Shown piece by piece: positions 1-64,000 of a stretch of DNA of 64,000 bases. The first letter of the stretch is position 1; the number at the start of each line of letters is the position of its first letter. Made by a program: the position numbers and the translations under genes. Source of the stretch: Corallococcus sp. NCRR (lineage in GTDB: Bacteria > Myxococcota > Myxococcia > Myxococcales > Myxococcaceae); assembly GCF_026965535.1 (NCBI RefSeq), contig NZ_CP114039.1, positions 2,356,001 through 2,420,000 of the forward strand, written 5' to 3'. The notes under the pieces are model-generated. The model was given only the letters and a program-made list of their open reading frames with translations. It made no database searches and was not told where the DNA came from.

Positions 1-370
1 CCTCCACCAGCGCCTCCGCCGCGTGGGAGTACTTCTCCATCAGCAGCGGGGACATGCTGAGCACGTCCGCGTTGTTGTCGAAGCCGAAGCCGTGGTCGTC
101 CGGCGGGAAGCCGCTCGCGGGCGAGCCCGTTTCACCCAGCAGGTCGCGCACGGTGTTGTTGTATTCCGCGCGGTTGAGGCGGTGCAGCGTGACGCGGCCC
201 GGGTCGCGCGCCGCCGAGCGGCACAGCACGTCCTGCGGATCCACGTTGCCGGGCGCGTCCGGCCCCGGCAACACCCGCGCCCTGGGAGGTGAGTCATTGC
301 AGCTCGCGGTCAACATCGCCGCCATCGCCGCCAGGCCCACCCTCCGCCATCTCCGACCGCAGGCCGTCAC
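1..370 (-). CDS. DUF1592-type lipoprotein, 5' part only (cut by left edge)
   Basis: This is the first ~123 codons of a gene that runs off the left edge. I place the start at the GTG at 370 because a GGAGGAGG ribosome site lies about ten bases upstream and the first residues then form a lipoprotein signal: Arg-rich n-region, Ala/Leu/Met core and a lipobox LTASC. An internal ATG at 325 is possible. After the signal come RLNRAEYNNTVRDLLG and, further on, FPPDDHGFGFDNNADVLS. These match the N-terminal DUF1587-type segment of DUF1592/DUF1595 proteins, which are common in planctomycetes and myxobacteria and often resemble haem-bearing oxidoreductases. The catalytic part lies outside the window, so function cannot be judged. 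Confidence 0.75.
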   Translation of the reverse strand, partial: MTACGRRWRRVGLAAMAAMLTASCNDSPPRARVLPGPDAPGNVDPQDVLCRSAARDPGRVTLHRLNRAEYNNTVRDLLGETGSPASGFPPDDHGFGFDNNADVLSMSPLLMEKYSHAAEALVE

Positions 371-606
371 CTCGCACGCCTCCTCCAGGCCGCGAAACGG
401 CCCCGGCGAGCGCGCTCCAAAGCAAGACGCCTTCCAACCGCCGCGTGACGACAGACGGACGTCAGGCTCCGTCCCCGGGGTGGGGATGGGCACGCGCGAG
501 GGACTGGAAGGGGAAGGGGAGTTCCGCGACCGGGCAGGGCCGTAGGTCCAGGGAGGCACCGCGCGCCGACTCCTGCCTCGAAGGGCGGGTCAGGCGGCGA
601 GGCGCT

Positions 607-638
607 CCCGGAAGCGGGCGGCAGGGCCCGCTTCCGGG
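607..638. terminator. Inverted repeat downstream of the M3 peptidase gene
   Basis: A perfect 13-base stem (CCCGGAAGCGGGC at 607-619 and its complement at 626-638, six-base loop) lies 14 bases past the peptidase stop codon. There is no U-tract. It is probably the transcript end or a 3' stabiliser. The rest of the 371-651 gap shows no gene. Confidence 0.55.
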
Positions 639-651
639 GAGGCGACTGTCG

Positions 652-2739
652 CTACTTCGTTTCCTTCGCGGTGCCCGTCGTCTTCGCGGTGCCGTCGAGG
701 TACGCGCGGTAGGCCTCGAAGCCGTACGGCCGGCCGAGGAAGTCCTTTACCTGCTCCGCGGCGGGCTTGGAGCCGCCGGGCTCCAGCACCGTCTTGCGGT
801 AGTGCATGGCCGTGTCACGGTCCAGGTAGCCGTTCTCCTGGAACTTCGACTCCAGGTCCTTCGCGATGACGGAGGACCAGAGGTACGTGTAGTACGCGGC
901 CGAGTACCCATCCAGGTGCCCGAAGGCGAGCTCGAAGTGGGTGCCGTCGCGGTACTCGTGGCGGAAGGGGGACAGCTTCTTCTGCAGCTCCGCGAGCACC
1001 GCGGACGTGTCGAAGCCCGGCGCGCGCGAGTAGTACTGGAGGCTGACCGCGGACAGGAACAGCTGCCGGCGCGCGTACAGGCCCTGGCCGAACTCCTTCG
1101 ACGCGCGCAGCTTCTCCACCAGCTCCGCGGGGATGGGCTCGTTGGTCTCGTGGTGCTTGGCGAAGCTCTTGAGCACCTCCGGCTGCTCCGCCCACTGCTG
1201 CAACAGCATGGACGGCGTCTCCACGAAGTCGCGCTCCATGGAGATGCCGGAGATGGGCGTCCACTTCTGGTGGCCGGAGAAGATGGTGTGCATCAGGTGG
1301 CCGAACTCGTGGAAGAACGTCCCCACCTCGTCGTGCGTCATCAGGTCGCCGGGGCGCGGGAAGTTGCACACCAGCACGGCCTCCGGCAGGCGCTTGTCCA
1401 GCTCACCGGTGACCAGGTCGAACTGCGCCGCGTGCTTGTACTTGTCGTCGCGCGGGTGCATGTCCAGGTAGATGCGGCCCAGCGGCTTGCCGTTGTCCAC
1501 GACGTCGTAGGCCTCCACGTCGGCGTGCCACGTCTTCGCGTCCTTCACCGGCTGGAAGGCCACCCCCCACAGGCTGGAGGTGATGCCCATCACGCCGTCC
1601 TTCACCCGCGCGTACTCCAGGTAGGGCCGCACCGCCTGCGAGTCGAACCCGAACTTCTCCGCGCGCAGCCGGTCCTCGTAGTAGTCCTGGTCCCAGGGCT
1701 CCACCACGGTGGCGCCCTTCACGTCCTTCTTCTTGCGCGACAGCAGGTCCGCCATCTCCTTCTTCGCGCGGGCCTCCGTGGCCTGCGCCAGCTGGTCGAT
1801 GAAGTCCGCCGCGGCCTGCTGCGTGCGCGTCATGCGCGTCTCGGTCGTGAAGGCCGCGTAGGTGTCGTAGCCCAGGAGCTTCGCCAGCTCGTCGCGCTTC
1901 TCGATGAGCTGCGCGAGCACCGCCTGGTTCTTGGGGAACGCGCGCTGACGGTAGGTGCGCCAGAGCTTCTCGCGCGCCTTCGCGTTCTTCGCGTACGTCA
2001 TGAACGGGAAGTAGTCCGGGTAGTTGCTGGTGATGACCACCTTGCCGTCCGCGCCGGGCGCGTGCGCCTTCTTGTAGTCCTCCGGCAGCCCGTCCAGGTC
2101 CTTGGGCGTGAAGGCCACGCTGCGCGTGTCCTCCGCGATGTTCTGCCCGAACTGCTGGCCCAGCTTGAGGATCTCCTCGTTGAGCGTCTTCACCCTGGCG
2201 CGCGTGGCCTCATCCCGGTCCACGCCCGCGCGGCGGAAGTCCAGGAGCGTGCGATCCACCCAGTGGCGCGTGGCCGCGTCCTGCTTGGACAGGTCCACCA
2301 GCGACAGCGCGTCGTAGACGCCGCGGTCCTGCGACAGCGCCACGTTGGCCGCGTCCACCTGCTGCTCGCACTCGCGGGACGCGTCGCGCATGGCGGCGTC
2401 CGGGTGCACCTCGTGCGTGAGGCTGGAGCGGTTGGCCGCGTTGAGGATGGCCGTCTGCGCCTCGTCGTAGGCCTTGAGGACGCCCTGGCCGTTCGTCTTC
2501 GGGTCCAGCTTCTTCAGCGCGGCCACCTGCGCCTGCGCGCGCTCCAGGTCCGCCTTGCACAGGGCCTTGTAGGCGTCCGGCGTGCCGGCCAGCGCTTCCG
2601 AGCCCTTCATGGGCGCCACCTGGGGCTTCGCCGAGTTGGCGGCGATGCGGGCCATGGCCTCGCGGTTCTGCGTGATGCTGCCGTTGGAGCAACCCGTCGC
2701 GGCGAGCGCCGCCACCACGGTGAGCGCGGGGATTCTCAA
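652..2739 (-). CDS. M3 family zinc oligopeptidase, lipoprotein
   Basis: The product is a 695-residue thimet-oligopeptidase/Dcp-like metallopeptidase that should cleave short peptides, probably from the cell envelope. The zinc motif HEFGH is at residues 477-481, inside GTFFHEFGHLMH, and the third ligand is expected in the following ERDFVETPSM segment. I chose the TTG at 2739 as start: GGAGGAAG lies seven bases upstream and translation then begins MRIPALTVVAALAATGC, a clear lipoprotein signal with lipobox AATGC. Starting further upstream would add 18 unlikely residues. Length fits the family plus a signal. The gene is transcribed divergently from the Cys-rich lipoprotein at 2965, and a strong hairpin follows it. 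For a peptide-feeding predator a nutritional role is plausible but inferred. Confidence 0.93.
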   Translation of the reverse strand: MRIPALTVVAALAATGCSNGSITQNREAMARIAANSAKPQVAPMKGSEALAGTPDAYKALCKADLERAQAQVAALKKLDPKTNGQGVLKAYDEAQTAILNAANRSSLTHEVHPDAAMRDASRECEQQVDAANVALSQDRGVYDALSLVDLSKQDAATRHWVDRTLLDFRRAGVDRDEATRARVKTLNEEILKLGQQFGQNIAEDTRSVAFTPKDLDGLPEDYKKAHAPGADGKVVITSNYPDYFPFMTYAKNAKAREKLWRTYRQRAFPKNQAVLAQLIEKRDELAKLLGYDTYAAFTTETRMTRTQQAAADFIDQLAQATEARAKKEMADLLSRKKKDVKGATVVEPWDQDYYEDRLRAEKFGFDSQAVRPYLEYARVKDGVMGITSSLWGVAFQPVKDAKTWHADVEAYDVVDNGKPLGRIYLDMHPRDDKYKHAAQFDLVTGELDKRLPEAVLVCNFPRPGDLMTHDEVGTFFHEFGHLMHTIFSGHQKWTPISGISMERDFVETPSMLLQQWAEQPEVLKSFAKHHETNEPIPAELVEKLRASKEFGQGLYARRQLFLSAVSLQYYSRAPGFDTSAVLAELQKKLSPFRHEYRDGTHFELAFGHLDGYSAAYYTYLWSSVIAKDLESKFQENGYLDRDTAMHYRKTVLEPGGSKPAAEQVKDFLGRPYGFEAYRAYLDGTAKTTGTAKETK

Positions 2740-2964
2740 GGGGACTTCCTCCACTGGGGGAACGACCTGCTTCGCGGGCCCGTCATGCCACATCCCCGCC
2801 CCTCCGCGCCCGTCCGCCGTGAGCAGTCAGGGTGTCCTCCGGTACAGGTCGGATGCTTGGAGGCCCCAGCTGACGCACCCCGCCTTGTTCCCCGTTCAGC
2901 CGCCCGGTAATCCCGCACTCGCCTCGAATTCTTGGAAGTTGTCCTGGCCGGAGGGTGAACACGG

Positions 2965-3861
2965 ATGCGCAAGGCACTCGGTGGTGCGGTCGCGGCGTTG
3001 TTGCTGTGGGGCTGTGGCGGTGGGGCCGGCACGGAAGCGCCGCCCGCGTCTCCGGACGGGCTGTCCCTCACCTCCGGCACGGGGCTGACCGAGGGCACCT
3101 GGGCGCACGACGGGCAGACGGTGTCCTTCGCCTCGCGCGAGGTGGAGCCCGGGGTGTACCGCCTGGAGGTGCGCATGCACGGCATGACGCTGACGGGCCT
3201 GATGGACCCGGCGTCGGGCGTGACCACGCTGGACGGCTTCGCGGACGCGAACGTGCAGGACACGCAGGTGGTGGACGCGGACCGCCAGGTGCTGAGCGCG
3301 TTCTACGGCGCGCTGAACCAGGGGCTACCGCAGGGTGACGCGGCGGCGCCGGAGGCCATGTACCTGCGCCGCGCCGTGGGCATGTGGGCGCAGCAGCCCA
3401 CGAGCGTCACGCTCAAGCGCACGGTGATGGGCGAGCAGGGCCGCGGCTACACGATGCTGTGCAGCTACGCCAAGTGTGCCGGCAAGTGGTCCGGCAGTTG
3501 TGGCGGCACGTACAACTGGTACTCGTACGCGAAGCACGACTGCAACGTGGGCGGCTTCGACAACGCGCGCAACCAGCAGATCGCCCAACTGGGTGACCAC
3601 ACGACGTGCAGCGGCGACGAATACTACATGAACGGCAGCACCTGGGTGTGCGGTGAGCCGGACCACTGGTCGCGCCCCAAGGTGATGGGCAACTGCTTCG
3701 GCCGCTGCGGCGGCGGCTGCGGGGGCGACACGCAGTACACGCTGGACGCGACCAACCACGACGGCTGCGTGCGCAACGGCCACATGCTGGCCTCCGGCTA
3801 CTGCGATGATCAGTTCATGTCCGCGACGGACGACGAGCTGTTCGCGCCCAACTGCTACTGA
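2965..3861 (+). CDS. Cys-rich secreted lipoprotein with phospholipase-A2-like HD-x-C motif
   Basis: This 298-residue protein begins with a lipoprotein signal (lipobox LLWGC, Cys17), preceded by GGAGG nine bases before the ATG. Residues 30-150 are ordinary. Residues 160-298 form a compact domain with twelve cysteines (166, 171, 179, 193, 215, 229, 244, 248, 252, 268, 280, 297), suggesting six disulfides. Two His-Asp pairs occur: KHDCNVGG at 190-197 and NHDGCVRNG at 264-272. The second, followed by CDDQF and DD, resembles the catalytic helix of secreted and prokaryotic phospholipase A2 enzymes, where His-Asp is followed by a paired cysteine. I infer a PLA2-like fold; the calcium loop is not certain. 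The next two small genes follow closely on the same strand. Confidence 0.6.
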   Translation: MRKALGGAVAALLLWGCGGGAGTEAPPASPDGLSLTSGTGLTEGTWAHDGQTVSFASREVEPGVYRLEVRMHGMTLTGLMDPASGVTTLDGFADANVQDTQVVDADRQVLSAFYGALNQGLPQGDAAAPEAMYLRRAVGMWAQQPTSVTLKRTVMGEQGRGYTMLCSYAKCAGKWSGSCGGTYNWYSYAKHDCNVGGFDNARNQQIAQLGDHTTCSGDEYYMNGSTWVCGEPDHWSRPKVMGNCFGRCGGGCGGDTQYTLDATNHDGCVRNGHMLASGYCDDQFMSATDDELFAPNCY

Positions 3862-3868
3862 AGGCCGG

Positions 3869-4261
3869 ATGGGACGACGCGCGATGAGGCACGCGGTGGA
3901 TGCGGCGGGGCTGTGGCTCGCCGCGCTCGCCATGCTCGGTTGTCCGTCCACGACGTCCTCCAGGGCGGAGGCAGGGGAGGCGGTGGTGCGCCGCTTCTTC
4001 CAGGCCCTGCCGTCCGGGGACTGCGCGGTGCTGGGCCCCATGCTGGTGACGGGGCAGGGCGTGCCTCCGTGCGAGGAGACGGTGAAGGACCTGCGCGAGC
4101 ACGGCATGGGCCTGGTGGACGTGCTGGACGCGAAGGTGGATGGCCGCGACCCGGACGCGGTGGTCGTGCGGGCGCGGGTGTCGCTGGGAGGAGCGGAGCG
4201 CGCGGAGCCGTTCCTCTTCCGGGTGGAGCGCCAGGATGAAGCCTGGCGCCTTCGGTTGTAG
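3869..4261 (+). CDS. Small lipoprotein of unknown function
   Basis: A 130-residue protein starting eight bases after the stop of the Cys-rich lipoprotein, so probably in the same operon. ATG 3869 is chosen; ATG 3884 in the same frame is an alternative. The N-terminus reads as a signal with lipobox AMLGC. The mature part (VVRRFFQALPSGDC, then a beta-rich segment ending in FRVERQDEAWRLRL) has the look of NTF2-like or DUF4878-type lipoproteins, which have a helical start and end in strands containing a Trp. That assignment is tentative. Confidence 0.65.
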   Translation: MGRRAMRHAVDAAGLWLAALAMLGCPSTTSSRAEAGEAVVRRFFQALPSGDCAVLGPMLVTGQGVPPCEETVKDLREHGMGLVDVLDAKVDGRDPDAVVVRARVSLGGAERAEPFLFRVERQDEAWRLRL

Positions 4262-4273
4262 GGGGAGTGGACG

Positions 4274-4807
4274 ATGCGGAACCGTGAGCGGGTGATGCTG
4301 GGGAGCGCGGCGGTGCTGGTGGCCGCGCTCATCGCCGTGGCGTCCTGGCCGTCGCGAGAGGCCCCTGCTCCCGCCGCTGTACCCTCGGTGTCGAACGCGG
4401 GCCCCGGCCCGGTGACGGCGGCCCAGGTGTCGCCGAAGCGCGCGGTGTCGGTGCGGACGCCGGACCCCGCGCCACCCCACGCCACGGTGGTGCCGCCCTC
4501 GCCCGGAGACGTGCCGCCGGAGCCGGAGGTGGCCAACGCGCCGCCGCAACCGAACGACGCCATCGAAGAGGAGAAGCCCCAGACGGCGCGCTGGAAGCTG
4601 GAGAAGACGGAGCACATCGCCAGGCTGCTGGGGCGGGACGTGTCGCGGCTGGAGGGCGAGCGGCAGGAGGCGAAGTCGCGCGGGGACAAGGTCCGCGTCG
4701 AACAGGTGGACGCGCTGCTCCAGCGTCACCGCGTCCGCCTGGACGAGCTGCGCGAAGAGGCCCGCACCCTGGCCGAGGCCGCGCGCGACGAGCCGCCAGA
4801 GCCCTGA
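4274..4807 (+). CDS. Membrane-anchored protein with Pro-rich linker and coiled coil
   Basis: A 177-residue protein with one N-terminal transmembrane anchor (residues about 8-26), a Pro/Ala-rich stretch (27-100), and a charged C-terminal half (about 105-175) with heptad-like Leu/Arg/Glu spacing that should form a coiled coil. No enzymatic motif is visible. It starts 12 bases after the preceding stop behind GGGGGAG, so it is the third gene of the 2965-4807 operon. The design (anchor, flexible linker, coiled coil in the periplasm) suits a structural or scaffold role, but I do not recognise the family. Confidence 0.65.
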   Translation: MRNRERVMLGSAAVLVAALIAVASWPSREAPAPAAVPSVSNAGPGPVTAAQVSPKRAVSVRTPDPAPPHATVVPPSPGDVPPEPEVANAPPQPNDAIEEEKPQTARWKLEKTEHIARLLGRDVSRLEGERQEAKSRGDKVRVEQVDALLQRHRVRLDELREEARTLAEAARDEPPEP

Positions 4808-4956
4808 CTCACCTCGGGCCTGCCCGCCCGCCTGCCCTCCAGACGGCATGCAGCGCCCGTTTCACCGGAAGGCCCCCACGGCTTCGCGCTGGGAGTACAA
4901 GCGCTTCTGACGGACGCGGCGCGGTCTTCACACAGGCGTGACAGGCACGTTGCCGC

Positions 4957-6402
4957 GTGCGCATAGAAAAAGACGTGTCCGTTTCCTCCGCGCCTCCCAG
5001 CACCCCGTCCACCCGAGGCTCCCGGCTGGCATCCATCGCGGTGGCCAGCGCGCTGTTCATGGAGTTCCTGGACTCCACGGCGCTGTCCACCGCGCTGCCC
5101 ACGCTGTCCGTGGCGTTCGGCACCGACCCCGTCCACCTCAAGCTCGCGCTGACGTCGTACATCCTGGCCCTGGCGGTGCTCGCGCCCGCGAGCGGGTGGA
5201 TCGCCGACCGCTTCGGTCCGCGCCGCGTCTTCATGACCGCCATGGTCGTGTTCCTCGTGGGCTCCGTGCTGTGCGGCTTCTCCCAGACGCTCGCGCAGCT
5301 CGTCGTCTTCCGCACGGTGCAGGGCCTGGGCGGCGCGTTGATGGTGCCCGTGGGCCGGCTCATCGTCGTGAACTCAGCGCCGCGCGAGAAGCTGGTGTCC
5401 GCGATGAGCTGGTTCACCATGCCCGCGCTGTTGGGGCCGCTGTTGGGGCCGCCGCTCGCGGGCCTCATCCTGGGCGTCGCGGACTGGCCGTGGATCTTCT
5501 TCATCAACGTGCCGGTGGGCCTCTTGGGCTTGTGGGCCGTGGCGCGCTTCGTGCCCCCGCTGGAGCAGCCGGACCCGGGCCCCTTCGACACGAAGGGCTT
5601 CGCCATCGCCGTGGTCGCCATCACCGCGCTGATGGGCGCGGCGGAGACGGTGGGCATCGGCCTGGTGCCGTGGCCCGTGCAGGCGGCCATCACGCTGGTG
5701 GCGGTGGGGGCGCTGGGGGCCTACGTGCGGCACGCGCGGCGCACGCCGCGCCCGGTGCTCAACCTGCGCCTGTTCAAGGTGGACACCTTCCGCGCCAGCA
5801 TGATGGGCGGCGCGCTGGTGCGCATCGGGCTGGGCGCGACGCCCTTCCTCCTGCCGCTGCTCTTCCAGGTGGCCCTGGGCTGGGGGCCGCTGGAGGCGGG
5901 GCTCGTCACCATCGGGACGGGGCTGGGGGCCTTCGCGTGCAAGCCGGTGGCGCCCGCGCTCATCCGCCGCGTGGGCTTCCGTCAGACGCTCATCGCCTCC
6001 AACCTGCTCACCGCCGTGGTGACGGCCGTGCCCGCCTTCTTCGGCGTCACCACGCCCATCCCGCTCATCATCGGCACGCTGGTGTTCAGCGGCTTCATGC
6101 GCTCCTTGCAGTTCACCGCCACCAACACGATGGCCTACGCGGACCTCCCCAAGGAGTCGGTGAGCAACGCCTCCACCCTCGCGGTGGTGACGCAGCAGAT
6201 GGCGCTGAGCGTGGGCATCAGCTTCGGCGGCCTGATGCTGCACGTGGCGCGCGGCGGCGGTGACGTGCGCCTCACGCCGGACCGCTTCCTGCTCCCGTTC
6301 CTCGCCATCGGCTTCGTGTCGTCGCTGGCCGGGCCGCTCTTCCGCCGGCTGCGTCCGGACGCGGGCGAGCACATCGGCGGCAGGGCCGCGGCGCGCGGCT
6401 GA
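4957..6402 (+). CDS. MFS drug-efflux transporter, DHA2 (EmrB/QacA) type
   Basis: A 481-residue inner-membrane proton antiporter with the pattern of a 14-helix DHA2 exporter. The first helix carries FMEFLDSTALSTALP, typical of the family. Motif A appears as GWIADRFGPRRVF after helix 2, and the antiporter motif C as LLGPLLGPPLAGLIL in helix 5. Substrate is unknown. No MFP (EmrA-like) partner adjoins. The start is uncertain: GTG 4957 and GTG 4975 are both possible and neither has a strong ribosome site. Upstream is a Cys-poor intergenic stretch of about 150 bases; downstream the BNR-repeat gene has its own signals. Confidence 0.9.
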   Translation: MRIEKDVSVSSAPPSTPSTRGSRLASIAVASALFMEFLDSTALSTALPTLSVAFGTDPVHLKLALTSYILALAVLAPASGWIADRFGPRRVFMTAMVVFLVGSVLCGFSQTLAQLVVFRTVQGLGGALMVPVGRLIVVNSAPREKLVSAMSWFTMPALLGPLLGPPLAGLILGVADWPWIFFINVPVGLLGLWAVARFVPPLEQPDPGPFDTKGFAIAVVAITALMGAAETVGIGLVPWPVQAAITLVAVGALGAYVRHARRTPRPVLNLRLFKVDTFRASMMGGALVRIGLGATPFLLPLLFQVALGWGPLEAGLVTIGTGLGAFACKPVAPALIRRVGFRQTLIASNLLTAVVTAVPAFFGVTTPIPLIIGTLVFSGFMRSLQFTATNTMAYADLPKESVSNASTLAVVTQQMALSVGISFGGLMLHVARGGGDVRLTPDRFLLPFLAIGFVSSLAGPLFRRLRPDAGEHIGGRAAARG

Positions 6403-6534
6403 AGCGTCCGGCTCACGACACCGCCGTCGCCCCTTCGTAGGGCAGGCGGGCAGGCGGAAAACCCTTTTCCCACCTTCTTTCGGCTCCCCCTACCCACCAG
6501 TTTCCCGGCGGGGAATCCAACAGAGGGGGTGGGA

Positions 6535-7983
6535 ATGGGTTGGGCGGCACTCACAGGGCTCATGCTGGCGGGCATGACGGCGGCGACACCGCCCTCGGCC
6601 ATCCCGGTGCGGGGGGGCAACGCGCTGACCCTGCCCGCGCACCGGCACATGGTGCGCGTGTCCCGCAGCGAGGGCTCCGTGCTGCTGACGGCCGTGCAGC
6701 AGGGCGGACAGGACGGGCATGGCCTGCGCCTGTTCCGCAGCGACAACGGAGGCACCACCTGGAAGCAGGAGGGCGTCATCCACGACGGCTCCACCTACGA
6801 CCGGGCGGACCTGGTGGTGGTGGGCAAGGACGTGGCGCTCGTCTACGCGGTGGAGACGCCGGACAGCGCGGGCATCAGCGGCTCCACGTCACGCGACGTG
6901 TACTTCCAGTGGTGGCGCTACAGCGCGTCCAAGAACCACTGGCTCGCGGACAAGCCCGTGCGCGTCTTCGACTCCACCAGCTCCAGCACCGCGTACTACC
7001 GCGCGGAGCTGGCGCGCGACTCCAAGGGCCGGCTCTGGGTGCAGGCCTTCCGGGAGAAGGACGCGAGCAACACGCTGGTCCTCTCCGTGAGCAGCGACGG
7101 CGGCTCCACCTTCCGCACCCAGTCCGCGCTCGCGCGGAACGTCCCGAAGCGCGGGGGTGGGCGGCTCATCAGCCTGGGCAGCCGGCTGATGATGCTGTGG
7201 AGCTCTCACGACGGCCGCGACACCACGCACTACCGCATCCGGGATGACAGCGCGTCCGTGTCCAGCTGGTCCTCCACGCGCACCGCCTTCTCCGACGGCA
7301 TCTACCACGGCGCCGCGATGAGCGCGGTGGCGGACGGGAAGGGCGGCCTGCACCTGGTCTACAAGGACAACTCTGAACGGTTGATGTACCGCCGCTTCGA
7401 CGGGAGCGCCTTCGGCTCCGCGGTGAAGGTGCTGGAGGACGGGGACTGGGCCACGCAGCCGGCGCTCGTGCGCGTGGGCAGCAGCCTGTACCTCTTCTAC
7501 AACCAGCCCCGGAGCGACGGCTCCGGCTACCGGCTGTGGGTCCGCGCGCTGTCCTCCAGCGGCAAGCCGGGCGCGGGCAAGGAGCTCGCGTCGGTGTCCG
7601 GCTTCGCGGGCTACCCGGCGGCGCCGGACGTGCTGCCCTCGGGCGTGCCGCTGGTGTGCTTCTTCGGCATCGAGCCGTCCTCCGGCTCCAGCTACCGGCT
7701 GTCCTTCTTCTCCACCAGCGCGTCGTCGCTCAAGTCGCAGGCCGTGGCGGCGAAGCAGGCCCCGGCGGAGGAGGACGCGGACCGCGAGCGGTTCACCGCC
7801 ACCGGCGGCTCCGGGTTCGAGCCCCCGCTGGACCCCGGCGCGGGGGTGAGCGCCGCGACGGGCCCCTCCCAGCAGGCGATGGCCGCCGGGTGTGGCGGTG
7901 CCAGCGCGATGCTCGCGGTGGGCGTGACGTTCATCCTGATGGAGTGGGGCCGCCGCCGGCGCACCGGGGTCCTGCCCGGCTAG
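6535..7983 (+). CDS. Secreted BNR/sialidase-fold repeat protein with MYXO-CTERM-like tail
   Basis: About 482 residues. ATG 6535 sits six bases after GAGGGGG and gives a short signal peptide; GTG 6529 is too close to that site. Recurring S-x-D-x-G-x-T-type turns (RSDNGGTTWKQ, SSDGGSTFRTQ) mark BNR/Asp-box beta-propeller blades, as in sialidases and other exported glycan-binding proteins. The Arg triad of true sialidases is not evident, so I call only the fold. The C-terminus has a low-complexity linker, AAGCGG, a hydrophobic span and RRRR, the layout of the myxobacterial MYXO-CTERM sorting signal, so the protein is probably surface-anchored. The gene converges on infC. Confidence 0.78.
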   Translation: MGWAALTGLMLAGMTAATPPSAIPVRGGNALTLPAHRHMVRVSRSEGSVLLTAVQQGGQDGHGLRLFRSDNGGTTWKQEGVIHDGSTYDRADLVVVGKDVALVYAVETPDSAGISGSTSRDVYFQWWRYSASKNHWLADKPVRVFDSTSSSTAYYRAELARDSKGRLWVQAFREKDASNTLVLSVSSDGGSTFRTQSALARNVPKRGGGRLISLGSRLMMLWSSHDGRDTTHYRIRDDSASVSSWSSTRTAFSDGIYHGAAMSAVADGKGGLHLVYKDNSERLMYRRFDGSAFGSAVKVLEDGDWATQPALVRVGSSLYLFYNQPRSDGSGYRLWVRALSSSGKPGAGKELASVSGFAGYPAAPDVLPSGVPLVCFFGIEPSSGSSYRLSFFSTSASSLKSQAVAAKQAPAEEDADRERFTATGGSGFEPPLDPGAGVSAATGPSQQAMAAGCGGASAMLAVGVTFILMEWGRRRRTGVLPG

Positions 7984-8015
7984 CGTCGCGGGACAGCGTC
8001 ACGCGGAAACGAACG

Positions 8016-8058
8016 CGGGCGGTCTCCCCGGGATGGAAATCCCGAGGGGCACCGCCCG
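8016..8058. terminator. Nested hairpin between convergent BNR gene and infC
   Basis: CGGGCGGT at 8016-8023 pairs with ACCGCCCG at 8051-8058, with a further inner stem (CCCC/GGGG and GGGAT/ATCCC). It lies 35 bases after the BNR-gene stop. It lacks a T-run, as is usual for terminators in GC-rich genomes. Confidence 0.6.
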
Positions 8059-8062
8059 TGGG

Positions 8063-8088
8063 CGCGTCTCCCGGCGAGGGGAGACGCG
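8063..8088. terminator. Hairpin just downstream of infC
   Basis: CGCGTCTCC (8063-8071) and GGAGACGCG (8080-8088) form a perfect nine-base stem with an eight-base loop, 14 bases beyond the infC stop on the minus strand. With the preceding hairpin it separates two convergent transcripts. rpmI-rplT, which usually follow infC, are not here. Confidence 0.55.
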
Positions 8089-8101
8089 AGCCTGCGTTCG
8101 G

Positions 8102-8851
<750 letters not shown>

Positions 8852-8854
8852 GTG

Positions 8855-8870
8855 AACATCCTCCAAAAAG
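8855..8870 (-). promoter_or_regulatory. Ribosome binding site that fixes the infC AUC start
   Basis: On the minus strand TTTTTGGAGG precedes GATGTTCAC and then ATC. The Shine-Dalgarno core GGAGG is eight bases from the ATC (8851) and eleven from the ATT (8848). The ATG embedded at 8859 is out of frame and would yield only a short unrelated peptide. The spacing favours AUC as the initiator. Confidence 0.75.
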
Positions 8871-9061
8871 GGTTAGCGGACCCACCACCCGTGAAGATGT
8901 GGCGGACCCTCCAATGTGGCAGTCCCCTCCGGCGGAGAAGGCAGGCAGGCGTGCCTTCCGCCCCTAGGGGCAGGGAGACGTGCAACGGACTCTATCCGGT
9001 TCACGTCCCCCGGGGGCAAGGTAACGCGGGGCACCCCCCATTCCCATGACCCCTGTTGCCT

Positions 9062-10291
9062 ATGATGCGCCCCATGGTGAAACGGTCCACCGGGTCCGCC
9101 AGGGAGAGGACAAGATGCCGACCCTGGAGGGTGGTTGCGCTCGGGGCCGGGTGGGTGCTCGCCTGCCTGCTCGCCTGCGGTCCGGTGGAATCCAGACCCT
9201 CTGAAGCCCTGGGGGCCAGGGGGCAGGCCCTGGTCCAGGGGATGGACGCGCCCGGGGACCCGGCGGCGGTGGCGCTGGTGGCTCGGCGCACGCGCTGTGG
9301 AGGGGAGGCGCCGGTGCTCCTCTGCTCGGGCGCCCTCATCGCCCCGGACGTGGTGCTGACGGCGGCGCACTGCCTGGCCGTCTTCGGGGAGGGGGGCCCC
9401 TACGAGGTCTTCCTGGGCCCCACGCTGCTCCCGGAGCCCGGGCCCGGCGGGCGGTTCGTGCGGGTCACCCGGGCGGTGGTCCACCCGGAGTTCGTCCCGG
9501 CCACGCACACCTGGGACGCCGCGCTCCTGCGGCTGGCGGTGCCCGTGACGGACGTCCCGCCCCTCCGGCTCCCCCAGGCGGGGGACGTCCCGGTGGCGCC
9601 GGGGGACCTGGTGCGGGCGGTGGGGTACGGGGACACGAAGGACGCGGCCCAACCCGCGGGCCAGCGGCGGCAGGGCGGGCTCCAGGTGACGGGCGTCACC
9701 GGCGGCGCCTTCCAGGCCGGCCCCGCCCCGGCCATGACCTGCGTGGGGGACAGCGGCGGTCCGGTGCTGGGGGGCCCGGTGGGGAACGAGGTGCTCCTGG
9801 GCCTCACCGTCAGCGGGGACGTGGCCTGCCGCACGGAGGCGGTCCAACTGCGGGTGGACGCGCTGGGGGACTTCATCCGTCCCTTCCTGGAGGAGGCCCC
9901 GCCCCCCGCGCCCACCGGGACGCTTCCCCTGGAGGCCCTCTGTGAGGCGTCCTGCGCGAGCGACGCGGACTGTCCCTCGGGGCTGCGGTGCGTCAGCGCC
10001 GGGGAGGCCCCGGCCCGGTGCCTCCTGCCCTCGCTCCAGGCCGGGACCTACGGCGCGGCCTGCACGGAGGACGCCGCCTGCGGCGAGAAGGGCGTGTGCG
10101 CCCGGTTGGAGGTGGACGGGGACGACGCCTGCCGCTGCTTCACCCCCTGCGAGGCCATCGTCGACCCGCTGACACCGGAGATGGACCGGCCCGGCGTCAA
10201 ATGCGGGTGCGGCAGCGGCCCCGGTGGCCTGGGCGCTACACTCGCCGTCCTGCTGGGGCTGTTCAGGCGACGGTCGCGTGACTCCGCGTGA
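9062..10291 (+). CDS. Trypsin-like serine protease (S1) with EGF-like Cys region and MYXO-CTERM-like tail
   Basis: A secreted S1 peptidase of about 409 residues. The catalytic triad is visible as LTAAHC (His), TWDAALLRL (Asp) and GDSGGPV (Ser). A signal peptide with LLACG, possibly a lipobox, precedes it. After the protease domain a Cys-rich stretch (CEASCASDADCPSGLRC, then CTEDAACGEKGVC) resembles the small disulfide modules common in myxobacterial surface proteins. The end is CGCGSGPGGLG, a hydrophobic span and RRRSR, a MYXO-CTERM-type anchor. The start is unclear: ATG 9062, 9065, 9074 and GTG 9077 are all in frame and none has a convincing ribosome site. It probably acts on the cell surface. 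Confidence 0.87.
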   Translation: MMRPMVKRSTGSARERTRCRPWRVVALGAGWVLACLLACGPVESRPSEALGARGQALVQGMDAPGDPAAVALVARRTRCGGEAPVLLCSGALIAPDVVLTAAHCLAVFGEGGPYEVFLGPTLLPEPGPGGRFVRVTRAVVHPEFVPATHTWDAALLRLAVPVTDVPPLRLPQAGDVPVAPGDLVRAVGYGDTKDAAQPAGQRRQGGLQVTGVTGGAFQAGPAPAMTCVGDSGGPVLGGPVGNEVLLGLTVSGDVACRTEAVQLRVDALGDFIRPFLEEAPPPAPTGTLPLEALCEASCASDADCPSGLRCVSAGEAPARCLLPSLQAGTYGAACTEDAACGEKGVCARLEVDGDDACRCFTPCEAIVDPLTPEMDRPGVKCGCGSGPGGLGATLAVLLGLFRRRSRDSA

Positions 10292-10294
10292 AAA

Positions 10295-10320
10295 CGCCTA
10301 CAGATCCGCAAATGTAGGCG
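10295..10320 (+). terminator. Hairpin after the serine protease gene
   Basis: CGCCTACA (10295-10302) and TGTAGGCG (10313-10320) form a perfect eight-base stem immediately after the stop. The following bases up to 10390 are unusually A/T-rich for this genome and may hold the promoter of the LysM gene. Confidence 0.5.
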
Positions 10321-10390
10321 AAACTCCTCGAATCAAACTCCGAGAATCAAGCAACGACGTTTTCGGCAGTCACAAAGGTCCTTCTCCCCC

Positions 10391-10993
10391 ATGGACTACA
10401 AGATCAAGTCGGGCGACACGCTGAGCGCGCTGGCCAAGCGCTTCAACACGGATGTGGATTCGCTGGTGAAGGCGAACCCGAACATCACGAACAAGGACCT
10501 CATCTACGCGGATGCGAATCTCAACATCCCGGGCAGCAAGGATGACTTCCAGGCGCAGGGTGTCTCCAAGGGGCCGGACCTGACGGGCGGCGCGCAGCAG
10601 ACGCAGGGCGCGCAGGCCGTGGGTGACGTGCCCCCGGGCCAGGTGGGCGACTGGATCAAGCAGGCCATGGACATCCTCAAGGCCAACGGCGTCCCGGCGG
10701 ACAAGATGAACCCGCAGGACATCGCGAAGATCATCCAGCACGAGTCCAGCGGGAACCCGAACGCCATCAACCTCTGGGACTCCAACGCCCAGAAGGGCAC
10801 GCCGTCCATCGGCCTGATGCAGACCATCCAGCCGACTTTCGACGCGCACAAGCTCCCGGGCCACGACAACATCCGCAACCCGGTGGACAACATCATCGCC
10901 GGCGTCCGCTACTCCATCGAGCGCTACGGCTCCGTGTCCAACGTCCCCGGCATCAAGGGCCTGAACAGCGGCGGCGGCTACGTCGGCTACTGA
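10391..10993 (+). CDS. LysM domain plus lytic transglycosylase/lysozyme-like domain, no signal peptide
   Basis: A 200-residue protein: LysM at residues 1-48 (YKIKSGDTLSALAKRFN ... ANPNI ... LNIP), a Gln/Gly-rich linker, and an SLT-type lysozyme-fold domain (about 85-190) with catalytic-type Glu118 in IIQHESSGNP followed by the GLMQ signature. The HESSGNPNAINLWDSNA pattern is typical of phage and actinobacterial murein hydrolases. No signal peptide is present, so export must use another route (lysis, holin, type VI-like or vesicle), or the protein acts after lysis. It is not part of a visible prophage. A strong hairpin follows. The peptidoglycan target is inferred from the family. Confidence 0.85.
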   Translation: MDYKIKSGDTLSALAKRFNTDVDSLVKANPNITNKDLIYADANLNIPGSKDDFQAQGVSKGPDLTGGAQQTQGAQAVGDVPPGQVGDWIKQAMDILKANGVPADKMNPQDIAKIIQHESSGNPNAINLWDSNAQKGTPSIGLMQTIQPTFDAHKLPGHDNIRNPVDNIIAGVRYSIERYGSVSNVPGIKGLNSGGGYVGY

Positions 10994-11021
10994 CCGGCAC
11001 TGACAGTCCCCGGACGCACCG

Positions 11022-11066
11022 CGCCCCGCGGTGGAAGACGGTCCTTCCCGTCTCCCACGCGGGGCG
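11022..11066. terminator. Bidirectional terminator between the LysM gene and the 11095 gene
   Basis: CGCCCCGCG (11022-11030) pairs with CGCGGGGCG (11058-11066), with an inner AGACGG/CCGTCT stem. It sits between convergent genes ending at 10993 and 11095. Confidence 0.6.
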
Positions 11067-11094
11067 TCGTCATTTCCGTGGCCGGCGTGTGCCG

Positions 11095-11391
11095 TCAGCC
11101 CCCGTGCAGCGGGGAGCGCTCCCGCGGGCCACCCGTGCTCTTGATGTGGATCTGGCTGGGCGCCTTCTTGCGTCCCCTCAGCCCCGTGCCCCGGTTGTTG
11201 CGCTTGGGGCCGTGGTCGCCAGCGGCGGGGCCCAGCGTCACACGCTTGAGCTCCTTCTGCCGTAGCAGCGCCGCCTCGTCGTCATGGGCCAGTGTCTTGC
11301 GCCCATTGCTGGCCTGCACGCTCGCCTGGGCCGCATGGGGATCCACCCGTCGCTTGTTCTTGATGCCTGCCAATCGGGTCCGCACGGACAT
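11095..11391 (-). CDS. Small basic protein of unknown function
   Basis: A 98-residue, very basic protein (about a quarter Arg/Lys plus His). ATG 11391 is chosen because AAGGAGG lies seven bases upstream; longer frames lack such a site. There is no signal or membrane segment. Features are MSVRTRLAGIKNKRRVD at the start and KRNNRGTGLRGRKKAPSQ near the end, giving a likely disordered, nucleic-acid-binding character. I do not recognise a family. It could be a ribosome- or RNA-associated peptide. Confidence 0.6.
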   Translation of the reverse strand: MSVRTRLAGIKNKRRVDPHAAQASVQASNGRKTLAHDDEAALLRQKELKRVTLGPAAGDHGPKRNNRGTGLRGRKKAPSQIHIKSTGGPRERSPLHGG

Positions 11392-11572
11392 GAAGTCCTC
11401 CTTTGAGTTGAGGTAGGGACCCCGGCGGGGCGTTGCCATCCCTGGCGACGGGCGGGACAGGGGCCGCCCCGTGAGCATGCGGGACGCGGGCGCCCGGTGG
11501 CGCGGGATGACAGGGGGCGCACGAGCGGCGCTCATCCCCAGGCGGGAATCACGCCCGGACCTCCCCGCGACT

Positions 11573-12058
11573 TCAGGTGAGGTCTTCGTTGTCGCGGCGG
11601 GCGCGCTTCTTCTCCTTGGGCTTGCTGGACCTGGCCGCCTTGGCCTTCTTCTTCTCCGTGGCCTCCGGCGGGAACAGCCAGCCGTCCTCGGGGCGGGGCT
11701 GGGAGGCGTTCACCGGCTCCAGGTGCTGGCCACGGCAGCCCCGGCACCAGGACTGCGGACGGCGCTGGCCCCGGCTCATGATGCGGAAGCCGAAGTCCTG
11801 CTCCGTGGGGCCCACGTGGCCGCAGCGCGGGCAGCGCGTCATGGACGTGGTGCCCGTCTCCCGGGCCTTCTCCTTGCCGTGCTCCACCACCAGCGCCAGC
11901 GCGGCGGCGAACCCCAGCTTGCGCTCCGAGGGCACGTGGAACTGACGCGCGCGCTTGCGGTTGCCCCGGCCCATCACGGGCAGGAGGTCCAGGCCTCCCA
12001 GGAGGTTTCGCTGCTCCAGGACTCGCGACGGAGACGATGGCGGGGTCGAGTGGCTCAC
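11573..12058 (-). CDS. Zinc-ribbon protein of unknown function
   Basis: About 161 residues if it starts at GTG 12058; ATG 12088 (171 residues) is the alternative. I prefer 12058 because the ATG at 12088 lies inside a TGTCAGACCCCT element that also occurs upstream of two other genes, so that stretch is probably regulatory. Neither start has a clear ribosome site. The middle carries TRCPRCGHVGPTEQDFGFR and then SWCRGCRG, two CxxC knuckles spaced like a four-Cys zinc ribbon. The C-terminus is Lys/Arg-rich (KKKAKAARSSKPKEKKRARR). This suggests a nucleic-acid-binding or accessory protein. It diverges from the DUF2267 gene. Confidence 0.55.
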   Translation of the reverse strand: MSHSTPPSSPSRVLEQRNLLGGLDLLPVMGRGNRKRARQFHVPSERKLGFAAALALVVEHGKEKARETGTTSMTRCPRCGHVGPTEQDFGFRIMSRGQRRPQSWCRGCRGQHLEPVNASQPRPEDGWLFPPEATEKKKAKAARSSKPKEKKRARRDNEDLT

Positions 12059-12060
12059 GC

Positions 12061-12088
12061 GATCATTTCTACGGGAGGGGTCTGACAT
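12061..12088 (-). promoter_or_regulatory. TGTCAGACCCCT element, copy A
   Basis: Read on the minus strand this is TGTCAGACCCCT followed by a GTAGAA-type box. The same 12-base head and a related box (GTTGGA) occur upstream of both GntR-type regulators (18851-18879 and 61727-61755). All three lie just upstream of a gene on the same strand, so a promoter or activator site is likely. The assignment is by comparison within this window only. Confidence 0.45.
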
Positions 12089-12301
12089 GCCGGGTTCACG
12101 CGCCGGGTCGCCAGGTCCCGCTCCGTTCGGAGGTCTGGACACGTGTTCAGTAACCCCTGGCATTTCCAGGGGATTCCCCCGGCGGCCGGGCGGGGGTGGG
12201 GCGCCAGGGGGCGGGGCCCGCCTGCCTGCCGGGCGCGGACCGGGGCTCCCGTGCCCACCTTCCAGGAGGTCCCTTCCCCCCCACCCGCCGGAGGTGTGCC
12301 C

Positions 12302-12760
12302 ATGGCCCAGGCCCACGAAACCGAAACCGAGAAGCAGGAACGCCACGCGCGGCGGCATGAAGCCCACCTGCGCGCCACCTACGCGGCGTTCATCCATCAC
12401 CTGTGTGATTTGAGCGCCCTGCCTCCCGCGCTCGCGGAGTCCGCCGCCGTGTCGGTGCTGAGCGCGCTGGAGCGCAGGCTCATGCCCAACGGGGCGCGCA
12501 ACCTGGAGTCCCAGCTGCCTCGGCTGCTGGTGGAGTTCCTGCCGCCGCCGGAGGAGCGCCCCCGGCACCCCCACCGCTTCGGTCGCGAGGAGTTCATCGC
12601 CTCCGTGGCGGAGGACCTCCAGATGCCGGTGGACCAGGCGGAGGTGGTGGTCCGCGCGGTGCTGCGCGCCTTCCAGGACCAGATTTCGGAAGGCGAGGCG
12701 GACAAGGTGGCCAGCAACCTGCCCGCGGACCTGCAGGCCCTCTGGCGCCTCACGCAGTAA
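12302..12760 (+). CDS. DUF2267 family protein
   Basis: A 152-residue cytoplasmic protein. ATG 12302 has GGAGGT six bases upstream. Two all-helical halves are visible: residues about 20-80 (TYAAFIHHLCDLSALPPALAESAAVSVLSALERRL) and 88-150 (FGREEFIASVAEDLQMPVDQAEVVVRAVLRAFQDQI). It ends SNLPADLQALWRL, the standard ending of DUF2267 proteins. The molecular role of the family is not established. It is often near stress or envelope genes. The upstream gap shared with the zinc-ribbon gene contains a CCTGCCTGCC stretch. Confidence 0.85.
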   Translation: MAQAHETETEKQERHARRHEAHLRATYAAFIHHLCDLSALPPALAESAAVSVLSALERRLMPNGARNLESQLPRLLVEFLPPPEERPRHPHRFGREEFIASVAEDLQMPVDQAEVVVRAVLRAFQDQISEGEADKVASNLPADLQALWRLTQ

Positions 12761-12786
12761 TCGCGAGGCGCCTCGGGGCCCGGGCG

Positions 12787-14283
12787 CTACTCCGCAGGGC
12801 CGCTGCCCGCGCCGTCCCCGGTGGTGAACACCGGGGTTCCGCCGGGGATGCTGGGGTCGTGCGGGAGGCTGCCGCGCGGGCTGCGCAGGTAGACGAACGG
12901 CGTGGCGAAGAGGAAGTTGCTCACGCGCGACGTGTAGATGTCCGCGTAGCGCTCCACCTGCCGCGCCAGGTGGCTCTTGTCGTTGCCGGCGCGGGTGAGC
13001 AGGCCCCAGTGCGGGTTGGACAGCTCGCCGGCCGCGCGGGCCATGGGGCCCAGCTCCGCGTCCAGCGCCTCCAGCTCCGCGCGCAGCTCCGTGAGCCGCG
13101 TCACCAGCTCGCCCTCCGTGGTGTCCTCCACGCGAGGGCCGTAATGGTGCTTGCGCCGCTGGAGCTCCAGGCGCACCTGGCAGCTCTCCGCCTCCAGGCG
13201 CTCCTTCTTGAGCATGCGCTCGCCAATGCGCACCTCGGTGGCTCGGAAGGCGGCGATGGCGCGCACCTCGTCCTCCAGCTCGCGCAGGATGAGCGCGGTG
13301 CGCCAGCGCAGCACGTTCTTGCTCACGTGCACGTCGCCGAACATGTGGTCGCCCACGTAGAGGATTTCGTCGCCGGACAGGCCCAGGTGCCGCTCCAGCT
13401 CCAGCGCGCTGCCGCCGAAGTAGGGCTTGTTCTTGTCGAGCGGTCCGGAGTGCGGCCGCAAGAGTGCTTCACCATTCGCCTCCACCACCTCGAAGAGGGT
13501 GGAGCGCGTGGTGAAGAACTCGGGCTTGCGCGCGCTGACGATGACCACGTCGAAGAGCTGCCGCCAGGTCATGCCTTCGGGCAGGTGCCGGTCGAAGGCG
13601 AAGTGCATCATGGGCTCCGTGTAGGCCCACTCGCTGTTGGTGATGAGCAGCACCTTCTTGCCGGCGTTCTTCTGGTCCAGCAGCGCGAGCGGCGTCTCCG
13701 GGTCGTCGATGACGTATCGCTCGGGGTCCGCGATGATTTCGGCCTTGAGGCGTCCCTGCATGTGCGTGGCGTCCAGGTTCTTGCGCACGTGCTCGTAGAG
13801 GTCCGCGTAGCCCATGGGACCGGGGAGCTGGCCGGCGTCCAGGCGGTCCACGAGCTGCGCGTAGATGCAGGCCTCGGAGAGGGAGAACAGCGTGTTGAGG
13901 AACACCCAGCGCCGGTCCGCCAGGTCGATGACGGTGCGGGTATAGGCCTCGCGCTGGGACTCGAAGTCCATGGGGCGGCTGCCGTGCAGGGCCTTCTTCA
14001 CGAAGCCGAAGCGGTTGGCCTTGAGGAGGTTGCCCTTGGCCGTGTCGATGATGAGCCCGCGGATGGCGAGCATCGGGTCGAAGGTCAGGTCGGCCACGGG
14101 CCAGCCCTGCTCCACCAGACGGTCGCGAATGTATTCGTAGGCGCGGCGTTCCCACGCCTCCACGCGATAGTGGATGAGCGTGTAGTCCATGTCGTAGCCC
14201 ACGGCCTTGATGGCGCGCATGTTCAGGGTGCGGTTGCAGAACAGACCGCGCTCGGGCGGGGGACCGGAGAAGTGAGGAGCCAT
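12787..14283 (-). CDS. HAD-IG family 5'-nucleotidase (IMP/GMP type)
   Basis: A 498-residue enzyme of the cytosolic purine 5'-nucleotidase (cN-II-like) HAD group, expected to dephosphorylate IMP/GMP. HAD motif I is DMDYT at residues 31-35 (nucleophile Asp31, acid/base Asp33). Motif II is LLITNS, the Lys of motif III is in the KNKPYFGG region, and motif IV is ILYVGDHMFGDV. The start at ATG 14283 leaves a short N-terminal MAPHFSGPPPERGLFCNRTLNMRAI segment, as in other myxobacterial members, but no ribosome site is obvious. It diverges from the START-like gene. The C-terminal ~120 residues are helical and may mediate oligomerisation. Confidence 0.9.
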   Translation of the reverse strand: MAPHFSGPPPERGLFCNRTLNMRAIKAVGYDMDYTLIHYRVEAWERRAYEYIRDRLVEQGWPVADLTFDPMLAIRGLIIDTAKGNLLKANRFGFVKKALHGSRPMDFESQREAYTRTVIDLADRRWVFLNTLFSLSEACIYAQLVDRLDAGQLPGPMGYADLYEHVRKNLDATHMQGRLKAEIIADPERYVIDDPETPLALLDQKNAGKKVLLITNSEWAYTEPMMHFAFDRHLPEGMTWRQLFDVVIVSARKPEFFTTRSTLFEVVEANGEALLRPHSGPLDKNKPYFGGSALELERHLGLSGDEILYVGDHMFGDVHVSKNVLRWRTALILRELEDEVRAIAAFRATEVRIGERMLKKERLEAESCQVRLELQRRKHHYGPRVEDTTEGELVTRLTELRAELEALDAELGPMARAAGELSNPHWGLLTRAGNDKSHLARQVERYADIYTSRVSNFLFATPFVYLRSPRGSLPHDPSIPGGTPVFTTGDGAGSGPAE

Positions 14284-14443
14284 GGGAGCAAGGCTTGCCA
14301 AGGCTTGCTCGCAAAGTCGAGCGGCCCGTGTGTCCAAGTCGTCTCGTGGGCAGGCCCGGGCCGTTCGGGTGTCGGAAAGATGGGATACAGGTGACGTGCG
14401 CGCCGCGAGGGCCGGGCACGCGCGGAACCAAAGGGCAGAAGAC

Positions 14444-15085
14444 ATGTCGGGAATGACGCGGCGCTGGGGCCTGGCCCTGGCGGTGGTGCTGGCGGCGGGT
14501 GTGGCGGGGGCTCAGGAATGGGAGACGGTGGCGACGAAGCCCTTCGTGATCAAGGTGCGGCCCCGCCCGGGGACGAAGGCGAAGGACATCTGGGCGGAGG
14601 GCGAGCTCAAGGCGAGCGCGTTGCAAATCCAGACGGCGCTGGAGGACCAGGACTCGTACCGGCTCTTCATGCCGTACGTGAAGGAGTCGCGGGTGGTGCG
14701 GCCCACGGACGACGGCGGGCGGCTGACGTACACGCGGCTGGACCTGCCGGTGGTGTCCTCGCGCGACTACATCTGCCACGTGGTGACGGAGTCGAAGGTC
14801 GCGCCGGACGGGACGGGCGTGTACCAGCAGCGCTGGAAGGCGGAGCCGGACGCGTTCCCCTCCCGGCGGGACGTGGTGCGCCTGCGGCTGAACGAGGGCA
14901 GCTGGAAGGTGGAACCGAAGGGCGAGGGCACGTCCTGGGTCGTCTACAAGTTCACCGTGGACCCTGGGGGTTCCGTCCCGGGTTTCCTGGCCAGCGTGGG
15001 GCAGAACGACGCGGTGGTGGACACGCTGCGCGCGGTGGAGAAGCGGGCGAAGTCGCTGCCCGTGGAGCCGCCGCCCACGAAGTAG
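14444..15085 (+). CDS. Secreted START-like (lipid-binding/cyclase-fold) protein
   Basis: A 213-residue protein with a cleavable signal peptide ending in GVAGAQ. The rest has the helix-grip pattern of START/SRPBCC proteins: ELKASALQIQTALEDQDSYRLFMPYVKESRVV, then strands with RDYICHVV and a C-terminal helix (DAVVDTLRAVEKRAKSL). Such domains bind lipids or hydrophobic ligands. Secreted START-like proteins are recurrent in delta-proteobacteria with unknown cargo. ATG 14444 is chosen since longer forms overlap the divergent nucleotidase and bury the signal. The ribosome site (AGGGCAGAAG) is weak. Confidence 0.78.
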   Translation: MSGMTRRWGLALAVVLAAGVAGAQEWETVATKPFVIKVRPRPGTKAKDIWAEGELKASALQIQTALEDQDSYRLFMPYVKESRVVRPTDDGGRLTYTRLDLPVVSSRDYICHVVTESKVAPDGTGVYQQRWKAEPDAFPSRRDVVRLRLNEGSWKVEPKGEGTSWVVYKFTVDPGGSVPGFLASVGQNDAVVDTLRAVEKRAKSLPVEPPPTK

Positions 15086-15140
15086 AGGTTGGAGGCGTAG
15101 GGGATGGAGGCAGGCGGGCCGGGTGTTCCCTCCGGACGCC

Positions 15141-15980
15141 ATGGCTGACAACTCCAAGATTGAGTGGACGGACGCGACGTGGAACCCGGTGCGCGGCTGC
15201 GTGAAGCTGAGCCCCGGGTGCAAGCACTGCTACGCGGAGACGTTCGCGGAGCGGTTCCGGGGCGTGCCCGGGCACCCATATGAGCAGGGCTTCGACCTGA
15301 AGCTGATTCCGGGGAAGCTCGCCGAGCCGCTGCGCTGGAAGGCGCCCAAGCGCGTGTTCGTGAACTCGATGAGCGACCTGTTCCTCGACGACGTCCCGGA
15401 GGCGTACATCGAGACGGTGGCGCGGGTGATGGCGCTGGCGGACTGGCACACGTTCCAGGTGCTGACGAAGCGCGCGGAGCGGATGCAGCGGTTGTTGTCC
15501 ACGCGGCTCGCGTTCGCGGCGAGGCTGCCAAACGTCTGGTGGGGCGTGAGCGTGGAGGACCGCAAGTACGGCCTGCCGCGGGTGAAGCACCTGCAAGCGG
15601 CGCCCGCGCGGGTGCGCTTCCTGTCCATCGAGCCGCTCCTGGAGGACCTGGGCTCGGTGGACTTCACGGGCATCGACGGGGTGATTGTCGGAGGCGAGAG
15701 CGGCGCGAAGTCGAGGCCGTTGGACCCGGACTGGGTGCGCTCGGTGCGCGAGCAGTGTGACGCGGCGGGCGTGGCCTTCTTCTTCAAGCAGTGGGGCGGC
15801 AAGCGCAAGGCGGCGGCCGGGCGCGTGCTGGACGGGCGCACGTACGATGCGCTCCCCCGGAGCACAGCGGCGCCGTTCCCGGAGGACACCCGGCGCCTGC
15901 GCTTGCTGGAGGAGGCCGAAGCGCTGGCGGCCCCATGGCTGATGCCGCCAGGCTTGGTCAGCGCCGCCGCTTCAGCTTGA
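15141..15980 (+). CDS. DUF5131 (phage Gp37/Gp68-type) protein
   Basis: A 279-residue protein recognised by its opening IEWTDATWNPVRGCVKLSPGCKHCYAE and by FVNSMSDLFLDDVP, LTKRAERM, NVWWGVSVEDRK, FLSIEPLLEDLG and GGESGAKSRP. This set defines the DUF5131/Gp37-Gp68 family found in phages and many chromosomes. The conserved cysteines at the start (C...GCKHC) and TIM-barrel-like motif order suggest relation to radical-SAM-type barrels such as photoproduct lyase, but the activity is not known to me. No phage genes adjoin, so this is a chromosomal copy. Its 3' end overlaps the convergent LysR gene by 23 bases. Confidence 0.88.
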   Translation: MADNSKIEWTDATWNPVRGCVKLSPGCKHCYAETFAERFRGVPGHPYEQGFDLKLIPGKLAEPLRWKAPKRVFVNSMSDLFLDDVPEAYIETVARVMALADWHTFQVLTKRAERMQRLLSTRLAFAARLPNVWWGVSVEDRKYGLPRVKHLQAAPARVRFLSIEPLLEDLGSVDFTGIDGVIVGGESGAKSRPLDPDWVRSVREQCDAAGVAFFFKQWGGKRKAAAGRVLDGRTYDALPRSTAAPFPEDTRRLRLLEEAEALAAPWLMPPGLVSAAASA

Positions 15981-16854
15981 AGAAGTCGATGAGCGCCTTG
16001 AGCTTGGGCGCCACCTGGACGCGGCTGGGGTAGTAGAGGAAGAAGCCGGGGAGGGTGGCGGAGTACGGTTCGAGCACGCGCACGAGCCGCTTCTCCGCGA
16101 GCAGTTGCTGGACGCGGCTCTCCGGGACATAGGCGAGCCCCAGCCCGGCGACGGCGGCATCCAGCACCAGCTCCGCGTCATCGAACGTCACGAGGCCCTC
16201 GACGGCGGCCTCGATGCGCTTCCCGCCGTCGCTCAGCCCCCAGCGGAGGAGCCCGCCAGTGGTCCGGCTGCGATAGTTGATGCAGTCGTGGTCGCGCAGG
16301 TCGCGAGGGTGCTTCGGCTTGCCACGAGCCGCGAAGTACGCGGGCGAGCCCACCACGTGCATGACGATGTCGCCGCTCACGGGGATGGCGATCATCTCGC
16401 GGTCCACGAGCTCCCCGACGCGGAAGCCCGCGTCGAAGCCCTGCTGGACGATGTCGACGAGCGCGTCCTCCAGGTGGATGTCCACGCGGATGTCGGGATG
16501 GGCGGCGAGGAACTCCGCCAGGCGCGGGCCGAGCACCTCCTGGTAGCCATACCGGGGCAGGGTCAGGCGCAGCAGCCCCGTGGGCCGGTCGCGAAGCTCG
16601 CCCAGGGACTCGAAGGCGTCCTGCACGCCGTGCATCGCGGGTTCGAGCCGCGACAGGAAGCGCGCGCCGGCCTCGGTGAGGCCCACGCTGCGGGTGGTGC
16701 GTTGGAGGAGCCGCACGCCGACGCGCTCTTCCAGGGCCCGGAGGCTCTGGCTCACCGCGGAAGGGGTGACCCCGAGCTCCGACGCCGCGGTGGTGAAGCT
16801 GCGTCTGCGAGCCACCGCGAGGAAAGCCATCAGGCCGGAGAGGTCGTCGCGCAT
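15958..16854 (-). CDS. LysR family transcriptional regulator
   Basis: A 298-residue LysR regulator. The N-terminal winged helix is clear (LMAFLAVARRRSFTTAASELGVTPSAVSQSLRALEERVGVRLLQRTTRSVGLTEAG). The C-terminal periplasmic-binding-like domain follows from about residue 90 (LRLTLPRYGYQEVLGPRLAEFLAAHPDI). It is transcribed away from the SDR gene at 16942, the common arrangement in which a LysR protein controls its divergent neighbour and itself. The 87-base gap holds TAGCGTAGCTA, a possible T-N11-A-type site. The inducer is unknown. Confidence 0.93.
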   Translation of the reverse strand: MRDDLSGLMAFLAVARRRSFTTAASELGVTPSAVSQSLRALEERVGVRLLQRTTRSVGLTEAGARFLSRLEPAMHGVQDAFESLGELRDRPTGLLRLTLPRYGYQEVLGPRLAEFLAAHPDIRVDIHLEDALVDIVQQGFDAGFRVGELVDREMIAIPVSGDIVMHVVGSPAYFAARGKPKHPRDLRDHDCINYRSRTTGGLLRWGLSDGGKRIEAAVEGLVTFDDAELVLDAAVAGLGLAYVPESRVQQLLAEKRLVRVLEPYSATLPGFFLYYPSRVQVAPKLKALIDFFKLKRRR

Positions 16855-16941
16855 TCCTTAGCGTAGCTACAAAGTGCATCCAGAGACGACGCGTTTCGGA
16901 GCGAAGGGCCGGGGCGTACTTCATGGGCCACGGAGGCAGTC

Positions 16942-17775
16942 ATGAACGCACAGGGCAAGGTCTGGTTCGTCACGGGGTCGTCGTCGGGGTTTGGCCGCAA
17001 CATCGTGGAGGAGGTCATCGCCAGGGGGGAGCGCGTGGTCGCGACGGCGAGAGACCCGCGCACGCTGGAGGACCTGGTGGCGAGGGCCCCGGACCAGGTG
17101 CTCGCGCTCCGGCTGGACGTGACGAAGCCAGAGCAGGTGCAGGAGTCCATCACGGCGGCGCTGAAGCACTTCGGGGCCATCGACGTGCTGGTGAACAACG
17201 CGGGCTACACGGTGTTGGGCGCGGTGGAGGAGACGAGCGACGCGGAGCTGCGGGCGGTCTTCGAGCCGCTCTTCTTCGGAGCGGTGGCGATGACGCGAGC
17301 GGTGCTGCCGCACATGCGCGAGCGGCGGACGGGCATCCTCGTGCAGGTCTCGAGTCTGACCGGACTGGTCGGGTACCCGGGCGCGGGGGCGTACAGCGCG
17401 GCGAAGCACGCGCTGGAAGGCATCTCCGAAGCGCTGGCGAAAGAGGTCGCGCCCTTCGGAGTGAAGGTGCTCCTCGTGGAGCCGGGAATGTTCCGCACGA
17501 AGCTGCTGGGCTCCGGGTTCCGGCCGATGCCAGAGCTGCCTGCCTACGCGGAGTCGATGGGTCCCACGAGAGCCTGGGTGGCGCAGTCCGCCGGCACGCA
17601 GTCCGGGGACCCGGTGAAGGCCGCGAAGGCCATCGTGGACGCGGTGGCCGCCGGAGCCCCGACGCTGCGCTTGTTCCTGGGGTCGGACGCCCCGGCGGCC
17701 ATCCGCGAGAAGCTCGCGCAGGTGCAGGACGACGTGAACCGTACGGAGCAACTCGCACTGTCGATGGGCTTCTGA
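16942..17775 (+). CDS. Short-chain dehydrogenase/reductase
   Basis: A 277-residue classical SDR. The NAD(P) loop is TGSSSGFG near residue 11, the adenine-pocket Asp lies in LRLDVT, the NNAG motif is in VLVNNAGYT, and the catalytic set is Ser in QVSSLTG with YSAAK (Tyr, Lys). The ATG has GGAGGC upstream. Length and motifs fit the oxidoreductases often annotated as SDR next to LysR regulators in proteobacteria. The substrate cannot be deduced. The last 232 bases are overlapped antisense by the regulator ORF ending at 17544. Confidence 0.93.
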   Translation: MNAQGKVWFVTGSSSGFGRNIVEEVIARGERVVATARDPRTLEDLVARAPDQVLALRLDVTKPEQVQESITAALKHFGAIDVLVNNAGYTVLGAVEETSDAELRAVFEPLFFGAVAMTRAVLPHMRERRTGILVQVSSLTGLVGYPGAGAYSAAKHALEGISEALAKEVAPFGVKVLLVEPGMFRTKLLGSGFRPMPELPAYAESMGPTRAWVAQSAGTQSGDPVKAAKAIVDAVAAGAPTLRLFLGSDAPAAIREKLAQVQDDVNRTEQLALSMGF

Positions 17776-18827
17776 GCCGGGAGCCCCAGGAAACGGGCAA
17801 TGAACCGCCAGACGCGCGGAGCCCACCGGCCCACGTGAAGCAGTCCGCCCTCCCTTGGATGTTCCACGGCATGGGTCCGTTCACTGGCACTGGTGACTGG
17901 GGCATCGGACAAGCCTTCCAAGACCGTGCCCATCATGTCCTCGGCGCACGTCCCACCGGATTCGGATGGGACGCGCACCGCGAGTGCTGGAATCACCGAC
18001 ATCCCGTTGTCAGACTCCACGGGGGAGGCTTTCTCGTCGGGGCGAGTTGAGACCCCAGGCACCTCGGTGTCCCCGGTGACTGGCTCGCAGTGACTGTCCG
18101 GAGAGGGAGAGGCAGGCTCCTTGGGGGGAGGAGCGAAGGCGTTCAGGACGCGCTCGTCGCGCGCCTTGAGCAATGCCGGTAGCTCGTGCTGGAGGGGCTG
18201 TGGGTCGCGCTCGGACAGGATTCTCATGGCGCAGAGAGCCCACTCGCGTAGCGCCTCGCCACCCATGAAGGGCTGCAGCCGGGTTGCTCCTCCCAGGAAG
18301 GCCCGATGCAGGGACTGCACGAGGAGCACATGCCCGGGACGATCCGCCACCCGGGCCGCCAGCCGCAGCAACTCGAATTCCACCTGTGCGCAGTAGGTCC
18401 CATCCTCCCAGTGCGCCGCGTCCTGGAGCTGGAAGCACGTGTACCTCAGCCGGTCCAGGTCGAGGTCCGAGGCTCTCGCGCAGCAGTCAGCCAGAAGCTC
18501 CACCAGGACCTGCCGCTTGAGGCTGAAGTAGCCCTCCAAGAGCCGCTGTGCGTTCGGGGCGCGCACGTCATGCAGCCCCAGCCCCAGGTTCTCCAGCGTC
18601 AGCGACTCATCCATGGCCACCGCGCGCGTCCTGCGGCCAGGGTGCTGCACCACCAAGCCCCGCGCCGCCAGTCGACGCACCGCTTCGCGGAGGGTGCCTC
18701 TGCACACGTTGAATCGACGCGCCAGCTTCGCTTCCGGACCGAGCTGCCCACTCGGATGCACCCGTCCCAGCGCGATATCGCGCTCGAGCTGCTCCTCCAC
18801 GTACGCCACGAGTCCGCCTCGTCCCAT
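17544..18827 (-). CDS. GntR-type transcriptional regulator, copy 1, with run-on C-terminus
   Basis: About 427 residues from ATG 18827 (GGAGGGG six bases upstream; ATG 18833 is too close to it). Residues 1-70 are a GntR winged helix (PEAKLARRFNVCRGTLREAV, RRLAARGLVVQHPGRRTRAV). Residues about 80-235 are an all-helical effector domain (LLEGYFSLKRQVLVELLADC, PGHVLLVQSLHRAFLGGA). It is closely similar, almost line by line, to the protein at 60725-61702. That paralogue ends at about residue 325 (ALEDLFDCRSD), whereas here a similar ending (VLEGLSDAP) is followed by roughly 140 more residues of poor complexity that run antisense into the SDR gene. I infer loss of the original stop. The regulated genes are unknown. 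Confidence 0.8.
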   Translation of the reverse strand: MGRGGLVAYVEEQLERDIALGRVHPSGQLGPEAKLARRFNVCRGTLREAVRRLAARGLVVQHPGRRTRAVAMDESLTLENLGLGLHDVRAPNAQRLLEGYFSLKRQVLVELLADCCARASDLDLDRLRYTCFQLQDAAHWEDGTYCAQVEFELLRLAARVADRPGHVLLVQSLHRAFLGGATRLQPFMGGEALREWALCAMRILSERDPQPLQHELPALLKARDERVLNAFAPPPKEPASPSPDSHCEPVTGDTEVPGVSTRPDEKASPVESDNGMSVIPALAVRVPSESGGTCAEDMMGTVLEGLSDAPVTSASERTHAVEHPREGGLLHVGRWAPRVWRFIARFLGLPAQKPIDSASCSVRFTSSCTCASFSRMAAGASDPRNKRSVGAPAATASTMAFAAFTGSPDCVPADCATQALVGPIDSA

Positions 18828-18850
18828 CCCCATCCCCTCCTCGAATCAGC

Positions 18851-18879
18851 ATGGCCATCCAACCACAGGGGTCTGACAT
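18851..18879 (-). promoter_or_regulatory. TGTCAGACCCCT element, copy B, upstream of GntR copy 1
   Basis: On the minus strand TGTCAGACCCCT is followed by GTGGTTGGATGGCCAT, ending 24 bases before the regulator start. All 29 bases are identical to the copy at 61727-61755, and the head is identical to the copy at 12061-12088. The constant distance to the start codon suggests a promoter core. Confidence 0.55.
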
Positions 18880-18917
18880 GGACGTGCGGGCCCACCCTCC
18901 GGTGGCCCGGGCGGCTA

Positions 18918-18944
18918 AAACCTGTCCGACAGTCGGACAGGTTT
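18918..18944. repeat. 27-base perfect palindrome (AAACCTGTCCGAC-A-GTCGGACAGGTTT)
   Basis: Two 13-base arms, AAACCTGTCCGAC and GTCGGACAGGTTT, flank a single central A. It lies about 90 bases upstream of GntR copy 1. Closely related palindromes occur at 61804-61832 and 61944-61970, with a degenerate one at 60730-60753, all around GntR copy 2. It could be the operator of these regulators or a dispersed palindromic repeat. Confidence 0.85.
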
Positions 18945-18993
18945 CTGGAAAGCGCCTCCGGCGGGCGGCTTCTGTCCGTGCGGCGTGGATGGA

Positions 18994-19482
18994 TCAGATG
19001 GAAGGAAACCGCACTCCCGGCAGGACGAGCAGCTTCGCGCCCTCCGCGTCCTGGAGTTCCAACGTGTAGACGCCGCGAGCCTCCTGGGACTGCGCTTCGG
19101 CTTCCACAATGATCTGGGCGCTCTCGGCTTCGGACCCGGAAGCCACTTCGAGCACTTCCACGACCCTCAGGGTTTGATGATTCGGGCCGCGGAGGCTCGC
19201 CTTGGCGGCCTTGCTCGGAAGGGGCGTCCGCACGGAGAACTCCAGTTGCACCGCGACCCGGCGTGCGGAGCGGAAGCTTCTGACTTGGAACATTGCGCCC
19301 GAGGCTCCTGTTTCGGGAGCCTTTAGCTGCAACGTTTGAACTCCTCCTTGACCCAGAACCGCAGTGGACAGGATCGCCGCCAGCCCCACGTCGGGACAGG
19401 ACTGCTCGGAAAGCAGAGTGGCTGTGTCATCGGACACCCCTCCATCCGCGGCTGCGAGGAACGGAAGCAGGAACAGGAGCAT
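18994..19482 (-). CDS. DUF2381-like secreted protein, short form
   Basis: A 162-residue protein beginning with a signal peptide (MLLFLLPFLAAADGG). ATG 19482 has AGGAGG four bases upstream and lies eight bases after the kinase stop, so the two form an operon. The mature part (GQGGVQTLQLKAPETG ... IIVEAEAQSQEARGVYTLELQDAEGAKLLVLPGVRFP) matches the C-terminal half of the myxobacterial paralogous family DUF2381, whose members are typically near 290 residues and often sit beside membrane kinases. The usual N-terminal domain and coiled coil are missing, so this is a shortened variant. A role as extracytoplasmic partner of the kinase is inference. Confidence 0.65.
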   Translation of the reverse strand: MLLFLLPFLAAADGGVSDDTATLLSEQSCPDVGLAAILSTAVLGQGGVQTLQLKAPETGASGAMFQVRSFRSARRVAVQLEFSVRTPLPSKAAKASLRGPNHQTLRVVEVLEVASGSEAESAQIIVEAEAQSQEARGVYTLELQDAEGAKLLVLPGVRFPSI

Positions 19483-19490
19483 AGGTCCTC

Positions 19491-21296
19491 CTATTCGTCG
19501 TATCGCCACACGCCCCGGATGGACATCATGTTGGGAACAACGGCGGTGTTCTCATTTCCCCCCTCGCTGCGAGGAACACCCCGCGTGCGGTCATCCAGGA
19601 ACCAGAGTTCAATACAGACAGGAAATGTTTCACCGGTCTTGTTCTGACGCAGTTGCGTGAAACGGCCATAGACTCGTTTGGAACCGACGTAGAGCGTGCC
19701 CGTGAGCATGGAGCCGTGCCTTACGCGTCCCTCACTGCCGAGGGTGTACACAGCGGCACGTCCTTCTCGGACTGTAACGAAATCGGAGCGCGTATTTGGG
19801 TCAAATTTGGCGGCCCACTGGATTCCGTCAACCCTGAGCGCCTTCATGGCTGCCTTTGCATCCTCCGGACAGTCCTCCGCGGGAGGCGTGGGCCGGTCCA
19901 CCAGGGGAGCGCTGGCGCAGGCCATGCCCGCCATGCAGGACGCAAGCGTCGCGGCCTTGAGCGCACGAGCGGGTTTCGGAGACGGCGGGGCAGGGGGCTT
20001 GGTCGTCACGGGAGTGTGTTCCTCTTTCTGTGCCACCACGGGGGCGGCGACGGGAACACTGTGCGGGCGGTCCGGCGGGCTCGCCAGTTTATGACCAACA
20101 GGGGCGGAAAGACTATCCGAGACCTGGAGGGTTGTATGGCGAGTCCAGCCCCGCAGCAGGACCTCCCAGGTCCGGGGGCCCGCCAGCAGCAATCCCAGGC
20201 AGGCCACCACTCCCACCCAACCCCAGGCCGGCAACCGTCGCGGGGCCACCGGCTCGGGAACGGGCCGGGGCCTGGGCGCGGGTGTCAGGTAGGGCTGCGC
20301 GGGCCATGTCGGACGGCGGATCTGATTGGGCGTGCCCGGAATCTCGTCGAAGAGGTGCGCCTCGAACGCCGCCGCTCCACCCGAAAGCAGCCCCCGCATC
20401 AGCTCCGAGTGCGCCGCCTCCCCCGTGCGCGGGCGCTGCTCCGGCTCCTTCTCCAGCAGCCGCAGGATGGCCCTCGACAGGAGCTCCGGCACCTGGGGAT
20501 TGATGTCCCGGGGCGACGGCGGCAGCCGCTCCGTGATGGCCACCGCCAGCAGCTCCGGCTCCTGACCCGGTGGGAACGGGTAGTGCCCTGTCACGGCCCG
20601 GTAAAGGCACACACCCAGGGCATACAGGTCATCCGACTCCCGGTATGGGTAGCGCAGCTCCGGCTGCCTCCAGTGGCGCTGCTGGAAGCGGATGGCCTCC
20701 GGACTGCGCAGGTGCAGCGTCCCCGGGGGCAGGGTGGTGGTCGTCAACGTCGCGGCCCCCGTCTGGTCCCCGGCCCCGAAGTCGATGAGCACCGGCACCT
20801 GCTCCCTCGCGCGGACCAGGATGTGCTCCGGCTTCAGGTCGCGGTGCAGCACGCCTCGCGCGTGCAACACCCCCAGCGTCATCGCCACCGAGCCGCCCAC
20901 CATCGCCACCTGACGGAACGTGGGGTTGAACGTCTCCGTCCAGAGGTGGAGCGCCAGCCCCTCCACGCAGTCCATGACGAAGTACGGCAACCCCTCCACC
21001 GGATCCGGCCATCGCCCCGTGGCATGCACCCGCACCACGTTCGGATGCCACGCCCGGTCCAGCAACAGCGCCATCTCCCGCAGCGCCCGGGCCGGGTCCG
21101 GATGCAGCGACAGCTTGAGCGCGAAGCTCCGCCCCGGCGCGTCCAGGGGCTCCACCCGATAGACCGCGCCGTACCCGCCCACCCCCAGCGTCCCCTGCAC
21201 GCGCCAGCGCCCCACCTCCGCGCCGGGCTGGAGCGCCCCCGGGAACACCTGTGACCCTTCCTGACCCATGGACCCGGAGAGTCGCATGACTTTCAC
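19491..21296 (-). CDS. Transmembrane Ser/Thr protein kinase (Hanks type)
   Basis: About 601 residues from GTG 21296; ATG 21287 is an equal alternative. Kinase motifs are the G-loop GVGGYG (38-43), VAIK-type Lys61 in FALKL, HRDLKPEHIL (151-160), DFG (172-174), and SPE as the APE equivalent. DDLYALGVCLYRAVTGHYPF is typical of bacterial Pkn proteins. After a Pro-rich juxtamembrane stretch there is one transmembrane helix (WVGVVACLGLLLAG), then an extracytoplasmic part containing CMAGMACASAPLVDRPTPPAEDCP and a 100-residue domain that recurs in myxobacterial kinases. The second half is likely the sensor. It is followed at once by the DUF2381-like gene. Confidence 0.93.
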   Translation of the reverse strand: MKVMRLSGSMGQEGSQVFPGALQPGAEVGRWRVQGTLGVGGYGAVYRVEPLDAPGRSFALKLSLHPDPARALREMALLLDRAWHPNVVRVHATGRWPDPVEGLPYFVMDCVEGLALHLWTETFNPTFRQVAMVGGSVAMTLGVLHARGVLHRDLKPEHILVRAREQVPVLIDFGAGDQTGAATLTTTTLPPGTLHLRSPEAIRFQQRHWRQPELRYPYRESDDLYALGVCLYRAVTGHYPFPPGQEPELLAVAITERLPPSPRDINPQVPELLSRAILRLLEKEPEQRPRTGEAAHSELMRGLLSGGAAAFEAHLFDEIPGTPNQIRRPTWPAQPYLTPAPRPRPVPEPVAPRRLPAWGWVGVVACLGLLLAGPRTWEVLLRGWTRHTTLQVSDSLSAPVGHKLASPPDRPHSVPVAAPVVAQKEEHTPVTTKPPAPPSPKPARALKAATLASCMAGMACASAPLVDRPTPPAEDCPEDAKAAMKALRVDGIQWAAKFDPNTRSDFVTVREGRAAVYTLGSEGRVRHGSMLTGTLYVGSKRVYGRFTQLRQNKTGETFPVCIELWFLDDRTRGVPRSEGGNENTAVVPNMMSIRGVWRYDE

Positions 21297-21527
21297 TCAA
21301 CCTGGAAGGTCAGCCGGGGCAGAGGGCCGGAGGCAACCTGGGGCCGTGTGCTCCCAAGTCAGGAAGTCTCGCCTCGTGGGGCCAGGCGGAATGCCCCCAG
21401 CGGAACACGTCTGCGGTGACTGAAATGTGACATGAGCGAAGCGCGTATCGGGCCAGTGGCGTCAGACGGATTTGATGTATTAAGCCGCGTCTCATCGCAG
21501 CACTCCCCCCTCATTCAGGAGTTCCTG

Positions 21528-22559
21528 ATGCGTCGTCTTGGCTCAGCCCTTCTCGCCGTGAGCATGCTCGTTGGTTGCGGTCCTGGTACCCAGGCGGAGA
21601 CTCCCCCCGAGTCCGCGCCGGCCGCCGAGCAGCAGCAGCAGGCCCCCATCCTCACGACGACGAACGTCGACGTGGCCATCGAGTGCTCGGGCATCCTCGA
21701 GTTCGCGAACACGGCGTCGTACTCGCTCCTCGACCGCTACCTGCCCAGCAACGTGGTCACCAACATCGTGAACCGCCGCGCCACCGCGCCGTTCACGTCG
21801 CTGGCGGACCTGTCCTCCGTGCCGCTCGTCGGCCCGGCCCGGCTCAAGCAGTTGGAGGGCGGCGCCCGGACGATGGACTTCATCGACGCGGACTGTGTCG
21901 GCATCATGGATGGCATCGCCATCTCCCGTGACGACCAGACCGCCATCGTCGCGCTGGTGAACAGCATCGACGACTCGGAGCTGCATGACGTCCTTCCGGA
22001 CGCGTGGAACGGCGCCGTCAACCTGCTCAACACGCGCCCCTTCACCACCGCGCAGCAGATCTCCGACACGGCGGGCATCGGTGACGTGAGCTTCCGCAAC
22101 ATCCGCAACTCCGCCACCCTGAGCCGCCCGCTGGAGGCGCTCTTCTCCGCCATCAACGCCATCCCCTCCAACGGCTCCTATGGCGCCACCACGCTGCGCC
22201 ACTTCGACTGGTGGAACATCGCGTCCGCCGGCCACTACTACCGTGACGACAAGACCTGCTTCGGCCTGGAGCCGAGCAGCGTCCCCTCCGGCGCCGCCAT
22301 CCGCCCGAACCTGGCCGACGCCGCCGAGGTGCGCGCCGCGGTCGCGAACGCCTTCAACTACGTCGGCGGCAATACCAAGGTCTCCGCTGCGGTCCGCGAC
22401 GCGGGCTTCGCGAACCTGGACGCGCTGACCCAGGGCCGCTCCTTCAAGGGCTGCATCATCACCTACGAGAACGACCCCTGGAGCCGCAACACCGTCCACA
22501 TCTACGTGGACACCGTGAACGGCTTCAGCGTGATGACCGAGACCTGGTGGGCGGAGTAG
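21528..22559 (+). CDS. Lipoprotein with two helix-hairpin-helix repeats
   Basis: A 343-residue lipoprotein. ATG 21528 follows CAGGAG by six bases, and the lipobox is LVGC (Cys17). Two ComEA-like helix-hairpin-helix units are visible: VVTNIVNRRATAPFTSLADL with VPLVGPARLKQLE, and AVNLLNTRPFTTAQQISDTAGIG. Such motifs bind DNA without sequence specificity in ComEA and some nucleases. The C-terminal 150 residues (HFDWWNIASAGHYYRDDKTCFG ... CIITYENDPWSRNTVHIYVD) are unrecognised and contain two cysteines. An extracellular DNA-binding lipoprotein is a reasonable inference. No competence genes adjoin. Confidence 0.75.
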   Translation: MRRLGSALLAVSMLVGCGPGTQAETPPESAPAAEQQQQAPILTTTNVDVAIECSGILEFANTASYSLLDRYLPSNVVTNIVNRRATAPFTSLADLSSVPLVGPARLKQLEGGARTMDFIDADCVGIMDGIAISRDDQTAIVALVNSIDDSELHDVLPDAWNGAVNLLNTRPFTTAQQISDTAGIGDVSFRNIRNSATLSRPLEALFSAINAIPSNGSYGATTLRHFDWWNIASAGHYYRDDKTCFGLEPSSVPSGAAIRPNLADAAEVRAAVANAFNYVGGNTKVSAAVRDAGFANLDALTQGRSFKGCIITYENDPWSRNTVHIYVDTVNGFSVMTETWWAE

Positions 22560-22588
22560 TCCTCCCCACCTGACGTCCCTGCCGTCCC

Positions 22589-22625
22589 GAAGCCCCGGGT
22601 TCCCTCATGGAGCCCGGGGCTTCGT
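22589..22625 (+). terminator. Strong hairpin after the HhH lipoprotein gene
   Basis: CGAAGCCCCGGG (22589-22600) and CCCGGGGCTTCG (22614-22625) form a perfect 12-base stem 30 bases past the stop codon. Confidence 0.7.
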
Positions 22626-22690
22626 CGTGTCCGGAAGCAGGCAGGCCCCTGGCGGGCAGGCGGGCCCGGGAAGGAAACCGTGCATCCCCG

Positions 22691-22712
22691 CGTGTCTATG
22701 GGTATAGACACG
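22691..22712. promoter_or_regulatory. Operator-like palindrome overlapping the promoter of the HTH/map pair
   Basis: Arms CGTGTCTAT (22691-22699) and ATAGACACG (22704-22712) are perfect, separated by GGGT. It ends four bases before ATG 22717. The right arm contains TATAGA (22703-22708), a credible -10 box that would place the transcription start at or next to the ATG. A repressor bound here would block initiation; the small HTH protein encoded next is the obvious candidate. Confidence 0.65.
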
Positions 22713-22716
22713 CCCC

Positions 22717-22956
22717 ATGTGCCCCCTGGTGAACACGAAGGACCTGATTGACGCCCAGGAGGTGGCGGGCCTGCTGCGCCTGGCCCACCCCAACAGCGTC
22801 AGCACGTACCTGCGCCGGTACCCGGACATGCCGCGTCCGGTGCTCGACCTGGGCGCCGGGCGCCCGCGCCTCTGGCTCAAACCCCAGATGCTCCGCTGGG
22901 CCCGCGCCCGCCAGGCCGCCGCCAACACCGACACAAGCTCCCGAGGCTCCCGATGA
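22717..22956 (+). CDS. Small helix-turn-helix protein, probably leaderless and autoregulated
   Basis: A 79-residue protein: NTKDLIDAQEVAGLLRLAHPNSVSTYLRRYPDMPRPVLDLGAGRPRLWLKPQMLRWARAR. This is a compact AlpA/excisionase- or MerR-like winged helix with a DAQEVAGLL recognition start and an RLW wing. No ribosome site can fit, because the operator palindrome ends four bases upstream, so the mRNA is likely leaderless. The stop overlaps the methionine aminopeptidase start (ATGA, 22953-22956), so the two are translationally coupled. I infer autorepression and control of the coupled gene. No integrase or phage gene is nearby, which argues against an excisionase role. Confidence 0.7.
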   Translation: MCPLVNTKDLIDAQEVAGLLRLAHPNSVSTYLRRYPDMPRPVLDLGAGRPRLWLKPQMLRWARARQAAANTDTSSRGSR

Positions 22957-23954
22957 CCACCGCCACCCCCCGAACCGCCCCCGCCGTCCTCCCCGGGCCC
23001 AATGACGCCTGCTGGTGCGGCAGTGGCTCCAAGTACAAGAAGTGCCACCGCGGCGCGGACACCGTGGAGGCCCGCCGCAAGGGCGCCGACACCAACCGCA
23101 AGGGCATCCGCCCGGGCATCGTCAGCCCCCGCCGCGTGGTGCCGCTCACCATCGCCCGGCCGGACTACGCGGACTCCATGGCGGGCCGTCCCTCGCGCTC
23201 GCGCAACGAGCCGGACGTGAAGTCGCCGGACGTCATCGCCCGCATGCGCCGCGCCTGCCAGGCCGCCGCGCAGGTGCTGGTGGAGACCGCGCGGCACGTG
23301 CGTGTGGGCATCACCACGGACGAACTGGACGCCATCGCGCACGAGGCCTACCTCAAGCGCGGCGGCTACCCCAGCACGCTGAACTACCACAAGTTCCCCA
23401 AGTCGCTCTGCACCTCCGTCAACGAGGTCATCTGCCACGGCATCCCCGACAGCCGCGCGCTGGAGGACGGCGACATCGTCAACCTGGACATCACCATCTA
23501 CCTGGATGGCGTCCACGGCGACTGCTCGGCCACGTACCTGGTGGGCAACGTGGAGCCCCAGCACCAGCGCCTGGTGCAGATCGCGAAGGAGTGCCTGGAC
23601 ATCGGCATCGCCGCGGTGAAGCCGGGGCGGCCCATCAGCGACATTGGCCGCGCGGTGGAGGCCCACGCCGTGAAGAACGGCACCAGCGTGGTGCGCGCCT
23701 ACTGCGGCCACGGCATCGGTGAGACGTTCCACACCGCGCTCCAGATTCCGCACTACTACGAGCCGGAAGCGGACACCGTCATGCAGCCCGGGATGATCTT
23801 CACCGTGGAGCCGATGATCAACCAGGGCCACTGGGACCACCGCACGTGGAACGACGACTGGACCGTCGTCACCGCGGACGGCCTGCGCAGCGCCCAGTTC
23901 GAGCACACCCTGCTCGTCACCGACACGGGCGCGGAGATCCTCACCGTCCCCTGA
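22953..23954 (+). CDS. map: Type I methionine aminopeptidase with N-terminal SEC-C zinc motif
   Basis: A 333-residue enzyme that removes the initiator Met. Residues 20-32 form a SEC-C motif (Cys20, Cys22, Cys31, His32) that binds zinc and probably aids ribosome contact. The catalytic domain begins near residue 90. Metal ligands are Asp179 (VNLDI), Asp190 (VHGD), His253 (CGHGIG), Glu286 (FTVEP) and Glu317 (QFEHT), with substrate-binding His162 in CHGIPD. All are present. The length exceeds minimal MetAP (~264) by the N-terminal extension. Its start codon overlaps the stop of the small HTH gene. Coupling a housekeeping peptidase to a private repressor is unusual. Whether another map gene exists cannot be seen here. 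Confidence 0.95.
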   Translation: MTTATPRTAPAVLPGPNDACWCGSGSKYKKCHRGADTVEARRKGADTNRKGIRPGIVSPRRVVPLTIARPDYADSMAGRPSRSRNEPDVKSPDVIARMRRACQAAAQVLVETARHVRVGITTDELDAIAHEAYLKRGGYPSTLNYHKFPKSLCTSVNEVICHGIPDSRALEDGDIVNLDITIYLDGVHGDCSATYLVGNVEPQHQRLVQIAKECLDIGIAAVKPGRPISDIGRAVEAHAVKNGTSVVRAYCGHGIGETFHTALQIPHYYEPEADTVMQPGMIFTVEPMINQGHWDHRTWNDDWTVVTADGLRSAQFEHTLLVTDTGAEILTVP

Positions 23955-23979
23955 GTGACGCCTTCCCCCTGAAACACCC

Positions 23980-24012
23980 CGGGCCCCGGACGCGCTTCGC
24001 ATCCGGGGCCCG
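23980..24012. terminator. Bidirectional terminator between map and pullulanase
   Basis: CGGGCCCCGGA (23980-23990) and TCCGGGGCCCG (24002-24012) form an 11-base stem between two convergent genes. CTTCATTT follows on the plus strand. Confidence 0.7.
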
Positions 24013-24033
24013 CTTCATTTCACGCCGCTGACC

Positions 24034-27474
<3,441 letters not shown>

Positions 27475-27827
27475 GCGGGGAACCGCGAATGGAACTTTCA
27501 GGGGAAACCTCCAGGGGGGGTGAAATCCCGGGCACGGTACCAGCCGCACCTGTCACGGGAGACCCCTGGTTGTTTTCAGGAATTGCGTGACCCACTGGAT
27601 GATCAGCGTTGGGACCGGCGCATCCCCCCCGTGACGTCGGATGGAGGAGGGGGTCCAATCGAGACGCGGTGCGGCAGAAAACACGCGCTCCGTTGAGTCC
27701 GCTCGCGCCATGCGTCACACGGATGTGCAGAGGAAGACATCCGGGACATGGCGCGTTGCGCCATCAGCCGATTGTTCCGACGACCCTTCACCCCTTTCAA
27801 GACTGTTGGATACAGTGCCGCGCCCAG
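27475..27827. other. 353-base divergent promoter region of pullulanase and amylase genes
   Basis: No gene is visible. The region must hold the promoters of both GH13 genes. I looked for LacI/MalR-type operator palindromes and the TGTCAGACCCCT element and found neither. Confidence 0.5.
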
Positions 27828-29465
27828 ATGTCCTCCCGCCTCCCCTGCCCACAACCGAACGCTGTCTCCCACCGCGGTCGGTGGCGCCCGATGCTCCAGG
27901 GACTTGCCGCTCTGTGTCTGGCGGGGTGCGCCACGGCGCCCACCCCGACGCAGCCCGCGCCGGAGTCCGCCGCGACACAGCCCGCCACGCCGGCGGCGCC
28001 CGCTCCCGCCACGGAACCCGTGAAGGAGGCCGCGCCCGCGCAGCCTGCTCAGGCTCCGGCGCCGAAGGAGCCCGCGCGCCCCTGGGCGGATGAGGTCCTG
28101 TACTTCGTCGTGGTGGATCGCTTCGCGGACGGCGACCCCTCGAACAACGAGAAGGGTGACGTGACGGCGCCGGGCACTTTCCACGGCGGCGATCTGAAGG
28201 GGCTCACCGGGAAGCTGGATGAGCTGTCATCGCTGGGCGTGACGGCGCTGTGGGTGACGCCGCTCTTGAAGCAGATCCCAGGCTTCGTCACCGGCTCTGG
28301 CTTTCCGGACTGGGGCTACCACGGCTACTGGGCGGACGACTTCCACGCGTTGGATCCGCGCTTCGGCACGGAAGAGGACTTCAAGGCACTGGTGGACGCG
28401 GCGCACGCGCGCGGCATCCGCGTGCTGCTGGACGTCGTCTACAACCACCCGGGCTACAACTCGCGCTACCTGAAGGACCACCCGGACTGGCTGCGCTCGG
28501 AGGACAAGGGCACCTGCGGTTCGGATGACCTGACGACGTGCGTGGCGGGCCTGCCGGACTTCAAGACCGAGCGCCCGGAGGTGGCGAAGTACCTGCTGGA
28601 CGCGCAGATCGACTGGGCGAAGCGCTCTGGCGTGGACGGCTTCCGGCTGGACACCGTGAAGCACGTGTCCCACGACTTCTGGAAGGAGCACCGCCGCCGC
28701 ACGCGCGCGGAGATCTCCCCGGACTTCTTCCTGCTGGGCGAGGTGTGGGGCGGCGACGTGGAGGTGCTGGCGCCGTACTTCACCCCGGACGAGATGGACG
28801 CCGGGTTCGACTTCGCCTTCCAGGGCAACGCGCTGGCCTTCATCCAGGGCCGGGGCCGCGCGGTGGCGTTCGACCGCTACCTCCAGTCGCGCGCGAAGGT
28901 GACGCCGGACCACCACCTGTCGCACTTCCTGTCGTCGCACGACGTGGACGGGGCGCTGCACCAGTTGCAGGGCAACGTGCCCCTCTTCCGCCTGGCCGCC
29001 ACGCTGCAACTCACCACGAGCGGCATCCCCGTCATCTACTACGGCGAGGAGGTGGGCCGCGCGGGCGGTGACTGGCCTCAGAACCGCAGCGACATGCCGT
29101 GGGGCAAGCAGGCGGTGAAGCCTGGCGCGGGAAAGAAACGCGACGAGGCATTGCGCGAGTATTACAAGCGCCTCATCGCCATCCGCCGCGCGCACCCGGC
29201 CCTGTCGCGGGGCACGCACGCGCCGCTCTCCACCGAAGGTGATGTGTATGTCTTCCAGCGGCGCGATGAAGCGTCTGGCGACATGGTGGTGGTGGCGGTG
29301 AACCGTGGCAAGACGAAGGGCGCGGTGTCGGTGCCGTGGCCGGAAGGTTGGACGGGCGTCGGCGAGGTGGAGGATCTGCTGAACGGAGGGCGGACGAAGG
29401 CTGGTGCCACGCTGGACCTGGCGCTTGCGCCGCTGTCCGCGCGCATCCTCGGACGCGTGCCGTGA
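27828..29465 (+). CDS. GH13 alpha-amylase family lipoprotein
   Basis: About 545 residues. The lipoprotein signal has lipobox CLAGC (Cys34 if ATG 27828 is used; ATG 27891 would shorten the n-region). A long Ala/Pro/Thr-rich linker separates it from the GH13 barrel, which begins VLYFVVVDRFADGDPSNN. Catalytic residues are Asp275 (DGFRLDTVKH), Glu305 (LLGEVWGG) and Asp372 (SSHDVDGAL), with DVVYNHPG as region I. Insertions such as CGSDDLTTC suggest a disulfide. It is the first gene of the malK-E-F-G run, 83 bases upstream of malK, so it probably makes maltodextrins for that importer. Confidence 0.93.
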   Translation: MSSRLPCPQPNAVSHRGRWRPMLQGLAALCLAGCATAPTPTQPAPESAATQPATPAAPAPATEPVKEAAPAQPAQAPAPKEPARPWADEVLYFVVVDRFADGDPSNNEKGDVTAPGTFHGGDLKGLTGKLDELSSLGVTALWVTPLLKQIPGFVTGSGFPDWGYHGYWADDFHALDPRFGTEEDFKALVDAAHARGIRVLLDVVYNHPGYNSRYLKDHPDWLRSEDKGTCGSDDLTTCVAGLPDFKTERPEVAKYLLDAQIDWAKRSGVDGFRLDTVKHVSHDFWKEHRRRTRAEISPDFFLLGEVWGGDVEVLAPYFTPDEMDAGFDFAFQGNALAFIQGRGRAVAFDRYLQSRAKVTPDHHLSHFLSSHDVDGALHQLQGNVPLFRLAATLQLTTSGIPVIYYGEEVGRAGGDWPQNRSDMPWGKQAVKPGAGKKRDEALREYYKRLIAIRRAHPALSRGTHAPLSTEGDVYVFQRRDEASGDMVVVAVNRGKTKGAVSVPWPEGWTGVGEVEDLLNGGRTKAGATLDLALAPLSARILGRVP

Positions 29466-29548
29466 GGCACCCGGCGGTGCATGCGCAGAACCTGACCCGG
29501 ACGTGCTGTTGTCACCGGCGCGAGCGGGGCTCTTGCTGGAGAACCTAG

Positions 29549-30643
<1,095 letters not shown>

Positions 30644-30663
30644 GTATCCGGAGGATTTTCCCC

Positions 30664-31887
30664 ATGACGAACCTGCGAACGTTGCTCGCGGCCCTCTGTC
30701 TGTGCGCAGTCGGCCTGTTGCCCGTCCCGTCCTTCGCCGCCACGGAGCTGGTGCTCTGGCACGCCTACCGCGCGGAGGAGAAGGCCGCGCTGGAGAAGGT
30801 GGTCGCCGAGTACAACAAGGCCAACGAAGGCAAGGTCAAGGTCACCACGCTGGCGGTGCCCTACGACGCCTACGCGGACAAGATCTCCGCCACCGTGCCG
30901 CGCGGCAAGGGCCCGGACCTCTTCATCTTCGCGCAGGACCGCCTGGGCGGCTGGATTGAAGCGGGCAACACGGTGGAGCCCATCGACTTCTTCCTGGATG
31001 ACGCGACGAAGAAGCGCTTCATCCCCACGACGATGGAGGCGATGACCTACCGCGGGACGGCGTACGGCCTGCCGCTGAACTACAAGGTCATCACGCTCAT
31101 CTACAACAAGAAGCTGGTCCCCACGCCGCCCAAGACGTCCGGCGAGATGGTGACGATGGCCAAGAAGCTCACGGACGCGAAGGCGGGCCGCTTCGGCCTC
31201 GCGTACGCGTACAACGACTTCTACTACCACGCGGCGGTGATGAACGGCTTCGGCGGCGGCGTGTTCGACGCGAAGAACACCCCCACGATGAACTCGCCCG
31301 CCAACGTGAAGTCGGTGGAGCAGGTCCTCAAGTGGAAGAACAAGGACGGCATCCTCCCCGCGGAGCCCTCCAGCGCGCTCATCACGTCCCTCTTCAACGA
31401 GGGCAAGGCCGCGATGGTGTTCTCCGGCCCGTGGTTCCTGGGCGAGGTCGCGAAGGGCGTGGACTACGGCCTGGCCCGGCTGCCCACGCTGGATGAGAAC
31501 AAGGGCACGCCGATGAAGCCCTGGATGACGGTGGAGGGCGTGTACGTGGCCGCCCCGTCGAAGAACAAGGAAGCGGCGTACGACTTCGCGAAGTTCCTCA
31601 CCGACGCGGGCCCCGGCAAGACGCTGGCCCTGGAGGGCCGCCAGAGCCCCGCGAACCAGGCGGTGTACCAGGACGCGAAGGTGGCCGCGGATCCGCTGCT
31701 CAAGGCGATGAAGGACCAGGTGGACGTGGCGGTGCCCATGCCCAACCTGCCGGAGATGTCCATGGTCTGGACCCCGGCCACCAGCGCGATGAACACCGTG
31801 TTCAAGAACACCGCCACCCCCAAGGCGGCCCTGGACGCGGCCCAGAAGAGCGTGGCGAAGGACGTCGCCGGCCTGCGCAAGAAGTAA
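30664..31887 (+). CDS. malE: Extracellular maltodextrin-binding protein
   Basis: A 407-residue periplasmic binding protein, start ATG 30664 with GGAGG nine bases upstream. The signal peptide ends PSFAA. The mature part opens ELVLWHAYRAEEKAALEKVV, typical of family-1 sugar-binding proteins, with PDLFIFAQDRLGGWIEAG, YGLPLNYKVITLIYNKKL, GKAAMVFSGPWFLGE and KPWMTVEGVYVA, all matching E. coli MalE landmarks. It should deliver maltose or maltodextrins to MalFGK. A typical Cys lipobox is absent, so it is soluble in the periplasm. Confidence 0.93.
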   Translation: MTNLRTLLAALCLCAVGLLPVPSFAATELVLWHAYRAEEKAALEKVVAEYNKANEGKVKVTTLAVPYDAYADKISATVPRGKGPDLFIFAQDRLGGWIEAGNTVEPIDFFLDDATKKRFIPTTMEAMTYRGTAYGLPLNYKVITLIYNKKLVPTPPKTSGEMVTMAKKLTDAKAGRFGLAYAYNDFYYHAAVMNGFGGGVFDAKNTPTMNSPANVKSVEQVLKWKNKDGILPAEPSSALITSLFNEGKAAMVFSGPWFLGEVAKGVDYGLARLPTLDENKGTPMKPWMTVEGVYVAAPSKNKEAAYDFAKFLTDAGPGKTLALEGRQSPANQAVYQDAKVAADPLLKAMKDQVDVAVPMPNLPEMSMVWTPATSAMNTVFKNTATPKAALDAAQKSVAKDVAGLRKK

Positions 31888-31900
31888 GTGAGGAGCTGAA

Positions 31901-33949
31901 GTGAGCCAGAACGCCCCCCAGCAGCCCCCTTCCGCGGCCGGCGCCCCCACGCCGGTCCGCGACTCCCCGAACGACTCCGTGAAGGACCCTTCGACTCCGG
32001 GACCTTCCGGCCGTGCGGGCGGCTACCGGGGGCGCGTGCTGGTGGGGCTCGCCCTGGCCCTGGGCGTGTCCCTGCTCCTGGCGCACGGCCTGCTCGCGCG
32101 CGCCAACCAGGAGCGCGCGGCGGAGCGCGAGCAGCGCACGGCCACCGTGTCCCTGCTGGGGCTGGCGGACCTGGTGCAGCGCGCGGGCGGCACCGGCGAC
32201 GGCGTGAAGGCCGTGGTGGCGGGCTGGCCGGGCGTGCCGGGGAGCTCCGTGCGCGTCATCGCCTTCAGTGGCATCCGGCTGGAGGCGTCCACCTTCCCGG
32301 ATGACACCGGGGACAAGGCGGCGCCGCGCCGGCTGTCTCGCGACGAGAAGCCGCTGTACGACCGCGGCCAGCGCCTGCGCGCCGCGGTGGAGACGAACCG
32401 CGAGGAGGGCAGCGCGCGCAAGGCGGAGGTGGAGTCGGAGCTGCTCGACAATGGCGCAAGCCGCCTGTTGTCCGCGCCCGTGGAGGTGGATGGGCAGGTG
32501 GTGGGTTCCGTGGAGTCCCTCACGCCGGTGGTGGTGAAGGGCGAGACGCCGTCCTGGACGCCGGTGCTGCTGGCGTTCCTGCTGCCGCTGGCGGCGTGCG
32601 CGGCGGCGGTGTTCGCGCTGTCGCGCCAGGGCGTGCGCGTGGCGGTGGCGGCGGCGCTGTTCCTGGCGGGCCTGGGTGGCTACACCGTCTATTCGCTGCG
32701 CGCGCTGGACGCGGAGCTGCGGCAGACGGAGGACGCGGTCAGCGCGGAGCTGCGCACGCGCGGCGAGAAGGCGCAGGCGCTGATCGCCGCGAACAACCTC
32801 GACGCGGAGCCCGCGCTGAAGCCCGGCGCGTGGGACGCGGACGCCATGCGCCGCCCGCTGGGCAAGCTGACGGAGTCCGGCTCGCCGGACGAGGCGAAGC
32901 TCGCGGCGGCGGGCGCGCAGGTGCGCGGCAACGCGACGAAGGCGCTGGGGGCGCTGGGCGTGGTGGGGCTGGCGGTGCTGCTGTTCATCGGCCTGGGCGC
33001 GCTGCACCGGGCGGTGGCCACGGCGGTCGAGTTCCGGCAGGCCTACGCATACATCCTGCCCGCCATGGTGGGCATGGTGGTGCTGGTGTTCTTCCCCTTC
33101 GGCTACGGCATCACGCTGTCGTTCACGGACGCCAACCTCTACAACAGCAGCCAGCCGCTGTCCGAGTTGTGGGTGGGCTTCCGCAACTACGTGGACATCC
33201 TGGGCGACTTCAGCTTCGCGAAGACGGCGGCGGACGGCTCGCTCGTCTTCAACTACCTGAACTTCTATTACACGCTGCTCTTCACCATCGTGTGGACGGT
33301 CACGAACGTGACCATCGGCGTGACGGTGGGCCTGCTGCTCGCGCTGGCGCTCAACGTGCCCAATCTGAGGATGCGGCCGGTGTACCGCGTGCTGCTGATC
33401 CTCCCGTGGGCCATGCCCAACTACATCACCGCGCTCATCTGGAAGGGCATGTTCCACCAGCAGTTCGGCGTGGTGAACCACGTCATCCGGATGTTCGGTG
33501 GGGACGGCCTGGCGTGGTTCGATTCACCGCTCACGTCGTTCTTCACGGCGCTGGCCACCAACGGCTGGCTGTCCTTCCCGTTCATGATGGTGGTGTCGCT
33601 GGGCGCGCTCCAGTCCATCCCGGGTGAGCTCTACGAAGCGGCGCGCGTGGACGGCGCCAACCGGTGGCAGCAGTTCACCGCCATCACGCTGCCCGCGCTG
33701 AAGCCCGCGCTGGTGCCGGCGGTCATCCTGTCGGTGGTGTGGACCTTCAACATGTTCAACATCATCTTCCTGGTGACGGGCGGCGACCCGGGCGGCTCCA
33801 CCGAAATCCTGGTCACCCAGGCGTACAAGTTCGCCTTCGAGCGCTACCGCCACGGCTACGCGGCGGCGTACTCCACCGTCATCTTCGGAATCCTGCTCCT
33901 CTACAGCATGGTGCAGAACCGCGTGAGCCGCGCCACGGAGGCCGCGTAA
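31901..33949 (+). CDS. malF: MalF-type permease with a long extra N-terminal sensor-like region
   Basis: 682 residues; GTG 31901 has AGGAG five bases upstream. Residues 380-682 are a MalF-type permease with the EAA loop EAARVDGANRWQQF at 579-592 followed by LP. Before it are about 370 additional residues: a disordered Pro-rich start (1-42), a transmembrane helix (45-66), a 155-residue extracytoplasmic domain (67-221; VRVIAFSGIRLEAS, PLYDRGQRLRAAV, APVEVDGQVVGSVES) that looks like a Cache-type sensor fold, two helices (222-266), a charged segment, and a further helix (348-368). E. coli MalF is about 514 residues and has a different periplasmic loop. The fusion suggests ligand sensing tied to transport. 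Sugar specificity is inferred from neighbours. Confidence 0.88.
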   Translation: MSQNAPQQPPSAAGAPTPVRDSPNDSVKDPSTPGPSGRAGGYRGRVLVGLALALGVSLLLAHGLLARANQERAAEREQRTATVSLLGLADLVQRAGGTGDGVKAVVAGWPGVPGSSVRVIAFSGIRLEASTFPDDTGDKAAPRRLSRDEKPLYDRGQRLRAAVETNREEGSARKAEVESELLDNGASRLLSAPVEVDGQVVGSVESLTPVVVKGETPSWTPVLLAFLLPLAACAAAVFALSRQGVRVAVAAALFLAGLGGYTVYSLRALDAELRQTEDAVSAELRTRGEKAQALIAANNLDAEPALKPGAWDADAMRRPLGKLTESGSPDEAKLAAAGAQVRGNATKALGALGVVGLAVLLFIGLGALHRAVATAVEFRQAYAYILPAMVGMVVLVFFPFGYGITLSFTDANLYNSSQPLSELWVGFRNYVDILGDFSFAKTAADGSLVFNYLNFYYTLLFTIVWTVTNVTIGVTVGLLLALALNVPNLRMRPVYRVLLILPWAMPNYITALIWKGMFHQQFGVVNHVIRMFGGDGLAWFDSPLTSFFTALATNGWLSFPFMMVVSLGALQSIPGELYEAARVDGANRWQQFTAITLPALKPALVPAVILSVVWTFNMFNIIFLVTGGDPGGSTEILVTQAYKFAFERYRHGYAAAYSTVIFGILLLYSMVQNRVSRATEAA

Positions 33950-33954
33950 ATCCC

Positions 33955-34842
33955 ATGGCGCTCTTCTCTGAACGTCGCGAGGGCATCTCCCACCTGCCGC
34001 TGCACGTGGTGCTGGTCACCTTCACCCTCTTCACCATCTACCCCATCCTCTGGGTGGTGAGCCTGGCCTTCTCCGGCAAGCAGAGCCTGGCCATCGCCAC
34101 GCTGCCGGAGAACCCCACCTTCTGGGACCGGCTGCGCGCGGTGACGCCGTGGCCGGAGACCTTCAGCGTCTCCAACTTCGCGTCGGTGATGGCGGATCAG
34201 CCGTTCGCCAAGTGGATGCTCAACAGCGCCATCGTGGCCATTGGCACCACGGTGCTGGGCGTCTTCATGGCGTGCACGGCGGCGTATGCGTTCAGCCGCT
34301 TCAAGTTCCCCGGCCAGCGCGCGGGCATGATGGCGTTCCTGGTGTCCCAGATGTTCCCGGGCACGCTGATGCTCATCCCCCTCTACATCATCCTGGTGCA
34401 GTGGCTGGGCCTGGGCAGCAGCCGGCTGGGCCTCATCATCGTGTACGCCACCACGTCCATCCCGTTCAGCGTGTGGATGTTGAAGGGCTACTTCGACACC
34501 ATCCCCAAGGACCTGGAGGAGGCGGCGCTGATGGACGGCGCGTCTCCGGGGCGCATCTTCTGGAGCATCATCCTGCCCTTGGCGAAGCCCGCGGTGGCGG
34601 TGACGGCGCTGTTCAGCTTCATGACGGCGTGGAACGAGTTCATCCTCGCGGCGACGTTCATGGACCAGGAAGCCATGTACACGGCGCCGGTGGGCCTGCG
34701 CTTCTTCGTGGGCGGCTTCAGCCAGCAGTGGGGCTACTTCGCGGCCGGCTCCATCATCGTGTCCGTGCCCGTCGTCTTCCTCTTCCTCTTCCTGCAGAAG
34801 TATCTCGTCTCCGGGCTCACCGCCGGTGGCGTGAAGGGTTAG
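33955..34842 (+). CDS. malG: MalG-type ABC transporter permease
   Basis: A 295-residue permease with six predicted membrane helices and the EAA loop EEAALMDGASPGRIFWSIILPLAKP. SWITCH-like landmarks WMLNSAIVAIGTTVLGVFMACTAAYAFSR and QMFPGTLMLIPLYIILVQW match MalG. The start at ATG 33955 is five bases after the malF stop, so it is tightly coupled with malF. Confidence 0.94.
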   Translation: MALFSERREGISHLPLHVVLVTFTLFTIYPILWVVSLAFSGKQSLAIATLPENPTFWDRLRAVTPWPETFSVSNFASVMADQPFAKWMLNSAIVAIGTTVLGVFMACTAAYAFSRFKFPGQRAGMMAFLVSQMFPGTLMLIPLYIILVQWLGLGSSRLGLIIVYATTSIPFSVWMLKGYFDTIPKDLEEAALMDGASPGRIFWSIILPLAKPAVAVTALFSFMTAWNEFILAATFMDQEAMYTAPVGLRFFVGGFSQQWGYFAAGSIIVSVPVVFLFLFLQKYLVSGLTAGGVKG

Positions 34843-34886
34843 TCCCGCAGTCCTTTCGTCTGTCGTTGCAAGGAGCAAGCACCCCC

Positions 34887-35873
34887 ATGATCAACCCCCG
34901 CATCGCAGTGCTCACCCTGGCCGCTTCCCTGTCCGCGGCGCCGGCCCTGGCCGAGAAGGTGCAGTTCAAGGACCCCACCGGCGACGACAAGGGCCCGGGC
35001 AAGTACACCTACCCGACGGACCCCGTGTACAAGCCGGGCTCGTTCGACCTGACCGGCTTCAAGCTGGACCAGGGCGGCAACAAGACGGACGTGGAGATCC
35101 AGCTGAAGGCGTCGCTGGAGAACCCGTGGAAGATGGCGGACGGCTTCTCCGTGCAGGAGGTCTTCATCTTCATCGACACGGACCACAAGGCCGGCAGCGG
35201 CTTCACCGACAGCCCCCCGGGCCTGAACGTCTCCTTCGCGCCGGAAGACGCGTGGGACAAGGTCATCATCATCTCGCCGCAGGGCTCGTCGCGCGTGCGC
35301 GCGGAGGCCAACAACAAGGCCGGCGCGATGAAGGGCGCCGTCGTGGTGCCCACCAAGGTGCGCGCCTCCGGCAACAAGATCACCGCCACGGTCATGAACT
35401 CCGACCTGGGCGCCGGTGACCCCTCCACCTGGGGCTACCAGGTCGTGATGCAGTCCAACGAGGGCTTCCCCGCGGACAACGACCTGCTCACCCGCCGCGT
35501 CAACGAGTACGAGGGCCAGCACCGCTTCGGCGGCGGCTCCGACTTCAACTGCGATCCGCACGTCATCGACGTGCTCGCGGGTCAGGGCAAGGGCGACAGC
35601 TCTGAAATCAAGGCTCAGTACGAAATGCTTGCCTACGAGTGCGCGGGTGACGGTTCCGCCACGAAGAAGGCCACGCTGAAGATGGTCTCCGGCCCGAAGC
35701 GCCCGGCGGCGCAGGGCAGCGCGGCGGCGGCTCCGGCGCAGGCTCCGGCCGCTCCGGCTCCTGCCCCGGCGGCTCCTGCCCCGGCTCCGGCTCCGGCTCC
35801 GGCGCCCACGCCGGCCGCTCCGGCTGGAACGACGGTCGCTCCGGCGCCGACGACGGCCACGCCGACGAAGTAG
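34887..35873 (+). CDS. Secreted glucodextranase/DOMON-like C-terminal-domain protein
   Basis: A 328-residue protein with signal peptide SLSAAPALAE. The mature N-terminal 220 residues (FKDPTGDDKGPGKYTYPTDPVYKPGSFDLTGFKL, VFIFIDTDHKAGSG, WDKVIIISPQGSSRV, STWGYQVVMQSNEGFP) match the DOMON-like domain that forms the C-terminus of glucodextranases and related starch enzymes, and here stands alone. The tail is a long Pro-Ala repeat (about residues 280-328) able to span the periplasm. AAGGAG precedes the ATG. It lies directly downstream of malG, so it probably helps bind or hand over alpha-glucans. It is related to the lipoprotein at 38361. Confidence 0.8.
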   Translation: MINPRIAVLTLAASLSAAPALAEKVQFKDPTGDDKGPGKYTYPTDPVYKPGSFDLTGFKLDQGGNKTDVEIQLKASLENPWKMADGFSVQEVFIFIDTDHKAGSGFTDSPPGLNVSFAPEDAWDKVIIISPQGSSRVRAEANNKAGAMKGAVVVPTKVRASGNKITATVMNSDLGAGDPSTWGYQVVMQSNEGFPADNDLLTRRVNEYEGQHRFGGGSDFNCDPHVIDVLAGQGKGDSSEIKAQYEMLAYECAGDGSATKKATLKMVSGPKRPAAQGSAAAAPAQAPAAPAPAPAAPAPAPAPAPAPTPAAPAGTTVAPAPTTATPTK

Positions 35874-35880
35874 CCGGCGG

Positions 35881-35901
35881 CGGACTGTTCAAAACAGTCC
35901 G
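35881..35901 (+). terminator. Intrinsic terminator or attenuator before the outer-membrane barrel gene
   Basis: CGGACTGTT (35881-35889) and AACAGTCCG (35893-35901) form a perfect nine-base stem with loop CAA, followed by TTTC. It lies eight bases after the preceding stop. Partial readthrough may set the porin level relative to the importer. Confidence 0.7.
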
Positions 35902-36015
35902 TTTCAAGGTTTGATGCAACACGGGGAGGGCTGCCGTGGAGACCCCGCGGCGGCCCGGGAGAGGGGATGACCCCCCTCTGGTTCAAGGCTTTCTGAGAAG
36001 GGTTTTCCGGACATC

Positions 36016-38214
36016 ATGAAGAATCGCAAGAACGTGGTGCGGGGAGCGTGTGCGCTCACCGTTGCGGTCGGCCTCATTCCCGGGGCGGCCATGGCGCAGG
36101 ACAGCGGCCCCAAGCTCACCATTGGTGGCACGACCTATACGAAGTACCTCTGGGGCACGCAGCGCGACCAGGGCGCGCTCTACAACTTCACCACGGTGCC
36201 CGGTGAAGGCTACGGCGACAACGGCATCGGCACGGAGCTGGAGCTCCTGCTGAACGCGAAGATCTCCCCGCAGGTGGAGGTCAACGGCCGCATCCACAGC
36301 CGCTTCAACCAGAACTTCTGGACGAACTTCGGCGGTTTCGGCGGCAGCAACACGGCCACCAACTGCACCGCGGGCGACTGCGGCGAGTTCGACCCGCGCT
36401 CCAACCAGTACATCAAGCTGCGCGGCATGTCCGTGACGCTGCGTCCGGGCTACCTCATCGACTCGGCGCTCATCGGCGCGACGGACCTGGGCCAGTTCGA
36501 CCCGTTCGTCATCGGCCGCGTCCGTTACATCGACCGCGACAACGCGGCGGCCATCATGCTGCAGGGCTCCAACTTCGACCGGATGCTCACGTGGGACGCG
36601 GCGCGCATCTCGCTGCCGCGCTTGTGGGCGGGCCCGAACTTCAGCACGGGCGCCTTCCACGCGCGTGACGCGGCGTACGGCTTCCAGGCGAAGGTCACCC
36701 CGTCCGAGCTCTTCGACGTGGGCGGCATCTTCCAGTACGCGAACGACCAGGAGATCAACCCGGAGGACACGGACCTGGACAACGGCCGCGACCTCACCCC
36801 GCGCTACCGCAACGGCGTGGGCGGCCTGAAGGCGGGCCTGCACATGGGCTCGTGGCTGGACGTGCGCGGCGCCGCGTACACGTCGTACTCCAACGCGGAC
36901 CCGGTGCTGTCGCCCAAGAGCTTCGGCGTGGGCGGCTACAGCCCGGTGCTGGCCGGCCACCACACGGACCAGACGTACATGCTGAACGCGTCCATCAACG
37001 ACCCGCTGGACGTGGGCCTGTCGCTGAACCTGCAGTTGTTCAGCATTGGCGCGGAGTACATGGCGGTCATGGCCAGCCGCCGCGAGGCGGACGTGCTCCT
37101 CACGGAGGGCCACGACGGCAGCTTCGCGTTCCCCGGCCCGTCCAACGCGGCCTACGGCGTCTACAAGGGCAACCCCACCCGCATCGGCTACGGCGGCTGG
37201 ACGAGCGAGGCCCAGCAGGTCGCCACGCTCAACGTGGACAACGACTTCACGGACTTCGACGAGCCCATGGCGGAGACGGCCATTGGCTGGAAGGGCGTGA
37301 CGGCGAACCCGGTCTACACGAACGGCGCGCTGGAGGTGGGTGGTGAGTACTCCTTCATCACCTACAACACCAACTGGCAGGCGTACGGCAACGCCGACCA
37401 GGCGCTGGGTGACAGCCAGTTCCCCGGCACGGAGCTGGACTCCGGCGTGGGCCACAACTTCCGCACGGCCTACCAGCCCTTCCAGGACAAGAAGACGCAC
37501 CTGGTCGCGCTGCGCGCCAAGTACGTGGTGGACGTGCTGAAGGGCATCGATGTGTTCGGCAAGTTCAAGTACATCCACGAGACGGACAAGCGCATGAACG
37601 ACCCGCGCTTCCTGCCGTTCCAGTCGGGCGCGTGCGCGGGCGGCGGCGTGGCGTGCGACAACGCGCTCGTCAACGAGTACAGCGCGGGCAACAGCACCTC
37701 GGACCTCTACCGCAACCCGAACGTCATCACGAACAGCCAGGGCGACACGGGCTACCAGTTCAAGCCGTTCGACAACATCGCGGACGACGACCGCCTGCTG
37801 GACTACACGACGTTCACGGCCGGCGCGGGCTACCAGTTCACGGATGACCTGTATGTGTCCGCCAGCTACTCCAAGTTCTTCGCGGACCTGCTGGACGGCA
37901 ACACGGCGTTCCAGGCGTACGGCAACCACGAGATGGCGTCCGGCAAGCACAACAAGAACCAGGTGCTGGTGAAGGCGCGCTACATCCTGTCCGGCGTGGA
38001 GTTCGGCCTGGAGGGCCAGTACGCGTTCGGCACCTTCCGTCCGGACTTCGGCGACGGCTACGTGGTGCAGTACGCGGACGACACCATCGCGGCCGACCAC
38101 AACGTGGCGGTGGGTTCGCGCGGCTTCACTGGCCGCAACGGCGGCTGGAACAGCCTGGAGGAGCGCAACTTCGACCACATGCGCGTCAAGGCGTTCATGA
38201 AGGCGCAGTTCTAG
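36016..38214 (+). CDS. Large outer-membrane beta-barrel protein of the maltodextrin locus
   Basis: A 732-residue protein with a signal peptide (PGAAMAQD). Throughout it alternates hydrophobic and polar residues in short amphipathic strands with aromatic girdles (VEVNGRIHSRFNQNFW, GFQAKVTPSELFDVGGIFQY, GLHMGSWLDVRGAAYTSY) and it ends in Phe (VKAFMKAQF), the beta-barrel assembly signature. Long Asn/Asp-rich loops carry a few cysteines (CTAGDCGEF; CAGGGVACDN). I do not recognise a named family. It could be an outer-membrane maltodextrin channel functionally like LamB or SusC but of distinct sequence. The position between the DOMON genes supports that, but transport has not been shown. Confidence 0.75.
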   Translation: MKNRKNVVRGACALTVAVGLIPGAAMAQDSGPKLTIGGTTYTKYLWGTQRDQGALYNFTTVPGEGYGDNGIGTELELLLNAKISPQVEVNGRIHSRFNQNFWTNFGGFGGSNTATNCTAGDCGEFDPRSNQYIKLRGMSVTLRPGYLIDSALIGATDLGQFDPFVIGRVRYIDRDNAAAIMLQGSNFDRMLTWDAARISLPRLWAGPNFSTGAFHARDAAYGFQAKVTPSELFDVGGIFQYANDQEINPEDTDLDNGRDLTPRYRNGVGGLKAGLHMGSWLDVRGAAYTSYSNADPVLSPKSFGVGGYSPVLAGHHTDQTYMLNASINDPLDVGLSLNLQLFSIGAEYMAVMASRREADVLLTEGHDGSFAFPGPSNAAYGVYKGNPTRIGYGGWTSEAQQVATLNVDNDFTDFDEPMAETAIGWKGVTANPVYTNGALEVGGEYSFITYNTNWQAYGNADQALGDSQFPGTELDSGVGHNFRTAYQPFQDKKTHLVALRAKYVVDVLKGIDVFGKFKYIHETDKRMNDPRFLPFQSGACAGGGVACDNALVNEYSAGNSTSDLYRNPNVITNSQGDTGYQFKPFDNIADDDRLLDYTTFTAGAGYQFTDDLYVSASYSKFFADLLDGNTAFQAYGNHEMASGKHNKNQVLVKARYILSGVEFGLEGQYAFGTFRPDFGDGYVVQYADDTIAADHNVAVGSRGFTGRNGGWNSLEERNFDHMRVKAFMKAQF

Positions 38215-38259
38215 TCACCGCGCGCTCCGCTTCGGGCGGGGCACACGGTTGATGCAGTG

Positions 38260-38295
38260 GGAGCCCGGGGCGCCTGTGAAGGCACTCCGGGCTCC
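38260..38295 (+). terminator. Hairpin after the barrel gene
   Basis: GGAGCCCGG (38260-38268) and CCGGGCTCC (38287-38295) form a nine-base stem, followed by TTGCGTTT, 45 bases after the stop. Confidence 0.55.
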
Positions 38296-38360
38296 TTGCG
38301 TTTGGGGCACCGCGCGGTACACCTGGACGGGCCGTCCCTTCGTGCATGAGGTGCCCTTCC

Positions 38361-39425
38361 ATGTCCGTGCGTTCCCGCGTGTCCGCGCTCCTGCTCGCCT
38401 CCTCCCTGGCCGCGTGTTCCGGCGGCAAGACGCGCGAGGACGCGCTGCTGTTCCGGTTGACGGATCCGGTGGGGGACGACCACGGCGACGGCGAGCTGCT
38501 GTATCCGCGCCGGGCGGACCTGGGGCGCGGGGACCTGGACGTGGTGTCGGTGGCCGCGTTCGCGGAGGGAGCGGCGACGCGGTTCGAGGTGACGTTCGCG
38601 CACCCCATCGCGAGGCCCTCGCGCGCGCAGGCGGTGGACCTGGAGGGGGCGACGGTCGCGGAGCGGGCCCGGCACGGCTTCTACACATTCAACGTGGACC
38701 TGTACGTGGACCAGGACCGGGTGCCCGGCTCCGGGCGCACGGACACGCTGCCGGGGCGCGGGCTCACGTTGGCGGCGGACTCGGGGTGGGAGAAGGCGGT
38801 GGTGCTGACGCCGCGTCCCTATGAGGCGCGCGAGGCATTGCGCAAGGCCTGGCGGCAGGCGGCGCTGGAGGCCTACGAGAAGAAGTCCGGGGGGATTGGC
38901 GGCAAGGTGGAGGCGGAGCTCAACGCGGCCACGGAGCAGGAGCTGGAGGCGCGGGTGTTCTTCCCCACCGTCATCCAGGTGAGCGGTCGCACGGTGGTGT
39001 TCCAGGTGCCGGACCGCTTCCTGGGCGGACACGCGAGCGCGGACTGGGGCTACGGCGTGGCGGTGACGGGCGCGACCATCGACCGGCGCGTGGCGCTGGG
39101 CGGGATGTTCGGTGGGGACACGAACGCGAACCCGCGGCTGATGGCGATGGGCATCGTGCCCGGGGAGCCGCCGTCCGCCGACCGCTTCGGCGGTGGGCGG
39201 AAGGGAGACCCGTCACAGTCGCCGGTGGTGGACCTGCTGGTGGCGCCGGGGACGACGCAGGAGGAGGTGCTGGGGGCCTCGAAGCCGGCGTGGAGCGCGG
39301 TGGTGCCGTCTGGGAAGGCCGTGACTGCTCCGGTGGAGGACGCCGGTGTGCCCGCGGACGCGCCGGATGCGGGGGCTGTGATGGAGGACGCCGGAGTCGT
39401 GGGTCCCGTGCCGCCCGCCCCGTGA
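38361..39425 (+). CDS. Glucodextranase/DOMON-like lipoprotein
   Basis: 354 residues from ATG 38361 (GAGGTG about nine bases upstream; ATG 38346 is possible). Lipobox LAAC follows a short signal (Cys about residue 19). The mature start LFRLTDPVGDDHGDGELLYPRRADLGRGDLDVVSV matches the DOMON-like domain of the protein at 34887, and WGYGVAVTG corresponds to its WGYQVVMQS. It ends in an Ala/Asp/Val-rich linker. Surface or periplasmic binding of alpha-glucans is likely. Being a lipoprotein it may sit with the barrel in the outer membrane. Confidence 0.78.
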   Translation: MSVRSRVSALLLASSLAACSGGKTREDALLFRLTDPVGDDHGDGELLYPRRADLGRGDLDVVSVAAFAEGAATRFEVTFAHPIARPSRAQAVDLEGATVAERARHGFYTFNVDLYVDQDRVPGSGRTDTLPGRGLTLAADSGWEKAVVLTPRPYEAREALRKAWRQAALEAYEKKSGGIGGKVEAELNAATEQELEARVFFPTVIQVSGRTVVFQVPDRFLGGHASADWGYGVAVTGATIDRRVALGGMFGGDTNANPRLMAMGIVPGEPPSADRFGGGRKGDPSQSPVVDLLVAPGTTQEEVLGASKPAWSAVVPSGKAVTAPVEDAGVPADAPDAGAVMEDAGVVGPVPPAP

Positions 39426-39506
39426 CGGTTGGTTCCCGCGCTGTGCGCGGGAGGTCCTGGTCGCGGTGAGTCCGCGCGGCCGAGGATGGATGCCTTGGAG
39501 GCATCC

Positions 39507-40868
39507 ATGTCTTCGTGCCGGAGCTGGGCGGTCGCGGTGCTGCTGTTGCTGCTGAGCACGGGATGTTCAGCGACGCGTGGCGTCCGGCTGAAGACGGGGC
39601 CGGGGGCGCCTGTCGTCCATGTGCCTCGGGCGGAGGTCGAGCCCGTGGAACTGGACGGCGATGCGTTCACGGACGCGGTGCGGACGCTGGCGGAGGATGC
39701 GCCGGTGTCCCCGCGTCCTCGTGAGGATGTGTATCGGCGGTTCGCGGGGACGTTCTCCTCGAAGGCTTATGCCCATGTTCGTGGACGCCTGGGGCTGGTC
39801 TCCGTGGAGGAGCCTTCCCGGGCTCGGTTGCTGGTCGATGATCCGGACCGGGAGCTGGCGAGCGCTTATGGGCGGTGGTGCCAGCGCAAGCAGACGCCAG
39901 GGGACTGTCTTCAATTGCTGGAGGCGGGTTCCTCGCTGGATGAGGAGGGGCGGCGTTCGCTGGCGTTCGCCATCGCGCTGGATTCGGTCTGGGAGGAGAC
40001 AGCGGAAGCGCTGGTGGGGATGACGGACCAGAGGGCGGTGCTCGCCACCCTCGTCGCGACGGGCACGGTGTACCTGTCGCTCTGGTTGCTGCCCGAGCCC
40101 GTGTCGAAGGGCATCGCTGCGACGATGACGGTGGTGCTCATCGCCTACCTGGGCATCGACACGGTGTGGAACCTCATCCAGGGATGGATTGAGTTGTCCG
40201 AACAGGCGCGAGTGGCCCGGACGTTCGATGAGCTTCGAGAAGTGGGGGAGGAGTACGGCGAGGTGATGGGGAAGAACGCGGCGCGGGCGTTCGTGATGTT
40301 GGCGTTGGCGGCGGTGGGCAGCACGGCGGAGACGTTCGCGGCGAAGGTCGCGACGCTCCCGGGTTCAGGGCATGCCTCGCTGGTGGCCGCGGAGGTAGGC
40401 GGCTTCAGGCTGGGCGCAGCGGCGCAGGTGGAGTCCGTGGCCGTGTCCTCCGAGGGCGTCGTCACGCTGGTACTGCCGCCGAACGCGGTGGCCATGTCCG
40501 CGCGGGATGAGAAGAGTCCCGTCGCGAGTGGCGCGGATGCGGAAGGGCATGAGCACCACATCGCATCCAACAAGTGGTGGAGTGCCACGAATCGCGGTGG
40601 CCCGTGGTCACCGCAGTTCCAGAAGATCTTCGACAAGGCGGGGATGTCGCTTGATGATCCCGCGAACAAGGTCCGTGTGCCGGGTCACAGAGGGCCGCAC
40701 CCAGAGGCGTACCACCAGTGGGTACTGAAATCCCTTTCCCGAGCAACCCGGCAGTGCCGCAGCATGGAGCAATGCAGGGCCCTGCTGACAAATGAGTTGA
40801 GAAGCCTTGCCCGTCAGATCACCGAAAAGGGGGGCATCATGAATCGGTGGGTGACTGGCCTTGAGTGA
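39507..40868 (+). CDS. SitA-type lipoprotein toxin with AHH-like nuclease C-terminus
   Basis: 453 residues from ATG 39507 (GGAGG six bases upstream). The lipoprotein signal has lipobox LSTGC (Cys20). It then reads SATRGVRLKTGPGAPVVHVPR ... VEPVELDGDAF, which I recognise as the N-terminal delivery region of the SitA5-like Myxococcus/Corallococcus polymorphic toxins that spread by TraA/TraB outer-membrane exchange. Two hydrophobic segments lie near residues 175-215. The C-terminal ~105 residues carry HEHHIASNK (348-356), a downstream Asn, GHRGPHP (393-399) and YHQWV (402-406), the conserved pattern of AHH/HNH-EndoVII nuclease toxins. The cognate immunity gene begins 21 bases downstream. Target (DNA or RNA) is unknown. 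The gene uses visibly more A/T-ending codons than the sugar genes, suggesting acquisition. Confidence 0.85.
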   Translation: MSSCRSWAVAVLLLLLSTGCSATRGVRLKTGPGAPVVHVPRAEVEPVELDGDAFTDAVRTLAEDAPVSPRPREDVYRRFAGTFSSKAYAHVRGRLGLVSVEEPSRARLLVDDPDRELASAYGRWCQRKQTPGDCLQLLEAGSSLDEEGRRSLAFAIALDSVWEETAEALVGMTDQRAVLATLVATGTVYLSLWLLPEPVSKGIAATMTVVLIAYLGIDTVWNLIQGWIELSEQARVARTFDELREVGEEYGEVMGKNAARAFVMLALAAVGSTAETFAAKVATLPGSGHASLVAAEVGGFRLGAAAQVESVAVSSEGVVTLVLPPNAVAMSARDEKSPVASGADAEGHEHHIASNKWWSATNRGGPWSPQFQKIFDKAGMSLDDPANKVRVPGHRGPHPEAYHQWVLKSLSRATRQCRSMEQCRALLTNELRSLARQITEKGGIMNRWVTGLE

Positions 40869-40889
40869 TGCGGGAAACCGGTGAGGACC

Positions 40890-42134
40890 ATGGAATACTT
40901 CGAGCTTCATGCGGATGTCGCTGAAGGGTTCTGGTGCCTGGGGCATCCGCTCGACATGCAGAGGCGCGAACTCGACGACCCCTGGCAGTTCTCGGTTGGA
41001 GAACCCGCGCACTTCAAGGACCCGATCCGGCTTCCGTTGGACCTGGAGGGGGAGCCCCGTGACTATTCACATGCGGCGTTTGGTACCCCGGTCGTCAACG
41101 CGAAGCTGGCGGCTTTATTTCGCGAGTTGGCTCCGAATGACATCGAGTTGATCCCCGTCGAGATCGACTCCCATGCAGGGCCGTACTTCATCCTCAATGC
41201 CATTCGCACCATTCCGTGCGTCGATATCGAGGCTTCGGAAGAGGTCCATTTCTGGACCGAAGAGGATGAGATTCCGGAGAAGGTGGGCACTCTCCGTTCC
41301 ATCTACGGCATGCGCATTGACCCGTCGAAGGTGGGCGATGCGAAGGTGTTCCGTCCCTCGGAGTGGGAGGTCTCCCTCATCATCTCCGAGCAGATCAAGG
41401 ACGCGATGGAGCGCGCGGGCCTCACGGGCGCGAAGTTCGAAGCGGTTACGGGGCCACCGACCTTTGACCCTGTGCGTCGCGCGGAGACGAAGCGGCGAGG
41501 CGAATTGTGGGACCAAGCCCGCTATGCCCGTAGAGCCGTGTGGCGTGGGCTCGGCACCATGTCCGACGATTTCTATATTCCCCCTGTCGTGGGCGGTCCA
41601 TGGCCTGGCGAACGGCAGTGGTGGACGGCCATGCGCCGTCCCGACGGCGGCATGCTCATCGTCACAGACGGCCTGTCCGACCCGTTCAACGACATCCTGG
41701 ACCGTCCCACCGCGGGCTTCGGGCTGGAGCTCGCCATCGAGACTCCGGAGCCGCTCGGGGAGGTGTGGAAGAGCTGGCCGGTGCACCTGCTCGAACGCGT
41801 CGCCTATGAGGTCGCCGAGTTCGAGAAGCTCCGCGTCTCCCTGGCCAATGGCACGCTGTCCATGGAGGTGGACGGCGTGGGTATGCCCGAAACCCTTGTC
41901 ACTCCCGAGGGCCGTGTGGCCGTGCTCATCGGCATGGAGACGGACTCGCTACCCGCTCGCTTCACGCTTCCCGGGGGCGAGGTCCGGCTGCTCACCGTGA
42001 AGGTGCTGATGCCCGCGGAGCTGAAGTGGCTGCTCCAGCAGGGCAGGGGGGCGGCGGCGGAGCTCCTCCGCCGCTTCAAGGCTGCGGGAGAGACGCACCT
42101 CTCCCGCTCGTGGCGTCAGCCTGTCGTCAGCTAG
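40890..42134 (+). CDS. Imm11 (DUF1629)-SUFU fusion immunity protein
   Basis: 414 residues, start ATG 40890 (GTG 40881 possible). Residues 1-188 match Imm11/DUF1629 (MEYFELHADVAEGFWCLG, LPLDLEGEPRDYSHAAFGTPVV, IPVEIDSHAGPYFILNAIR, VFRPSEWEVSLIISEQIKDAMERAGLTGAKF). Residues about 225-414 match the SUFU-like domain (WWTAMRRPDGGMLIVTDGLSDPF, GFGLELAIETPEP, SMEVDGVGMPETLVTPEGRVAVLIG, FTLPGGEVRLLTVKVLMPAEL), also a known immunity family in polymorphic toxin loci. Each normally occurs alone at about 190 residues. It directly follows the toxin gene, so it should neutralise it; the second domain may cover another toxin. Its stop codon shares CTAG with that of the convergent amylase gene. Confidence 0.82.
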   Translation: MEYFELHADVAEGFWCLGHPLDMQRRELDDPWQFSVGEPAHFKDPIRLPLDLEGEPRDYSHAAFGTPVVNAKLAALFRELAPNDIELIPVEIDSHAGPYFILNAIRTIPCVDIEASEEVHFWTEEDEIPEKVGTLRSIYGMRIDPSKVGDAKVFRPSEWEVSLIISEQIKDAMERAGLTGAKFEAVTGPPTFDPVRRAETKRRGELWDQARYARRAVWRGLGTMSDDFYIPPVVGGPWPGERQWWTAMRRPDGGMLIVTDGLSDPFNDILDRPTAGFGLELAIETPEPLGEVWKSWPVHLLERVAYEVAEFEKLRVSLANGTLSMEVDGVGMPETLVTPEGRVAVLIGMETDSLPARFTLPGGEVRLLTVKVLMPAELKWLLQQGRGAAAELLRRFKAAGETHLSRSWRQPVVS

Positions 42135-43795
42135 CGCAGCCGCCAGATGCCCGTGGCACGCGCCGGGATGCTGGCCTTCCATGCTCCCGTGCCACCCGTG
42201 AGCTGCGTCACCCCGGGGTCCAGGAACAGCGGCTCCGCCGTGGTGGCCTCCACGTCGAACGGCCCCACCGACTCCTGCGAGGTGGAGAAGTTGTGGACCA
42301 CCAGCACCTGCTCGTCGTCCAGCGTCCTCACGAACGCGAGCGTCCGTGACACTCCCGTCGTCGCCGTGAACAGCCGCAGGCCTCCGTTTCGCAGCGCCTC
42401 CGAATCCTGGCGCGCGTGGATGAGCGAGCGGTAGCGCGACAACAGCGACCCCGGGTTGCGCTGCTGCGCCTCCACGTTCGCCGTCTCCCTGCCGCTGGAG
42501 AACGCGTACCACGGCGAGCCCGTCGTGAAGCCCGCGCCGGCCGCGCCGCTCCAGGGCATCGGCGTGCGCTTGGACTCGTCGTTGTTGGCGTTGCCGTTCC
42601 CCAGGCCCACCTCTTCGCCGTAGTAGAGGAACGGCGCTCCCGGCAGCGTCAGCAGCACCGCCGCCGCCAGCCCCAGCTTGGCCCCGTCGTTGGCGAACTG
42701 CGTCGCCAGCCGCACCTGGTCGTGGTTGGTGAGGAAGGGCGCGTCCGCCACCCCGGCCGGATAGTTGTTCTTCATCTCCAGCAGCTTCGCCGCCACGCCC
42801 CCGCCGCTGCCCGCGTTGATGCCTTCAATCACCCGCGCGGACATGGGGAAGTTGAAGTTGAGCGGCAGCTCGTCCCCGCCCGGCACCGTCGCCGTGGAGC
42901 CGTAGTACTTCGCCACCGACGGCGTCTCGCTCCAGTTCTCACCCACCAGCACCGCGTCCGGCTTCACCGAACGCACGTGCGCGGCGAACTCCTTCCAGAA
43001 GGCGTGCGTCTCCGGCGTGTCCGCCTGCCCCGCGCCGCCGCCCGTCTCGATGAGGTAGCGCGCGGCGTCCAGCCGGAAGCCGTCCACGCCGCGCTGGAGC
43101 CACAGCGTCGCCAGGCGCTTCACCTCTTCGCGCACCGCGGGCGTCTGGAGGTTCAGGTCCGGCATGCCGCCCCAGAAGGCGCCGTAGTACCAGCCCGTGT
43201 CCCGCTGATGCCACGTGCCGGTCTGCGAGTAGAGGTCCCAGGGCTGCTTCCAGCCGGGATCGCTCGCGCGCCACTGGTACCAGTCCCGCTTCGACGACTG
43301 CGCCGAGGACGCCGAGTCCACGAACCACGGATGCGAGGAGCTGGTGTGGTTGATGACGAAGTCCAGGATGACGCGCATGCCCCGGCGGTGCGCTTCGTCA
43401 CACAACCGTTGCAGGTCCTCCAGCGAGCCGTACGCCGACTGGATGCGCTCGTAATCCGTCACGTCGTAGCCGTGGTAGCTGGGCGACGCGAACACCGGCA
43501 TCAGCCACAGCGCGTCCACGCCCAGGTCGTCCGTCGTCGCCGGGTCTCCGTCGTTCAGGTAGTCCAGCCGCGAGATGAGCCCCGGCAGGTCTCCCACGCC
43601 GTCGCCGTTGGAGTCCTGGAAGCTGCGGACGAACACCTCGTAGAACACCGCGCCCCGGTACCACGCGTCTCCCGCGGGCGCGGCGAGCGTGATGCTTCCA
43701 GGCGCGGCTGGAGCCGGAGCGGGCGGGGGCGAGGAACCGGCGCAGGCCGACAGCAGGGCCGCGCCACAGAGGGAGAGTCCGCGGAGGGGGCGCAT
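42131..43795 (-). CDS. GH13 alpha-amylase family lipoprotein
   Basis: 554 residues from ATG 43795 (GAGGAAGAGG upstream). Lipobox LLSAC (Cys about 18) is followed by a Pro/Ala linker. The GH13 barrel reads [36 protein letters not shown] (region I), [14 protein letters not shown] (nucleophile Asp), VLVGENW (acid Glu) and [12 protein letters not shown] (transition-state Asp). The [10 protein letters not shown] calcium-binding loop and the overall pattern resemble oligo-1,6-glucosidase/alpha-glucosidase-type GH13 members (subfamily 23/31/36 kind). It belongs functionally to the glucan locus but is separated from it by the toxin cassette and lies on the other strand. Confidence 0.93.
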
Positions 43796-43885
43796 GGCCT
43801 CTTCCTCTAACAGCGAACGTTCCACGCGGGCCAGCGCGCCCCCCGGATGAAGCGCGCTCACCCGGACGGTAGGCTTGTGGCCAAC

Positions 43886-45172
43886 ATGTCTCACCCCTCG
43901 CGCCGCCTCCATTCCCTGCATATCCGGCAGGGGCACCCGGACTTCCTCGACCTTCCGTGGGAGCTGCCGCTGGAGGCGTGGACGGAGCGTTCACCGCGCG
44001 TGGTGGAGGTGCCGCGCGGTCTGTCCCGGCACGTGGTGGTGTTCGTCTCCTACGGCGCCACCATCTACGCCTTCAAGGAGACGCCCGCGCGCGTGGCGCA
44101 GCGCGAGTACGACCTGTTGCGCGGCCTGGAGGACCGCCGGCTGCCGTCGGTGTGTCCCGTGGGGCTGGCGGTCCAGACGGAAGAGGGATTGGACGCCGCA
44201 CCCGGGGACAGGCCAGGGCTGCTCATCACCCAATACCTTGCATCGTCGCTGCCGTATCGCGCGCTGTTCATGCATCAGGGATTGGAGCGTTACCGGTCGC
44301 GGCTGTTGGACGCGATGGCGGGCCTGCTCGTGCGGCTGCACCTGGGCGGCTTCTTCTGGGGCGACTGCTCGCTGTCCAACGTGCTCTTCCGCCGCGACGC
44401 GGGCGAGTTGCAGGCGTACGCCGTGGACGCGGAGACGTCCGAGTTGCATGAGCAGCTCTCCGCCGGGCAGCGGGAGATGGACCTTCAAATCATGGAGGAG
44501 AACGTCGCGGGCGGCCTGGCGGACCTGGCCGCTCGCGTGGAGCTGGCGGAGGAGCTGCCGCGGGAGCTGGAGGCCTGGCAGGAGACGGCCGCGAGCATCC
44601 GCCAGCGCTACGAGCGGCTGTGGGCCGAAATCAACCGCGAGCTCATCCTCCAACCGCATGAGAGCTACAGAATCCACGAGCGGATCCGCACGCTCAACGA
44701 CCTGGGCTTCTCCGTGGGCGAGGTGGAGCTGCTGGCGAGCGGGCAGGGCAGCCAGCTGCGCATGCGCACCATCGTCACCGACCGCGAGTACCACCGGCAC
44801 CAGCTGCACTCGCTCACCGGCATCGTCGCGGAGGAGCGCCAGGCGAGCCTGCTGCTCAACGAGATGCAGGAGATGAAGGCCACGCTCACGCGCAAGCTGG
44901 ACCGCAGCGTGCCCCTGAGCGTGACCGCGTTCCGCTGGCTGGACGAGCGCTACCACCCCACTCTGTCACGTCTGCAGAAGGAGCTGGGCCGCGCGGCGGA
45001 CACCGCGGAGCTCTACTGCCAGGTGCTGGAGCACAAGTGGTTCCTGTCCGAGCGCGCGAAGCGCGATGTGGGCCTGGACGCCGCCGTGCAGGACTACGTG
45101 ACGCTCACCCTCAAGCAGCCCGGCATCGCGCCGCTGCTCGAGGCCGCGGCGCGGGACCCCAAGGCGCTGTAA
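43886..45172 (+). CDS. DUF4032 protein-kinase-like protein
   Basis: 428 residues from ATG 43886. The kinase-like N-terminal half has [23 protein letters not shown] (Lys and Glu pair), [14 protein letters not shown] as the catalytic loop with Asp and Asn, and [10 protein letters not shown] as the DFG-equivalent metal loop, the pattern of lipopolysaccharide-kinase/Rio-like folds. The C-terminal DUF4032 portion (about residues 205-420) is helical, starting with [20 protein letters not shown] and ending near [14 protein letters not shown]. Substrate and pathway are unknown. It diverges from the amylase gene. Confidence 0.82.
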
Positions 45173-45333
45173 CCCCGCGCGCCACAGGACGGCCCGGGGC
45201 TGTGACAGCCAATGCCACACATGGGATGGGGCAGCCCGGGCTCCCGCACGGAGAGTCATTGGCATAACCGGTGAATGCAGGCGCTGGCCGTCTTCCTGGG
45301 ATTTTCCCTTGGAACCCATCAGGAGCCCCCACC

Positions 45334-46164
45334 ATGCGTCTGTTCCGCCGACTTGCCCACTCCAGCCTCGCCACGCTGTTCGTGATGGCCCTTCCGCTCG
45401 CGCAGGCGCAGGCGCAGGACTGTGTCCAGTTCTCCGGGATGAAGCACTGCGCGGTAGGGGACGCGAAGCTGGTGGTGGATGGCAAGGAACTGCTCGTCCA
45501 GTCCGCTGACACGTCCGGCAAGGACGGCGTGGCCGTGGACACCGCGCAGGCCAAGAACTGGAGCGCGGGGCTGGCCCACGAGCCCTCCGGCGAGGCCCGG
45601 GAGACGACCGTCAAGACGGTCATCTCGGACGGCAAGGTGGTCGCCGCCTCCGTCGTCACGGACACGTCTGAAGGGCAGGAGTTCACGGCGAGCTTCGTGG
45701 ACGCGAACGGCAAGCCGGCCACCTACTCGGCGATGGTGTTCCGCGACGGCCAGCTCGTGGCCTCCGTGAGCGGACTTCCCAGCGGCTCCGTGGGGGCCAG
45801 GTCCATCGCGGGGTTCGGCAAGAAGTCCTGCACCACCCTGACCTACAAGGCGTGCATGAAGCTGTGTCTGGGCGGTCCCATCGAATGCGCCTACTGCAAG
45901 GTCCCGTGCATCGGCAGCGTGAACCAGGAGGAGTGGGTGCTCAGCAACGGCAAGTATCCCCACATCGACTTCTCGTTCCAGTCGCCCTTCGGCGCCTTCT
46001 CCGTGGGGGACGTCGCCAAGGCGGCTCCGCAGATCGTCGTGGGGGATCAGCTGGTGCTCGTCTCCGACGCGCCGAGCGAGGGCGCCCAGGGCATCGACCA
46101 GGTGCTCGTGCAGAGCACGGCGAAGGCGGTGTCGCTCTCCAACGAGAGCGTGTCTCCCCGGTAG
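45334..46164 (+). CDS. Secreted Cys-containing protein of unknown function
   Basis: 276 residues from ATG 45334 (AGGAG eight bases upstream). Signal peptide LPLAQAQAQD. The mature N-terminal half is beta-rich and repeats D-G-K turns (VVDGKELLVQ, ISDGKVVAAS, FRDGQLVAS), and the middle carries six close cysteines in KKSCTTLTYKACMKLCLGG and ECAYCKVPC. I do not recognise the family; the pattern suits a small disulfide-bonded exported protein. The final 90 residues look like an independent beta domain. Confidence 0.6.
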   Translation: MRLFRRLAHSSLATLFVMALPLAQAQAQDCVQFSGMKHCAVGDAKLVVDGKELLVQSADTSGKDGVAVDTAQAKNWSAGLAHEPSGEARETTVKTVISDGKVVAASVVTDTSEGQEFTASFVDANGKPATYSAMVFRDGQLVASVSGLPSGSVGARSIAGFGKKSCTTLTYKACMKLCLGGPIECAYCKVPCIGSVNQEEWVLSNGKYPHIDFSFQSPFGAFSVGDVAKAAPQIVVGDQLVLVSDAPSEGAQGIDQVLVQSTAKAVSLSNESVSPR

Positions 46165-46176
46165 TCCCCCGTCCGT

Positions 46177-46200
46177 CCTCCCGCCACGAACGGCGGGAGG
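46177..46200. terminator. Hairpin between convergent 45334 and 46204 genes
   Basis: CCTCCCGCC (46177-46185) and GGCGGGAGG (46192-46200) form a nine-base stem between the two stop codons. Confidence 0.65.
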
Positions 46201-46203
46201 GCG

Positions 46204-48036
46204 TCAGCGGCAGACGCGGATGGGCGGCTCGATGAGGAACGGCTCGGTGGCGTTCGGGTCGTCCGGGTCGAACGCGGGCGACATGGGGCCCGCGCCGGTG
46301 GGCTTCCACTTGCGCGGCACGCGCTCGATGCCCACAGGGTAGATGGTCAGCGCCCCGTCCTTCCCGATGCGCATGCGCAGGAAGTTCTTCCAGTCCGGCA
46401 GCGCGAGCGACCCGAAGGCCTCGTTGGAGTGCGCGCCGAAGAAGTTCACGCTCATCCAGAGGTACAGGCCCGTGATGAACGGGCCCACGAGGAAGCCGCC
46501 CACGAAGGTGAACGTGCAGGAGAAGAAGAACTTGCCCGCCAGGTGCAGCCAGCCGTCCGCGCAGTGCGCGCCATCCGGTGACAGCACCGGACACACGCCC
46601 AGCTTGCTCACCGTGAAGTAGGTCGCGCCCCAGGCGACGAAGAACGCCGCCACGATGTGCGCCACGCCGTGCAGGCTGCCCAACAGCGCGCGCCACCTCC
46701 CCAGCGCCGCGTCCGCCAGCCCGGCGAGTCCTCCCACCGTCACCATGCCGAGGATGAGCGTCCAGGGCCGGTTGACCATGCTGTTGGCCACCGCCGTCAC
46801 CACCTCCGGCAGGCGGGAGAGGCCCAGCGAGCCCACCTCCGCGTAGGCCGCCAGCGCGAGCAGCAGGTACCACAGGCCGGTGATGAGCCCGAACAGCGGG
46901 CTGTGGCGGATGAGGAAGAGGTTCTTGCGCGCGAGCTTCCGCGACGTGGACTCGTCCGGGAAGCTCTTGCGCAGCGTGGAGCCGTCGCGCAGCACGGGCG
47001 CCGCGGGCGCGTGCGTGGGGTGCATGAAGGCGCCGCCTCCGCCCGCGGTGATGCGGTGCTGGCCGGTGTCGTCCTCGTGCCGGCGGTAGTGGTGCAGGTC
47101 GCCCGCGAGGAACACGGCGATGCGCCGCCCGAGCACCTTCTCCTCCAGGTACTCCAGGTTGTTCTCCAGGTAGCTGCCCTTGTGGCGCCGCGCCGCCGCG
47201 GCCAGCACCCACGCCGGCTCCGCGTTGCAGAGGATGACGCGGTCGTCCGGGCCCATCTGCTCCGCGACCTGGCGGAAGTACTCCACCTGGGGCACGTCGA
47301 TGTCGCTGTTGAGCTGCACGTCCGTGCCGATGAGCCACCAGTTCTTCGGCAGCTTCAGCGCGAAGTAGCTGCGGCTCTGCCGCGTGCGGCGCCCGGCCAG
47401 CCAGCGCTGCGCGCAGAACAGCCGCATGAAGGCGGACAGGCCGTCGTACCAGTCATGGTTGCCCGGGATGACGAACAGGTCCGGGTGGGGCGCCTGCGAG
47501 CGGCGCATGGCGGCCTCGTAGGGCTGCACCGTGCGCTCCTCGTACGTCTCACGGCTGGCTCCCGGGTAGACCTCGTCGCCGCCGAACACCAGCACGCGGC
47601 CTCGCGGCGTGACGTGCGCGGTCTTCCCGTCCTCCTCCGGCAGCCGCAGCTCCGGCAGCGCCAGCAGGCGCGCCACCGCGTAGGTGGAGTCCCAGCCGTC
47701 ACCGATGTCGGAGACGTAGTCGAGCCAGAAGTCGCCGTCCGCGCCGGACTCCTCCGAATAGTCGAAGTAGGGCTGCTGCGGACGCACCACCGCTTCGATG
47801 AGCCGGTGGTCCGCTCGCGCGCCGAACACCGTGGCCACCACCGCGTCCAGGCCCGTGCGCAGCACCTGCCCGGGATGCAGCCAGCGCACCATGTCCGCGT
47901 GCTTCTGGGGCCGGGTGGCGGTGGCGGTGCCGCGCTCGCGCACCAGGTGCGGCGCGGGCGCGGGGCCCTGCTCTTCCCAGGGCGCGGGGGTGTCGTAGCG
48001 GCGGTCCTCTTCGGGCCGCGTGGGCTCACCGGCCAT
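46204..48036 (-). CDS. Membrane metallophosphoesterase
   Basis: 610 residues. The first 370 carry the calcineurin-like phosphoesterase pattern: DIGDGW (early metal Asp), VFGGDEVYPGA (GD), IPGNHDWYDG (GNHD), and FLAGDLHHYRRH (GDxHxH), so the dinuclear metal site looks complete. The first metal motif (usually DxH) reads DIGD, slightly unusual. Residues about 385-560 form several membrane helices (FGLITGLWYLLLALAAYAEVG, WTLILGMVTVGGLAGLADAAL, FFSCTFTFVGGFLVGPFITGLY), so the enzyme is anchored, probably with its head in the cytoplasm. Substrate unknown. It diverges from the thioesterase gene. Confidence 0.85.
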   Translation of the reverse strand: MAGEPTRPEEDRRYDTPAPWEEQGPAPAPHLVRERGTATATRPQKHADMVRWLHPGQVLRTGLDAVVATVFGARADHRLIEAVVRPQQPYFDYSEESGADGDFWLDYVSDIGDGWDSTYAVARLLALPELRLPEEDGKTAHVTPRGRVLVFGGDEVYPGASRETYEERTVQPYEAAMRRSQAPHPDLFVIPGNHDWYDGLSAFMRLFCAQRWLAGRRTRQSRSYFALKLPKNWWLIGTDVQLNSDIDVPQVEYFRQVAEQMGPDDRVILCNAEPAWVLAAAARRHKGSYLENNLEYLEEKVLGRRIAVFLAGDLHHYRRHEDDTGQHRITAGGGGAFMHPTHAPAAPVLRDGSTLRKSFPDESTSRKLARKNLFLIRHSPLFGLITGLWYLLLALAAYAEVGSLGLSRLPEVVTAVANSMVNRPWTLILGMVTVGGLAGLADAALGRWRALLGSLHGVAHIVAAFFVAWGATYFTVSKLGVCPVLSPDGAHCADGWLHLAGKFFFSCTFTFVGGFLVGPFITGLYLWMSVNFFGAHSNEAFGSLALPDWKNFLRMRIGKDGALTIYPVGIERVPRKWKPTGAGPMSPAFDPDDPNATEPFLIEPPIRVCR

Positions 48037-48201
48037 CGCGGAGACCCGGGACGGCGGAGGAATGGGATGCGACGGCGGGCGGCGCCAGCGTGGACCGGAG
48101 AGCCATGGACCCCTGGCTTAGCATGCCTGCGCGGGACTCCTGGAGGGCAGGCAGGCGTGGTTTCCATTCCCTGGCGGGATGGTCCCTGCGACCCTGGGGG
48201 C

Positions 48202-48675
48202 ATGTCGAACGCCGCCCTGAAGGACTTCCCAGTCGTCGTGCCCTTCCCCGTGCACTGGAGCGAGATGGACGCGTACGGGCACGTCAACAACGCCCGCACG
48301 TTCACCTGGTTCGAGTCCGCGCGCATCGCGTACATGGCCCGCATCGGGTTGGTGGGGCCGACCGCCGCGGGCGCGGATACGACGTCCGCGGACGGCGTGG
48401 GGCCCATCCTGGCCAACACGCACGCGGACTACCTCAAGCCGGTGGTGTTCCCGGTGAACCTGGTGGCGGGCGCGCGCGTCACGCGCGTGGGCAATTCCTC
48501 CATCACCTTCGAGCACGTGGTGGCGGGCGCGGATGACGGGGTGCTCTACACGCGCGGCGGTTCCATCGTCGTGACGCTGCGCTACGCCACGCATGAGAAG
48601 GTGCCGGTTCCCGCGGCGGTGCGGGCGGCCATCGAGAAGCTGGAGGGTCGTCCGGTGGGTGGGCAGACCGGGTGA
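48202..48675 (+). CDS. Hotdog-fold acyl-CoA thioesterase (4HBT family)
   Basis: 157 residues. VHWSEMDAYGHVNNARTFTWFESARIAYM is the 4-hydroxybenzoyl-CoA thioesterase signature, including the catalytic-type Asp and HVNN. ILANTHADYLKPVVFP and the central strands complete one hotdog domain. It probably hydrolyses an acyl-CoA or acyl carrier substrate in the cytoplasm. Start ATG 48202 lacks a strong ribosome site. Confidence 0.88.
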   Translation: MSNAALKDFPVVVPFPVHWSEMDAYGHVNNARTFTWFESARIAYMARIGLVGPTAAGADTTSADGVGPILANTHADYLKPVVFPVNLVAGARVTRVGNSSITFEHVVAGADDGVLYTRGGSIVVTLRYATHEKVPVPAAVRAAIEKLEGRPVGGQTG

Positions 48676-48747
48676 CCGGGCAGGGGCGTGTCGCCATGAA
48701 CGCGAGTCCACGGGCGGTGGCCCTTCCAGGCCGGTAGATTGGTTCCC

Positions 48748-49962
48748 ATGAGCGCGTCCTCCTCCAATCCCCACATCCGTCCCGCCGCGGCCATTTCCGC
48801 GGACGTCGAGGCCGTAGGCCGCATCGAGGCCGTGAAGACGGTGCTGCGGGTGCTGACGCGGACCACGGGCCTGCGCCTGGCGGTGGTGGCACGCGTGACG
48901 CCGGAGTCGTGGACGTGCTGCGCGGTGCTGGACGAGATGGGCTTCGGCCTGCGCGCGGGGGACACGTTGGTCGTGTCCACGACGTTCTGCAACACGGTGC
49001 GCGGCCTGGGGGCTCCGTTGCTGGTGAACCACGCGAGCCGCGACCCGCGCTTCAAGGACCACCCCGCGCCGAAGATGTACGGCATCGAGAGCTACGTCGC
49101 GGTGCCGCTGTACCGGCGAAATGGGGACTTTTTCGGCGTGATGTGCGCGCTGGACGCGAACGCGGCGGACCTCACCGAGGGCACCCTTGAAATCTTCCGC
49201 CACCTGGGCGACCTGGTGGGCCACCAACTGGAGCAGGAGGAGGTGCTGAACGAGCGCGACTCGCAGCTCCTGGGCGCCCGGGAGGCGTCGGTCCTGCGCG
49301 AGCAGTTGATGGGCATTGTCAGCCACGACCTGCGCAACCCCCTCAACGCCATCTCCCTGGCGGCGGCGACGCTGATGCGCAGGACGGACCTGGATGACCG
49401 GGCCCGGCGGGGACTGCGGCGCATCCTCGACTCGTCGGACCGGGCCAACCGGCTCATCCGCGACCTCCTGGACTTCACCCATGTGCGCACGGGCATGCCC
49501 CTGCCGGTGAAGCCCCAGCCCATGGACCTGCATGAACTCGCCGAGCAGGTGGTGGACGAGGTGCGGCTCACCGCGCATGGGTGCTCCCTGGACCTGGTGT
49601 GCGAGGGCAGCGGGCGGGGGAGCTGGGATCCGGATCGCATCGCGCAGGTGCTGACCAACCTGCTCACCAACGCCGTGCAGTACAGCGCGCCGGGCGCGCA
49701 CATCCGGGTGGAGGCGCGCGGGGACGCGCGGGAGGTGGTGCTGGCGGTGACGAACCTGGGGACGCCCATTCCGCCGGAGCTGCTGCCCGTGCTCTTCGAG
49801 CCGATGACCCGGGGCACCACCGAGGGCAGCGAGCACCGCAGCGTGGGGCTGGGGCTCTTCATCGTGAATCAAATCGTCCGCGCGCACGGCGGCGCGGTGG
49901 ACGTGGTGTCCACCGAGGAGGCGGGCACCACCTTCCAGGTGCACCTGCCGCGCGGCTGTTGA
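48748..49962 (+). CDS. GAF-domain sensor histidine kinase
   Basis: 404 residues with no membrane segment. Residues 25-160 form a GAF domain (VLRVLTRTTGLRLAVVARVT ... YVAVPLYRRNGDFFGVMCALD). The HisKA phosphoacceptor is His193 in IVSHDLRNPLN. The ATPase domain has N-box QVLTNLLTNAVQYS and a G-box GLGLFIV. No response regulator gene lies adjacent, so it is an orphan kinase, common in myxobacteria. It converges on fruK with its stop directly abutting the fruK stop. Confidence 0.93.
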   Translation: MSASSSNPHIRPAAAISADVEAVGRIEAVKTVLRVLTRTTGLRLAVVARVTPESWTCCAVLDEMGFGLRAGDTLVVSTTFCNTVRGLGAPLLVNHASRDPRFKDHPAPKMYGIESYVAVPLYRRNGDFFGVMCALDANAADLTEGTLEIFRHLGDLVGHQLEQEEVLNERDSQLLGAREASVLREQLMGIVSHDLRNPLNAISLAAATLMRRTDLDDRARRGLRRILDSSDRANRLIRDLLDFTHVRTGMPLPVKPQPMDLHELAEQVVDEVRLTAHGCSLDLVCEGSGRGSWDPDRIAQVLTNLLTNAVQYSAPGAHIRVEARGDAREVVLAVTNLGTPIPPELLPVLFEPMTRGTTEGSEHRSVGLGLFIVNQIVRAHGGAVDVVSTEEAGTTFQVHLPRGC

Positions 49963-50919
49963 TCAGCCCGTGCCCAGCGGGTGCATCCGCACCGCGCAGA
50001 GCAGCTCCGCCACGCGCTCCGGCGCCGGAGGCACCGGGCCCACCTTCGCGAGCTTCCCCGCCGCGAAGGCCGTGCTCCTCCGGGCGCAGGTTTCCAGGTC
50101 GTGGCCTTCCAGCCTCGCGGCCAGCAATCCGGCAACCAGCGCGTCGCCCGCGCCCACGGTGCTCGCCACCTCCACGGGAGGCGGCAGGGCCCGCCAGGCG
50201 CCGTCGTTCGACACGAACAGGGCGCCGTCCGCTCCCATCGACACCACCACCAGCCCGATGCCTGTCGCGTGCAGTTCGCGCGCGGCTCGCGCGATCTCGC
50301 CCGCGTTCCTCAAGGGCCGTTCGACCAGCTCTTCCAACTCGTGCGCGTTCGGCTTCACGAAGTCCGGCTTCGCGGCCACCGCGTGGCGCAGCGGCGCTCC
50401 GCTCGTGTCCACCGCCACCCGCGCGCCCTTCGCGCGCAGGCGCTCCGTCAGCGTGGCGTAGATGGATGCGGGCACTCCCGCCGGCACGCTGCCTGACAGC
50501 ACGAAGCAGCCGTTCTCCTCCGCGAGCGCCTCCACCGTCTCCAGCAAGGCGGACAGGGACTCCTCCGGCACGCTCGGGCCCGGCAGGTTCAGGTCGGTCA
50601 CCGCGCCGCGGGTGCGGTCCACGACCTTGATGTTCACGCGGCTGGAGCCCGGCAACCGGAGGCAGCGGTCGCGGATGCCTCGCTCGCGGAACAGCGTCTC
50701 GAACAACGGCACCGTGTCCTCGCCCAGGAAGCCCGTGGCCGTCACCGGCTGGGTGCCTCCCGAGAGGAACGCCGCCACGTTGATGCCCTTGCCTCCCGGC
50801 GTGCGCGTCTCCGCCACCACGCGGTTCACCGCGCCCGCCGTGAACCCCGGACACTCCAGCGTCTGGTCGATGGCCGCGTTCAACGTGACCGTCACCACCC
50901 CCGGCTTCGTCGGCCTCAC
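49963..50919 (-). CDS. fruK: 1-phosphofructokinase (PfkB family)
   Basis: 318 residues. TVTLNAAIDQTLECP at the start, TPGGKGINVAAFLSGG and GAGDALVAGLLAA (anion hole and catalytic Asp) identify a PfkB sugar kinase of the FruK/LacC type. Start GTG 50919 has GGGAG seven bases upstream and overlaps the fruB stop by four bases (GTGA), so the two are coupled. It should phosphorylate fructose-1-phosphate to the bisphosphate. Confidence 0.93.
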   Translation of the reverse strand: MRPTKPGVVTVTLNAAIDQTLECPGFTAGAVNRVVAETRTPGGKGINVAAFLSGGTQPVTATGFLGEDTVPLFETLFRERGIRDRCLRLPGSSRVNIKVVDRTRGAVTDLNLPGPSVPEESLSALLETVEALAEENGCFVLSGSVPAGVPASIYATLTERLRAKGARVAVDTSGAPLRHAVAAKPDFVKPNAHELEELVERPLRNAGEIARAARELHATGIGLVVVSMGADGALFVSNDGAWRALPPPVEVASTVGAGDALVAGLLAARLEGHDLETCARRSTAFAAGKLAKVGPVPPAPERVAELLCAVRMHPLGTG

Positions 50920-53411
50920 GCCTTCGCTCCCTTCCGGGCCAGCAGGCCGCGCACCAGGTCCCGCACCTCGGCGGCGTTGCCGCACTCCAGCGCGGACCGG
51001 GCCACGGCTTCCGCGTCCGCCATGGAGATGCCCCTCAGCAGCGCCTTCACCGCGGGGATGCTGGGGATGGCCACGCTCAGCTCCGTGACGCCCAGGCCGG
51101 ACAGCACCACCGCGCCGGACGGTTCTCCCGCGATGCCTCCGCACGCGCCCACCCAGATGCCCGCCTTCCTCGCCGCCTTCACCGTGAGGTCCACCATGCG
51201 CAACACCGCCGGGTGCAGGCCGTCCGCCTGGGACGCGAGCACCGGATGCTGCCGGTCCATGGCCAGCAGGTACTGCGTCAGGTCGTTGGTCCCGATGGAG
51301 AAGAACGACACGTTCCGCGCCAGTTGCTCCGCCATCATCACCGCCGAGGGCACCTCCACCATGATGCCCGTCTCCACCGGAGCCGCGCCCACCTCGCGGC
51401 GCACGGACTCGGTGATGGCCTGGGCCTTCGCCAGCTCCTCGGGCATCGCCACCATCGGATACATGATGCGGACGGGGCCCTCCATCGACGCGCGCAGGAT
51501 GGCGCGCAGCTGCGTGCGGAACAGGTCCTCCCGTTCGAAGCACAGCCGGATGCCGCGCACGCCCAGGAACGGGTTCGCCTCCGCGGGCAGCGACAGGTAC
51601 GGCACGTGCTTGTCTCCGCCGATGTCCAGCGTGCGCAGGATGAGCGGCTGGCCGTTCAGCGCGCGCACCAGGGTGAGGTACGCGTCGAGCTGCTCCTCCT
51701 CGCCGGGCGGTTCGTCGCGACCGAGGAAGAGGAACTCCGTCCGCATCAAGCCCACGCCATCGCCGCCCGCGTCCACGGCCCTGCCCGCTTCCGCGGCATC
51801 GCTGATGTTCGCGGCCACCTCCACGCGCTGGCCATCGAGCGTGATGGCGGGCCGGTGCCGCTCCCGCTGCTCCTCCTTGCGGCGCGAGCGGATCCGTTCG
51901 CGCTGGTGCGCGGCCTTGGCCCGGTCCCGCTCCGACGGCCGCACGACGAGCACGCCCGCGTCGCCGTCCAGGATGCAGTGCTGTCCGTTGCGCAGGTCCA
52001 GCACCGACGGCCCCAACGCGACCACCGCGGGCAGGTCGAGCGAGCGCGCGATGATGGCCGTGTGTGACGTGGTGCCGCCGCCCGCCGTGCACAGGCCCAG
52101 CACCATGGCGGGGTCCAGCTTCGCGGTGTCCGACGGTGACAGGTCCTCCGCCAGCAGCACCACCGGATGTTTCGGGAAGGTGGGCTCGCCCTCCAGCACC
52201 CGGGCCAGTGGCCGCAGCACGCGCCGGCCCACGTCCCGCAGGTCGGCGGCGCGCGAGGCCAGCACCGGTTCATCCATCGCGGCCAGCGCCTCCGCGCGGC
52301 TCTCGAAGACGCGGAGCCAGGACGCGCCCGCGCTCAGGCCGGTGTCGATGAGGCCGTGCGACTCCGCCAGCATCTCCGGGTCGTCGAGCAGCTCCAGGTG
52401 CGCCTTGAAGATGGCGGCCCGCTGCGCTCCGGCCTTCTGGAGGAAACCTTCGTGCAACTGGCGCAGCTCCGCCGCCGCTCCGGCCAGGGCCGAATCCAGT
52501 AATGGGTGTTCCCTCGCGGCGTCGGCGGCCCGCTCCTCCACCTCCAGCCGTTCGCGCTGGAAGGTCCACACGGGCCCGGCCGCGATGCCCGGCGAGGCGG
52601 ACAGGCCCGCGACCAGCGTCCCCTCGTAGTCGAGCACGGGGGCGGGCATGGGCTCCGGTGCCCGCGCGCGAGCCGTGGGCGGCCCTTCTCCCAGGCCGAC
52701 GTCGAAGGCCTCCTGAAGCGCGAGGAGCACCGCCGCCGCGTCGTCCCCCGCCGCGGTGAGCGTCAGCGTGGAGCCGCCCCGCGCGCCCAGGCGCAGCAGT
52801 GACAGGACGCTGCGGGCGTTCGCCTGCCGCCCCTCGTGGTGGACGGTGACGTCCGCGCGGAAGCGGCGCACCACCTCCACCACCGTGGTGGCGGGGCGCG
52901 CGTGCAGGCCGTTCGGGGAAGGGGAGAGGACCTGGAGCGAGAGCCCTTCGAACGCGGGCGCGTCCTGCGCTTCCGGCGGAGCAGTGGAGCCCTGGAGCGC
53001 ATGGATGATGACGGCCGTGTCCAGGGTGGAGGCCAGGGCCACGGCGCGGGCCTCGTCGTCCAGCACGCCGGTGAGGTTGGCGAGCACCTGGAGGTGTTCG
53101 TCGGACCTCGCGGCGATGCCCACCACGAGGTGCGCGTGGCCGTCCTCGCTCCAGACGACCCCGGCGGGGAACTGCACCACGACGACGCCCGTCTGGAGCA
53201 CGAGGTGGCGCGCCTCCGGCAGGCCGTGCGGAATAGCGATGCCGTGGCCGAGGAACGTGGCGGACACCTGCTCGCGCTTGATCATGCTGTCGACATAGCC
53301 GGGCGAGATGAAGCCGGACTCCACCATCACCTGTCCGACCAGGCGGATGGCCTCCGCCTTGTTCGTGGCGGACCATCCCAGGCGGACCTGTGACGGCGTC
53401 AGCGACAGCAT
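50916..53411 (-). CDS. fruB: Multiphosphoryl transfer protein: EIIA(Fru)-HPr-EI fusion
   Basis: 831 residues from ATG 53411 (AAGGAG upstream). Order: EIIA-fructose (residues 1-145, active His62 in GIAIPHGLPE), HPr (155-240, active His170 in NGLHARPA), Enzyme I (265-831, active His450 in GGGTTSHTAIIAR, PEP-binding region near RTLDIGGDKHVPYL and VGACGGIAGEP). A single polypeptide can thus carry phosphate from PEP to the sugar-specific EIIB. The EIIBC permease gene is not in this window; downstream is only fruK. Fructose uptake, or a regulatory nitrogen-type role, are alternatives, but the fruK partner favours fructose. Confidence 0.94.
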   Translation of the reverse strand: MLSLTPSQVRLGWSATNKAEAIRLVGQVMVESGFISPGYVDSMIKREQVSATFLGHGIAIPHGLPEARHLVLQTGVVVVQFPAGVVWSEDGHAHLVVGIAARSDEHLQVLANLTGVLDDEARAVALASTLDTAVIIHALQGSTAPPEAQDAPAFEGLSLQVLSPSPNGLHARPATTVVEVVRRFRADVTVHHEGRQANARSVLSLLRLGARGGSTLTLTAAGDDAAAVLLALQEAFDVGLGEGPPTARARAPEPMPAPVLDYEGTLVAGLSASPGIAAGPVWTFQRERLEVEERAADAAREHPLLDSALAGAAAELRQLHEGFLQKAGAQRAAIFKAHLELLDDPEMLAESHGLIDTGLSAGASWLRVFESRAEALAAMDEPVLASRAADLRDVGRRVLRPLARVLEGEPTFPKHPVVLLAEDLSPSDTAKLDPAMVLGLCTAGGGTTSHTAIIARSLDLPAVVALGPSVLDLRNGQHCILDGDAGVLVVRPSERDRAKAAHQRERIRSRRKEEQRERHRPAITLDGQRVEVAANISDAAEAGRAVDAGGDGVGLMRTEFLFLGRDEPPGEEEQLDAYLTLVRALNGQPLILRTLDIGGDKHVPYLSLPAEANPFLGVRGIRLCFEREDLFRTQLRAILRASMEGPVRIMYPMVAMPEELAKAQAITESVRREVGAAPVETGIMVEVPSAVMMAEQLARNVSFFSIGTNDLTQYLLAMDRQHPVLASQADGLHPAVLRMVDLTVKAARKAGIWVGACGGIAGEPSGAVVLSGLGVTELSVAIPSIPAVKALLRGISMADAEAVARSALECGNAAEVRDLVRGLLARKGAKA

Positions 53412-53600
53412 CGGTGCTCCTTGCCTCGGGTGCGCGCGAGCTTCACGCGGGGAATGACGGTGCAGTCTGCCCGGTGTCGTCCGCACACGCCCGCGTGGGC
53501 TTCCCGAGCCCCGTCTTCCGGGTAACAGCTCACAGAGGCGAAGACGTCCGGCATCCGCGTGCGTGACGGCTCGCACGGGGGTGTTAAAGGGGGAGCCGTC

Positions 53601-54371
53601 ATGTCTGACAGCGTCCTGGACTTCTACGAAGGGCTGGCCGAGGAGTACCACCTGCTCTTCGCGGACTGGGAACAGTCGGTGGACCGGCAGGGCGCGGTGC
53701 TGGACGCGCTGCTGCGCCGCTCGGGCATCGCGCCGCCCCGCCGGGTGCTGGACTGCGCGTGCGGTATCGGCACGCAGGCGCTGGGGCTGGCGGCGCGGGG
53801 TTATTCCGTGCACGCCACGGACCTGAGTCCTTCGGCCGTGGCGCGCGCGGAGCGGGAGGCCCGCGCCATGCACGTGAGCATGACCACCGGCGTGGCCGAC
53901 ATGCGGATGCTGGACTGGCAGGTGCCGGGCACCTTCCACGTGGTGATGTCGTGTGACAACGCGGTGGCGCACCTGTTGGAGGACTCGGACCTGGAGGACG
54001 CCGCGAACGCGATGGCGTCGCGCCTGGTGCCCGGGGGCCTGCTGGTGGCGAGTCTGCGCGACCATTCCGCGCTTTTGGAGAAGCGGCCGCGCTTCACGGC
54101 GGAGCGCGTGCTGGACACGCCGATGGGCCGCCGTGTGCTGTTCCAGGTCTGGGATTGGGCGGTGGATGAAAGACAGTACACGGTGCGCCAGTTCATCCTG
54201 CGCCAGGAGTCCGGCATCTGGCACACCACCGAGCACACCGGCGTCTACCGCCTGCTGCAACCCGTGGAACTGGAGCAGGCGCTCACGCGGGCGGGGCTGG
54301 TGGATCCGCGCTGGTACACGCCGGAGGAGACGGGCTTCAACCAGCCGCTCATCACCGCGCGGAAGCCTTGA
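53601..54371 (+). CDS. Class I SAM-dependent methyltransferase
   Basis: 256 residues from ATG 53601 (GGGGGAG upstream). Motif I is VLDCACGIGTQALGLA, the acidic loop ATDLSPSAV and motif IV VMSCDNAVAHLL, the last resembling glycine/sarcosine- or ubiE-type small-molecule methyltransferases. EYHLLFADWEQSVDRQGAVLDALL at the start fits the same group. The acceptor is unknown. It diverges from fruB. Confidence 0.9.
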   Translation: MSDSVLDFYEGLAEEYHLLFADWEQSVDRQGAVLDALLRRSGIAPPRRVLDCACGIGTQALGLAARGYSVHATDLSPSAVARAEREARAMHVSMTTGVADMRMLDWQVPGTFHVVMSCDNAVAHLLEDSDLEDAANAMASRLVPGGLLVASLRDHSALLEKRPRFTAERVLDTPMGRRVLFQVWDWAVDERQYTVRQFILRQESGIWHTTEHTGVYRLLQPVELEQALTRAGLVDPRWYTPEETGFNQPLITARKP

Positions 54372-54377
54372 GCCGCA

Positions 54378-54674
54378 TCAAGCGCGTGGGGGCCGTGAAG
54401 TGCTCCGGGACGCCACCGCTTCGTGCCACCACGACTCCAGCTCCGCGAGCACGAACGGCGCCGCGTGACGGCGCACCGTGACCGCGGCCTTCCACCAGAC
54501 GCGGGCCGTGTGCTCCCCGGCGCTCAGCGTTTCCCTCAGGTGCATGGGAGGCAGCAGCGCGAGCAGCAGGTAGAACGCCAGGAGCCAGCCCACGCCCTCC
54601 CGGATCAACGGAGAGAGCGGCACTGGCTCCCGGCGTGCGTCAGGGCTCCCCTGTCCATGCGGCGGTCGGTCCAC
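54378..54674 (-). CDS. Small single-pass membrane protein downstream of a BlaI-like operator
   Basis: 98 residues from GTG 54674 (AGGAGGGG four to six bases upstream). One transmembrane helix (VGWLLAFYLLLALLPP, about residues 30-46), an amphipathic cytoplasmic or periplasmic tail (VTVRRHAAPFVLAELESWWHEAV). No family recognised. Its upstream region contains two copies of a TACA-N2-TGTA-like operator and a hairpin that covers the ribosome site, so expression should be tightly controlled. It ends four bases from the convergent methyltransferase gene. Confidence 0.55.
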   Translation of the reverse strand: MDRPPHGQGSPDARREPVPLSPLIREGVGWLLAFYLLLALLPPMHLRETLSAGEHTARVWWKAAVTVRRHAAPFVLAELESWWHEAVASRSTSRPPRA

Positions 54675-54680
54675 GGCACC

Positions 54681-54734
54681 CCTCCTGACGACAGTTGTAG
54701 TCAGGAGCGGTATGCCATGGCTACAGTTGTAGTC
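54681..54734 (-). promoter_or_regulatory. Tandem TACA-N2-TGTA-like operator and SD-sequestering hairpin
   Basis: On the minus strand GACTACAACTGTAG (54721-54734, core TACA-AC-TGTA, a perfect dyad) and GACTACAACTGTC (54690-54702, one mismatch) are direct repeats whose centres are 32 bases apart, three helical turns. The consensus TACA-N2-TGTA is that of BlaI/MecI/CopY repressors. CTCCTGAC and GTCAGGAG (54682-54689 and 54700-54707) form a hairpin whose right arm includes the Shine-Dalgarno of the 54674 gene. The copy at 54721 overlaps the stop codon of the upstream gene. Confidence 0.6.
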
Positions 54735-55866
54735 AAGTGGCCTTGTCGCGAGGCAGGGCCCAGAGGTCTTCCGCGGGCCGGTAGGCGCGGGCGTCCTTGC
54801 CGGCGGTGCCGTGGGCCTTGGTGTCGAGCAGGCCCGCGTGCCAGAGGTTCTGTTTGAGTTTGAAGACGGTGGACGGGTTGATGTCCGGCCCTCGCAGCCC
54901 GGGCTTCAGCGTCGCGGAGGGGTCCGCGAGGAAGAGGGCTGTCGCCAGCGCCGGGTCGTCGTGGCCCGCCGCCACGGCCAGCTCCAGCAGCGTGAGGCTT
55001 CCGCCGTGGTCCGTGAGCGTGCGGTGGATGAGGCGCACCGCGGGCTGACGGATGAGGACGAAGCGCGCCACGGCTGCGAACGCCGCGTTCACGTCCAGCA
55101 GGCGCTTTCGCTTGTCGTAGCGGGTGTCGGGGTCGAACTGGAGCGCGGCCAGGAGGTCCGCCACGGTGCGCCCTTCGAGCGTGGGGTTCCAGTCCAGGTC
55201 CAGCAGCCCGAGCGTGTTGGCGCCCATGGCCGCATGACGCCGGGAGCTGTCGCTGCCCAGGTCCTTCCAGTGCGCGGCGAGTGACTTCAGCAGCTCTCCG
55301 GAAGGCGCGCCCCGGTCCGCGAGGAACGCGGCGGCGAGGTAGTTGAGCGGATGGTTGAGCTGGAGGCTGCGCGCGGCGGGAACACCTTCGAGCAGCGAGG
55401 ATGCCTGGCTGACGGCGCGGGGCAGCGGAGAGGGATCCGCGGGCGGGATGACCTCCACCCAGTGCTTCGCGTCGCGGGCGAGGATGCCGACCCCGATGCT
55501 CTTCGCCTGCGCCAGGGTGGGGGCGCGGAGGTCGGCGGCGGAGGACGGCAGCGCGAGGTACGCGTGATGGACGCCCGGGCGATAGCTGTGCGCCTGACCC
55601 AGGCCCTGGACCCAATCCCTCTCAGAGGCCTTCACTTCAATGCCTGTGACGAGGACGCCCTCGGGCCGCGCCACGCTGCACAGGATGTCTGGCCTTGTGC
55701 CCTCCAGCGTGAGCCGCGTCATGGGCTCCAGGTCCCGGGCGAACGGGCTGCGGACATACGAGGGATGCGCATCCACCAGCAGGTGCAGGACGCGCGATTC
55801 GCGCAGCCCATGGGTGAGCAGGTGATGCTTCAGCTCGCGGACGACCCTGGCTTCGGCGTGGGGCAT
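54733..55866 (-). CDS. PD-(D/E)XK-like nuclease domain protein
   Basis: 377 residues from ATG 55866, which is five bases after the stop of the 57098 gene. The N-terminal 110 residues contain RPDILCSV (Asp60), GIEVKAS (Glu77, Lys79) and WVQGLGQAHSYRPGVHHAYLAL, the order D-x16-E-x-K plus a downstream Q that typifies the restriction-endonuclease-like fold. The remaining 265 residues are helical and end with WALPRDKAT. No sequence specificity domain or methylase is near, so it is not an obvious restriction enzyme. The pair with the 57098 gene is probably functional as a unit. Confidence 0.65.
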   Translation of the reverse strand: MPHAEARVVRELKHHLLTHGLRESRVLHLLVDAHPSYVRSPFARDLEPMTRLTLEGTRPDILCSVARPEGVLVTGIEVKASERDWVQGLGQAHSYRPGVHHAYLALPSSAADLRAPTLAQAKSIGVGILARDAKHWVEVIPPADPSPLPRAVSQASSLLEGVPAARSLQLNHPLNYLAAAFLADRGAPSGELLKSLAAHWKDLGSDSSRRHAAMGANTLGLLDLDWNPTLEGRTVADLLAALQFDPDTRYDKRKRLLDVNAAFAAVARFVLIRQPAVRLIHRTLTDHGGSLTLLELAVAAGHDDPALATALFLADPSATLKPGLRGPDINPSTVFKLKQNLWHAGLLDTKAHGTAGKDARAYRPAEDLWALPRDKAT

Positions 55867-55871
55867 GCGGC

Positions 55872-57098
55872 TCAGGCGCGCTTCGCGTCCGCGGGCGCGT
55901 TGGGGTGGCGCGCGAGCATCATGCGCAGCGGGGGTTGACGGCGGACCAGCTCCTGCTTGAGCAGGTGCGCGATGAGCGCGGGCGGCGCGGCGCTCCAGCG
56001 CGCGATGTTCTGGATGAGCATGGGCGAGCGGTACGTGCGCCCGCACAAGAGCGACGTCGTCTTGCCGTCCACCGGCATGCCCACGAGCGCGCCCAGGGCC
56101 CGGCCTTCCGTGTTGAGGATGAGCTCCACCTTCTCCTCGGACGGACCGGTGGAGAAGCGCTGGCGGAGCAGCTCGCGCGCGGTGCGGCGGGTCTGCTCCG
56201 GGACGTCCCGGTCCACCGTGAGCTTGTGGTGCTCCATCAGGCGGCGCATCGCCCACAGGCGGCGGAAGAGGGCGGCCGGTAGCTGCGGGTTGCGCACGAG
56301 GAAGCGGCGCACGCCTGTGTCCGATGCGAACGCCGCTCGGGCCACCATCGCCTCCAGGCCCACGGGGTTGCGGTGGTGGCGCGCGATGAGACGTGCGTGC
56401 GCGAGGCCCACTCGCGAGTTCTCCAGCACGGCCTTGATGACGGCGGGCACCGGGTCGAAGCACAGCGCGGACAGCTCCGGGTCTTCCGCCCCGTGCGCGA
56501 GCGCTACCCGCTGGTCCTCCGGCAACGCGTGCAGCCGCGTCTCGAAGAGCTTGCGGTAGTCGCCCTGGATTGCTTCGGGCACTTCATCCACGGGGCCTGC
56601 TTCGTCGTCCGCGCCGTCTCCCGCTTCCGGCAGTGGCTCTGTGTCGCTCGCGTCGAGTGCTGGCTCGGCACGACCGTGGGCCACCGCATCAGTGGCGAGC
56701 GTCTCGCTCCCGATGCCGCTGCTCACCGCGGACGCCGTGCTCACGGATGGATGAGCGGCAGCGCTCATGGCTGATGCGTGCTGCGTCGGCTCCAGCCGTG
56801 CAGTGCTCGCGGATGCGTGAGGCTTCATGCTGCCGGCGGCGCTCATGGCTGACGCGGCATTCGCTCCCAGGACCGTGTTCGCGGGGCTCGTGGCCTCCGT
56901 GCCTGGCAGCAGCGCTCCCTGGGACACCAGCCTCGTGAGGATGTCCCGCAGCTTGTCAGGCGGGAACCCTGTCAGCGCGGGCAGGTCCTTCTCTCGCGTG
57001 TGGCCGTCCAGCCGCGACAGCACGAAGCCTTCTTCCGCGTTCAGCGGGAGCCGCCGCAGGTCCACCGCCGGGTTCAGCTTGGGCGTCCAGTCACTCAT
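55872..57098 (-). CDS. Winged-helix plus HEAT-like helical protein, partner of the PD-(D/E)XK gene
   Basis: 408 residues from ATG 57098 (GGGAG upstream). Residues 11-64 (DLRRLPLNAEEGFVLSRLDGHTREKDLPALTGFPPDKLRDIL) form a small winged-helix-like domain often fused to other modules in myxobacterial proteins. Residues 70-190 are Ala/Ser/Glu-rich and disordered. Residues 195-408 are short helical repeats (DPELSALCFDPVPAVIKAVLENSRVGLAHARLIARHHRNPVGLEAMV, RRFLVRNPQLPAALFRRLWAM), resembling HEAT-type solenoids. No enzyme motif. I infer a protein-protein interaction role with the downstream nuclease-like protein. Confidence 0.6.
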   Translation of the reverse strand: MSDWTPKLNPAVDLRRLPLNAEEGFVLSRLDGHTREKDLPALTGFPPDKLRDILTRLVSQGALLPGTEATSPANTVLGANAASAMSAAGSMKPHASASTARLEPTQHASAMSAAAHPSVSTASAVSSGIGSETLATDAVAHGRAEPALDASDTEPLPEAGDGADDEAGPVDEVPEAIQGDYRKLFETRLHALPEDQRVALAHGAEDPELSALCFDPVPAVIKAVLENSRVGLAHARLIARHHRNPVGLEAMVARAAFASDTGVRRFLVRNPQLPAALFRRLWAMRRLMEHHKLTVDRDVPEQTRRTARELLRQRFSTGPSEEKVELILNTEGRALGALVGMPVDGKTTSLLCGRTYRSPMLIQNIARWSAAPPALIAHLLKQELVRRQPPLRMMLARHPNAPADAKRA

Positions 57099-57315
57099 GC
57101 GCGCTCCCGAGTCTTTCACGACACGTGCGGTTCGCGCCTCCCTCCGTGCTCGCCGTCCGCGTCGGATTGTTCCCGGTCCGTCCGAAAACGACGGGGCGCG
57201 TCGAGGACCGCCTGGCTGCCCTCCTGCCCTTGGGCCTGTTTCCGGTGTCGCGACCGGCACGAAGAGGGCCCGCATGGGTTGACGAGAGGCGGGCAGCTGG
57301 ACACAACTTCACTTC

Positions 57316-57690
57316 ATGTCCGACCGCATCCAGACCTATGCCGAGTTCTGGCCGTTCTATCTGCGCGAGCACTCGCAGGCGTCGACACGCTGGCTGCACT
57401 TCGCTGGCACCAGCCTGGGCGTGGGTCTGGGCATCACCGCCGCCGTCACCGGGCGCGGCGCGCTGATTCTCGCCGCCCTCGTGTGCGCCTACGGCTTCGC
57501 GTGGGCCAGCCACTTCAAGATCGAGCACAACCGGCCCGCGACCTTCAAGTACCCGCTCTGGTCGCTCATCTCCGACTTCCGCATGGCCGCGCTGATGCTC
57601 ACCGGCCAATTGGGCCCGCACCTGGAGCGCGCGAACTCCGGCGCGACGGCCGCCGCCACCCTGGCGCCGGCCCCCGTGCAGAGCCGTTGA
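57316..57690 (+). CDS. Mpo1/DUF962 family membrane protein
   Basis: 124 residues. It opens [33 protein letters not shown] and continues with [35 protein letters not shown], matching the DUF962/Mpo1 family. The conserved His residues (in REH, LHFAG, and KIEHNRP) correspond to the iron-binding positions known for yeast Mpo1, a 2-hydroxy-fatty-acid dioxygenase. Two or three membrane helices are present. Activity here is inferred from the family. Confidence 0.85.
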
Positions 57691-57712
57691 CGCTCGCGGA
57701 TTCTTGGGTCCG

Positions 57713-58558
57713 CTACCTCGGCGGTGGCGGACCGAAGCGGCCCGCGCGGTACCCTGCGAAGGAGCTCAGGATGTCGTCCTGGGTGTCCCCGATGAACGGC
57801 CCGTGGCTCACCAGCGGCTCGCGCTGCGGTTGGCCCGCGTACAGCAGCACCCGCGCCCGCGTCGTCCCGGTGATGCGCACCGTGCTGTCTCCTCCCGACA
57901 CCGGACGGTCCAGCCAGCCCACCTGCCCGGGTTTCAGCGACTGACGCTCCGGCCCCACCGCGACCTCTCCCTCCAGCACGAGGAAGAAGCCGTTGTACGA
58001 AGCAGGCAGCTCCTGCGCGATGGATGCTCCCGGCTCCAACTGGAACTCCGCCAGCGTGACGGGCACGTAGTTCTTCGTCGCCGACCGCACCGTTCCCGAC
58101 GTGCCGCTGTAGAGCCGCACCTCCACGCCCGGCTCGCGCCGCACCGGCAGCTCCGCGTACGACAGGTCCTGGTAACCGGCGGGCACCCAGCGCTGCGCCT
58201 TCGGCAACGTGAGCCAGAGCTGGAGGATGCGCGCCTGCCCCATGTCGCCCTCCAGGCCCTCGCCGTGGATGACGCCGCTGCCCGCCGTCATCCACTGCAC
58301 GTCGCCTTCGCCCAGCTTGCCGCTGTCATGGGTCATCCCGCCCTTCACCACGAGGGTCACCGTCTCGAAGCCCGCGTGCGGATGCGGCCCGCCGATGGGC
58401 TTGCCGTCGATGCGGTCGTCCATCAACAGGATGAACGGATCCGACCGCGCGTAGTCCTCCGGTGAGATGACCGGCACCACCGTGTGCGCGGGCCCGAACT
58501 GCCCCTGCGTGGGTTCGGGCAGGTCGATGATCCGCTCCAGCCTTCGCTGCGTGCTCAT
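57713..58558 (-). CDS. Pirin family protein
   Basis: 281 residues. The bicupin pirin pattern is clear: PFILLMDDRIDGKPIGGPHPHAGFETVTLVVKG (metal His/Glu), MTAGSGVIHGEGL, LQLWLTLPKAQRWV. Pirins are iron-binding and may act as quercetinases or redox co-factors. The gene follows the OYE reductase by 21 bases on the same strand, so it is the second gene of a two-gene operon. Confidence 0.92.
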   Translation of the reverse strand: MSTQRRLERIIDLPEPTQGQFGPAHTVVPVISPEDYARSDPFILLMDDRIDGKPIGGPHPHAGFETVTLVVKGGMTHDSGKLGEGDVQWMTAGSGVIHGEGLEGDMGQARILQLWLTLPKAQRWVPAGYQDLSYAELPVRREPGVEVRLYSGTSGTVRSATKNYVPVTLAEFQLEPGASIAQELPASYNGFFLVLEGEVAVGPERQSLKPGQVGWLDRPVSGGDSTVRITGTTRARVLLYAGQPQREPLVSHGPFIGDTQDDILSSFAGYRAGRFGPPPPR

Positions 58559-58579
58559 GACGGTTCCCTCCTTTCCGGC

Positions 58580-59668
58580 TCAGCTCAGAGCCGGGTAGCT
58601 GGTGAAGCCCTGCTCCTCGCCCTGGAAGAAGGTCGACGCGTCCGGCGTGTTGAGCGGCGCGGACCGGCGGAAGCGCTCCGGCAGGTCCGGGTTGGCGAGG
58701 AACGGCACGCCGTACGCCACGAGGTCCGCCTCGCCGCGCTCGATGACCGCTTCGCCGCTCTGCGCGTCGTAGCCGCCGTTGGCGATGATGACGCCCGGGA
58801 ACGCCTTGCGGATCGCCGGGGTGATGCGCTGCTCGGGCGCCGGAGCGGCGGGGCCCGTGACGAGCTCGGTCACGTGCAGGTAGCCCAGGCCCAGCTTGCC
58901 CAGCTCGCGGGCCAGGTACGTGAAGGTCTCCGTGGGCGTGGAGTCGTGCATGCCCGTGTATGGGAAGTTCTGCGGGAAGAGCCGGTAGCCCACTCGGTCC
59001 GCGCCGAACACCTCCGCCACCGCCCGCGCCGCCTCCAGCGGGAGGCGCGCCCGGTTCTCGATGCTGCCGCCGTACGCGTCCGTGCGCTGGTTGGAGCCGT
59101 CCCGCAGGAACTGGTCCAGCAGGTAGCCGTTGCTGCCGTGCAGCTCCGCGCCGTCGAAGCCGGCCTCCTTCGCGTTGCGTGCGGCCTGGCGGAACTGCTC
59201 GACGATGCCGGGGAGCTCATGCGTCTCCAGGGCCCGGGGCGTCACCGCGGGCTTCTTCCCCTGGAACGTGAAGACCTCCTGCTGGACGGCGATCGCGGAG
59301 GGCGCCACCGGCAGCTCGCCCCCGTGGAAGTCCGGGTGCGAGACGCGCCCCACGTGCCACAGCTGCGCGAAGATGAGGCCGCCCGCCGCGTGGACCGCGT
59401 CCGTCACCTTCTTCCAACCCGCCACCTGCTCCGGCGAGTGGATGCCCGGCGTGCGGATGTAGCCGACGCCCTGGGGGCTGACCTGGGTGCCCTCGGAGAC
59501 GATGAGGCCCGCGGACGCCCGCTGCGCGTAATAGGTCACCGCGAGGGGGTTGGGGACGTTGCCGTCCACCAGCGCCCGGCTGCGGGTCATGGGGGCCATC
59601 ACCAGCCGGTTCTTCAGTTCGAGCCGGCCCAGGCGCAAGGGGGAGAGGAGCTTGAGTGTATTTGCCAT
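58580..59668 (-). CDS. Old Yellow Enzyme-type alkene reductase
   Basis: 362 residues. MAPMTRSRA, FAQLWHVGRVSH, GFDGAELHGSNGYLLDQFL and SNQRTDAYGGSIENRARL are landmarks of FMN-dependent OYE/NemA-type ene-reductases. His in AELHGSNGY is the family's substrate-binding His. It should reduce activated alkenes or nitro compounds with NAD(P)H. It is divergent from the AraC regulator at 59703 with 34 bases between start codons, and it is followed by pirin, so an electrophile-stress operon is likely. Confidence 0.94.
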   Translation of the reverse strand: MANTLKLLSPLRLGRLELKNRLVMAPMTRSRALVDGNVPNPLAVTYYAQRASAGLIVSEGTQVSPQGVGYIRTPGIHSPEQVAGWKKVTDAVHAAGGLIFAQLWHVGRVSHPDFHGGELPVAPSAIAVQQEVFTFQGKKPAVTPRALETHELPGIVEQFRQAARNAKEAGFDGAELHGSNGYLLDQFLRDGSNQRTDAYGGSIENRARLPLEAARAVAEVFGADRVGYRLFPQNFPYTGMHDSTPTETFTYLARELGKLGLGYLHVTELVTGPAAPAPEQRITPAIRKAFPGVIIANGGYDAQSGEAVIERGEADLVAYGVPFLANPDLPERFRRSAPLNTPDASTFFQGEEQGFTSYPALS

Positions 59669-59702
59669 GGCCGTTGAATGCTCCAGGCGCTATGGACGTG
59701 CC

Positions 59703-60689
59703 ATGGCATCCAGTCCAAATAAATTGACCGATCGTCCACAAACGGTGGAGGGACAGGGGGCGGATGTCCTGGCGGAGGTGCTGGACACCCTGCGCCTGTC
59801 CACCCGGATGCACGGCCGCTTCGAGCTGTTCGCCCCGTGGGGGCTCCAGTTCGGGACGACCCCGGGCGCGCACATCATCCTCGTCGCGCGCGGCGGGGCT
59901 CGGCTGGAGGTGGAGGGCGTGCCGGAGGCCCTGGAGTTGTGCGCGGGGGACCTGGCGGTGCTGCCGCACGGCGGAGGCCACACGCTGCGCGACGCGGAGG
60001 GCAGCCCCGTTCATGTCCTGGAGCACGGGGCCTGCGCGAACGCCCGCGGCAAGGGCTCCATCCGGCTGGGCGGCGAGGGCGAGCGGACGACGCTGGTCGC
60101 GGCGTCGTTCCAACTGGGGGTCGCGCCGCGCACGCTCCTCTTCAAGGAGCTGCCTCACGTCATCCACCTGGCCGCGGACGACGCGGCGACGGCGCCTTCA
60201 CTGGCGTCCACGGTCCAGTTGATGCTGGCGGAGAGCGCGTCGTCGCATCCGGGCGCCACGGTCATCATGAGCCGGCTCGCGGACATCCTGCTGGTGCAGG
60301 CGCTGCGGGCGCACATCATGAAGTCGGAGGGGGCGTGCCGGGAGAGCGGGCTGCGGGCGCTGTCGGACCCCCAGATTGGCAAGGCGCTCGCGCTCATCCA
60401 CGAGCGCCCCGAGGAGCCCTGGACAGTGGAGAGCCTGGCGTCCGCCGTGGCGCTGTCGCGGTCCGGCTTCGCGGCGCGCTTCAGCGAACTCGTGGGAGAG
60501 CCGCCGTTGGAGTACCTGGTGGGATGGCGGATGATCAAGGCCGCCCAGCTCCTGCGTGAAAGCGAGCTGCCCCTGAGCGAGGTCGCTCCGGCCATCGGCT
60601 ACCAGAGCGAAGCGTCCTTCAACCGGGCCTTCAAGCGCTGGGACGGGACCGCTCCCGGCGCGTACCGGCGCAGCCACCGCCGGGCGTGA
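59703..60689 (+). CDS. AraC family regulator with cupin sensor domain
   Basis: 328 residues from ATG 59703. The N-terminal cupin (FELFAPWGLQFGTTPGAHIILVARGG, CAGDLAVLPHGGGHTL) is the AraC_binding_2/cupin_6 type. The C-terminal double helix-turn-helix is at about 222-320 (DPQIGKALALIHERPEEPWTVESLASAVALSRSGFAARFSELVGEPPLEYLVGWRM ... IGYQSEASFNRAFKRWDGTAPGAYRR). Its divergent position next to the OYE-pirin operon suggests that it regulates those genes. Confidence 0.93.
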   Translation: MASSPNKLTDRPQTVEGQGADVLAEVLDTLRLSTRMHGRFELFAPWGLQFGTTPGAHIILVARGGARLEVEGVPEALELCAGDLAVLPHGGGHTLRDAEGSPVHVLEHGACANARGKGSIRLGGEGERTTLVAASFQLGVAPRTLLFKELPHVIHLAADDAATAPSLASTVQLMLAESASSHPGATVIMSRLADILLVQALRAHIMKSEGACRESGLRALSDPQIGKALALIHERPEEPWTVESLASAVALSRSGFAARFSELVGEPPLEYLVGWRMIKAAQLLRESELPLSEVAPAIGYQSEASFNRAFKRWDGTAPGAYRRSHRRA

Positions 60690-60724
60690 GTCTGTCATTA
60701 GCGGGCCGTTGGAGGCGCGGCGCC

Positions 60725-61702
60725 TCAATCTGACCGACAGTCGAACAGGTCTTCCAAGGCCACATCGGGCACGCTCTTCTCGGTGCATTCCCGTCGGAGT
60801 TCGCCGACGAGGGCGTCCGGTGCCGTGTCCTGCTCCGCGGTCGACACAGGGCCGTCGAATCCATGCTCTTCCTGCGCAGGGGCTGACATGGGAGCGCCGA
60901 AGTCACATTCCTCCGTGCAGGGGCGTTTCTCTGGTGTGGAGTCCTGCGGGGTTGATGACACGGGGGGAACGTGGGCCTCGGGTGATGCCTGTTCCTTGGC
61001 CGCGGGGACAAAGGCGTCCAGCACTCGCTCGTCGCACGCCTTCAGCAGCGCTGGGAGCTCGTGATGAAGTGCCTGTGTGTCGCGCTCGTGCAGGATCGCC
61101 ATCACGCGGAAGGCCCACTCGCGCAGCGCCTCTCCGCCCAGATGAGGCAGCAGTTGGGCGGCTCCTCCCAGGAAGGCCCGCTGCAGGGACTGAACGAGGA
61201 GCACGTGCCCGGGACGTGCCGCCACTCGCGCTGCCTGCCGCAGCAACTCGAATTCCGCCTGCGCGCAGGCTTCCCCCGACTCCCAGCGCGCCGCGTCCTG
61301 AAGCCGGAAGCACGCGCTCCCCAGCCGGTCCAGGTCGAGGTCCGAAGCTTTCTCGCAGCAGTCGACCAGCAGCTCCACCAGCACCTGCCGCTTGAGGCTG
61401 AAGTAGCCCTCCAGAAGCCACCGGGCATCCGGGTTGCTCGCGTCATGCAGCGCCAGGCCCAGGTTCTCCAATGTCAGCGATTCATCCAGCGGCACCGCGC
61501 GCGTCTTGCGTCCGGGGCGCTGCACCACCAGGCCCCGCGCCGCCAGCCGTCGCAGCGCCTCGCGGATGGTGCCCCGGCATACCTCATAGCGCCGCGCCAG
61601 CTTCGCTTCGGAGCCGAACTGCCCGCTCGGGTGCAGCCGCCCCAGCGCGATATCGCGCTCGATTTGCGCCTCCACATAGGCCACGAGCCCTCGCCGTTCC
61701 AT
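60725..61702 (-). CDS. GntR-type transcriptional regulator, copy 2
   Basis: 325 residues from ATG 61702 (AGGAAGGGG upstream; ATG 61708 is nearer the site). It is closely similar to the regulator at 17544-18827: winged helix EAKLARRYEVCRGTIREALRRLAARGLVV, then EGYFSLKRQVLVELLVDCCEKASDLDLDRLGSACFRLQDAARWE and GHVLLVQSLQRAFLGGAAQLLPHLGGEALREWAFRVMAIL. The C-terminal 90 residues are acidic and low complexity, ending ALEDLFDCRSD. The last codons and stop lie inside a degenerate copy of the palindrome repeat (60730-60753). Three palindromes and the TGTCAGACCCCT element lie around it. The effector ligand is unknown. Confidence 0.85.
   Translation of the reverse strand: MERRGLVAYVEAQIERDIALGRLHPSGQFGSEAKLARRYEVCRGTIREALRRLAARGLVVQRPGRKTRAVPLDESLTLENLGLALHDASNPDARWLLEGYFSLKRQVLVELLVDCCEKASDLDLDRLGSACFRLQDAARWESGEACAQAEFELLRQAARVAARPGHVLLVQSLQRAFLGGAAQLLPHLGGEALREWAFRVMAILHERDTQALHHELPALLKACDERVLDAFVPAAKEQASPEAHVPPVSSTPQDSTPEKRPCTEECDFGAPMSAPAQEEHGFDGPVSTAEQDTAPDALVGELRRECTEKSVPDVALEDLFDCRSD
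60730..60753. repeat. Degenerate palindrome copy at the 3' end of GntR copy 2
   Basis: CTGACCGACAGTCGAACAGGTCT differs at a few positions from the 18918 palindrome core. It encodes the C-terminal residues and precedes the stop codon of GntR copy 2, so the repeat and the coding end coincide. Confidence 0.6.
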
Positions 61703-61726
61703 CCCCATCCCCTTCCTCGTTCCAGC

Positions 61727-61755
61727 ATGGCCATCCAACCACAGGGGTCTGACAT
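61727..61755 (-). promoter_or_regulatory. TGTCAGACCCCT element, copy C, upstream of GntR copy 2
   Basis: Identical over its 29 bases to copy B at 18851-18879, and it ends 25 bases upstream of the GntR copy 2 start, against 24 for copy 1. The conserved spacing supports a promoter role. Confidence 0.6.
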
Positions 61756-61803
61756 GGACGTGCGCGCCTGCCGAGCCAGCGCGCCCCCGGGCGGCATGGG
61801 GCG

Positions 61804-61832
61804 AAAACCTGTCCGACAGTCGGACAGGTTTT
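61804..61832. repeat. 29-base perfect palindrome upstream of GntR copy 2
   Basis: Arms AAAACCTGTCCGAC (61804-61817) and GTCGGACAGGTTTT (61819-61832) flank a central A. It is the 18918-18944 palindrome extended by one base per arm, and lies about 100 bases upstream of the regulator start. Confidence 0.85.
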
Positions 61833-62116
61833 GAGGCAATCGGGCCCGGGCGGGCGCCTCCATCCGTGCCCCACGTTGGCGTTCGCGCACGCACGAGGTC
61901 GCGCTTCCGCCGAACCGGCGTGGACTCGGGGCACATGCGGCGGAACCCTGTCCGACAGTCGGGCGGGTTTTGCGGCAACCGGGCAGGTGCCGCTGCTCGT
62001 TTCCCGTCTTGCCGCCCGTGCACGCCTCCATCGCAGCGCTCCGTGAGGCGTGCATCCTCGCGGAGGACTTCGGGGCGCAGGACTTGTTCACGGGCCGCTG
62101 GCCGCCTGCGTGGGGT
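61833..62116. other. Non-coding region between GntR copy 2 and the oxidoreductase gene
   Basis: Together with 61703-61832 this is a gap of over 400 bases without a gene. It contains the palindromes and TGTCAGACCCCT element given separately; the remaining sequence is GC-rich with no further signal that I can support. Confidence 0.6.
61944..61970. repeat. Variant palindrome copy upstream of GntR copy 2
   Basis: AACCCTGTCCGAC - A - GTCGGGCGGGTTT, differing by one base in the left arm and two in the right arm from the perfect form. Centre about 139 bases from the copy at 61804-61832. Confidence 0.75.
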
Positions 62117-63382
62117 TCAGCTTTCTTCCTTGGGCGGCGGGCCTCGGAAGGCATCCAGCTTCTTCGCGGCCTCCAGCTTCACCGCCTTGCCCTCCTGCGC
62201 GGAGCGGTAGAGCGCTTCGATGATGCGCATGTCCGCGAGCCCTTCTTCGCCCGGCGTGTGCGGGACGATGTTCTCCTGCACGCAGCGCGAGAAGTGGTCC
62301 ATCTCCCGGGCGAACTGGCTGGGCTGGCTGAAGCTGCGCTCCACCGTGTCGTCCGCCTTGGGGAAGGACTTGGACTTCATGCCCACGCGCAGGCGCAGGC
62401 CGCTGTAGGAGAAGCCGGGGTCCATGGAGGCCCAGCCGTCCGTGCCCATCAGCCGCAGGTCCTTCGTCTCGTGCGTGCTGTAGTGGCTGGTGCAGTGCGC
62501 CTGGAAGCCGGAGGGGAAGCGCAGGTGGAAGGCGAAGGACTCCTCCACCTCCTTGAAGCGTGGGTCGTTGGGGGTGCTGTAGCTGAAGCCCTGCACCTCC
62601 GTGGGCTCCTCGCCGCTGAAGTAGCGCGCGGCGGAGAGGCAGTAGATGCCCACGTCCGGCAGCGCGCCTCCGCCCGCCAGCGACTTCTTGTGACGCCACT
62701 GGTTGGGGTCGCCCTGGTTCTGGCCGTTGTTCGCGGTGAAGAGCTTGAGCGTGCCCAGTTCCTTGTTGCGCGCCATCTGGATGACCGCGCGGTGGTGCGG
62801 TTCGTACTGGAGGCGGTAGGCGATGCCCAGCTTGCGGTCCGCCTTCTTGCAGGCGTCGATCATCTGCTGGCACTCGGCCGAGGTGTTGGCCATGGGCTTC
62901 TCGCAGAAGACGTGCTTGCCCGCCTGCGCCGCGCGCACGGTGAACTCCGCGTGCATGCTGTTGGGCAGGACGATGTAGACGGCCTGCACTTCCGGGTTGT
63001 CTTTGATTTGATCGAACGACTTGTAGTCGTAGAGGGCCTTGTCGGCGACGCCGTACTGCTTCGCGATGGCTTGTGCCTTCGCTCGGTCACCGCTCACCAG
63101 CGCCACGAGCTTGCCTCGCTTCATCTGTCCGAAGGCGGGGAGGAGTTCTTCCAATGACAGGTGGCCCAGGCCGACGACGGCCCAGCCCACGCGCTCGGAT
63201 TCGGGCTGCGGGTTGGGTGGGCCGGGGCGCTCGCGCTCCGTCTTGGCGTAGGTGTCCGGCAGCTTCACCTGCGGCGCGGTGGCGGCGAGCACCGGAGGCA
63301 TCCATGCGCTCGCGGTGAGGAGTCCCCCCGTGGCTCCAAGCATGCGCCTGCGGGTCCACAGCCGGGGTGTGTCGTCCATCAT
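62117..63382 (-). CDS. Tat-exported Gfo/Idh/MocA oxidoreductase
   Basis: 421 residues from ATG 63382 (AGGAGG eight bases upstream). It begins with a twin-arginine signal TRRRMLGATGG and a Pro-rich linker. The Rossmann loop is VVGLGHLSLEELLPAF; EKP occurs in HVFCEKPMANT, and YRLQYEPHHR and GGGALPDVGIYCLSAARYF continue the pattern. This matches glucose-fructose-oxidoreductase-like periplasmic enzymes, which keep tightly bound NADP and interconvert sugars, rather than cytoplasmic inositol dehydrogenases. Substrate unproven. It diverges from the gene at 63516. Confidence 0.9.
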   Translation of the reverse strand: MMDDTPRLWTRRRMLGATGGLLTASAWMPPVLAATAPQVKLPDTYAKTERERPGPPNPQPESERVGWAVVGLGHLSLEELLPAFGQMKRGKLVALVSGDRAKAQAIAKQYGVADKALYDYKSFDQIKDNPEVQAVYIVLPNSMHAEFTVRAAQAGKHVFCEKPMANTSAECQQMIDACKKADRKLGIAYRLQYEPHHRAVIQMARNKELGTLKLFTANNGQNQGDPNQWRHKKSLAGGGALPDVGIYCLSAARYFSGEEPTEVQGFSYSTPNDPRFKEVEESFAFHLRFPSGFQAHCTSHYSTHETKDLRLMGTDGWASMDPGFSYSGLRLRVGMKSKSFPKADDTVERSFSQPSQFAREMDHFSRCVQENIVPHTPGEEGLADMRIIEALYRSAQEGKAVKLEAAKKLDAFRGPPPKEES

Positions 63383-63515
63383 TCGCGGGCCTCCTGGTGT
63401 CGGTGCTTGAAGCGGTTGGAATCCAAGCGCCGGATGGGACGAGAGGGGTGGGCTTCTCCTGGTCCGACGTGGGGGGCTGTTGGAAACAGGATCGAGGCGG
63501 CGTGTGCTTCCGCCC

Positions 63516-64000
63516 ATGACGACCTCTCCTGAACAGCGCGGTGATGCCGCGTCCTTCTCCTCCTATTTCGCCGGCCGCGCTGTCGCCGAGCGCGGCTTCG
63601 TGTGGGGCGCCCCCGACGGAGCCCAGGCCCTGGCGGACGCGTCGGATGTGGTGATCCACCGGTGGGACGAACGTGGGCTGAAGGTGGCGTGCATGGTGAA
63701 CCGCGCGCGGGACCCGGCGCGGCGCTTCGCCCTGACGCGTGAAGAGGTGACGGCGCTGGCCCTGCGCTGTCTCGATGCCGGCGCGGCGCGCTCTCCTGCG
63801 CGACGTGTGTCCATCGAAGTGTTCGAGCTGGGCACGCCGCCCACTCCCGAGGACCGGGCGCGGCTTTCACCGCTGCGCAGGGGCTCGGGCGCGGAGGGCG
63901 TCGACATCACTCCGTGGATCCTGGCCCCGTCCACTGGAGCCCTCTGGTCCGGAGCTCCGCTGGGTGGCTTCTTCGTCGGACGGCGCTTCTTCCAGGAGGT
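63516..64000 (+). CDS. Unrecognised protein, 5' part only (cut by right edge)
   Basis: The first 161 codons of a gene cut by the right edge, start ATG 63516, frame open to the end. It opens MTTSPEQRGDAASFSSYFAG and continues with RALTREEV-type helices and SIEVFELGTPPTPEDRARL, then PWILAPSTGALWSGAPLGGFFVGRRFFQE. The last bases suggest a membrane segment may begin near the edge. I do not recognise it. It diverges from the oxidoreductase gene with 133 bases between starts. Confidence 0.55.
   Translation, partial: MTTSPEQRGDAASFSSYFAGRAVAERGFVWGAPDGAQALADASDVVIHRWDERGLKVACMVNRARDPARRFALTREEVTALALRCLDAGAARSPARRVSIEVFELGTPPTPEDRARLSPLRRGSGAEGVDITPWILAPSTGALWSGAPLGGFFVGRRFFQE

Follow-up and report, generated by a model that had tools for sequence, protein, structure and literature searches.

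A FadR-like GntR regulator and a dispersed palindromic repeat that may have multiplied together in Corallococcus

Why do two similar GntR regulator genes in one stretch of a Corallococcus genome both lie downstream of a long perfect palindrome and an identical promoter-like element? Dispersed bacterial repeats are usually associated with transposases. In Corallococcus, a soil predator bacterium, a transcription regulator travels with the repeat instead, so that each cell may carry roughly a dozen similar regulators with as many as 200 or so possible sites. The window, meaning the whole 64-kb stretch of DNA analysed here (G000:C1:2356001–2420000), belongs to a genome searched as a single contig of 9,787,125 bases, and was set beside 15 comparison genomes of the same genus (G001–G015). 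The listed titles and abstract openings held no report of the repeat or of the gene family in Corallococcus. The arrangement is real and structured beyond what an initial annotation of the window had described. It suggests that regulator and repeat have multiplied together, as many near-copies of the gene, each with a damage-type promoter and a palindrome that is also scattered genome-wide.

Two regulator copies and their upstream DNA

The features of the window, with positions numbered from its first base, are as follows.

12066–12087, minus strand: third 12-mer, followed by TAGAAA at the same spacing; by eye the same kind of promoter, with no palindrome
17547–18827, minus strand: GntR copy 1, FadR-like (PF00392, E = 1.3e-12; alignment A1), conserved part approximately 18066–18827
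18857–18878, minus strand: promoter of copy 1, TGTCAGACCCCTGTGGTTGGAT, upstream motif plus extended −10
18918–18944, no strand: perfect palindrome of 27 bp, made up of two GTC-S-GAC dyads and lying 39 bp upstream from the element
60690–62116, minus strand: copy 2 module, which occupies the interval between two convergent stop codons and is not present in G001 or G003
60725–61708, minus strand: GntR copy 2, FadR-like (PF00392, E = 1.1e-12; alignment A1; fold match FadR), conserved part approximately 60941–61702
60729–60749, no strand: degenerate palindrome core with 3 mismatches, at the 3′ end of copy 2
61733–61754, minus strand: promoter of copy 2, TGTCAGACCCCTGTGGTTGGAT
61804–61832, no strand: perfect palindrome of 29 bp, 49 bp upstream of the element
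61947–61967, no strand: variant palindrome core with 2 mismatches, 139 bp further upstream

The open frame of copy 1 spans 17544–18833 and, because its last part runs antisense to an SDR gene (16942–17775), the true end of this gene is uncertain. The initial annotation had reported the two perfect palindromes, the variant and the degenerate copy, and an identical element at both regulators, all of which are present. The 27-base palindrome at 18918–18944 is AAACCTGTCCGACAGTCGGACAGGTTT, and both perfect palindromes are symmetric around one central base. The element is a 12-mer found at 18867–18878, 61743–61754 and 12076–12087, in each case on the minus strand. Palindrome and element, placed about 40 and 50 bases apart by the annotation, are separated by 39 and 49 bases. 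Its element-to-start distances of 24 and 25 bases need correction to 33 and 34 bases to the first ATG, or 39 and 40 to the second, with the one-base difference between the copies standing. The third 12-mer (12076–12087) precedes a small open reading frame without a Pfam family and adjoins neither a palindrome nor a GntR gene. Another 12-mer without a palindrome, at G000:C1:2020729, lies before a protein that by eye looks like Uma2.

Both regulators are GntR paralogues, as had been proposed, with a winged helix-turn-helix at the N-terminus that scores 47.6 and 47.8 bits against PF00392 (cut-off 27). The wider family is represented by 68 GntR rows, namely those that span the greater part of the conserved region once fragments and near-duplicates had been removed, and 45 of them were the input for alignment A1 and for a structure model. 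In this model (pLDDT 82, pTM 0.63) the second domain is all-helical, and the top fold match is the FadR–DNA complex 1hw1 (E = 2.5e-6), with NanR also among the best; these FadR and NanR matches are modest (TM 0.33–0.46, rmsd above 9 over both domains). The Pfam search returned no FCD family, and NCBIfam FadR matches were weak and far below cut-off. In a search of genome contigs, all 19 named relatives of the protein come from Corallococcus, and the GntR proteins of two other genera (G018 and G029) show 49–53% identity. The tails are hypervariable. Many paralogues end in a hydrophobic and basic stretch resembling LGRWAARLWRFIAxSLGLPAS after a variable linker (for example, at approximately 17700–18000, minus strand), and this conserved C-terminal stretch is perhaps an amphipathic helix. 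A phage or plasmid origin of the regulator was considered and rejected, with no tblastn match at E 1e-5 among 50,697 phage and 72,556 plasmid records.

Chance is ruled out as the origin of element and palindromes by shuffles, simulated windows and genome-wide controls. The 12-mer appeared in none of 100 shuffles, and 20 stretches of 64 kb simulated from the same base-to-base transitions held no palindrome site with up to three mismatches, 6 with four and 64 with five. Across the whole genome, the palindrome pattern at up to three mismatches has 189 forward and 188 reverse matches, compared with 2 and 2 for the backwards control. The roughly 190 sites, partly in arrays and near gene 3′ ends, form a repeat family, and a general repeat in thousands of copies, randomly placed, is excluded by these counts, which are in the hundreds and clustered.

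The FadR-like GntR gene itself is present in eight copies in this genome and gives 0–15 matches in the 15 congeners. The exact 12-mer occurs ten times genome-wide, with a palindrome just upstream in eight cases, and in those eight TTGGAT follows eight bases past TGTCAGAC. Seven of the eight palindrome-linked 12-mers precede GntR paralogues; the other linked copy is an orphan at 832080, and the eighth paralogue carries a one-base variant of the 12-mer, TGTCAGACCCCC. Palindrome and element recur together, as the annotation had anticipated, at all eight GntR copies. The clustering near GntR paralogues that it proposed to check holds at every copy of the gene but not for most palindrome loci, as 6 of the 29 listed mismatch-free palindrome loci are at GntR genes.

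The promoter element

With good support from sequence comparison, the 12-mer forms the upstream motif in a promoter with the layout TGTCAGAC-N5-TGn-TNNNAT; its earlier description as promoter-like is borne out by placement, an extended −10 and conservation across genera. The element is present in 64 of the 68 GntR rows. Three of the misses have too little upstream DNA at contig ends, and the one row in which it is truly missing is from G022, a third and more distant genus. It starts 51–59 bp before the gene in all 59 Corallococcus rows with enough upstream DNA, and 54–56 bp before it in all five rows of G018 and G029. TGTCAG, T13, G14 and T21 are invariant in all 64 elements, with T13–G14 forming the extended −10, and most GntR copies have TTGGAT rather than TANNNT as their −10 hexamer.

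The same promoter class is found at other genes. Setting aside the GntR copies with TTGGAT, TGTCAGAC-N8-TANNNT occurs eight times in the genome and not at all in the backwards control; when the centre base is left free, there are 13 matches versus 2 in the control, with A in 8, G in 4, C in 1 and T in none. Among the genes downstream are those of an HD-domain protein (Pfam HD), dGTPase-like by eye, and of what are presumably a MoxR-type ATPase, a VWA protein and an XRE regulator.

This form resembles TGTCRGTG-N8-TANNNT, which we take to be the mycobacterial RecA-NDp promoter, read by PafBC. The hexamer spacing in the GntR copies equals that of the RecA-NDp consensus, and the second base of TTGGAT does not fit. 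The genome has five WYL matches, two of which (3558089 and 3559081) lie about 1 kb apart on the same strand. In Myxococcus xanthus, the WYL proteins MXAN_1359/1360 rise 1.5–1.7-fold under mitomycin C and, when lexA is mutated, 3.4-fold (PMC12288472). The promoter may belong to the PafBC type, an assignment less well supported than its identity as a promoter.

Viral loci contain the same spacing. The viral set comprises at least 120 IMG/VR loci with TGTCAGACCCC-N5-TANNNT and was selected by this spacing itself. Among the 120 viral loci listed, TGTCAGAC-N8-TANNNT has 260 matches, compared with 0–10 at spacings 4–7 and 9–12, and TGTC[AG]GTG-N8-TANNNT, which was not selected for, has 231, compared with 0–16 at the same alternative spacings; because the loci were chosen by their TGTCAGACCCC spacing, selection bears on the first of these results and not on the TGTCRGTG one. 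Both motifs give smaller counts at spacings 3, 13 and 14, of 12–49 each, and TGTCCGAC and TGTCGGAC at spacing 8 occur once and not at all, again among the 120 loci listed. Promoters of the PafBC type appear to be widely used by viruses. From locus L204 onward, TGTCAGACCCC-N5-TANNNT is common in viral contigs, mostly with the extended −10 TG and often several times per contig, and these copies adjoin copies of TGTCRGTG-N8-TANNNT. The exact palindrome was not found in viral contigs. The promoter link suggests that a PafBC-like damage response reaches the myxobacteria and is in wide use among viruses.

The palindromic repeat and its connection with the regulator

The palindrome follows the pattern GTC-S-GAC-W-GTC-S-GAC, that is, two dyads with centres 8 bp apart. 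We aligned 134 sites with up to four mismatches from the own-genome DNA examined, using a consensus that left C or G free at positions 7 and 15. G4, G8 and C18 are invariant in these sites, C14 is kept in 133 and G12 in 132. An excerpt of PMC2230225 gives TNGTNNNACNA as the FadR-type operator consensus; its core, GTNNNAC, occurs twice per palindrome, and the palindrome's outer bases do not fit. Because each dyad has this core of FadR-type operators, binding of the dyads by GntR is predicted.

The genomic context of the palindromes was analysed in the window and 38 further stretches of the same genome, with genes called by a home-made script. The stretches cover all listed mismatch-free loci outside the window, two further GntR loci, eight loci taken from a longer set with one mismatch, and one element-only locus. 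Only 1 of the 44 palindrome clusters lies inside a called gene; with this one and the 11 near GntR genes excluded, 32 were classed, and palindrome gaps were excluded from the background. The 32 clusters occupy 10 convergent, 19 codirectional and 3 divergent gaps, versus 21, 122 and 78 of 221 in the background, so that convergent gaps are enriched (Fisher p approximately 0.002) and divergent gaps likewise depleted. Among facing 3′ ends, 37 of 39 are at most 153 bp from a palindrome cluster.

On a classical reading, both palindrome and element would be GntR operators, serving autoregulation and a regulon near other promoters. GTCNGAC is found in both, holding the FadR-type operator core (consensus as excerpted from PMC2230225), and all eight own GntR copies carry the pair. 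We consider this reading unlikely, however, since the element has A as its centre base and the palindrome has C or G (the consensus for the 134 sites having left C and G free), other genes and viral loci show the same distance from element to −10, and the avoidance of divergent gaps argues against a classical operator at target promoters. Judged by their centre bases, element and palindrome are two different signals.

The location of the sites, together with a GC-rich repeat that has A on its left and T on its right, agrees with a palindrome that is an extragenic repeat or a weak two-way terminator collecting at gene ends. The GntR gene would then be an unrelated passenger, with flanks carried along by duplication and gene conversion. 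Array periods are genome-specific (near 70 or 140 bp in this genome, near 50 bp in G013), most palindrome loci lack a GntR gene and most gene copies are homogenised, all of which this account accommodates. The spacers inside arrays look mutually related by eye. The conservation pattern makes it a rather unlikely account nonetheless. The best-conserved bases would form the loop of a hairpin, so protein–DNA binding fits better than a terminator, and on this pattern we disfavour an RNA hairpin as the conserved unit. C or G stands at positions 7 and 15 whether or not the two would pair (CG 81, CC 26, GG 23), leaving C/C or G/G unpaired in 49 of 134 sites. The outer pair 3/19 is T–C in 17 sites and G–A in 9 and shows no paired double change; other pairs yield few of them (two at 2/20 and one each at 6/16, 9/13 and 10/12). 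T follows the repeat in 93, 90, 65 and 43% of cases at the next four places, which is a short run. Symmetric outer variants of the palindrome upstream of copies in G001 and G011 suit a dimer site and a hairpin alike.

A passenger gene is also hard to reconcile with the regularity of the linkage. A palindrome (up to five mismatches) lies within 260 bp upstream of all 59 Corallococcus GntR rows, although the eight modules, at about 1.4 kb each, make up about 0.1% of the genome; by the same measure it is found at none of the five rows in G018 and G029, which keep both gene and element. In 27 modules of three genomes, the nearest palindrome and the element are 86–95 bp apart, start to start, in 22 and 60–74 bp apart in 5, so their spacing is not strictly fixed; these are 27 of 28 modules, the remaining one having TGTCAGCC. 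A second palindrome (up to four mismatches) occurs in 16 of the 28, in the 1.5 kb that follow the gene's conserved part. Numbers of GntR matches and palindromes per genome are correlated over 16 Corallococcus genomes (Spearman 0.76), a value confounded by kinship and fragmented assemblies, and G014 has 9–10 palindromes and no GntR match. In G022, the GntR relative at locus L143, which lacks the element, is preceded by a similar palindrome, AACTGGTCCGATGGTCGGACCAGTT, at a distance of about 200 bp.

Taken as a whole, the feature would be the control region of a multicopy module that consists of a FadR-like GntR gene, its own promoter and a palindrome upstream and often downstream, a reading we regard as evenly balanced between right and wrong.

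Module turnover, a possible mechanism and known systems

Modules differ between species, as sequence comparison shows most directly at copy 2, whose site is cleanly empty in two relatives. The copy 2 module, about 1.4 kb long, is flanked by a convergent pair, an AraC-type gene and a Gfo/Idh/MocA gene, and a few bases separate these two genes in G001 and G003, where no trace of the module is seen. The left flank was found in 11 relatives. GntR follows it in G009, G004 and partly G010, and no GntR sequence was present within 1.5 kb of neighbouring DNA in the other 8. In G010, the two flanks are on separate contigs, C31 and C28 (loci L080 and L093), each with part of the module, reflecting either a rearrangement or an assembly break at the repeat. 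The copy 1 site (window positions 15958–22559) varies in content and lies next to a kinase/DUF2381 gene pair; its flanks are approximately 8, 2.6 and 3.7 kb apart in G013, G011 and G004, with no GntR match listed between them.

Copies within a genome resemble each other partly because they evolve in concert. In a gene tree of 28 copies (8 own, 12 from G009 and 8 of the 9 from G013), the eight G013 copies form one clade (100/99), although six of them are at positions common to G009 copies, and own copy 2 joins two other own copies (100/97) rather than its positional counterpart in G009. Own copy 1 behaves differently, joining the G009 copy at its own position (100/100), so not every copy has been homogenised. 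Most copies within a genome evolve in concert, as their placement in the tree indicates. The initial statement that the upstream DNA is more conserved than expected cannot stand as put, since concerted evolution partly explains it; with copies mostly clustering by genome despite common positions, likeness between them is weak evidence of function, and the better evidence is conservation across genera and across the scattered repeat sites.

These data also bear on whether the modules move at all. They might instead be an old duplicated gene set, lost in some lineages and homogenised by gene conversion, which we hold to be possible but somewhat improbable. Three of the eight own GntR positions are common to both G009 and G013 and three more are shared with G009 on one or both sides, no duplicated target bases were seen at the copy 2 site, and the orphan element at 832080 looks like a loss: its 135 bp match palindrome, promoter and start at 76% identity without GntR coding sequence. 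(This module match, with no significant GntR coding remnant, also rules out a different target gene at 832080.) The difficulty is that copy 2 GntR is missing in 8 of 11 relatives and that G001 and G003 keep no remnant, as repeated loss would need to be exact to leave clean empty sites.

Returning to the multicopy module, we infer the following course of events. A PafBC-like pair of WYL activators would turn the promoter on after DNA damage, and a GntR dimer would bind the dyads; bound GntR may then limit its own expression and occupy the scattered repeats near gene ends, and gene conversion between copies would preserve their likeness. In its fullest form, the regulator and its own binding repeat would have multiplied together as a transposase-free selfish unit, with a phage-type damage promoter, bracketing dyads that it binds and repeats spread to gene ends across Corallococcus genomes, where bound regulator would form a boundary or roadblock, the whole kept uniform by gene conversion. 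This fullest form is a speculation that we think more probably wrong than right by a wide measure. If GntR does bind the repeats, Corallococcus would offer a direct test of the co-amplification of a regulator and its sites.

Several known systems share parts of this arrangement. Corynebacterium glutamicum GntR1 and GntR2 are likewise a redundant pair of FadR-type paralogues, of which one lies in a prophage region, but they are two copies with ordinary promoter operators, and no repeat family is mentioned in the excerpts (PMC2230225). With E. coli FadR and its subfamily, the regulator shares the GntR winged helix-turn-helix and, in the structure model, an all-helical C-terminal domain, and its putative sites have the dyad core GTNNNAC; it differs in having up to 15 matches per genome, a tail that is hypervariable, no Pfam FCD, and possible sites that lie in arrays and close to gene ends. 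The promoter resembles mycobacterial RecA-NDp (PafB–PafC) in its TGTC-A/G-G motif and TANNNT at the same spacing, and adjacent WYL genes are present here, whereas AGACCCC replaces RGTG and the hexamer of the GntR copies is mostly TTGGAT. REP/BIME repeats are dispersed extragenic palindromes tied to RAYT transposases. A RAYT/REP system was ruled out here, as the genome has no match to the Y1 transposase family (PF01797), which is present in 5 of 14 control genomes. The likeness to REP/BIME–RAYT lies in palindromes that are dispersed outside genes, clustered and tied to a multicopy gene; unlike in that system, the gene is a regulator rather than a transposase.
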